From contig CAMOXN010000003.1 in the NCBI GenBank assembly GCA_946629175.1, forward strand, positions 1-35,972: a DNA stretch of 35,972 bases, read 5' to 3'. This document shows positions 1 to 35,972 of the stretch, piece after piece (the stretch's first letter is position 1; every line of letters starts with the position of its first letter). Under the pieces are notes generated by a model that did not search any database, had not been told where the DNA came from, and was given only the letters and a program-made list of their open reading frames with translations. A program made the translations under genes and the position numbers. The DNA comes from an uncultured Lachnospiraceae bacterium. Its GTDB lineage: Bacteria > Bacillota > Clostridia > Lachnospirales > Lachnospiraceae.

Positions 1-72
1 CTACGAAGCCCGGACTTTCCTCACCTGCGCCCTTTCGGGACCTGCAGCCGCGATCGTCCGCCCTGCTTAGTC
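1..72 (-). ncRNA. rnpB: RNase P RNA (bacterial), 5' portion, truncated by window edge
   Basis: Reverse complement reads GGGCGGACGATCGCGGCTGCAGGTCCCGAAAGGGCGCAGGTGAGGAAAGTCCGGGCTTCGTAG. It contains the universal RNase P 'GAGGAAAGTCCGGGCT' block preceded by a P3-like hairpin. Confidence 0.93.
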
Positions 73-78
73 AGATAG

Positions 79-107
79 ATTTTACCTGCGGTGCCCGCAG
101 TTGTCAA
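79..107 (-). promoter_or_regulatory. Sigma-A type promoter for rnpB (TTGACA-N17-TAAAAT)
   Basis: Minus strand TTGACA (107-102), 17-nt spacer, TAAAAT (84-79), immediately upstream of the RNase P 5' end. Confidence 0.8.
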
Positions 108-117
108 CTTTCACGTG

Positions 118-1779
118 TCACTCGTTCCCGAAGCAGCTTCCTCCGACGAATTCCCGCAGCAGGGAATTGCCCGGAACGGTCGATGTATCTACGCCGACGA
201 AATACTCGAGGAATTTCAAAAGCCTCTTTGACTCATAGTATTCCGGTTCATTCTGCCTCACATTGAAGAGCAGCGGCTCCGCGAACTGCTTGATCACGGC
301 GAGCTCGTAGATCAGGACGGAGTTGAACACCGCATCGGCGCTGTCCTGGAAGGGGAATATGTTCTGGTCCTCCCCTGCCCTGACATTGGGCCACATATCC
401 AAAGTGTTCTGAGCCGTGTATCCCCTGGTCCTCGCGTCCCTGACCATCCGGCGCAGGAGCCTTGCGTCCGTGGACGGGATCCTGTTGTGCTCGTCGATGT
501 TCAGGCTCGTCATGCAGCTGATGTAGATCTTGAACTTGTTTTCATCAGGCAGTTCTTCCGTAGATTTGGGATTGAGCCCGTGGATCCCCTCGATGATCAG
601 GATGTCGTCTTCTCCCAGCTTTAAGTATTTTCCCTTGTAGACCCGCTTTCCGGCCTTGAAGTCGAACTGGGGAAGTTCGATCGTCTCGCCTTCGAGAAGG
701 TCGAGCATATCGTCGTTGAAAAGATCGATATCCAGCGCTTCGATCACATCGTAATTGTAATTGCCGTCGATATCGATCGGCGTCTTCTCACGGTTCACGA
801 AATAGTTGTCCATGCTGATGATGTGGGGCCTTAGTCCGAAGGAACGGAGCTGTACGGCGAGCCTGTGTGAAAAAGTCGTCTTGCCGGACGAACTCGGTCC
901 CGCCACCAGTACGAACTTCGTGTTCTTTCTCTCGAAGATCTGGGCGGCGATCTCGCCGATCCTCCTCTCCTGGAGCGCTTCCTGCACAAGGATCATGTCG
1001 CTTATGCTTCCGCTGCAGATAGCGTCGTTGAGGTCTCCGACGTTGCTGATATTGACAAGGTCGCCCCACTTTGTGGAGAGATAGAGCTGCTCGAACAGGC
1101 TCTGCTGCTCTTCAAATTCCTCAAGTTCAAAAGGATTTTCCCTTCTGGGAAGAATGAGGAGCAGCCCTCCGTTATAGGCCTGGACCTTGAAGAGATTTAC
1201 GTATCCGGCCGAGGGGAGCATGTAGCCGTAAAAATAGTCGTAGTATCCCTCCATATTGTAGACATTGATGGTCGAGCTCCTGCGGTAGTGGAAAAGTCTC
1301 TCCTTGTCATGCATCCCCTGCCGCTTGAAGATCTCGATCGCGTCGTCGATCGGATATGTCTTTTTGTAGATCGGGGCGTTCCTGTCCCTGATCTTTTTCA
1401 TCTCCTCTTCGACCCTGACGGCGAACTCGTCCGTGACCCTGATCCCGCCGTGAACGGAGCAGTAAAAAGCGTTCCCGAGCGTGAACTCTATTTTGACATG
1501 AACAGAGTTCCCCTGTTCCTTCATGATGTCCCTGACTGCCTTAACGATCATCATCTCGGCTGTCCTGACATAGGAATTATACCCGGCGCTGTCCTTCGTC
1601 GTGATAAAGGAGATCACGCCATCCTTCTCAAGCCGCTTGTTCAGTTCCTTCATCTTGCCGTTAAAGAAAATGAGCGCGATCGAGTTATTGTACTGTTCCT
1701 GGTATTTTTTCACAATACTCTCGAATGTCGTCCCTTTGTCATACTGCTGGATCGCTCCTTTGATCATTACGGTTGGCAT
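118..1779 (-). CDS. Nucleoside (uridine) kinase-like protein with N-terminal TGS/ThrRS-like region and C-terminal phosphoribulokinase/uridine kinase domain
   Basis: 553-aa ORF; P-loop 'VAGPSSSGKTTFSHRLA', 'SMDNYFVNREKTP', 'IIEGIHGLNP'; the N-terminal half resembles TGS plus ThrRS second additional domain. Confidence 0.85.
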   Translation of the reverse strand: MPTVMIKGAIQQYDKGTTFESIVKKYQEQYNNSIALIFFNGKMKELNKRLEKDGVISFITTKDSAGYNSYVRTAEMMIVKAVRDIMKEQGNSVHVKIEFTLGNAFYCSVHGGIRVTDEFAVRVEEEMKKIRDRNAPIYKKTYPIDDAIEIFKRQGMHDKERLFHYRRSSTINVYNMEGYYDYFYGYMLPSAGYVNLFKVQAYNGGLLLILPRRENPFELEEFEEQQSLFEQLYLSTKWGDLVNISNVGDLNDAICSGSISDMILVQEALQERRIGEIAAQIFERKNTKFVLVAGPSSSGKTTFSHRLAVQLRSFGLRPHIISMDNYFVNREKTPIDIDGNYNYDVIEALDIDLFNDDMLDLLEGETIELPQFDFKAGKRVYKGKYLKLGEDDILIIEGIHGLNPKSTEELPDENKFKIYISCMTSLNIDEHNRIPSTDARLLRRMVRDARTRGYTAQNTLDMWPNVRAGEDQNIFPFQDSADAVFNSVLIYELAVIKQFAEPLLFNVRQNEPEYYESKRLLKFLEYFVGVDTSTVPGNSLLREFVGGSCFGNE

Positions 1780-1848
1780 AGGTTTCCTCCTTTTTCTCGT
1801 CTGTCTTTTGACCGGTCCCGTGTCCGGCCGGTACTTACAGTTCCATGA

Positions 1849-2631
1849 TCAGGTCTCAAGGAACGGTGCTCCCTGATCGCACGATATGATATTGATCTCC
1901 GGCATTTCCCTCTCAAGATATTCCTTCATATAAGGGATAAAGATCTTTTCGATGCCGTAGTGGCCGGCGTCGACAACTGCAATTCCCTTCTCCACGGCGT
2001 CTATGCCGTCATGATGCGATATGTCGCCTGTGACGTAAACGTCCGCGTTCGCCCTGACGGCCAGGTCGATCTCGCCTTTTCCCGAGCCGGGCAGGATCGC
2101 GCATGTGACGAGCAGCTGGTCCGGATCGCCGTAATACCGGACGTGTTCGATCCCGAATACATCGCCGACCTTCGACGCGAATTCGGAAAGCTTCATCGGT
2201 TCCATGAGCGATCCGATCCTTCCGATCCCGTCTACGGAGATCTCGTCCTCGTAAGTGACTTCCAGCACCTCCCTGTCCGTCAGGCTCAGGAGGTCCGCAG
2301 CGGCGTCAGCCATGCCCAGGACGTCGAAATTCGTGTGCATCGCATAGCAGGATATGTCGTGCTTCACAAGCTCGAGGATCCTCTTTCCGACATAGTCGCT
2401 GTCGGTAATATTCCTGACGCCGCCGAAAATGAGCGGGTGGTGGGTCAGGATGAGATCCGCGCCTTTCTCCACAGCCTCTTTAATGACTTCGGAAGTCGCG
2501 TCCAGCGCAAGCGCGATCGTATGGACCTCTTTGCCGGAGCTTCCGACCAGAAGCCCCACATTGTCCCAGTCACACGCAAAGCTTTTGGGACACAGCTCTT
2601 CGAGCATTCCGATGATCTGTTTTAATCTCAT
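1849..2631 (-). CDS. Nif3-like dinuclear metal center protein
   Basis: 260 aa; 'CDWDNVGLLVG', 'ILTHHPLIF', 'VTGDISHHDGIDAVEKGIAVVDAGHYGIEK' are Nif3/DUF34 family motifs. Confidence 0.9.
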   Translation of the reverse strand: MRLKQIIGMLEELCPKSFACDWDNVGLLVGSSGKEVHTIALALDATSEVIKEAVEKGADLILTHHPLIFGGVRNITDSDYVGKRILELVKHDISCYAMHTNFDVLGMADAAADLLSLTDREVLEVTYEDEISVDGIGRIGSLMEPMKLSEFASKVGDVFGIEHVRYYGDPDQLLVTCAILPGSGKGEIDLAVRANADVYVTGDISHHDGIDAVEKGIAVVDAGHYGIEKIFIPYMKEYLEREMPEINIISCDQGAPFLET

Positions 2632-2642
2632 AGCCGTCTCCT

Positions 2643-3425
2643 TTATACCCTGTCAAAATAGTCCAGCGCAGTACGGATCAGCAGATCCTTTCGAAGTATC
2701 AGCGCCGTTTTGTCAAGAACTGCGCCGCTGTTGTCTCTGGCCCTTTTAAGGGAATGGAGGATCCTGTCATTGACCCCCTTCTGCCACAGCAGATAGCTCT
2801 TCAGCATAGGATCCCGCTCGCGCAGAAGGATGGGGCCGAACAGGTCCTCCGCCTCCCGGAACAGGGGCTCCCCGCCGGGATGAACGCCCCAGTCAGGTCC
2901 CTCAGTCCTGACATGCGAGACGTGGATCACAGGGTAATACTTATTGTCTTCCAGTACGACCTTTTCGCGGTCTATGAAGAGTCCAAGCTCCCGGACGGCG
3001 CTTCTTACGAACTCCGGATCTGCCTGCGGCTGAAGTATGAGTTCCTCAAAATCGAGAGATTTCGACGGTTCCCTGAGCAGTATCTTTCTCATGATCCTGC
3101 CGCCCATGCCGGCGATGACGAGTCCCCTCGCCTCTCCGATACGATAAGCGTCCAGCCCGTCTGAAAGCCTCAAAGCCACGCGGCCGGCCACGCCGTAGCG
3201 CTCAATGTTCTGGCGCGCTTTTTCAAGCGGCCCTTCTATTACGTCCATGGCGATGGAACGGCTGATCCTTCCGTCCAGGAGGAGCTTTATGGGGATGTGC
3301 GCGTGATCCGTGCCCACATCGCAAAGGCAGTATTCGTCCGGGGGACCGCTGACGGCGGATCCGGACATGTTCACCATATCCGCGATCGCGGTCAGTCTTT
3401 TTGATAATCTGACGTCTGACTCCAT
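2643..3425 (-). CDS. trmK: tRNA (adenine(22)-N(1))-methyltransferase, TrmK family
   Basis: 260 aa; 'LCDVGTDHAHIPIKLLLDGRISRSIAMDV...GPLEKARQNI', 'LRLSDGL', 'VIAGMGGRIMRKIL'. Sits between rpoD and a nif3-like gene, as in many Firmicutes. Confidence 0.88.
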   Translation of the reverse strand: MESDVRLSKRLTAIADMVNMSGSAVSGPPDEYCLCDVGTDHAHIPIKLLLDGRISRSIAMDVIEGPLEKARQNIERYGVAGRVALRLSDGLDAYRIGEARGLVIAGMGGRIMRKILLREPSKSLDFEELILQPQADPEFVRSAVRELGLFIDREKVVLEDNKYYPVIHVSHVRTEGPDWGVHPGGEPLFREAEDLFGPILLRERDPMLKSYLLWQKGVNDRILHSLKRARDNSGAVLDKTALILRKDLLIRTALDYFDRV

Positions 3426-3432
3426 TACTGCC

Positions 3433-4581
3433 TCAATCCAGGTAATCCTTGAGCTTGCGGCTCCTGCTGGGATGACGGAGCTTGCGGAGCGCTTTCGCTT
3501 CGATCTGCCTGATGCGCTCTCTCGTCACATTGAACTCCTTGCCGACTTCTTCCAGAGTCCTTGCCCTTCCGTCGTCCAGGCCGAAGCGCAGGCGGAGCAC
3601 TTTCTGCTCTCTCTCGGTAAGCGTTCCGAGGACTTCGACGAGCTGTTCTTTCAAAAGAGTGAAAGCCGCCGCGTCCGCGGGCACAGGGACATTGTCGTCC
3701 TGGATGAAATCACCCAGATGGCTGTCCTCCTCCTCACCGATCGGCGTCTCAAGGGAGACAGGCTCCTGGGAGATCTTTAAGATCTCGCGGACACGCTCCA
3801 CCGGGATCTCCATTCTCTCCGCGATCTCGTCAGGGGAGGGCTCTCTTCCGAGTTCCTGCAGGAGCTGCCTGCTGACTCTGACCAGCTTATTGATCGTCTC
3901 GACCATATGGACCGGTATACGGATCGTTCTCGCCTGATCGGCGATGGCCCTTGTGATGGCCTGGCGGATCCACCAGGTGGCGTAAGTGGAGAACTTGAAA
4001 CCTTTGTTGTAATCAAATTTCTCGACCGCTTTGATCAGCCCGAGATTTCCTTCCTGGATAAGGTCGAGGAACAGCATTCCCCTGCCAACGTAGCGCTTAG
4101 CAATGCTGACCACGAGACGGAGGTTCGCTTCCGCAAGCCTTTTTTTGGCATCCTCGTCGCCGGATTCCATTCTCTTCGCGAGGTCGATCTCTTCTTCCGC
4201 TGTCAGGAGCGGCACCTTGCCGATCTCCTTTAAGTACATGCGGACAGGGTCCTCTATGTTGATGCTGTCCGGAATGCTCAGATCGAGAAGATCCTGCTCC
4301 TCTTCGCCGTTCTCGTCGATGATATCGAGTTCATCGTCCGGGACCTCGGTATCGTCCTCCTCGACGACCTGAAGGACATCGATGTCGTTCTTCTCCAGTA
4401 CGCGGACGATCAGCTCATACTGATCCTCCGTGAGCTTGAGGGTGCTGAATGCCGCGCGGATCTCCGACTCCTCCAGCACGCCTTTCTTCTGCTTGCCGGC
4501 CGCGATCAGCTCTCCGATGATCTTCATGAAGTCTTCCTGACCCATAGTTTCACGGTTCTTTCCATCCGGTTTGTTGCCCAT
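3433..4581 (-). CDS. rpoD: RNA polymerase primary sigma factor (sigma-A/RpoD)
   Basis: Region 2 '[56 protein letters not shown]' and region 4 '[30 protein letters not shown]'. Start set at MGNKPDG (4581) because AAAGGAGG precedes it; the ORF track extends upstream to 4653. Confidence 0.97.
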
Positions 4582-4649
4582 TATCTGTACCTCCTTTATA
4601 TAAAACAGATCCTTTCGGATCCGGTTTATCCGTATTATCGGAAAGCTCC

Positions 4650-6488
4650 TCATTGACCGCCTTCAGCGTCCGGCAGTCGGAATCGGATGTTCTGCAGTTC
4701 CTGCAGTTCTCTCTTGTCATCGATCAGCTTCCTGAGTATCTCCGGGGACGGTTCCTGACCGCTGTTCTCGATCATTTTCCGCTCCCTGGCCGCAGCCGAC
4801 CTGCGTATGCTGATCAGGATGTCCCTGAGAGCCTTTTCCCTGTCCTGCGCGCTCTTTAGCCCTTTCAGCCTGTTGCTGAACATGGCGGCTGCTTCCTGCT
4901 GCTCCTCGCCCGTCTCGAACATGGCAATGACGCCGGCAGGATTCCCGCCCTCTTTTTTCTCGAGGATCTTCCAGCAGCCCTCTGCGACCTGCCTGTATAT
5001 GCCTTCGTGAAAGTGCTCCGGCCTGAGGTGCGGCGAGATCAGGTCAAAGATCTCCGGCTGGTCCGTAAGCCAGGTGAGAAGGAAGCGTTCGTCCCTCTCA
5101 GTCCTCGCGTCAGCTGCCGTTCGGGTCCGGCTCCTCTTTGCCGGTTCCGCCGCGTCCCGGTTCGTATCTCCGCCGCTCTCCCAGACCTTCTGTGCCGTTC
5201 CGCTTCTCCCGTAAGAAGCAGTCAGACGCCTGAGGCTACCTTCGTCCACGAAATAGCGCCTCGCGGCTTCGCGCAGATAGTTCTCTCTTTCTATTTCGTC
5301 CTCGATGCCGCAAAGCTTTATGGCGATCTGGTGGTGGAACTGCGTCCTCTGCGCGGGATCCTCCATCGAGTAGTCCCTGCCCGTCATGCGAAGTTCATAA
5401 AAAAAGCTGTTCTCGGCGTTCGCGATCCTCTTTCGGAACTCTTCGGGGCCGTTCGCTTTTATGAACTCATCGGGGTCCTTCTGAGGAGTCAGGTCGATCA
5501 CTTTAGCTTCAATGCCCGCCTTCTTCAGGATACCGATGCTGCGGAGCGCGGCCCTGACGCCGGCCCCGTCGCTGTCATAAGCGAGGAGGACGGTCCCTGT
5601 ATATCTTTTCAGAATGGCCGCCTGCCCTTCCGTAAAGGAAGTGCCGAGCGACGCGACCGCTTCATGAAAACCTGCCTGGTGCATCGCGATCACGTCCATA
5701 TACCCCTCACAGAGGATCTTATACGGCGCTCTGGATCTCTTGGCGATATGAAGGCCGTAAAGGTTGCGGCTCTTATCAAAGATCTCCGTCTCCGGGGAGT
5801 TGAGATATTTGGGCTTGGCGTCGCCCAATACTCTTCCGCCGAATCCGATCACCTGGCCCCTCACATCCATGATCGGAAAGATCACGCGGTTCCAGAATTT
5901 GTCGTGCAGCCCTCTCTTTTCATCAAATACAGCGACGCCGGCTTCAAGTATCACGTCGTCGGAATAGCCGCATCCGCGCAGGTGGGCGACGAGACTGTCC
6001 GAAGCGCCGTCCGCATAACCGAGTCCGAAGTCCCTCATGGTCCCGGCAGTGAGCTTCCTGTCCGCGAAATAGCGAAGGCCGTTCCTGCCTTTCGGCGACC
6101 TCAGCAGCCTGTAATAGTAGACCGCTGTCTCCTTATTGACAGCCTTGAGGAGCTTTCTCTTCTCCTCCCTGCGCTTTATCTCCTCGCTGTAATTCATTTT
6201 GGGGAGAGCTATTCCGGCGCGGTCCGCCAGTGTCTCAAGCGCCTCCTGAAAACTGAAGTTCTCATATTTCATGAGGAAGGTCGCCGCGTTTCCGCCCGCG
6301 CCGCACCCGAAACAGTAAAAGATCTGTTTGGTCTCCGACACCGAGAAAGACGGCGTTTTTTCGTTATGGAAAGGACACAGGCCAAAATAGTTGGCGCCTT
6401 TCTTTTGCAGATGGACGTAAGATCCCACGACATCCACGATGTTGTTCGCGCGAAGGACCTCCTCCACTTTCTCGTCCGGATAATACAT
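4650..6488 (-). CDS. dnaG: DNA primase
   Basis: '[30 protein letters not shown]' zinc finger; '[15 protein letters not shown]' toprim. ATG at 6488, or TTG at 6494 as in the ORF track. Confidence 0.96.
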
Positions 6489-6538
6489 AGTCAAGTCCCG
6501 TTACTGTTTATAAGTTCCCTTAAAGCTTAAAAGTCCCT

Positions 6539-7546
6539 TTACAATATGCCCCAGGTCCTGGGGATAAAAAGCGAATCATACTTCATGATCGCATATCTGT
6601 CTGTCATTGAAGAGATATAATCGCACACCGCCCGGCTCAGGGGCGTTCCCTGACCGATCATCCTCTTTTGAAGTTCGGGCAGATCATCCTCGTGGTCCAT
6701 AAAATATTCGTACAGGGCTTCGATCATTTTCTCTGCCTTGCTCTCTTCCGATTTGGCAAGAGGATTCGTATACACTCGTTCGAACATGAAAGCGCGCATT
6801 TTGATAAAAGCCTGCTCAACTTCTTCAGACATCGTGATCTCGGCTTTCCCCTCACTTGTCGTTATGATGTCGTGAATAAAGCGGTCGAGCCGCTGCCCGA
6901 GAGTCTTGCCGACCACACGCGAGATCTCCTCCGGAACATCGTCGTCCGTAAGGATCCCGCCGCGGATCGCGTCGTCCATATCGTGATGGATATAGGCGAT
7001 CTTGTCGGACAGACGTACGATCTGACCTTCCAGCGTGAACGGTAAGGTATTCATCTGGTGGTTGAGTATCCCGTCCCGCACTTCCTGCGTCAGGTTGATG
7101 CCGGTGCCGTTCTTCTCCAGGATATCCACCATTCTGAGGCTCTGCTCATTGTGCCTGAACCCTCCGGGCGCAATGCGGTCGAGCGCGCGCTCTCCGGCAT
7201 GGCCGAACGGCGTATGTCCCAGGTCGTGGCCCAGAGCGATGGCCTCCACAAGGTCTTCATTGAGGCGCAGTGCCTTCGCGATCGTCCTGGCATTCTGGGA
7301 TACTTCCAGCGTATGTGTCATGCGCGTCCTGTAGTGGTCGCCGTCCGGGGACAGGAACACCTGTGTCTTGTCCTTGAGCCGCCGGAACGATTTGCTGTGC
7401 AGGATCCTGTCCCTGTCCCTCTGAAAGACAGGGCGTATGTCGCATTGTTCCTCGGGGACCATTCTCCCGAGGGACTGCGCCGAAAACGCTGCCCATGGCG
7501 CAAGAAATTCTTTTTCTCTTAATTCAAGTTCTTCTCTGATCGTCAA
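6539..7546 (-). CDS. dgt: Deoxyguanosinetriphosphate triphosphohydrolase-like HD protein
   Basis: 335 aa; 'RDRDRILHSKSFRRLKDKTQVF', 'RTRMTHTLEVSQ', 'LGHDLGHTPFGHAGE'. Confidence 0.93.
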   Translation of the reverse strand: MTIREELELREKEFLAPWAAFSAQSLGRMVPEEQCDIRPVFQRDRDRILHSKSFRRLKDKTQVFLSPDGDHYRTRMTHTLEVSQNARTIAKALRLNEDLVEAIALGHDLGHTPFGHAGERALDRIAPGGFRHNEQSLRMVDILEKNGTGINLTQEVRDGILNHQMNTLPFTLEGQIVRLSDKIAYIHHDMDDAIRGGILTDDDVPEEISRVVGKTLGQRLDRFIHDIITTSEGKAEITMSEEVEQAFIKMRAFMFERVYTNPLAKSEESKAEKMIEALYEYFMDHEDDLPELQKRMIGQGTPLSRAVCDYISSMTDRYAIMKYDSLFIPRTWGIL

Positions 7547-7597
7547 TGGAAAGCCTCTTCATAAACCGTGAAAATCGAAATGAAATGAGAACCGCGC

Positions 7598-7619
7598 TGT
7601 CTTAACGCACCTTAAGACA
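7598..7619. repeat. Perfect 8-bp inverted repeat TGTCTTAA-CGCACC-TTAAGACA upstream of dgt
   Basis: Direct reading of both arms (7598-7605 and 7612-7619). Confidence 0.7.
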
Positions 7620-7702
7620 AGGAAGAACAGCGTCTATTCTTATTATTCTGCACAGTTCCGAAATTTCCTTTTTAAGATTTACGCACTTTTTTAAAATAAT
7701 AA

Positions 7703-7731
7703 TTGACAATCTCGAAACTATGTAATAATAT
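7703..7731 (+). promoter_or_regulatory. Sigma-A promoter for tRNA-Val pair (TTGACA-N17-TAATAT)
   Basis: TTGACA 7703-7708, spacer 17, TAATAT 7726-7731; about 50 nt upstream of the first tRNA. Confidence 0.8.
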
Positions 7732-7779
7732 ACTAAGGTACTCTGAAGGCGAGGTCTAAGAGTAATCGCACAGGGTCAT

Positions 7780-7853
7780 GGAACCGTAGCTCAGCTGGGA
7801 TGAGCGTTCGCCTCACACGCGAGAGGTCACGGGTTCGAGCCCCGTCGGTTCCA
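7780..7853 (+). tRNA. tRNA-Val (anticodon CAC)
   Basis: GGAACCG/CGGTTCC acceptor; anticodon stem TTCGC/GCGAG with loop CT-CAC-AC; T-arm GGGTTCGAGCCCC. Confidence 0.93.
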
Positions 7854-7882
7854 CTGTCCTTATCGGAGGACGAACAGAATAT

Positions 7883-7956
7883 GGAACCGTAGCTCAGCTG
7901 GGATGAGCGTCCGCTTGACGTGCGGGAGGTCATGGGTTCGAGCCCCGTCGGTTCCA
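7883..7956 (+). tRNA. tRNA-Val (anticodon GAC)
   Basis: Same acceptor and D-arm as the upstream tRNA; anticodon stem TCCGC/GCGGG with loop TT-GAC-GT. Confidence 0.93.
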
Positions 7957-7961
7957 CTTAG

Positions 7962-7991
7962 AACTGCAGATCATTGATCTGCAGTTTTTTT
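7962..7991 (+). terminator. Rho-independent terminator after tRNA-Val pair
   Basis: ACTGCAGATC-att-GATCTGCAGT followed by a T-tract. Confidence 0.9.
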
Positions 7992-8024
7992 GTGCTGCAT
8001 CCTTTGCTTTGTCAGGGAAAATGA

Positions 8025-8075
8025 GCCCGGAAGGCATGCATCGAATTCGTGAAGTTCTAAGCGTGCCTTCCGGGC
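8025..8075. repeat. 15-bp hairpin in the spacer between convergent tRNA units
   Basis: GCCCGGAAGGCA-TGC ... GCG-TGCCTTCCGGGC: 12 perfect pairs plus 3 inner pairs (one G.T), 21-nt loop. Confidence 0.7.
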
Positions 8076-8110
8076 CCATCTTCCCTCTTCTAAGGAAACC
8101 GATGCATAAA

Positions 8111-8141
8111 GAAAAAGAACGGCCATTTCATGACCGTTCTC
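8111..8141 (-). terminator. Rho-independent terminator for the tRNA-Leu pair
   Basis: Minus strand AGAACGGTCA-TGAAA-TGGCCGTTCT followed by TTTTC. Confidence 0.75.
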
Positions 8142-8146
8142 TTTAT

Positions 8147-8229
8147 GCGGAAGATGGGACTTGAACCCACACGGTGTACCCACCACAAGATCCTTAGTCT
8201 TGCTCGTCTGCCAGTTCCGACACTTCCGC
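8147..8229 (-). tRNA. tRNA-Leu (anticodon AAG)
   Basis: Reverse complement GCGGAAG...CTTCCGC; anticodon stem CAAGA/TCTTG, loop CT-AAG-GA; long variable arm GGTGGGTACACC. Confidence 0.92.
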
Positions 8230-8255
8230 GCATTCCTGATTTAGTTATCAAGGAT

Positions 8256-8337
8256 GCAGGAGATGGGACTTGAACCCACACTATGTTGCCATAACAGGCA
8301 CCTGAAGCCTGCGCGTCTGCCATTCCGCCACTCCTGC
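8256..8337 (-). tRNA. tRNA-Leu (anticodon CAG)
   Basis: Reverse complement GCAGGAG...CTCCTGC; anticodon stem CAGGC/GCCTG with loop TT-CAG-GT; long variable arm. Confidence 0.92.
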
Positions 8338-8348
8338 GAACAAATGTT

Positions 8349-8377
8349 ATTCTATCCGCAAAGCGGGTAAATGTCAA
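8349..8377 (-). promoter_or_regulatory. Sigma-A promoter for the tRNA-Leu pair (TTGACA-N17-TAGAAT)
   Basis: Minus strand TTGACA 8377-8372, 17-nt spacer, TAGAAT 8354-8349. Confidence 0.8.
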
Positions 8378-8454
8378 CACCAAATTTTTAAAAATCAGCG
8401 GTACCGCAAAAAGAGCGCCAAAGGGCGGCAATAAAGGCAATTAGTCTGACTATC

Positions 8455-9294
8455 TCACTGTTCTTCACCCAATTTTCTGATCAGATCCGGGATCGTAGAC
8501 TCAAAATCAACGCCGTACCACGGATTTCCGGGATTTTCCATTGTCACGCGGATCGTCTCCGAAGTGTGGTCTGCAGCGATCTTCAAGGCCTCGTGAACGG
8601 GGATCCCTCTGAGCAGCGCGCCTACGGCAGTACTTGCGAACAGGTCGCCGGTGCCGTGATATGAGGTGCTTATTCTGTCGTTCTGGTAAGTGAATATCTT
8701 TCCCGTACGGGCATCCATACCGTATACGCCAGTCTTCCCTTCCGCAAGGGACGCCCCTGTGATCACCGCTGTTTTCGCGCCCATACCGCACAGACGGACA
8801 CACAATTCTCTCAGATATCCCTCATCATACTTCTCCCTGTAACTTACACCGGTCATAAGACAGGCTTCCGTTATGTTGGGGACAATGATATCTGCCCTGG
8901 CGCACAGAAGCGCGTTCTGCGCAGCGTAATCATCAGAAAAACCGCGATAAAGCTTCCCGTTATCTCCCATTACCGGATCTACAAAAACGAGCGTGCCCTC
9001 CTCCCTGAACAGATCAATGATCTCAGCGGTCTTCCCGATCTCATCGATCGTGCCCAGATAACCGGTATAGACAGCGTCGAACCGCACACCGTTCTTCTTC
9101 CACATGAGCGCGTACTGCATCATCTGCCCGCTCAGATCAAGCTTCGAGTATTCCGGGAACAGCGTGTGGTTCGAGAGCAGCGCTGTCGGAAGGATAACGG
9201 TCTCGATCCCCATTGCGGAAAGGACAGGAAGGGCTATTGTGATCGAACATTTTCCAAGACATGAAATGTCCTGGATCGTCAGGATCCTCTTCAT
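8455..9294 (-). CDS. Pyridoxal/pyridoxamine kinase family (PfkB/ThiD-like fold)
   Basis: 'MKRILTIQDISCLGKCSITIALPVLSAMGIE', 'VFVDPVMGDNGKLY', 'STSYHGTGDLFASTAVGALLRG'. GGAGG precedes ATG at 9294. Confidence 0.88.
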   Translation of the reverse strand: MKRILTIQDISCLGKCSITIALPVLSAMGIETVILPTALLSNHTLFPEYSKLDLSGQMMQYALMWKKNGVRFDAVYTGYLGTIDEIGKTAEIIDLFREEGTLVFVDPVMGDNGKLYRGFSDDYAAQNALLCARADIIVPNITEACLMTGVSYREKYDEGYLRELCVRLCGMGAKTAVITGASLAEGKTGVYGMDARTGKIFTYQNDRISTSYHGTGDLFASTAVGALLRGIPVHEALKIAADHTSETIRVTMENPGNPWYGVDFESTIPDLIRKLGEEQ

Positions 9295-9374
9295 TGGGCA
9301 GACCTCCGTGACAGTATTTACATTTCTTTGTGACATATGATCTTCCTGATCTGCTTTCTGAGATCAATGCTTTT

Positions 9375-10400
9375 TCAGTTACTCACTATCATACCGTCTG
9401 TACTCGCGGTCCTCCCGTCCGTAAGGATAAAGTAAGCCTCCACACCGTCAGTTTCCCGTGCCAGCTGCATTGCTTTCTCTTCTCCCAGGATCAGGAAGAT
9501 CGTAGCGAGCGCATCGCAGTCCGCCGACCTGCCTTTGCCGGCCTCGAGCGTAACGCCGACGATATCCGACTCAGCGGGATATCCGGTCGAGGCGTTCAGG
9601 ATATGGTGATACATAACGCCGTCCGATTCGAAATAGCGCTCATAGACGCCGGAAGTCACGACTGTCTCATCTGACGCTTCCACGACTCCGACGATCTCCG
9701 ACTGGTCCGAATAAGGCTTCTCGATACCGACCCTGAAAGGCTTCTTCGCGCCGTTCTCTGTTTTGCTGCCTATACAGACGATATTTCCTCCGAGGCTGAT
9801 GACAGCGGATGTCACGCCGCTCTCCGTCAGCGCGTCGCTGACACGGTCAGCGATGAATCCCTTCGCGATACCTCCGAGATCGATATGGGTCCGGGGGTCC
9901 GTGAGCCTGACTTTGTTCCCGTCGATGACAACTCTCTCCCATCCGACTGTCTCTGCGGCTTCCTGCAGAGCTCCGGCATCAGGCACCTTCGGCTCTTCCG
10001 CATGGAAATCCCACAGATCCGTCACTTTACCGATCGTGATGTCGAATACTCCGCCGGAAAGCTCACTGTAATACAGGCCTTTTCTGATCACCTCCACCGT
10101 CTCCGGATCGCATTCGACCGGCTCTCCGCCCGCCTCATTGATCCTGTAAATATCGGTGCCCTCTTTGGTACGGCTGAGCAGCGATTCGTAACGGCTGCAC
10201 AGCTTAAAGGCCTGTTCGATCGCTTTAACGGCGGACTCCTCGCTCATTCCTTCCATGTCGTAGACGGCTATGGAGCAGACCGTGTCAAAATAGAAACTCT
10301 GCCGTACTACAGGCTCCTGTTTTTTGGCGGCGCATCCCGCCTGTGCTATGAAAATGATTGCGGTCAGAAATAACAGAACCGAGCGTTTGATCTTATTCAT
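9375..10400 (-). CDS. apbE: FAD:protein FMN transferase (ApbE), lipoprotein
   Basis: Signal plus lipobox 'FIAQAGCAAKK'; 'FYFDTVCSIAVYD', 'HIDLGGIAKGFIADR', 'SLGGNI', 'HHILNASTGYPA'. Adjacent to the rnf operon. Confidence 0.93.
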   Translation of the reverse strand: MNKIKRSVLLFLTAIIFIAQAGCAAKKQEPVVRQSFYFDTVCSIAVYDMEGMSEESAVKAIEQAFKLCSRYESLLSRTKEGTDIYRINEAGGEPVECDPETVEVIRKGLYYSELSGGVFDITIGKVTDLWDFHAEEPKVPDAGALQEAAETVGWERVVIDGNKVRLTDPRTHIDLGGIAKGFIADRVSDALTESGVTSAVISLGGNIVCIGSKTENGAKKPFRVGIEKPYSDQSEIVGVVEASDETVVTSGVYERYFESDGVMYHHILNASTGYPAESDIVGVTLEAGKGRSADCDALATIFLILGEEKAMQLARETDGVEAYFILTDGRTASTDGMIVSN

Positions 10401-10512
10401 CCGGTGAACTCCTATGGTATTAGCAATGACTAACAAAAAGTCCTGCAAGGAGATTCTAACATGTTAAACGGGATCAGAAAAGCTTACTTTGTCATATTTT
10501 GGCTCTATACGA

Positions 10513-10544
10513 CAAAAGAACCAGGGGAATTTACCCCTGGTTCT
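10513..10544 (-). terminator. Terminator-like hairpin between rnfB and apbE
   Basis: GAACCAGGGG-aattta-CCCCTGGTTC; the minus-strand 3' side reads CTTTTGTC, a short T-tract. Confidence 0.7.
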
Positions 10545-10566
10545 CTATCGTCAGACGTCAGGCGCA

Positions 10567-11502
10567 TCAGCCGTTCTTGGCTTCCGCCGCAGCTTTCGCA
10601 GCCGCTTCTTTCTCGGCTTTTGCTTTCAGGGCAGCCTCTTTGCGCTTTTCCGCTTCCTTGGCTTCCTTCGCCTTCAGAGCATTCTTGATCTTCTCTTTCT
10701 GCTCTGCCGTGTGAAGAACGTCCTGGATCGCTCCGGTAGGACACTTGGCGACACACATGCCGCACTTGATGCACTTGGCGGGATCGATGACACTGAGGTT
10801 GTTCTCGACCGTGATCGCTCCCTTCGGGCAGACTTTCGCGCACATTCCGCAGCCGATGCATGCAGCGCTGCATGCTTTCTTCGCGTCGGCGCCCTTCTGC
10901 TCGTTGTGGCAGCGGACCTGGACCTTAGCGGACTCAGGGATGATCTTGATCAGTTTCTGCGGACAGGCCTTAGCGCAGGCGCCGCAGCTGACGCAGTAGT
11001 CGCGTCCGACGACCGCTACGCCGTCGATGATCCTGATCGCGTCGAACTGGCATGCTTCGACGCAGTCGCCCAGTCCGATACAGCCGTAAGGGCACTGTTT
11101 GCTTCCGCCGAACAGCTGCTTGGCAGCCTTGCAGGAAGTCATATCCTCATAATCATAAAGCTTCGCGGCATTGTCAGAGGTGCCGTTGCACATAACGAAC
11201 GCGATCTTTTTCTCCAGATCTCCCGCTTCCTGTCCCATCAGGGAAGCAAGCTTTTTGGCGACGGCAGGGCCGCCGACAGAGCACTTCGTGCAGGATGTCT
11301 CGGGATTGTCTACAAGTGCATGCGCATAGTCATCACATCCCGCAAAACCGCAGCCGCCGCAGTTCGCGCCGGGAAGCTCAGCTCGCAGGTCAACGAAAAG
11401 CGGGTCTTCCTGAACAGCAAAGACCTTGGAAGCAAAACTGAGCATGCAGGAAGCTAAGAGGCCTACGATGACGACGAGCGCTACAGGAATAATTATAGTC
11501 AT
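10567..11502 (-). CDS. rnfB: Electron transport complex subunit RnfB (ferredoxin-type)
   Basis: 'ELPGANCGGCGFAGCDDYAHAL', multiple CxxCxxCxxxCP motifs; Ala/Lys/Glu-rich C-terminal tail. Confidence 0.95.
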   Translation of the reverse strand: MTIIIPVALVVIVGLLASCMLSFASKVFAVQEDPLFVDLRAELPGANCGGCGFAGCDDYAHALVDNPETSCTKCSVGGPAVAKKLASLMGQEAGDLEKKIAFVMCNGTSDNAAKLYDYEDMTSCKAAKQLFGGSKQCPYGCIGLGDCVEACQFDAIRIIDGVAVVGRDYCVSCGACAKACPQKLIKIIPESAKVQVRCHNEQKGADAKKACSAACIGCGMCAKVCPKGAITVENNLSVIDPAKCIKCGMCVAKCPTGAIQDVLHTAEQKEKIKNALKAKEAKEAEKRKEAALKAKAEKEAAAKAAAEAKNG

Positions 11503-11517
11503 CCTCTTCCTCCTTTC

Positions 11518-12093
11518 TTATGAGAACATTCCGTTGAAGCCCATAAAGCTCAGGGAAAGGATCGCCGCTGTGATCAGGATGATCGGGACGCCCCTGAAGG
11601 ACTCCGGAATACGGCTCTGATCCACAAGCTTGCTGCGTACGCCCGCCATGATGATCATAGCGAACAGGAAGCCGATGCCCGCGCCGAACGCGTTGACCAG
11701 AGATTCCAGATAGTTGTAATTGGAATCGATATTTGTGATGCAGACACCGAGCACCGCACAGTTGGTAGTGATCAGGGGAAGGAAGATACCGAGCGATTTG
11801 TAAAGGGCCGGCATACTCTTCTTCATGAACATTTCGACCAGCTGGACCAGAGCGGCGATGACCAGGATGAATACAACTGTCTGCAGGTATCCGATACCGA
11901 AGCTGTTAAGAAGCTGCTGGATCGGCCATGTGACTGCTGTAGCGAGCACCATAACGAAAGTGACCGCAATGCCCATACCGACGGAGCTGTCAAGATCTTT
12001 GGAAACACCGAGGAAGGGGCAGATCCCCAGGAACTGAGCCAGAGGATAGTTATTCACCAGCACCATGCTGATAATGATGATGATCAGTTTCAT
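11518..12093 (-). CDS. rnfA: Electron transport complex subunit RnfA
   Basis: 191-aa membrane protein 'VNNYPLAQFLGICPFLGVSKDLDSSVGMG', 'TNCAVLGV'. Confidence 0.95.
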   Translation of the reverse strand: MKLIIIIISMVLVNNYPLAQFLGICPFLGVSKDLDSSVGMGIAVTFVMVLATAVTWPIQQLLNSFGIGYLQTVVFILVIAALVQLVEMFMKKSMPALYKSLGIFLPLITTNCAVLGVCITNIDSNYNYLESLVNAFGAGIGFLFAMIIMAGVRSKLVDQSRIPESFRGVPIILITAAILSLSFMGFNGMFS

Positions 12094-12110
12094 GAATCAC
12101 TCCTCCTCTC

Positions 12111-12830
12111 TTACTGTTTCTGCGCGGCGCAGTCGCCGTCAGCGCACGCACCGGCATTAGCGCATCCATCGCAGCCGAAATCGTTGCGGATCTTGCTCTT
12201 ATCTTTGGTCAGATAGTGAACTGACGCCATGACGATCGCATAGACGAAGAAACCGCCGGGGACCATGGTCATGATGCTCATGCCGGGAATAAAGTTCGAG
12301 AAGATCGGAATTCCCTTAAATCCCTTGGCAAGTCCGAACCAGTCGCCCGCGAGCCATGTGCCGTTGCCGAACACTTCACGCAGTGTGCCCATGATGACCA
12401 ATGTCAGTGTGAAACCGATCCCCATTCCGATCCCGTCGAGCGCGGAATCAAGAACGCCGTTCTTGCTGGCGAACATTTCAGCGCGGCCAAGAATGATACA
12501 GTTAACGACGATCAGGGGCAGATACAATCCGAGCGCCGAATACAGCGAAGGGACGAAGGCCTGAAGGACCATCTGCACGATCGTGACGAAGCCGGCGATC
12601 ACGGTGATAAAGCAGGGGATCCTGACCTTATCGGGAATGATGTTGTGAAGAGCCGAGATAACAATGTTCGAGCAGATCAGAACTGCTGTAGCGGCAAGCC
12701 CCATGCCGAATCCCGTCTCTACGGAGCCGGATGTCGCAAGTGTGGGGCAGGTACCGATCACCAGCACCAGAACGGGATTTTCTTTGATGATGCCGTTCGT
12801 GAGAATACTGAGTCTTTTCTTCTCTTCCAT
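12111..12830 (-). CDS. rnfE: Electron transport complex subunit RnfE, with Cys-rich C-terminal tail
   Basis: 'NGIIKENPVLVLVIGTCPTLATSGSVETGFGMG', 'VVNCIILGRAEMFASKN'; C-terminus CDGCANAGACADGDCAAQKQ. Confidence 0.95.
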   Translation of the reverse strand: MEEKKRLSILTNGIIKENPVLVLVIGTCPTLATSGSVETGFGMGLAATAVLICSNIVISALHNIIPDKVRIPCFITVIAGFVTIVQMVLQAFVPSLYSALGLYLPLIVVNCIILGRAEMFASKNGVLDSALDGIGMGIGFTLTLVIMGTLREVFGNGTWLAGDWFGLAKGFKGIPIFSNFIPGMSIMTMVPGGFFVYAIVMASVHYLTKDKSKIRNDFGCDGCANAGACADGDCAAQKQ

Positions 12831-13405
12831 TAGTTCGCACCTCCTATCTGAGCATACTGTGCCAGCGCGGCATAGACGCCTTTGTGGATGGCAGTGCCGG
12901 AGACGGACGCACCGGTGATGAAATTGAATCCCGATTCTTTCTTAACGTCTTCCGCTCCAAGGGAAGTCTTCTCGATATACTGGGCGAGATATTCGGGATC
13001 CTGATCTTTGGTTCCGACGCCGGGAGTATCTGAATGGTCCGTGACCTTTACGCCGGTAATAGCGCCGTTCGCGTCGAGTCCGACCATCATGGTGAGGTCT
13101 CCGCCGAAGGATTTGGTGACGCAGGTCATGACATAGCCTGTATCATTGTCGGCTTTGTAGACATCTGTCACGGACGCTTTAGCGTCAGAGGATGTACAAT
13201 ACTCGATTCCCTCGACCTTTGTGAAACCGTCCGCTTCCGGAAGAAGCTCTTTTCTGTTCTCAGTCGCCGTGATCTCCGCATTTCTTACAATGATCGGATA
13301 AGAGACTGAATTGGTCAGCGCAAGCAGAAGCGTTGTGACAAAGCAGATCGCCACGAGGACGACTACGGGCATGCCGTATTCCTTAAAATTGTCATTCTTA
13401 GTCAT
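12830..13405 (-). CDS. rnfG: Electron transport complex subunit RnfG (FMN-binding)
   Basis: Single N-terminal TM; 'DHSDTPGVGTK', 'NFITGASVSGTAIHKGV' flavinylation-type motif. Confidence 0.93.
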   Translation of the reverse strand: MTKNDNFKEYGMPVVVLVAICFVTTLLLALTNSVSYPIIVRNAEITATENRKELLPEADGFTKVEGIEYCTSSDAKASVTDVYKADNDTGYVMTCVTKSFGGDLTMMVGLDANGAITGVKVTDHSDTPGVGTKDQDPEYLAQYIEKTSLGAEDVKKESGFNFITGASVSGTAIHKGVYAALAQYAQIGGAN

Positions 13406-14448
13406 TACTTGCCAGCCTCCTTTCCTGCTTCCTTGGCAGCTTTTTTGGCGGCTTTCTCCTCTGCGCCGATGCCGTAGAACCTGTTCTGCGCGACCATATC
13501 AAGGAGCGGAGCCATAACGTTCATGAACAGAATGGCGAAGGAAGCTCCTTCGGGATATGCGCAGAACAGACGGATGATCATCGTGACCAGACCGCATCCG
13601 ATACCGAAGGCGATCTTGGCGTGTTTCATGATCGGGCTTGTCACATAATCGGTCGCGCAGAAAGTCGCACCGAAAACACAGCCGCCTGCCAGAACGTGGA
13701 ACAGCGCCATGTGAAGCGCGCTGTACTCTCCGCCGACAACGGCATAATAGATCAGTGAGAACACGAACACAGTGCCGATGTAGCAGACCGGGATGATCGG
13801 GGAAATGATCTTTTTCCAGATCAGGATCGCAAGGCCGATGAAGATCGCGATCGTACAGGTCTCGCCCATTGCTCCGCCGATGTTTCCGACGAACATATTT
13901 CCCAAAGAAGGTGCTTCGGAAAGAGCGCCGTCAGCGAGAAGTCCCAGAGGTGTGGGGCCGGTCACGACGTCCGCTGTCCGGCTGAGCCTGGTGAGCGGCC
14001 AGGTCGTCATCTGTGTCGTAAATGACAGAAGGAGGACGATACGGCCGACGATCGCGGGGTTGGCGAAGTTGCGGCCGAGTCCGCCGTAGAGCTGCTTGAT
14101 AATAACGATCGATGTGAAGCAGCCGATGATCGCCATCCAGACAGGGAGCCCGGAGGGCAGGTTCATCGCGAGGATCACACCTGTGACACAGGCGCTGAGA
14201 TCCTTGACCGTCACCTTCTTGCCAAGAAGCCTCTCATATCCCCATTCAAAGAACGCGCAGCTGGCGGCGCAGACAATGGTGAGAATAAGAGCCGGTACGC
14301 CAAAATAGAAAACACTCGCGACGAATGTGGGGACCAGAGCGATCAGGACCCACATCATGGTCTTCTGTGTGTCGAGGGCCGTCACCATATGGGGGGACGA
14401 CGCCACGGCGAGATTGTCATAAAATTTTACATTCTTTGTATCCGTCAT
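13405..14448 (-). CDS. rnfD: Electron transport complex subunit RnfD
   Basis: 'SSPHMVTALDTQKTMMWVLIALVPT', 'YGGLGRNFANPAIVGR', 'TGPTPLGLL', 'FCATDYVTSPI'. Confidence 0.95.
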   Translation of the reverse strand: MTDTKNVKFYDNLAVASSPHMVTALDTQKTMMWVLIALVPTFVASVFYFGVPALILTIVCAASCAFFEWGYERLLGKKVTVKDLSACVTGVILAMNLPSGLPVWMAIIGCFTSIVIIKQLYGGLGRNFANPAIVGRIVLLLSFTTQMTTWPLTRLSRTADVVTGPTPLGLLADGALSEAPSLGNMFVGNIGGAMGETCTIAIFIGLAILIWKKIISPIIPVCYIGTVFVFSLIYYAVVGGEYSALHMALFHVLAGGCVFGATFCATDYVTSPIMKHAKIAFGIGCGLVTMIIRLFCAYPEGASFAILFMNVMAPLLDMVAQNRFYGIGAEEKAAKKAAKEAGKEAGK

Positions 14449-15758
14449 TTCTGGCTCGCCTCCCTTACTAATGCTTTACCGAGCTTATTGATGAAGGCCA
14501 GCGGGCGGTGTGCAGGGCAGATATAGGAGCAGCTGCCGCATTCCATGCACTGCATGATCTTCAGATCATTGAGCCGCTTCACATCTCTGGCTTCATAAGC
14601 ATCCGCGAATCCGGTAGGAAGTAGATTGAAAGGACATGCGCTGTGGCATCTTCCGCAGCAGATGCATGCGGTCTCCTCAGGGATAAAGGCCTGCTCTTTC
14701 GTGAAAGCAAGGATCGCGTTGTTGTTCTTGACGATCGGCATCCTGTCGGAATAGATAGCGCGTCCCATCATAGGGCCGCCCATGAGGATCTTCCTGGGCT
14801 CTGACTTGTAGCCGCCGCAGAATTCGATCACGTCGCGGATCATCGTTCCGATCGGAATGACGACATTACCGGGCTTAGTGACTGCGTCTCCGTCGATCGT
14901 CACTCTCTTAGAGACGAGCGGCATGCCGTCCTTCAGGTACTGCCCCAGGAAGGCAACGGATGTGACGTTGGATACGATACATCCCAGATCCGCAGGAAGG
15001 ACGCCTGCATTACAGGTCTTTCCTGTCGCTTCATAGATCAGGACACGCTCAGCGCCTTGAGGATAGGTCTCCTGCAGCGTGAGAGTCTTCATATTGGTGA
15101 TGCCCTGTTCCGCGAACATCTTGTTGAACTTCTCGATCGCGTCCGGCTTGTTGCCCTCGATACCGATGATACATTCGGTCGCCTGAACATATTTCATGAT
15201 AGCCTGGGCGCCGTCGATGATATTCTGGGTATCTTCCAGCATGGTCCTGTGGTCGGAAGTGATAAAAGGCTCGCACTCCGCTCCGTTGATGATAAGGACC
15301 ATGGGCTCTCCCAGATTCTTAGGATTGAACTTGAGCCATGTCGGGAAACTCGCGCCTCCCAGACCGACCAGGCCGCTCTCCTTCACAGCCGCGATAAAAC
15401 CGGGCTGATCCGTGATCTCAGGCGGTTTGATGGAAGGATCGATCTCCTGCTTTCCGTCAGACTCGATCACGACAAGAGTCTCATAGCCGCCCATGGCATT
15501 TCTCTGTGTCTCGATTCCGCTTACGACTCCCGATACGCTCGAATGGATCGGCACATGCAGGAAAGCGTCTGTGTCACCGATCTTCTGTCCGACAAGGACA
15601 GGATCGCCTTTCTTGACCAGAGGCTTGCACGGTGCGCCGATGTTCTGCGACATCGAGATCTTTACGACTTGCGGGACGGGCATTACCTCTGTCGCACAGC
15701 CGGCCGTATTTTTATAGTGGCCGACATGTATGCTGTTCAAATGCTTTGCACCAAACAT
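14445..15758 (-). CDS. rnfC: Electron transport complex subunit RnfC
   Basis: 'GLVGLGGASFPTWLKF', 'LIINGAECEPFITSDHRTMLE', two CxxCxxCxxxCP clusters. Confidence 0.96.
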   Translation of the reverse strand: MFGAKHLNSIHVGHYKNTAGCATEVMPVPQVVKISMSQNIGAPCKPLVKKGDPVLVGQKIGDTDAFLHVPIHSSVSGVVSGIETQRNAMGGYETLVVIESDGKQEIDPSIKPPEITDQPGFIAAVKESGLVGLGGASFPTWLKFNPKNLGEPMVLIINGAECEPFITSDHRTMLEDTQNIIDGAQAIMKYVQATECIIGIEGNKPDAIEKFNKMFAEQGITNMKTLTLQETYPQGAERVLIYEATGKTCNAGVLPADLGCIVSNVTSVAFLGQYLKDGMPLVSKRVTIDGDAVTKPGNVVIPIGTMIRDVIEFCGGYKSEPRKILMGGPMMGRAIYSDRMPIVKNNNAILAFTKEQAFIPEETACICCGRCHSACPFNLLPTGFADAYEARDVKRLNDLKIMQCMECGSCSYICPAHRPLAFINKLGKALVREASQK

Positions 15759-15806
15759 CGCTGTTCCCCCTTTTTATGGTTGTTGATGTTACACTCATAC
15801 AGAAAT

Positions 15807-15835
15807 ATTATAATGTGAAATATGTCTTACGTCAA
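15807..15835 (-). promoter_or_regulatory. Sigma-A promoter for the rnf operon (TTGACG-N17-TATAAT)
   Basis: Minus strand TTGACG 15835-15830, 17-nt spacer, TATAAT 15812-15807; about 50 nt upstream of the rnfC ATG. Confidence 0.85.
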
Positions 15836-15989
15836 TTTGTACAAGCATTAAAGAACAGCAACTGTTTAAATTGTTCCTGTTTTTAAACAACAGGAAGTCT
15901 GCCGAGAAATCTGTGTACAATTTGACTACAGTCAGATCGCAGGAATCGGATTGTTGCATAATTTTTCCCGTAAGCAGCGGGCAAGTCCG

Positions 15990-17600
15990 TTATTTACGGC
16001 TGTGAAGCCCGTCAAGGAATCTGAATCTTCTCTCGATCCAGTCGAAGAGTTCCGCGCTGTCTCCTGATGTACTGCCCGGCCATCTCTCTTCATTCCTGCT
16101 CATGGCGCCGCTTGTAATAAGGAGATCGCTCTCCTCTTCGAACATCGCCCTGATCATACCCGGGCCGATCCCTTCTTCACGCCACCTGTTCCATTTTTCA
16201 GCAGCTTCAGCCTCTGTGTCTTCATCCGCGTTCAAAAGAGCGCTGTAGCCGTAATCCCTGTCGTATCTGAGTTTATAGCTGTCCGTGCTCTCTCTCAAAA
16301 AGGCGGTGTTCCCGTTCTCCGGATCCCAGACAAAAGCGTCCCCGAACGTGTAATTGAGGTCCCATATCGTCTCGCGCAGGATATATTCTCCGGCGCTGTT
16401 CCTGTAAGCGGCAAGATAAAGGTTCTTCCACGTGTTGTCCGCCGCGCGCACCATCTCGCAGAACAGCTCGTGGAAGATAAAATTCTCCTTATCGAGGATT
16501 ATTTTCTCTTCCGCGAGGTCTGACAGATCCCCCGTCTCAAAGACAAAACGCTGATAAGCCTCGAGCGGTCCCCAGTCGAAAAGGCTTTCATCCTCTTTCG
16601 GATATTCTATAGAAGCGTAGGCGAACCCGTTCGTATTGAGTATTTCGTTAAGTCCGTTGTAGTCGGTAAGTTCTCCCGGCGCGTCCAGCTCCTCCTTCCA
16701 GGTCCTGATCTTATATAGTATATCGCCTGTTCTCATGCCCATGAGCTTCCTGTCAACGGGATACATGAGCCCGTAGACCCCCATGTAGGAACCGTTCATA
16801 AAGAGCTCCGCATATTCCATGGCCGGAGCCGGGACCGGATGCTCTTCCATCCTGCCCAGTTCCTCCCAGAGCCCGTAACAGACTTTTTCCCTGGCGAGAG
16901 TCTTGTCCGTAGCCAGTGAATTAAGGATCCAGTCATCGTCCTCCCGAAGACCCAGAAGGCTCTCTTTGAGACCATTCCCCGCTTTATCGCGCAGCTCGAC
17001 GCGATAGCTCTTTTTGTCGAACAGTACGGACGTATTGCCGCGCACATGGAAGGAGCATTCGAAACTCCGGTATTCATTCCTGTAAGGATCGATCGATGTG
17101 ATCCTGCCGGCGTGCTCTTCTTTTCCCCTGATCCCGCCGTCTCCATAGTCTATGCAGATCGCGGGAAGTCCCGTAAAGACAATACTGCACTCCATATAGC
17201 GGTCCGGATACATCACGGCGAGCCTGAAAGGGCGGCCCTTTTCGATTGAGTCTTTTCTCAGCTCTCCGTCCGCCTGATCATCTGATGCAATACAGATCTT
17301 TCCTCCCTGCCCTGTCAGCGTGAGCCTCCCCTGCCAGTCCGGAACTTCAATGGATTGAGGGATGTATAGGGTTCCGGCTTCCGGATCGAACGGCACCTCC
17401 GTCCCCTCGAACCGAAGCACGGACGGGTCGAACTCCTCTCTCTCTTTTCCTTTTAAACCGCGTTCAAGGACTTCGGAGTTCACAAAATAAGCCTTGACAG
17501 ACCCTTTCGATCCGAAAGGGCCTGTCAAGGCAAAAGCCGCAGCGGCAAATGCCGCCGCGCACACTATGAACAGAGTCAGGAACAGGTCATCTTTATTCAT
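15990..17600 (-). CDS. CotH kinase-like family protein with N-terminal signal anchor
   Basis: 'ECSFHVRGNTSVLFDKKSYRVELRD', 'LLGLREDDDWILNSLATDKTLAREKVCYGLWEELG', 'AELFMNGSYMGVYGLMYPVDRKLMG', 'ETIWDLNYTFGD'. ATG at 17600, or 17609 per ORF track. Confidence 0.85.
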   Translation of the reverse strand: MNKDDLFLTLFIVCAAAFAAAAFALTGPFGSKGSVKAYFVNSEVLERGLKGKEREEFDPSVLRFEGTEVPFDPEAGTLYIPQSIEVPDWQGRLTLTGQGGKICIASDDQADGELRKDSIEKGRPFRLAVMYPDRYMECSIVFTGLPAICIDYGDGGIRGKEEHAGRITSIDPYRNEYRSFECSFHVRGNTSVLFDKKSYRVELRDKAGNGLKESLLGLREDDDWILNSLATDKTLAREKVCYGLWEELGRMEEHPVPAPAMEYAELFMNGSYMGVYGLMYPVDRKLMGMRTGDILYKIRTWKEELDAPGELTDYNGLNEILNTNGFAYASIEYPKEDESLFDWGPLEAYQRFVFETGDLSDLAEEKIILDKENFIFHELFCEMVRAADNTWKNLYLAAYRNSAGEYILRETIWDLNYTFGDAFVWDPENGNTAFLRESTDSYKLRYDRDYGYSALLNADEDTEAEAAEKWNRWREEGIGPGMIRAMFEEESDLLITSGAMSRNEERWPGSTSGDSAELFDWIERRFRFLDGLHSRK

Positions 17601-17631
17601 TATCAGCATTCATTATCAAAGTGCGTTATCA
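17593..17631. repeat. Three tandem 13-nt repeats immediately upstream of and overlapping the CotH-like gene start
   Basis: Minus strand TGATAACGCACTT / TGATAATGAATGC / TGATAATGAATAA. Confidence 0.7.
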
Positions 17632-17666
17632 GAACACAGTATTCATTCATGATCAGGGACATCCTG

Positions 17667-19004
17667 TCAGAAATAAACGGTGCCGAGGATCGGCTTTCCG
17701 CTCTCCGCGATCAGGGCGATCTCTTTGCGCACTGTCTCGTAATCAGACTTTCCGATCTCTTCCGCGAGGATGATCTCATCCATGCCCGCAGCGCTCTTCA
17801 GGGCCTCCGCATCGGTCATGATACCGTGAATATGAACAAAGGCATTTCCGGATCCCGAAGCCGCCGACTTCTTATTCAGGATACCGGCAAGGCTCTCCAG
17901 TCTCTTGTCAGCCGCAGTCCCGACTATACCGATCCTGTGATCCCTGTCCTTTCCGAGCACATTGCCGATCCTGGCGAGTGCATAATCCGCCATTTCAGTC
18001 TTCTGCGCCGCGCTCTTGCCGGAAAGATCCGCCAGCGTCCTGAGTCCGTACTCGCCGTCGATCTCATCCGGAGTAAGGATCACGCCCTTCTGAACGATCC
18101 TTGCCATGAGAACGATCATCGCCAGTATGATTCCGCCCGCAAATCCCACAACTGCCATCTTGATGCCGTTCATGAGCATGTATTTTTTGGAATACTGCGG
18201 CACTGCCGGCGGCTTTACGAGGTTAGTGCTCTGGTTCTGGGCCGTATAGCACGTCGTCTGCAGCTTCGCGAGCGCGTCCTGCTGCTTCTGCTGATAAGAC
18301 TGCAGCGACGTATCCGTGATCGTCTGCGTTCCTTTATTGAAGACCTTGATCGAATAATCGCCCATAGCCGCGGCGATCGCTTTGTGTTTGGTCTCCAGCG
18401 TGCTGAGGACATCATCCCTTATGGCCTCCGCCTCTTCTTCGTTCTCCGAGATCACGGTCAGTCTCATTGTAGCGCCGGTCGATGTCAGCTTGAAAGTAAC
18501 GAGTTCCCTGAGATCGCTGACTGTCATGCCGCGTTTGGAAGCGACTTCATTGAGCGTATTTCCGAAATACACTTCATTATAGAGCGCGTTCTTGACCGCT
18601 GTGATCTCATCCTCCGTAATGCTGCCGTCAGCAGGCGCTGCCACTTTAAGGTCCAGAGTGGCGGTCGGACAGTGATAGGCATCCATCTTCATCTTGGGGG
18701 AATTCTCACAGTAATCCGAGAGGGAGGCAATACTCTCCTGATAATCCGCGATGCTTGTCTTATAGTCCTTTATGGAAGTCTTGTAAGCGTCCAGTTTGGC
18801 CTTATAGTTATCGTACTCCTCGATCATCGAGTCCTTCTGCGACCGGATCGTGAATATCTTGTAACTGCCGAGCAGCCCTCCAAGAAGTATTCCCGCAAGC
18901 AGGATCAGCTTCCAGTTCTTAAGAGCACCTTTGACGAGCCTGAGAAGGCTCACCTGCCTCGTGTTATTCTCTTCCCTGAAATCATAAAACTCTTTCTGTG
19001 TCAC
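17667..19004 (-). CDS. Wzz/chain-length-determinant-like polysaccharide co-polymerase with degenerate C-terminal kinase-like domain
   Basis: TM 'NWKLILLAGILLGGLLGSYKIF', coiled periplasmic region, second TM 'MAVVGFAGGIILAMIVLM', then 'HRIGIVGTAADKRLESLAGIL...' resembling a BY-kinase fold without a Walker A GKS/T. Confidence 0.82.
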   Translation of the reverse strand: MTQKEFYDFREENNTRQVSLLRLVKGALKNWKLILLAGILLGGLLGSYKIFTIRSQKDSMIEEYDNYKAKLDAYKTSIKDYKTSIADYQESIASLSDYCENSPKMKMDAYHCPTATLDLKVAAPADGSITEDEITAVKNALYNEVYFGNTLNEVASKRGMTVSDLRELVTFKLTSTGATMRLTVISENEEEAEAIRDDVLSTLETKHKAIAAAMGDYSIKVFNKGTQTITDTSLQSYQQKQQDALAKLQTTCYTAQNQSTNLVKPPAVPQYSKKYMLMNGIKMAVVGFAGGIILAMIVLMARIVQKGVILTPDEIDGEYGLRTLADLSGKSAAQKTEMADYALARIGNVLGKDRDHRIGIVGTAADKRLESLAGILNKKSAASGSGNAFVHIHGIMTDAEALKSAAGMDEIILAEEIGKSDYETVRKEIALIAESGKPILGTVYF

Positions 19005-19054
19005 GATAGATTCCTTTCCTGCTCATACAGCAATCTGTTTCTTAAGCGGCCGTC

Positions 19055-19978
19055 TCATCGGCCTGTCGAGACCGGGAATGCAGGTCCTTCTTCCTCAGGA
19101 TCCCTCAAATGGTCCCTTCCCATTTCCTCTGTTGTAAGGTCAAAATATTGTCTGCCGCCGCCCGAAGACGAGTCCCAGGTTATATCCATTTCATGCCATG
19201 CGCCGTCCCAGAAAGCGGTGTTCCACACATGGTCCGCCCCGTTCACGGTGCCGGGGATCACGATGCATTCGATCCCGCAGCGGTCCATCAGATACTTCAG
19301 TGCCATGGCATATCCGTCGCAGACCGCGCTTTTTTCGACGATGGCGCCATAGGCCGAGTGTTCATTTATATACGCGGGATCATAGAGCGCTTCTTCCGTA
19401 TAATGCGCATGTCCGGCCAGAGAGTCGTAGATCGATCCCGGATCCGTCCCGCTGCCTTCCGGCGTCTTAAGGCCTTCAAGAAGCTCGTCCGCGGCGTTCG
19501 TGAACCTGTCATTATACTGCGCGATCTCTTCAGGCGACCCGTACAGCGGGATCACCGCGACCGCGTCCGCTGTCTTTACTTCCCCTGTTCCGCATACGCG
19601 GAACTGATAGGAGCGGTCGAGCCAGAACAGTTCCGGGTGGTCATAAAGAAAGCCCTGATAGACGCTGTCGAGCTGCGTTACGGGGATCTGCGACACGCTG
19701 CCCTCTTTCGACAGGATCTCTGTCATCTGCCCGCTGAAAGGATCCTCCGCCGCTCTCCTGAACGCGTCGTACGCGCTCCTGCGGGTATCGTCGAACTGAC
19801 CGTAATACCACTCCTCTGTTTCCTTTACCGGCGTCTCACCGGCCTGTCCGCCCGTTCCGCCGCTTTCAGGGACTGTACCCGGGGAAACGCATGCCGACAG
19901 ACACAGACAGGCAGAGAGGAAAAAGAGCGCGGACATTATCCTTGTAATTATCGGGAATGCGATCTCTCCCCGCTTCAT
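19055..19978 (-). CDS. Transglutaminase-like domain lipoprotein
   Basis: Lipobox 'LCLSACVSP'; Cys/His/Asp triad 'EKSAVCDGYAMALKYL', 'ADHVWNTAFWDGAWHEMDITWD'. ATGA overlap with the upstream flippase. Confidence 0.85.
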   Translation of the reverse strand: MKRGEIAFPIITRIMSALFFLSACLCLSACVSPGTVPESGGTGGQAGETPVKETEEWYYGQFDDTRRSAYDAFRRAAEDPFSGQMTEILSKEGSVSQIPVTQLDSVYQGFLYDHPELFWLDRSYQFRVCGTGEVKTADAVAVIPLYGSPEEIAQYNDRFTNAADELLEGLKTPEGSGTDPGSIYDSLAGHAHYTEEALYDPAYINEHSAYGAIVEKSAVCDGYAMALKYLMDRCGIECIVIPGTVNGADHVWNTAFWDGAWHEMDITWDSSSGGGRQYFDLTTEEMGRDHLRDPEEEGPAFPVSTGR

Positions 19979-21429
19979 CCGGCTTTCTTCTTTCTGCTGA
20001 TGATCTTTCCCATCACGATCTCTGACATGAAGGTATCCCGCAAAAGCACGATCAGCGCGCAATAGACCGCGAAACCGGCCATTACCTCGGCGCAGAGCGC
20101 TATGATATCCGACGCGATGAAACGGTCGAGGATCCGTATGACCGCCAGCATCAGGACCCCTGCGACAAGCTTTTTCCAGCCCTCCCTGAACAGGGTGTCT
20201 GCCGTCAGATAGCCGTTGCAGTGCCTGAAGTACAGGACCGTGATCACCGTTTCCGCGATCAGCGAAGCGACGATAGCCCCGTATCCCCAGAACCGGGGGA
20301 TCAGGATCAGATTGAGCGTAAAGTTAACGATCGCTCCGATTATGATGAACTTCGCGCTGAGCTTCCGGTTCCCGGACGGAGTATAGTACTGCGATCCGAG
20401 GCAGTTGCTCACTCCGATTATGATCACGATCGGGCTCATCAGCACGAGCATCGTGACTACCCTGTCGTAGCCGGCCCCCAGATAGAGCGGCACAAATCTT
20501 CCCGATACGCCGATGAGGCCGAAGCAGATCCCGATCCCCATGAAAAGGATATAATTGATGGAATCCCTGATCCTCTCCCTGATCTCATCATATTTTTCTT
20601 CGGCGAACAGGTAGGCGATCCTCGATCCGAGCACCATGTTGAGCGAGGAAAAGGTGAGCGCTTTCATGATGTTTATGATCTGCATCGTATAGTGGTAGAA
20701 CCCGTTCTCCGCCCGGTTGTTCGTGATCGTGCCGATCAGCATCCTGTCAAGGACAGTATAGACGCTGGTCGCGACGGAGGGGATAAAGTAGATCAGCGTC
20801 TCATGAAAATGATTCCTGAACCTGAGCTTCTTAAAATCCACCTTCGTGATAAAGCGCGGGATATATAGCCACATGGAAAGGTTCCCGAGCATTGTCGAAG
20901 CAGTGATGATGGTAATATACAGAAGCAGATCTTCCGGTCTCCTGACCAAGAGGAACATCAGGATGACGCCCGCCAGTTTACAGATCGCGTTCTTGGAGAC
21001 TGTATACGTGAACTGCTCCATTCCGGCGAAGAACCAGGAAATATCGAACATAGTGGAGAGCAGCCCCATTGTCAGCACAAGGTAGATCACTTTGTACTGC
21101 TTCGCGAACAGAATGAAGACGAACCATACAAGAATGCAGACTGCGGAAGTCATGACCGTCATCAGTTCGATCTCCCAGAACAGCACGCTCCTCTGCTTCT
21201 CGTCATTTCTTACTCTCGCGATCTCCCTCGCCCCGTATGAGGCGGTGCCGAGCGCCGCGAACATCGCGAAATAGGTCTGTATGGAATTTGTAAAATCGTA
21301 GACGCCGCTCTGGTCAGGTCCGAGGACTCTCGCTATATAAGGCGCCGTGATCATCGGCAGGATGACCAGCAGGATCTGGTAGAGCGTGCTTATCGCTATA
21401 TTTTTCTTAAGACTCGGCTGCGTACTCAA
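19975..21429 (-). CDS. Wzx-like polysaccharide flippase (MATE/MVF superfamily)
   Basis: 'LSTQPSLKKNIAISTLYQILLVILPMITAPYIARVLGPDQSGVYDF'. TTG start at 21429 after GAGG, overlapping the upstream ORF; the ORF track start at 21570 is probably too long. Confidence 0.87.
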   Translation of the reverse strand: MSTQPSLKKNIAISTLYQILLVILPMITAPYIARVLGPDQSGVYDFTNSIQTYFAMFAALGTASYGAREIARVRNDEKQRSVLFWEIELMTVMTSAVCILVWFVFILFAKQYKVIYLVLTMGLLSTMFDISWFFAGMEQFTYTVSKNAICKLAGVILMFLLVRRPEDLLLYITIITASTMLGNLSMWLYIPRFITKVDFKKLRFRNHFHETLIYFIPSVATSVYTVLDRMLIGTITNNRAENGFYHYTMQIINIMKALTFSSLNMVLGSRIAYLFAEEKYDEIRERIRDSINYILFMGIGICFGLIGVSGRFVPLYLGAGYDRVVTMLVLMSPIVIIIGVSNCLGSQYYTPSGNRKLSAKFIIIGAIVNFTLNLILIPRFWGYGAIVASLIAETVITVLYFRHCNGYLTADTLFREGWKKLVAGVLMLAVIRILDRFIASDIIALCAEVMAGFAVYCALIVLLRDTFMSEIVMGKIISRKKKAG

Positions 21430-22684
21430 TTCGTTTCCTCTTGTCCCTTCGTCGTACCCCTTCTTTCTGCCTGTGCCACTTGATGAGATCCAGCGCGTAC
21501 CAGATCGCGAGGAGACTTCCGTTCTCTGCCGGGGACAGAAGAAGATTGTTGAACATGGAGTAGACCGCAATGCATATGAGCCAGATCGCGAGGACCTTGT
21601 CCCTCTCTATGATGGCGGCGTACAGAATGACGCTGTAGTACACAAGGATCATGATCAGCACGATCAGACCGTAATTGAGAAGGTTCTTGATATATCCGCT
21701 GTCGATATAAAAATAGGAGCCCTTGGTGCTGTCCGTATTCTCGACGATCTGGATGCCGAACAGATGCACGCCGTACCTTGTGATCCCCTTGTAAGCAAGG
21801 CTGATCCTGTTATGCGTCATCTGGTCGAGCGTTTTGATCAGGCGCGTTTTCTTGCCGTATTCCAGGCAGAGCCAATAGGATGCGGCCGCAGCAGCGGGGA
21901 ACAGGACCACCGACAGGAGCCTGTTGATCTTGCTGTTCCTCAGTTCAATGATCCTCAGTTTAATGACGACAGTATACAGAAAAAGGAACAGCAGCCCGAT
22001 CAGGAACGGAAGTGAAGTGTCCGTGTTGATGTAGAGCCAGACCTGCAATGCGGTAAAGAATATGAGTATCAGCCACGGGACTTCCCTGCGTTTAGCGTAA
22101 TTGCCCCCCGCGCCGCGTCGGTCCGGATCTGTGTAAGCGAACATACAGCAGTACGGGATATTGTTGAAATAGATCGCCGGGAACGAGACATAATTGAAGT
22201 TCAGGTATTCCCTGACTCTCTCTCTGTAGACCTGTCTTGAGACAGAGTAGATGCCTATCCTGTCGATCAGCACAGGTATGGACCACAGCGCGATACACGT
22301 CCACAGCATCACCTTGCAGATCTTCCGGAATGAAATGTCCTTGGCCCCGTAGATAAGAAGGAGGACCTGGATCAGGGGCATTCCCGTATTGACAGTCCTC
22401 TGTACGACTATGAAAACGGCGGCCGCGGCAAGGATCACCTCTATCACTCTCCTGTTGACGGACTTTTCCGTGAGCAGGATCTTGACCATAAAAATAAGCA
22501 TGCAAAAATAGCGTACGGCTGTCATAAGCTTTCCGCTATAAAAGTCAGCATATATGGTCCTGGTGATATAGAACTGCATGAGCCACAGGACAAGTCCGGT
22601 ATAGTAGAGGATCTCGCCGAAACTGATCGTGATCCTGTTCAGATCGGACCTGACCGTAGCCTGCCGGTAATCGTTTATTACCAT
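21407..22684 (-). CDS. Multi-TM polysaccharide polymerase (Wzy/O-antigen ligase-like)
   Basis: 425-aa polytopic membrane protein between a flippase and a DUF4422 gene; assignment rests on topology and context. Confidence 0.6.
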   Translation of the reverse strand: MVINDYRQATVRSDLNRITISFGEILYYTGLVLWLMQFYITRTIYADFYSGKLMTAVRYFCMLIFMVKILLTEKSVNRRVIEVILAAAAVFIVVQRTVNTGMPLIQVLLLIYGAKDISFRKICKVMLWTCIALWSIPVLIDRIGIYSVSRQVYRERVREYLNFNYVSFPAIYFNNIPYCCMFAYTDPDRRGAGGNYAKRREVPWLILIFFTALQVWLYINTDTSLPFLIGLLFLFLYTVVIKLRIIELRNSKINRLLSVVLFPAAAAASYWLCLEYGKKTRLIKTLDQMTHNRISLAYKGITRYGVHLFGIQIVENTDSTKGSYFYIDSGYIKNLLNYGLIVLIMILVYYSVILYAAIIERDKVLAIWLICIAVYSMFNNLLLSPAENGSLLAIWYALDLIKWHRQKEGVRRRDKRKRIEYAAES

Positions 22685-22711
22685 GTAGATCCGTCCTCGA
22701 AAGCCGTCAGG

Positions 22712-23542
22712 TCAAAAACTTCCGGTATACTTTTTGTTGAAGAATTTCGCTTTCAGGAAAGAGATACCCTTCCTGACCCAGTCGACCTTTTCAATATACA
22801 CGAGCGGAAGGACCTTGACGGAAGATGTACTGATCGCGCCGGTCTCGATCTGCCTGTCAAGCCAGACATTAAAGATGATCTCGCTGATCCTGCCGTAGAG
22901 ACGTCCTTCGAACGCGTCAAGCAGACTGTCATCGATCCTGGTCTCCAGTTCTTCCAGGATATCGAACAGCCATGTGCAGTAAATGTTGAAATGATCGCGG
23001 TCCATGATCATCATATTGAACATGTAGCCGTGCGTCTGGTCCAGCACCTTGTCATAAGACGCGAGGTATTCCGGATACCGCTCCGAAAGGATCGCTCTCG
23101 TCGCATCCAGGTGCTCCGCATAATGAGTGTGCGCGTAATGGGAATACAGCGTCTCGATCATATAGCGCTGAGGCTTGGGAACAAAGACCTCATACTTCCC
23201 GAGCATGGGTTCAAGTTCCCTGCTTGTCAGAATGCGGTCGAACAGGTCCTTTCCCTTGTTCTTGCCGCCAAAATACCGCCTGTAGTGTACAAGGCCTATA
23301 TAATCGCTGTTCAGGTTCTTCCATGCCCAGTAAATCCCGGTCAGCTCACAGTACCTCGGATTCTTCAGAGAGATATTATCTCCTTCGTTATCCTTCTGGT
23401 AGCCAAAGTCAAGAGGATTTCCCATAGCATCGCGTTTCCCCTCCGCTCCGACATGGACCGGAAGATAAAGCGGGTCCTTGGGCATTCTGTATTTTTTATG
23501 CGTAGCTACGACAATAGTAGCAGTGAAAGGTTTCTCTGACAT
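22712..23542 (-). CDS. DUF4422-type (putative glycosyltransferase, capsular polysaccharide) protein
   Basis: 'IVVATHKKYRMPKDPLYLPVHVGAEGK...DNEGDNISLKNPRYCELTGIYWAWKNLNSDYIGLVHYRRYF' is the DUF4422 signature. Confidence 0.85.
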   Translation of the reverse strand: MSEKPFTATIVVATHKKYRMPKDPLYLPVHVGAEGKRDAMGNPLDFGYQKDNEGDNISLKNPRYCELTGIYWAWKNLNSDYIGLVHYRRYFGGKNKGKDLFDRILTSRELEPMLGKYEVFVPKPQRYMIETLYSHYAHTHYAEHLDATRAILSERYPEYLASYDKVLDQTHGYMFNMMIMDRDHFNIYCTWLFDILEELETRIDDSLLDAFEGRLYGRISEIIFNVWLDRQIETGAISTSSVKVLPLVYIEKVDWVRKGISFLKAKFFNKKYTGSF

Positions 23543-23617
23543 TTCTGACTCCAAAGCGATTGATAGTTTACCATTTCAATACTATCACACCGCAGTGCTC
23601 TTTTTCAATATCAAGAC

Positions 23618-24661
23618 TTAATAAAAGAAACAGGCATCTCCGAACGAGAAAAATCTGTATTTTTCCTCAATTGCCTTTTTGTAGGCGCCGAGCACATTCT
23701 CCCGCCCGGCGAACGCCGATACCAGCATCACGAGCGTGGATTCGGGGAGATGGAAATTCGTTATGAGAGCATCCATTACCCTGAACCTGTAACCGGGATA
23801 GATAAAGATCGACGTGTCGTCCGCGCCGGCTCTCACGATCCCGTCCTGATCCGCGGCGCTCTCTACCGTCCTGCACGCGGTCGTGCCGACGCAGATCACC
23901 CGGCGCCCTTCCTCGTGCGTCCGGTTGATGAGTCCTGCCGCTTCCTCAGAGACATTATACCATTCCGTATGCATATGGTGCGCAGTGACATCGTCGACCT
24001 TGACGGGCCTGAAAGTCCCAAGGCCCACATGCAGCGTCACGAAGGCTGTCCTGACCCCTTTCATCCGGATCTCTTCAAGAAGGTCCTGTGTAAAGTGGAG
24101 GCCCGCCGTAGGCGCTGCCGCGCTTCCCTCGTATCTGGCATAGACCGTCTGGTATCTGTTCTTATCCTGAAGCTTATGCGTGATATAGGGAGGAAGCGGC
24201 ATTTCTCCCAGCTTGTCCAGGATCTCTTCGAAGATCCCCTCATATTCGAATTCGACAAGGCGGTTCCCCCCGTCGAGTACGTCCAGGATCACAGCCCTCA
24301 GCGAGCCGTCCCCGAAAGAAACGCGCGCGCCGGGCCTGAGCTTTTTACCCGGTCTTACGAGCGTCTCCCATTGTCTGTCGCCAAGCCGCTTTAACAGCAG
24401 GATCTCCACACCGGCTCCGGTCCCTTCCTTGGTCCCAAGGAGCCTCGCGGGGATCACCTTGGTGTCGTTGAGGACGAGCGTATCTCCCGGCTGCAGGTAC
24501 TCGATAATGTCCCTGAATATCCTGTGTTCGATCTCGCCGGTCCGCCTGTCCATGACAAGGAGCCTGGAAGACGTCCTGTCCGCGAGGGGGTCCTGCGCGA
24601 TCAGTTCCTGCGGGAGGTCAAAATAGTAATCTGATGTCTTAAGTCCGGTTATCTGTTCCAT
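23618..24661 (-). CDS. queA: S-adenosylmethionine:tRNA ribosyltransferase-isomerase
   Basis: '[30 protein letters not shown]', '[15 protein letters not shown]', '[12 protein letters not shown]', '[21 protein letters not shown]'. Confidence 0.97.
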
Positions 24662-24774
24662 ATGATCTCTTTTACTGTCTTTTCAGACCGTTCATGCCTT
24701 TCCGTTCTCATTTCCCGCTGTTTCCCGCCGCTCATGACTCCGGGATCTCAATGGATCCAGAATGATCATTAAGA

Positions 24775-26211
24775 TCAGGTATTCGTAAAGGAGGCTCCCT
24801 GAAGAAAAGCTTTATAGCCGCGGTATGCCTCGAAAAGGTCTGCCTTGTTCACTGCTTCCCAGGGAGCATGCATGCTCAGTACCGGGACGCCGCAGTCGAC
24901 TACGTTCATCCCGTAGAGCGAGAGGATGTAGGCGATCGTTCCGCCGCCTCCCTGATCGACCCTGCCGACTTCCGCTGTCTGGGAACAGACCGACGCTCTC
25001 TCGAACAGGTCCCTGAGATAAGCGATATATTCCGCGTTCGCGTCATTAGAGCCTGCCTTGCCGCGGCTTCCGGTGAATTTGTGGAAGACCATTCCTTTTC
25101 CGAGGTAAGCCGTGTTCTTCTTTTCAAACGAGGAAGCAAAGGAAGGGTCGAAGGCAGCTCCCACGTCCGCGGACAGCATGCAGCTGTTCGCGAGCGCCCT
25201 GCGAAGCCCCAGTTCGCTGTAGGAACCGCAGAGGTCCATGACTTCCGCCAGCGTGTTCTCGAAGAACCTGGACCGCATTCCGGTCGCGCCGACGCTTCCG
25301 ATCTCCTCTTTGTCGACAAGCAGTGTGCAGCTCGTCCGCTGAAGCCCGTGCGACTCCATCTGCGCCCTGTGGGAAGCATAGGCGCAGACCCGGTCGTCCT
25401 GTCCGTACCCCAGGATCATGCTCCTGTCGAACCCCGCGTCCCTGGGCCTGCCTGCCGGTACGATCTCAAGCTCCGCGGATTCGAAATCGGCTTCCGTGAT
25501 CCCGTACATATCCTCAAGGATCTTCAGGACGGATCTCATGACCGCGTCCTTGCCGTTGTCCTTCTCTTTGCTGTCCCTGCCCGCCTCTGTGCCGGCATCG
25601 AAGACGATCGGCCTGTTGCCGATGACCACATCGAGCGCTTCTCCTTCAATGACCGTTGAGCCCGGTCTCTTGAGCTGGTCCGCCGACAGGTGGACCAGAA
25701 GATCGGAGACAAAGAAAACAGGGTCGTCCTCATCTTCCCCGATGTTCACGATCACTGTCTCGCCGCTCTTTTTGACAATTACGCCGTGGATCGCGAGAGG
25801 CAGCGCGACATACTGGTATTTTTTGATCCCGCCGTAATAATGCGTATCCAGGTACGCGATCCCGCTGTCCTCGTACACAGGGTTCTGTTTGACGTCGAGG
25901 CGCGGGGAGTCGATATGCGCGCCCAGAATGTTCAGGCCGCTCTCAATAGGCTCGCTCCCGATCTCAAAGAGAGCTACGGATTTATTCATCCAGACGCTGT
26001 AGACCCGGCCGCCCGCGGCAAGAGTCTTCCGCTCTCTGCGCGCCTCAGACAGTTCAATGTATCCGTTCTCTTCCGCCTCGTTGACGATCCTGTCGACGCA
26101 CTCCCGTTCCGTCTTGCAGTTCCCGAGAAAATCCTTGTAATCATCCGCGAAATCCATGCAGGATCCGCGCATGCTCAGGTCATATGTGTTCCACGCGTTC
26201 GTTCTCTCCAT
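24775..26211 (-). CDS. M18 family aminopeptidase
   Basis: 'LGAHIDSPRLDVKQNPVYED', 'DKEEIGSVGATGMRSRFFENTL', 'SADVGAAFDPSFASSFEKKN', 'MHAPWEAVNKADL'. Confidence 0.93.
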   Translation of the reverse strand: MERTNAWNTYDLSMRGSCMDFADDYKDFLGNCKTERECVDRIVNEAEENGYIELSEARRERKTLAAGGRVYSVWMNKSVALFEIGSEPIESGLNILGAHIDSPRLDVKQNPVYEDSGIAYLDTHYYGGIKKYQYVALPLAIHGVIVKKSGETVIVNIGEDEDDPVFFVSDLLVHLSADQLKRPGSTVIEGEALDVVIGNRPIVFDAGTEAGRDSKEKDNGKDAVMRSVLKILEDMYGITEADFESAELEIVPAGRPRDAGFDRSMILGYGQDDRVCAYASHRAQMESHGLQRTSCTLLVDKEEIGSVGATGMRSRFFENTLAEVMDLCGSYSELGLRRALANSCMLSADVGAAFDPSFASSFEKKNTAYLGKGMVFHKFTGSRGKAGSNDANAEYIAYLRDLFERASVCSQTAEVGRVDQGGGGTIAYILSLYGMNVVDCGVPVLSMHAPWEAVNKADLFEAYRGYKAFLQGASFTNT

Positions 26212-26256
26212 AAACTAAGAATCAACCTTTCCACCCGTCTGAAATGGGCATAAGAA

Positions 26257-26446
26257 TGCCTGAAACGTCGCCTTCCGTATTTTGACTCCTAGCACATGGC
26301 CAGGTGGGTGTCCGCAGCTCAGACCTTTGCCTTCCACTGGCAGCGCGGGTGCGCCGGAGGCATGACAGCCGTAAGAGCAATATAAGATTCCCGTTTAAAG
26401 TAATTGTAGGTTCAAAATAACGGAAAATTTGGACCTTTCAGGCACT
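26257..26446 (-). ncRNA. ssrS: Probable 6S RNA
   Basis: About 190 nt; closing stem TGCCTGAAA/TTTCAGGCA, then TTCCGT(T)ATTTTGA/TCAAAATACGGAA and CCTA/TAGG; large central bubble; apical stem; 'GCTGCGGACACCCACCTG' in the 3' bubble strand resembles the E. coli 6S 'CTGCGACGACACATTCACCT' segment. Confidence 0.68.
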
Positions 26447-26476
26447 TTTATTATATCATATTATTTCGATCCGCAC
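26447..26476 (-). promoter_or_regulatory. Promoter for 6S-like RNA (TTGTGC-N17-TATAAT)
   Basis: Minus strand TATAAT about 7 nt upstream of the closing stem; TTGTGC 17 nt further upstream. Confidence 0.65.
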
Positions 26477-26482
26477 AACTTA

Positions 26483-28318
26483 TCAAAGCGGCATCGTCTG
26501 TTCCCGCAGCCAGTTCCGTCCTTCCTCATCAAGGAGCGGCGCGATCTCCGCGAACACCCTCATGTGGTACTCATTAAGGAGTTCTTTCGTCTCCGGCGTC
26601 AGATATCTGACGTCGATCAGTTTCCTGTCGAACGGCACGAGCGTGAGCGGTTCAAAAGAGAGAAAGCGCCCCCATTCATTCTCCTTGCGCAGTACAACTT
26701 CGAGGATCGTCTCGATCCGGATCCCGTACTCCCCCTCGAGGTAGACGCCGGGTTCGTCGGAGACGATCATGCCCGGCTCGAGCGGTTCATCCTTCCTTCC
26801 GGGAAATACTTTCCAGCGGATGGACGGCGGGGACTCGTGTACATTCAGGAAAAAGCCGATCCCGTGTCCTGTCCCGCACTTATAATCCAGGCATTCCTTC
26901 CACAGGGGCTCCCTTGCCAGTATATCCAGATTCATGCCGGTACAGCCGTCCATGAATACCGCGCCCATCAGCTGAAGATTGGAGACAGCCGTGAGCGTAT
27001 AGTGCTTTTTCATCTGATCCGTAACAGGGCCGAGAGCGATCGTTCTCGTCACATCCGTTGTCCCTGTCAGATACTGTCCGCCGGAATCCACGAGCAGCAT
27101 GCCTTCGGGCCGCAGTTCCGCGTCAGAGACGCCGGGCACCGCTTCGTAGTGCATCATAGCGGCGTTCGGACCGTAGGCGGAGATCGTCGCGAATGACAGT
27201 TCCACGTAACCGGGCAGCTCACTGCGAAGGTGATCCAGGTAAGCAGCGGCCGAAGACTCGGTCAGGGGCTCCCTGTCTTTTGACCCTGAAGCGGTCTCCT
27301 CCGTGACCCACTTGATAAAGCGGCAGAGCGCTGCGCTGTCACGCTTATAGCATCCGCGGAGATTGGCCAATTCCGTCGCGTTCTTGACACTCTTGAGCTT
27401 TTCCAGGGGGCTTTGCGCGCTGATCAGCCTGTATCCTCCCTTCGTCTTAAGGACGGCCCGCGATGCCGCCTGACAGACCCCGTAGCTCAGGGAATCCGGA
27501 GAATACAGGACATTTCCCTTATAGTCATAGACCGAGAGAAAACTCTCGAAATCTTCGTAAGGCAGGAGCGATATCCTGTGAAGGGCAGCATACGCGCGGA
27601 GCTCTCCCGTGATCTCCCCTTCCTGAATGAACAGGTAAACGTTGCGCTCGTCGACCAGAATGTGGCAAAGAGCGACAGGATTGCATTCCACATCGGATCC
27701 GCGTAGGTTCAGGAGCCACATGATCGCGTCGAGCCTGCTGTCGATATAGACCGAAGCGCCTTTATCCCGCACCTCTTCCCTGAGTCGTTCGAGCTTGGAT
27801 CCGATCTCTTCGCCCACGCAGTCGTCGTCAAGGATCATGACCGGATTGCATGGGAGCGGAGGCCTGCCGGACCAGATGCCGTCCGCGAGGTCAAGGTCCG
27901 TTTTCAAGCAAGCTCCTCGTTCCTTCATCAGTTCCTCGAGCGCCATGCCTTCCGCGCAGGGAACACATCTTCCGTCGAACCCTATGACCGAGCCCTCTTT
28001 CATATTCTGCCCGAGGTACTCCCGGACCGAAGGGACGCCGGTCTCTCCCATCTTCATCAGTGCGATCCCGGATCCCTCAAGCTCCGCCGCGGCCTGAATA
28101 TAATACCTGCCGTCCGTCCACAAAAAAGCTTCTTCCCCGGTGACGAGCAGCGTGCCCGCCGATCCGGTAAAACCGCTGAAGAATTCCCTTGTGTGAAAAT
28201 GTCCTGCAGCGTATTCCGAATTGTGGAAGTCCCCTGTCGGGATCAGGTACGCGTCGATGCCGTTCCGCCTCATGGCGTTGCGGAGCTGCTCTATTCTGCT
28301 TCTGTGTATTTCCGCCAT
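26483..28318 (-). CDS. Aminopeptidase P / Xaa-Pro aminopeptidase (M24 family)
   Basis: 'DSGGQYLTGTTDVTRTIALG', 'CGTGHGIGFFLNVHESPPSIRW', 'GMIVSDEPGVYLEGEYGIRIETILEV'. Confidence 0.94.
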   Translation of the reverse strand: MAEIHRSRIEQLRNAMRRNGIDAYLIPTGDFHNSEYAAGHFHTREFFSGFTGSAGTLLVTGEEAFLWTDGRYYIQAAAELEGSGIALMKMGETGVPSVREYLGQNMKEGSVIGFDGRCVPCAEGMALEELMKERGACLKTDLDLADGIWSGRPPLPCNPVMILDDDCVGEEIGSKLERLREEVRDKGASVYIDSRLDAIMWLLNLRGSDVECNPVALCHILVDERNVYLFIQEGEITGELRAYAALHRISLLPYEDFESFLSVYDYKGNVLYSPDSLSYGVCQAASRAVLKTKGGYRLISAQSPLEKLKSVKNATELANLRGCYKRDSAALCRFIKWVTEETASGSKDREPLTESSAAAYLDHLRSELPGYVELSFATISAYGPNAAMMHYEAVPGVSDAELRPEGMLLVDSGGQYLTGTTDVTRTIALGPVTDQMKKHYTLTAVSNLQLMGAVFMDGCTGMNLDILAREPLWKECLDYKCGTGHGIGFFLNVHESPPSIRWKVFPGRKDEPLEPGMIVSDEPGVYLEGEYGIRIETILEVVLRKENEWGRFLSFEPLTLVPFDRKLIDVRYLTPETKELLNEYHMRVFAEIAPLLDEEGRNWLREQTMPL

Positions 28319-28366
28319 CTCTCCTCCGCGCCAAAGCGCTCTGTGTTCAACCTACCGGTCACGGGA

Positions 28367-29851
28367 TCATAAGCCCAGGAACCGGCGCACTTCTTTCTCC
28401 ATATCTTCCCTGTCACAAACGATGTCATGAAGGACCGGCGCGTCCCTGAGGTCACTGACAGCTTTCGGTACCGGGACACCGGCCAGTTCGCTGAGCCTGT
28501 CAGCGAGTTCCAGATCCGGCAGATCCGTCTTCTGTCCGAGCGCTTTCATCACCGACCCCTCGAATTTGAAGGGACTCGCCGTAGAATCGATCACGGCAGG
28601 TGTGGTATCTCCGCTCGAAGCGCGGTATCTCCTGTATACGCTGCTCGCAACTGCAGTGTGGGGATCGATCACATAGCTGTATTCGTCGTAAAGCGTACGG
28701 ATCTCTTCCGCCGTCTGTTCTTCCGTCGCGTAACCTCCCACGAAGTCAGAGAGTCCTTCGCGCATCTTATCCGTTATGGTATATTTCCCGCTTTCGGAAA
28801 GCTCCTTCATAAAAGAAGCGCAGAGATCAGACGAGTCTCCGCAGATATGGTAGATCAGTCTCTCCAGGTTACTGGAGATCAGGATGTCCATGGAAGGAGA
28901 ACTCGTGAGTATGAATTCACGGTTCCTGTCATATTCGCCCGTCTCAAAGAAATCGAACAGCACCTTGTTGGAATTGGACGCGCAGATGAGCTTTCCGACC
29001 GGCAGCCCCATTCTCTTGGCATAGTACGCGGCGAGTATATTGCCGAAGTTCCCTGTGGGAACGACGAAATTCACCGGATCGCCTTTTTTGATGGTGCCGT
29101 CCGCAAGGAGTCTCGTATATGCGTAGACATAGTAGACGATCTGCGGTGTCAGCCGGCCGATATTGATGGAGTTGGCGGATGAGAACTGCATCCCGTTCCT
29201 CTCCATCTCCCCGACGAGCGCCTTGTCCGTGAACAGCTTCTTGACGCTGGTCTGGGCGTCGTCGAAGTTTCCGTTTATTCCAATGACTCTGGTGTTGGCG
29301 CCGGCCGTCGTCACCATCTGCCTCTCCTGAATGGGAGATACACCGTGCTTGGGATAAAAGACCATGATCTTCGTGCCCTCGACGCCTGCAAAGCCCGCGA
29401 GTGCCGCTTTGCCCGTATCACCGCTCGTTGCGGTCAGGATCACGATCTCGTTCCCCGAACCGTTCTTCCGTGCCGCAGTCGTCATCAGATAGGGCAAAAT
29501 AGAGAGCGCCATGTCCTTGAACGCGATCGTGGGACCGTGGAACAGCTCGAGATACCACGCGTCGCCGGCCTTTTTCAGGGGAACGATCAGGTCGTCGTCG
29601 AATTTACTGTCGTAAGCGCCGCGGATGCATGCCTTGAGCTCTTCTTCCGTATAATCGGTAAGAAGAAGGCGCATGACTTCGTAAGCCACTCCCCGGTAAT
29701 CCATCGCCGCGAGTTCCGAGAGGTCGGTATCAAGCGCGGGGACCGCAGTGGGAACATAGAGTCCGCCGTCCTGCGGAAAACCTCTCAGGATCGCCTGCGA
29801 GGCTGTAACAGGTTCGCTGTCTGACCTTGTGCTCTTATACATGATCTCCAT
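28367..29851 (-). CDS. thrC: Threonine synthase
   Basis: 'YKSTRSDSEPVTASQAILRGFPQDGGLYVP', 'LFHGPTIAFKDMAL', 'ATSGDTGKAALAGFAG'. ATG at 29851 with GAAAGGAAG upstream. Confidence 0.95.
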   Translation of the reverse strand: MEIMYKSTRSDSEPVTASQAILRGFPQDGGLYVPTAVPALDTDLSELAAMDYRGVAYEVMRLLLTDYTEEELKACIRGAYDSKFDDDLIVPLKKAGDAWYLELFHGPTIAFKDMALSILPYLMTTAARKNGSGNEIVILTATSGDTGKAALAGFAGVEGTKIMVFYPKHGVSPIQERQMVTTAGANTRVIGINGNFDDAQTSVKKLFTDKALVGEMERNGMQFSSANSINIGRLTPQIVYYVYAYTRLLADGTIKKGDPVNFVVPTGNFGNILAAYYAKRMGLPVGKLICASNSNKVLFDFFETGEYDRNREFILTSSPSMDILISSNLERLIYHICGDSSDLCASFMKELSESGKYTITDKMREGLSDFVGGYATEEQTAEEIRTLYDEYSYVIDPHTAVASSVYRRYRASSGDTTPAVIDSTASPFKFEGSVMKALGQKTDLPDLELADRLSELAGVPVPKAVSDLRDAPVLHDIVCDREDMEKEVRRFLGL

Positions 29852-29891
29852 GGGAATACTTCCTTTCTGTGAGTGATGATCTATGGGTGAT

Positions 29892-29920
29892 AGTGTATCA
29901 CAAACGTTTGGGAATAGCAA
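29892..29920 (-). promoter_or_regulatory. thrC promoter (TTGCTA-N17-TACACT) overlapped by palindromes
   Basis: -10 TACACT 29897-29892, -35 TTGCTA 29920-29915; GTGATA-gtg-TATCAC at 29887-29901 and CAAACGTTTG at 29901-29910. Confidence 0.6.
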
Positions 29921-30013
29921 AACGTAATCCGAAATGATACTATATACTTGATCCTGGATTTTTCTCAGAATTTGATCATCAGAAATGTTGTCACTTTACC
30001 GCGAGAGGTCAGC

Positions 30014-31114
30014 ATGCGTATCGTCACCAAACGAATCAACTTTTCCCCGAGGGAAGAACTCCTCACAGCGATAGCGCCTTTATCCGATTTTCTGTTCCTG
30101 GATATCGAGACTACCGGGCTCAGCGCCGAACAGAACGCTATCTATCTGATCGGCTGCGTTTACTGCCAGTCAGACGGCTGGGATCTGATCCAGTGGATGG
30201 ACACTTCCGGAAAGGAAGAAAAAGAGATACTCTCCTCTTTTCTCCTGTTCGCGTCGGGGTACAGATATCTTGTACATTACAACGGGGAAAGGTTCGACCT
30301 TCCTTTCCTCAAAAAGCGCCTGCAGGCGCATTCCCTGCAGGACCTGACCGAACAGGTCCGTTCTCTCGATCTCTACAAAGCCGTCGTACCTTACAGAAAG
30401 CTTCTTGGCCTTCCCGATTACAAACAGCAGACGCTGGAAGCCCTGCTCGATACAGGGCGGACCGAAGCAGAGAGCGGAGGGGACCTCGTCCGGGTGTACC
30501 GGAAGTATATCGCGGATCCCGAACCGGAACTCCTGGAAAGACTTCTTTCCCACAACGAAGCGGATGTGACCGGTCTTTTGTCTCTCCTCCCGCTCCTCGT
30601 CTACAGCGACCTTGATCAGGCGGAGTTCAAAGTGCGCCGGGCACAGGCCAACTACTATACGGACTACGACGGAGCGCGCAGAGAAGAACTGTTCATCTTT
30701 TTCAGCCTGAAAAGGCCGATACCCGCGCCGGTCTACGCGTCGGCGGACCACTGCTTCGTCAAGATCGAGAATGACAGCGGCGTCCTTAAGATCCCGCTGT
30801 ATACGGAAGTCATGAAGTATTTCTACGCGAACTACAAGGACTACTACTATCTGCCCGAAGAAGATATGGCCGTGCACAAATATCTCTCCTCCTACGTAGA
30901 GAAAAAGCGACGCGTCCAGGCGAAGCCCGAGACCTGCTACACCAGAAAGAGCGCTTCTTTCCTTCCGCAGTGGGATCTCTACCGCACTCCCTTCTTTAAA
31001 AGGGAATATGGAGATAAGGAACTCTTCTTTGAGTTCACGGACGAATGCAAGAGGGACCGCGGGTTCCTCGCGGAATATGCGGCTTACGTCCTCATGCATA
31101 TTAAGCAGGCATAA
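30014..31114 (+). CDS. RNase H-like / DEDD exonuclease domain protein (YprB-like)
   Basis: 'FLFLDIETTGLSAEQNAIYLIG', 'LVHYNGERFDLPFLKKRL', 'SHNEADVTGLLSL'. ATG at 30014; ORF track starts at 29948. Confidence 0.85.
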   Translation: MRIVTKRINFSPREELLTAIAPLSDFLFLDIETTGLSAEQNAIYLIGCVYCQSDGWDLIQWMDTSGKEEKEILSSFLLFASGYRYLVHYNGERFDLPFLKKRLQAHSLQDLTEQVRSLDLYKAVVPYRKLLGLPDYKQQTLEALLDTGRTEAESGGDLVRVYRKYIADPEPELLERLLSHNEADVTGLLSLLPLLVYSDLDQAEFKVRRAQANYYTDYDGARREELFIFFSLKRPIPAPVYASADHCFVKIENDSGVLKIPLYTEVMKYFYANYKDYYYLPEEDMAVHKYLSSYVEKKRRVQAKPETCYTRKSASFLPQWDLYRTPFFKREYGDKELFFEFTDECKRDRGFLAEYAAYVLMHIKQA

Positions 31115-31160
31115 AAAAAGGCTGCCGCACCGGAGATCATTCCGGTGCGGCAGCCGCTTT
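31113..31160. terminator. Bidirectional terminator between convergent yprB-like and S1-domain genes
   Basis: 15-bp perfect stem GGCTGCCGCACCGGA-gatcat-TCCGGTGCGGCAGCC; seven A's on the left give a minus-strand U-tract. Confidence 0.9.
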
Positions 31161-31176
31161 AATAGTCTTATTCAGA

Positions 31177-32334
31177 TCATTCTTCGTCGTCAGCGTGTGA
31201 AGCGATGTAAGCGTCAACATCAACGGAAGCGACGTCCGCGTCTTCACGAGCGCGCTCAGCTGCGCGTCTCGCTCTCTCTTCCTCGATCAGAAGCTGCTTG
31301 ACACTGAGGCTGATCTTGTTGCTGTCCTCGTTGAAATCAACGATCTTCGCGGTGACTTCCTGACCGACCTTGAGTACATCAGAGGGCTTCTCGATGTGCT
31401 CTCTCGCGATCTGGGAGACATGAAGCAGTGCATCGATGCCGGGCTCGAGCTCTACGAATGCGCCGAAATCGGTCATTCTGGCTACGTTTCCGGTCACGAC
31501 AGTACCTACCGCGTACTTCTCGGAAGCGCCTGCCCAAGGGTTCTCATCGGGGAACTTCAGGGACAGAGCGATCTTGGTGCCCTGGATATCCTTGATCAGA
31601 ACGCGGAGCGGCTGGCCTACCTTGAAGACCTTCTTGGGATTCTCAACGCGGCCCCAGCTCATCTCAGAAATGTGCAGCAGTCCGTCTGCGCCGCCCAGAT
31701 CTACAAATGCGCCGAAATCGGTAATATTCTTGACTGTGCCCTCAACCACGTCGCCGGGAGCGATTGTGGAGAACAGTTTCTCCTGCATCTCTTTGCGCTT
31801 AGCTACCAGCAGGACCTTGCGGTTGCCGATATATCTGCGCCTGTTCGGATTGTACTCGGTGATAAGGAACTCGATTTCCTGTCCGAGATACTTGTTCAGA
31901 TCCTTCTCGTAAGTATCAGATACCAGGCTCGCAGGGATGAAGACTCTGACTTCATCTACTACTACACTGAGTCCGCCGGAAAGGACCTGTGTTACCTTCG
32001 CTGTAAGTACTTCCTTGTTGTTGTAAGCTTCTTCGATGCGTTTGTTGCCGCGGTCAGCCGCCAGTCTCTTGTAGGAAAGAAGGACCTGGCCGTCGCCGTC
32101 ATTAACCTTGATAACCTTGACTTCAAGCTTGTCGCCAACATGAAGCACTTCTGTGAGATCCACAGATGAATCATTCGTGTACTCGTTACGTGTAAGAACG
32201 CCGTCGGACTTGTAGCCGATGTTTAAAATGGCTTCGCCCGGCTTTACGTCGATGACTGAACCTTCAACTGCCTCCCCCGTATGAATTGTCTTAAAAGACT
32301 CGTTAAGCATTTGTTCAAAAGTCTGCTCTGACAT
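31177..32334 (-). CDS. S1 RNA-binding domain protein (RpsA-like, four S1 repeats)
   Basis: '[34 protein letters not shown]'-type repeats; adjacent to ispH. Confidence 0.93.
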   Translation of the reverse strand: [385 protein letters not shown]

Positions 32335-33193
32335 AATTTTGAACCTCCTCTATGATATTCTTTGGGGTCGACGCCCCTGCGGTGATTCCTATGATCTGTT
32401 CCGTACCGGCAGGAGAAAGATTAAGGTCACGCCACGTTTGTATGAAATACGTGTTCGCACACTCCCTTCTGCAGATCTCGTAGAGCTTGGCCGAGTTCGA
32501 ACTGCTCTTTCCTCCGATGACGATCATGACGTCCGCCACCTTCGCGATTGCCTCCGCCTCCGACTGCCGCTCATGCGTAGCGTTGCAGATGGTATTCACA
32601 CATTCCCCATTGTAACCTTTTTTACGCAGGATTTCAATAATTTCTTCAAATTTGTTTGCGTTGAAAGTCGTCTGTGAAACGACGCAGATCTTCTTACGCT
32701 CTCCATCCGTGCCGTCCCCCGTAAGACCGGCCGCACTGAACGATTCTGCCTGCTCCGTATTCTCGATCACGGTGACAGGAACGCTCGACCACCCCATGAT
32801 CCCGCGGACCTCCGGATGGTCCGGATTCCCGACGATCACGATCCCGTAACCCTTCGCGCTGTATTCTTCCACGATCCTGTGGATCTTCTTGACAAAAGGA
32901 CATGTGGCATCCGCGCACCTTGCGCCTGTCGCCTTAAGCCTCTCTTCTTCCTCCCTCGAGATCCCGTGGGAGCGGGTCACGATCGTGCCGCCGTGAATGT
33001 CCGACAGCTCTTCATCGGACATGATCACATGTACCCCTTTGCTTTCCAGATCCGCCACAGCTTCCTCGTTGTGGATGATCGGTCCGTAGGTGTATACAGG
33101 CCCGCCTTTTTCTATTTCTTCATATACTATTTCCATCGCGCGCTTTACTCCGAAACAGAAGCCGGCGCTCTTCGCGGTAATGATCTCAGCCAT
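32315..33193 (-). CDS. ispH: 4-hydroxy-3-methylbut-2-enyl diphosphate reductase
   Basis: 'ITAKSAGFCFGVKRAME', 'TYGPIIHNEEAVADLESKGV', 'RSHG', 'ICNATHERQSEA', 'VIGGKSSSNSAKLYEIC', 'GITAGASTPKNIIEEV'. ATG at 33193 with AAAGAGG upstream; ORF track extends to 33337. Confidence 0.97.
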   Translation of the reverse strand: MAEIITAKSAGFCFGVKRAMEIVYEEIEKGGPVYTYGPIIHNEEAVADLESKGVHVIMSDEELSDIHGGTIVTRSHGISREEEERLKATGARCADATCPFVKKIHRIVEEYSAKGYGIVIVGNPDHPEVRGIMGWSSVPVTVIENTEQAESFSAAGLTGDGTDGERKKICVVSQTTFNANKFEEIIEILRKKGYNGECVNTICNATHERQSEAEAIAKVADVMIVIGGKSSSNSAKLYEICRRECANTYFIQTWRDLNLSPAGTEQIIGITAGASTPKNIIEEVQNYVRADF

Positions 33194-33226
33194 TCTCTGA
33201 CAAACCTCTTTCCAATACTTATGATC

Positions 33227-33323
33227 CTGTGGCCGGCTGCCGCGTGTTCTGATCTTTTCCGATCCATTCTTGCACCCAGACACCGGCAATGCCCGAAGGC
33301 ACCCCTCCCGGGACCGGCCACAG
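33227..33323 (-). ncRNA. Candidate structured leader RNA upstream of ispH (unclassified)
   Basis: 10-bp perfect closing helix CUGUGGCCGG/CCGGCCACAG; inner UUCG hairpin GUGCC-UUCG-GGCAU; helix UGCCGGUGU/ACAC(G)CGGCA. Confidence 0.5.
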
Positions 33324-33335
33324 TGTTCACGTCCC

Positions 33336-33364
33336 ATTTTAAATAGAACAGGGGCGGATGTAAA
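33336..33364 (-). promoter_or_regulatory. Promoter for ispH leader (TTTACA-N17-TAAAAT)
   Basis: Minus strand TTTACA 33364-33359, 17-nt spacer, TAAAAT 33341-33336. Confidence 0.65.
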
Positions 33365-33372
33365 CAGGTATC

Positions 33373-33401
33373 TTGCAGTTCGTTTTGCGTCAGTTTATAC
33401 T
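33373..33401 (+). promoter_or_regulatory. Promoter for flavoprotein gene (TTGCAG-N17-TATACT)
   Basis: TTGCAG 33373-33378, 17-nt spacer, TATACT 33396-33401, about 6 nt before the ATG. Confidence 0.6.
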
Positions 33402-33407
33402 GTGAGC

Positions 33408-34727
33408 ATGTATGACGATCACAAAAAGAAAAAGCATAAAAAGCATATCGTAATCATCGGCGCCGGCGCGGCAGGCCTGATGGCAGCCTGCGCGGCTTCC
33501 GACAGAGGCGCGTCCGTCACTATTTTGGAAAAGACGGAGAAGGCGGGCAAGAAGATCTATATCACAGGTAAAGGCAGGTGCAACCTTACGAACGCGTGCG
33601 ATCCGCAGGATTTCATGGGACATGTCGTGACGAACCCGAAATTCCTGTACAGCGCGTTCTACGGGTATGACCAGCAGCAGGTGATGCAGTTCATGACAGA
33701 TAACGGCTGTCCTGTCAAAACAGAGCGCGGCGACAGGGTCTTCCCCGTCTCCGACCACGCCTCCGACGTGACCAGGGCACTCCTCTCCCACCTGAAGGGC
33801 CGGGATGTCCGGATCCGCTACCACTGTCCCGTAAAACGCATCCTGACATTTGAGGAAGACGGAACTGTCCGTGTGGCAGGCGTGGAGACACAGTCCGGAG
33901 AACATGTCGATGCGGATGCCGTGATCCTCGCGACGGGTGGATGCTCTTATCCCTCCACCGGTTCTGAAGGCGACGGTTACCGGATGGCGGAAGAACTCGG
34001 GATCGGTATTATAAAGGCAGAGCCGTCCCTGGTCCCTGTCGCGGCCGCGGATGCCTGGTGCATGCGCCTGCAGGGACTTGCCTTAAAGAACGTGGAGCTG
34101 ACGCTCGGGCGGCCTGACGGAGATCCTCATCAGAAGTCCGGAAAGAAAAAGAAAAAGCCTCTCTACAAGGGATTCGGGGAGATGCTGTTCACGCATTTCG
34201 GGATCAGCGGTCCGCTGGTGCTCACAGCCTCCTCCTATATGAGCTTTCACGATCACCCGGAAGGCTACACAATGCACCTGAACTTAAAGCCCGCTCTCAC
34301 CCCCGAACAGCTTGCGGCAAGGATCCGCCGCGAGATCGACGCCGCTCCGGGAAGAAAGATGGCGACAGTTCTCAGGACTCTTTTCCCGCAGCGCCTTTCG
34401 GAAGAGATCGCGCTTATGTCCGGTATCGGGGAGCGCACCGCGTCTTCCGTCACGGACAAGGAAATAGAAGAACTGTGCGGACTGATCCGGGATGTGCCCA
34501 TCCTCGCAGTCGGGACCCGGGGGTTTTCGGAGGCGATCGTGACGAGAGGCGGCCTCGACGTGAAAGCGTTCGATCCTTCCACAATGGAGTGCAGGTCTGT
34601 CCGGGGACTTTACGCGGCGGGCGAAGTGCTGGATGTAGACGCGCACACCGGCGGATTCAACCTGCAGATCGCCTGGTCAACGGGCCATCTGGCCGGCGAA
34701 TGTGCCGCGGAGGACGCGGAGGACTGA
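33408..34727 (+). CDS. NAD(P)/FAD-dependent oxidoreductase (HI0933/BaiN-like flavoprotein)
   Basis: 'HIVIIGAGAAGLMAACAASDRGASVTILEKTEKAGKKIYITGKGRCNLTN', 'ATGGCSYPSTGSEGDGYRMAEELG', 'VTRGGLDVKAFDPSTMECRSVRGLYAAGEVLDVDAHTGGFNLQIAWSTG'. Confidence 0.93.
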   Translation: MYDDHKKKKHKKHIVIIGAGAAGLMAACAASDRGASVTILEKTEKAGKKIYITGKGRCNLTNACDPQDFMGHVVTNPKFLYSAFYGYDQQQVMQFMTDNGCPVKTERGDRVFPVSDHASDVTRALLSHLKGRDVRIRYHCPVKRILTFEEDGTVRVAGVETQSGEHVDADAVILATGGCSYPSTGSEGDGYRMAEELGIGIIKAEPSLVPVAAADAWCMRLQGLALKNVELTLGRPDGDPHQKSGKKKKKPLYKGFGEMLFTHFGISGPLVLTASSYMSFHDHPEGYTMHLNLKPALTPEQLAARIRREIDAAPGRKMATVLRTLFPQRLSEEIALMSGIGERTASSVTDKEIEELCGLIRDVPILAVGTRGFSEAIVTRGGLDVKAFDPSTMECRSVRGLYAAGEVLDVDAHTGGFNLQIAWSTGHLAGECAAEDAED

Positions 34728-34782
34728 AGGAAGCATTTATTACTCATTTTTATTACTGATAATTTTCTATTTGGAGGAAATC

Positions 34783-35445
34783 ATGATCAATATCGCAATA
34801 GACGGACCTGCCGGCGCCGGAAAGAGCACGATCGCCAAAAGGGTCGCCGCTGAAAAGAATTATATTTATGTAGACACAGGCGCAATGTACCGCGCGATGG
34901 CGCTCTATCTTTACAGGAACGGCATCGACGCCGATGATTCCGCCGCGATCAGCGATAGGTGCGGTGAACCCGATATCACGATCGAGTACAGGAACGGCGA
35001 ACAGGTCGTTCTTCTCAACGGAGAAAATGTCAACGGTTTTCTGCGCACGCCGCAGGTCAGCGATATGGCGTCCAGAAGCAGCGTGAACCCCGACGTCCGA
35101 GCTAAGCTCCTTGAACTTCAGCAGGAACTGGCCCGCAGAGAGAACGTCGTGATGGACGGAAGGGATATAGGTACTGTGGTCCTTCCGAACGCGCAGGTCA
35201 AGATCTTCCTTACGGCCAGCGCGGAAGTGAGGGCCAGGAGGAGATATCTCGAGAATATCGAAAAGGGTCTTCCGGCTGATCTTGGCGAGATCACAGCCCA
35301 GATCAAAGAGCGCGACGAGCGCGATATGAACCGCCCGGTCGCGCCTCTCAAACAGGCCGACGACGCAGTCCTCGTAGATACGTCCGATCTGACGATCGAA
35401 GAAGTCGTGGAGAAGATCCTCGCCATAATAGACGAAAAAATATGA
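34783..35445 (+). CDS. cmk: Cytidylate kinase
   Basis: 'MINIAIDGPAGAGKSTIAKRVAAEKNYIYVDTGAMYRAMALY', 'VVMDGRDIGTVVLPNAQVKIFLTAS'. GGAGG before ATG at 34783. Confidence 0.97.
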   Translation: MINIAIDGPAGAGKSTIAKRVAAEKNYIYVDTGAMYRAMALYLYRNGIDADDSAAISDRCGEPDITIEYRNGEQVVLLNGENVNGFLRTPQVSDMASRSSVNPDVRAKLLELQQELARRENVVMDGRDIGTVVLPNAQVKIFLTASAEVRARRRYLENIEKGLPADLGEITAQIKERDERDMNRPVAPLKQADDAVLVDTSDLTIEEVVEKILAIIDEKI

Positions 35446-35447
35446 TT

Positions 35448-35497
35448 AAAAAAGCTGCCGCGCAAGAAAACATAGTTTCTTGCGCGGCAGCCTTTTA
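35448..35497. terminator. Bidirectional terminator between convergent cmk and tpiA
   Basis: 16-bp perfect stem GCTGCCGCGCAAGAAA-acatag-TTTCTTGCGCGGCAGC flanked by AAAAAA and CTTTT. Confidence 0.93.
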
Positions 35498-35505
35498 TGT
35501 TCTGA

Positions 35506-35972
35506 TTACTTGTAATTCACGATCTTTCCGAAGTCTTCCTTCAGGGAAGCACCGCCTACCAGTCCGCCGTCGATATCGGGCTGCGCGAACAGCTCGGGAG
35601 CGGATTTGCCGCTGACGGAGCCGCCGTACTGGATACGGATCTTCTCAGCTGTATCAGCGTCGTAGATCTCAGCGATGAGCTCACGGATCGCGTGGCAGAC
35701 TTCCTGTGCCTGCTCGGTCGTAGCGACCTTGCCGGTGCCGATGGCCCAGATGGGCTCATACGCGATGACCATGGAAGCAGCCTGCTCAGCAGTGATGCCG
35801 ATCAGGTCGCTCTTGAGCTGCAGGCGGATCCAGTCGATGGTGACGCCTGCTTCTCTCTGTTCCAGAGACTCGCCGCAGCAGAGGATCGGGATCAGGCCGT
35901 ACTCGAAAGCCTTGAGGACCTTTCTGTTGAGGAAAGCGTCATCCTCTTTGTAGTAATCTCTTCTCTCGGAGT
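35506..35972 (-). CDS. tpiA: Triosephosphate isomerase, truncated at window edge (C-terminal part)
   Basis: '[30 protein letters not shown]', '[29 protein letters not shown]'. The frame stays open to the window edge with an upstream '[10 protein letters not shown]' motif. Confidence 0.96.

What the first reader, a model, noticed from the sequence alone, without database searches (positions are those of the whole stretch)
33227..33323. Strongly foldable GC-rich leader RNA upstream of ispH, no known class recognised
Seen: between a TTTACA-N17-TAAAAT promoter and the ispH RBS there is a roughly 140-nt leader. Its core is closed by a perfect 10-bp helix (CUGUGGCCGG/CCGGCCACAG). Inside are a UUCG-tetraloop hairpin (GUGCC-UUCG-GGCAU) and a second helix UGCCGGUGU/ACAC(G)CGGCA, giving a plausible three-way junction. 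It does not resemble an SRP RNA, T-box or riboswitch I recognise. Inference: a cis-regulatory element for isoprenoid synthesis or S1-protein expression, or an independent small RNA.
Basis: partly seen in the sequence, partly recalled or inferred. Interest (0 to 1): 0.66.

Follow-up and report, generated by a model that had tools for sequence, protein, structure and literature searches.

The report
New four-way-junction RNA in Lachnospiraceae
The folded sequence upstream of ispH is not an ispH switch but one copy of an unrecorded, strongly conserved stand-alone small RNA found in about one in seven Lachnospiraceae genomes, which a local DNA inversion happens to have placed in front of ispH here.

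Summary
Minus strand 33323-33227 folds as described, more stably than all 200 shuffles. The interpretation as an ispH/S1 cis-element does not hold. In all ten relatives examined the element lies between convergent tpiA and divergent BaiN, followed by cmk and ispH; in the window the block [element-BaiN-cmk] is inverted, so the element's promoter now points into ispH-rpsA. Covariance searches found single copies across Lachnospiraceae (54 of 397 genomes in one search) and nothing convincing elsewhere in samples of order, class and phylum. On 84 distinct sequences 97.4% of pair cells are kept and 21 of 27 pairs have two-sided changes; a tree-aware null gives 18 significant pairs, all on the four helices. 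A sigma-70-like promoter abuts P1 in about 94%, a U-run often follows, and downstream genes are same-strand or opposite 37:37. No Rfam family overlaps it even at E<=5; 6S, SRP and Clostridiales-1 are separate. Best read as an undescribed trans-acting, probably protein-binding small RNA. Its target is unknown and no transcript data were available.

The parts
33359..33364 (-). -35 element TTTACA of the RNA's promoter
   Evidence: sequence; TTTACA conserved in the nearest congeners
33336..33341 (-). -10 element TAAAAT, 17-nt spacer
   Evidence: sequence; family-wide the -10 mostly ends 9-13 nt before P1
33227..33323 (-). the structured RNA core (four-way junction, 97 nt)
   Evidence: covariance model matches; 97.4% of pair cells kept in 84 sequences
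33314..33323 (-). P1, 5' strand (CUGUGGCCGG)
   Evidence: fold and alignment
33227..33236 (-). P1, 3' strand (CCGGCCACAG)
   Evidence: fold and alignment
33303..33312 (-).
   Evidence: C-G to U-A changes; loop counts
33289..33302 (-). P3 hairpin GUGCC-UUCG-GGCAU; length highly variable in relatives
   Evidence: 4 of 5 pairs with two-sided changes
33276..33288 (-). P4, 5' strand UGCCG-GUGU-CUGG
   Evidence: 11 of 13 pairs with two-sided changes
33253..33275 (-). P4 apical loop GUGCAAGAAUGGAUCGGAAAAGA; CA near its 5' side conserved family-wide
   Evidence: consensus
33238..33252 (-). P4, 3' strand UCAG-A-ACAC-G-CGGCA with two bulges
   Evidence: alignment
33191..33213 (-). ispH translation start region (GGAAAGAGG 33213-33205, ATG 33193-33191), start codon 33 nt after P1
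   Evidence: sequence
32315..33193 (-). ispH, which the RNA's promoter now reads into
   Evidence: TIGR00216 above cut-off
31177..32334 (-). rpsA (S1), overlapping the end of ispH
   Evidence: NF005208 above cut-off
33373..33401 (+). divergent BaiN promoter TTGCAG-N17-TATACT
   Evidence: sequence; similar in nearest congeners
33408..34727 (+). 'BaiN': aminoacetone oxidase family FAD-binding enzyme, inside the inverted block
   Evidence: TIGR00275 above cut-off; synteny
34780..35445 (+). cmk, inside the inverted block
   Evidence: TIGR00017 above cut-off; synteny
35449..35496 (.). bidirectional terminator-like hairpin between cmk and tpiA; in several relatives a terminator-like hairpin lies between element and tpiA instead
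   Evidence: relatives

Best explanation
The element is a stand-alone structured small RNA gene of about 100-110 nt, belonging to a family not recorded in Rfam. SHOWN by comparison: a sigma-70-like promoter reads directly into P1. P1 closes a four-way junction of P2 (UCC-GGGA-GGA type), a P3 hairpin of variable length, and a long P4 with two constant bulges and a large apical loop. A U-run often follows P1. One copy per genome was found in the family-wide search, and gene neighbours change between clades. INFERRED: it is transcribed as a discrete RNA and acts in trans through a bound protein, or as a folded scaffold, rather than as a switch for its neighbour; constancy lies in the junction, the GGGA loop and P4, not in a long open seed. 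INFERRED for this genome: an inversion of [element-BaiN-cmk] parted it from its terminator and made it the first 100 nt or so of the ispH-rpsA transcript, so ispH-rpsA is probably driven by the small RNA's promoter.
For: Homologues with consistent two-sided changes: 97.4% of cells paired against 80.4% after shuffling and 37-48% when slid; 21 of 27 pairs with two-sided changes. Tree-aware null: 18 significant pairs, 14 in the drawn structure and 4 that extend P1 and P3. Promoter-like site with score >=8 in 94% of 84 loci against 22% of shuffles, mostly 9-13 nt before P1; dense T in the 20 nt after P1 in 58% against 30%. Downstream gene orientation 37:37. One match per genome in the family search at E<=0.01. 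Ten congeners carry the RNA between tpiA and BaiN in reverse orientation, with terminator-like hairpins between RNA and tpiA in several. 6S and SRP RNAs are separate loci. No Rfam overlap.
Against: No transcript data were available, so expression and ends are inferred. Only about 14-18% of sampled Lachnospiraceae genomes show it, unusual for a housekeeping RNA, though divergent copies may be missed. In one clade it lies 2-182 nt upstream of a same-strand gene read as coaX, so a cis role in some lineages is not excluded. 35 of 84 copies lack a dense U-run right after P1. The inversion rests on one draft genome, 67.65% complete.
Confidence: 0.77

Rival explanations
1. A cis-regulatory leader (riboswitch, attenuator or S1/ispH autoregulation element) of the downstream gene.
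For: In the window it lies 33 nt before ispH under one promoter. In nine loci of one clade it lies 2-182 nt upstream of a same-strand gene read as coaX.
Against: Downstream genes are unrelated between clades and on the opposite strand in half of 74 loci. In the window's own relatives the downstream gene is convergent tpiA. One copy per genome in the family search.
Confidence: 0.1
2. A stand-alone RNA as in the best explanation, but acting by base pairing (antisense), with the P4 apical loop or the GGGAGGAG segment as seed, rather than through a protein.
For: The P4 loop has conserved parts (CA near its 5' side, AUCC or AUCCC at its 3' side in many sequences), and GGGAGGAG resembles a Shine-Dalgarno sequence.
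Against: Conserved loop parts are short and the middle of the loop is variable; GGAG is partly inside P2; selection is mostly on the structure. No target prediction was made.
Confidence: 0.25
3. A divergent form of a known housekeeping RNA (6S, SRP) or of a known Rfam family such as Clostridiales-1.
For: Single copy, compact, strong promoter-like site, highly structured.
Against: 6S and SRP found as separate loci in carriers; Clostridiales-1 is multi-copy and none of the matches listed lies at the element; no Rfam overlap at E<=5 in 20 divergent homologues.
Confidence: 0.04
4. A DNA-level or mobile element (palindromic repeat, integration site, transposon end) and not an RNA gene.
For: Patchy distribution, changing neighbours, occasional recombinase or tRNA neighbours.
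Against: Single copy per genome; no match in viral contigs, phages or plasmids; promoter in a fixed place and constant loop and bulges.
Confidence: 0.03

Closest known systems
Orphan stand-alone structured RNA classes such as Clostridiales-1 (RF01699) and Gut-1 (RF01706)
   Same: Found through covariation, no known function, not tied to one downstream gene; Clostridiales-1 occurs in many of the same genomes.
   Different: Different sequence and fold: no Rfam overlap. Clostridiales-1 occurs in up to more than 80 places per genome with a 166-position model; this RNA is single-copy with 104 positions.
6S RNA (RF00013)
   Same: Single-copy small RNA gene in the same genomes.
   Different: Separate 6S loci exist in carriers, one just below cut-off at window 26253-26447; 6S is a long hairpin with a central bubble, not a four-way junction (6S shape from general knowledge).
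Bacterial small SRP RNA (RF00169)
   Same: About 100 nt, single copy, compact.
   Different: Separate SRP RNA loci in 5 carriers; no SRP model match at the element.
Proteo-phage-1 (RF03044)
   Same: Best chance match at the element, 16.9 bits, E about 1.
   Different: Far below the gathering score of 42 and absent in divergent homologues: chance.

Membership tests
Riboswitch / cis-regulatory leader of ispH or rpsA | lies in the 5' UTR of the same gene or pathway across species | tested here: not met
   ispH downstream only in the window; convergent tpiA in ten relatives; 37:37 orientations
Any Rfam 15 family | match at or above gathering score | tested here: not met
   window and divergent homologues
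Clostridiales-1 (RF01699) | model match at the element's position | tested here: not met
   matches listed in carrier genomes lie elsewhere and are multi-copy (the list was cut at weak scores); no overlap in cmscan of homologues
6S RNA (RF00013) | 6S model match at the element | tested here: not met
   6S-like match at another place in the same contig; none at the element
SRP RNA (RF00169) | SRP model match at the element | tested here: not met
   separate loci in 5 carriers; none at the element
Stand-alone structured small RNA | own promoter in fixed position | tested here: met
   94% at score >=8 against 22% shuffled; consensus match only, not measured
Stand-alone structured small RNA | own terminator or defined 3' end | tested here: inconclusive
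   dense T after P1 in 58% against 30%; others have a hairpin further down or abut a tRNA; the window has none visible
Stand-alone structured small RNA | covarying secondary structure | tested here: met
Stand-alone structured small RNA | detected as a transcript | not testable with these tools
   no RNA-seq available
Protein-binding (RNP) RNA | partner protein | not testable with these tools
   needs pull-down or Grad-seq

The most novel reading that the evidence does not exclude
A previously undescribed class of single-copy, trans-acting RNA specific to Lachnospiraceae, a major gut and rumen family, that works as an RNP with an unknown partner; and in the window's lineage its gene was turned by an inversion into the promoter and leader of ispH-rpsA.
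Probability: 0.5. Interest if true: 0.78.

Novelty: new variant of a known kind. Interest (0 to 1): 0.64.

Why it matters
Lachnospiraceae are among the dominant anaerobes of the human gut and the rumen (general knowledge), and in the open literature searched here I found no description of this RNA. A class with 18 significantly covarying pairs, found in roughly one in seven genomes sampled across the family, is a concrete target for transcriptomics and RNP pull-downs. The window also offers a natural experiment: a stand-alone RNA gene recast as the leader of a metabolic gene by one inversion. It warns against naming leader RNAs by the gene that happens to follow.

Tried and rejected
ispH/S1 leader: rejected by relatives' gene order and orientation counts. 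Repeat element in the own genome: only one full copy found (the genome is 67.65% complete). 6S, SRP and Clostridiales-1: separate loci. Mobile or phage origin: no match in viral contigs, phages or plasmids. Protein-coding reading: the ATG in the P4 loop is followed by different frames in L012 and L013 because of a one-base indel (by eye). Loop-loop kissing of P2 GGGA with UCCC in the P4 loop: 28 of 84 loops have a 4-nt complement against 7 expected from shuffles, but the window's own clade lacks it and the P2 loop hardly varies, so inconclusive. Weak model matches below about 26 bits (L111, L114-L119, L159) were not counted as members. Literature: no description found; the supplements of PMC8040213 (structured RNAs in human microbiomes, 2021) and PMC11109978 (50 bacterial genomes, 2024) could not be read, so an unnamed candidate there is possible.

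Full report
WHAT WAS CLAIMED. It proposed a cis-element for ispH or S1, or an independent small RNA.

CHECK. Everything described is in the sequence, on the minus strand: TTTACA-N17-TAAAAT promoter (33364-33336), P1 33323-33314 with 33236-33227, the UUCG hairpin 33302-33289, and the long helix 33288-33276 with 33252-33238. The fold is more stable than all 200 dinucleotide shuffles (z -3.1 and -3.7). The core is therefore a four-way junction with almost no unpaired linker. Rfam gives no match for the element.

RELATIVES. blastn against 99 genomes gave ten strong matches in the same genus (E 4e-12 or better; an eleventh at E 0.0066 was only a 19-nt stretch). RNAalifold on eleven sequences gave a four-helix structure. 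A covariance model found 20 of 62 genomes of the genus. A second model found 54 of 397 genomes of the family, in 50 of 334 genera, one match each at E<=0.01. That search scored only a few candidates per genome; a deeper search of 40 genomes drawn with at least 95% completeness (own genome excepted) gave 7, a similar rate, so the patchiness does not look like a filter effect. Samples of the order (246 genomes), class (245) and phylum (250) gave no convincing match outside the family; two weak ones at 22.9 and 25.9 bits were not accepted. Named carriers are Lachnospiraceae MAGs, many from the rumen, and the isolate Sarcina sp. DSM 11001 (NCBI lists that isolate under Clostridiaceae).

COVARIATION. 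On 84 distinct sequences 97.4% of pair cells are standard pairs (80.4% after shuffling; 37-48% with partners slid by 1-3 columns). 21 of 27 pairs have at least one two-sided change, with 385 such cells against 98 in shuffles. The alignment was fitted to the model, which leans towards its structure. I therefore also ran a tree-aware null in the manner of R-scape (my own script): substitutions placed on a FastTree tree by parsimony were moved to random columns on the same branch. 18 column pairs were significant at E<0.05. 14 are in the drawn structure, and the other 4 extend P1 (columns 8-101, 9-100) and P3 (31-38, 32-37). No significant pair contradicts the structure.

TRANSCRIPTION UNIT. A sigma-70-like site with at least 8 of 12 consensus letters lies upstream in 94% of loci (22% in shuffles), with the -10 mostly 9-13 nt before P1. 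So the RNA would begin at or just before P1. A dense T stretch follows P1 in 58% (30% in shuffles). Several others have a hairpin terminator further on or abut a tRNA gene directly (L086, L136), where RNase P could make the end (inference). Upstream and downstream genes change between clades. The downstream neighbour is same-strand in 37 and opposite in 37 of 74 loci (ORFs called mechanically).

WHY IT LIES BEFORE ispH HERE. In all ten relatives examined the order is tpiA, element (convergent with tpiA), BaiN (divergent from the element), cmk, ispH; rpsA follows on the eight contigs that reach so far. In the window it is tpiA(-), cmk(+), BaiN(+), element(-), ispH(-), rpsA(-): exactly the order of the relatives with [element-BaiN-cmk] inverted. 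No inverted repeat flanks the block that would suggest a repeat-mediated assembly error, but it is a single draft genome, so the inversion needs confirmation. A terminator-like hairpin remains beside tpiA (35449-35496). P1 is followed after 33 nt by the ispH start codon, leaving little room for another promoter, so ispH-rpsA is probably read from the small RNA's promoter (inference). All helices of the element are intact here, and P1 is a perfect 10 bp.

NOT A KNOWN RNA. A 6S candidate is elsewhere in the same contig (26253-26447, 44.7 bits, cut-off 46.4). SRP RNA is a separate locus in five carriers. Clostridiales-1 is multi-copy and elsewhere. No Rfam family overlaps 20 divergent homologues even at E<=5. 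No match in viral contigs, phages or plasmids. Paper searches found no description, with the limit that supplements and subscription papers could not be read.

HOW IT PROBABLY WORKS. Selection maintains a compact four-way junction, a GGGA tetraloop on P2, and P4 with bulges at fixed places; the only long open region, the P4 loop, has short conserved ends and a variable middle. That is the pattern expected of a protein-binding or scaffold RNA more than of an antisense RNA. This last step is inference. The possible P2-P4 loop contact (28 of 84 against 7 expected) is open, and absent in the window's clade.

VERDICT. What remains is a well-supported, apparently undescribed RNA family whose biochemical role is unknown.

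Noticed in passing
window 31177-35970: Inversion of [element-BaiN-cmk] relative to all ten relatives examined, splitting the BaiN-cmk-ispH-rpsA gene row.
   Followed up: yes
window 26253-26447 (-): 6S RNA candidate at 44.7 bits, just below the Rfam cut-off of 46.4; similar scores in several congeners.
   Followed up: partly
L048, L051, L055, L058, L060, L069, L077, L079, L112: In one clade the RNA lies 2-182 nt upstream of a same-strand gene that reads as type III pantothenate kinase (coaX; named from sequence knowledge), often without a clear terminator.
   Followed up: partly
L086, L136: The RNA abuts a tRNA gene directly (tRNA-Gly, tRNA-Ala), so RNase P may set its 3' end; five loci have a tRNA-Ala within about 300 nt.
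   Followed up: partly
G369, G246, G422, G308: Clostridiales-1 (RF01699) occurs in about 30 to more than 80 places per genome in some Lachnospiraceae, like a repeat family.
   Followed up: no
84 homologues, P2 loop and P4 loop: UCCC in the P4 loop complementary to the GGGA loop of P2 in 28 of 84 (7 expected), absent in the window's clade.
   Followed up: partly
window 33336-33401: Back-to-back divergent promoters of the RNA and BaiN, conserved in the nearest congeners.
   Followed up: partly
L018 1501-1519: A 19-nt exact copy of the RNA's 3' part (CGGCAGCCGGCCACAGGAT) in G023, apart from that genome's full copy (L052).
   Followed up: no
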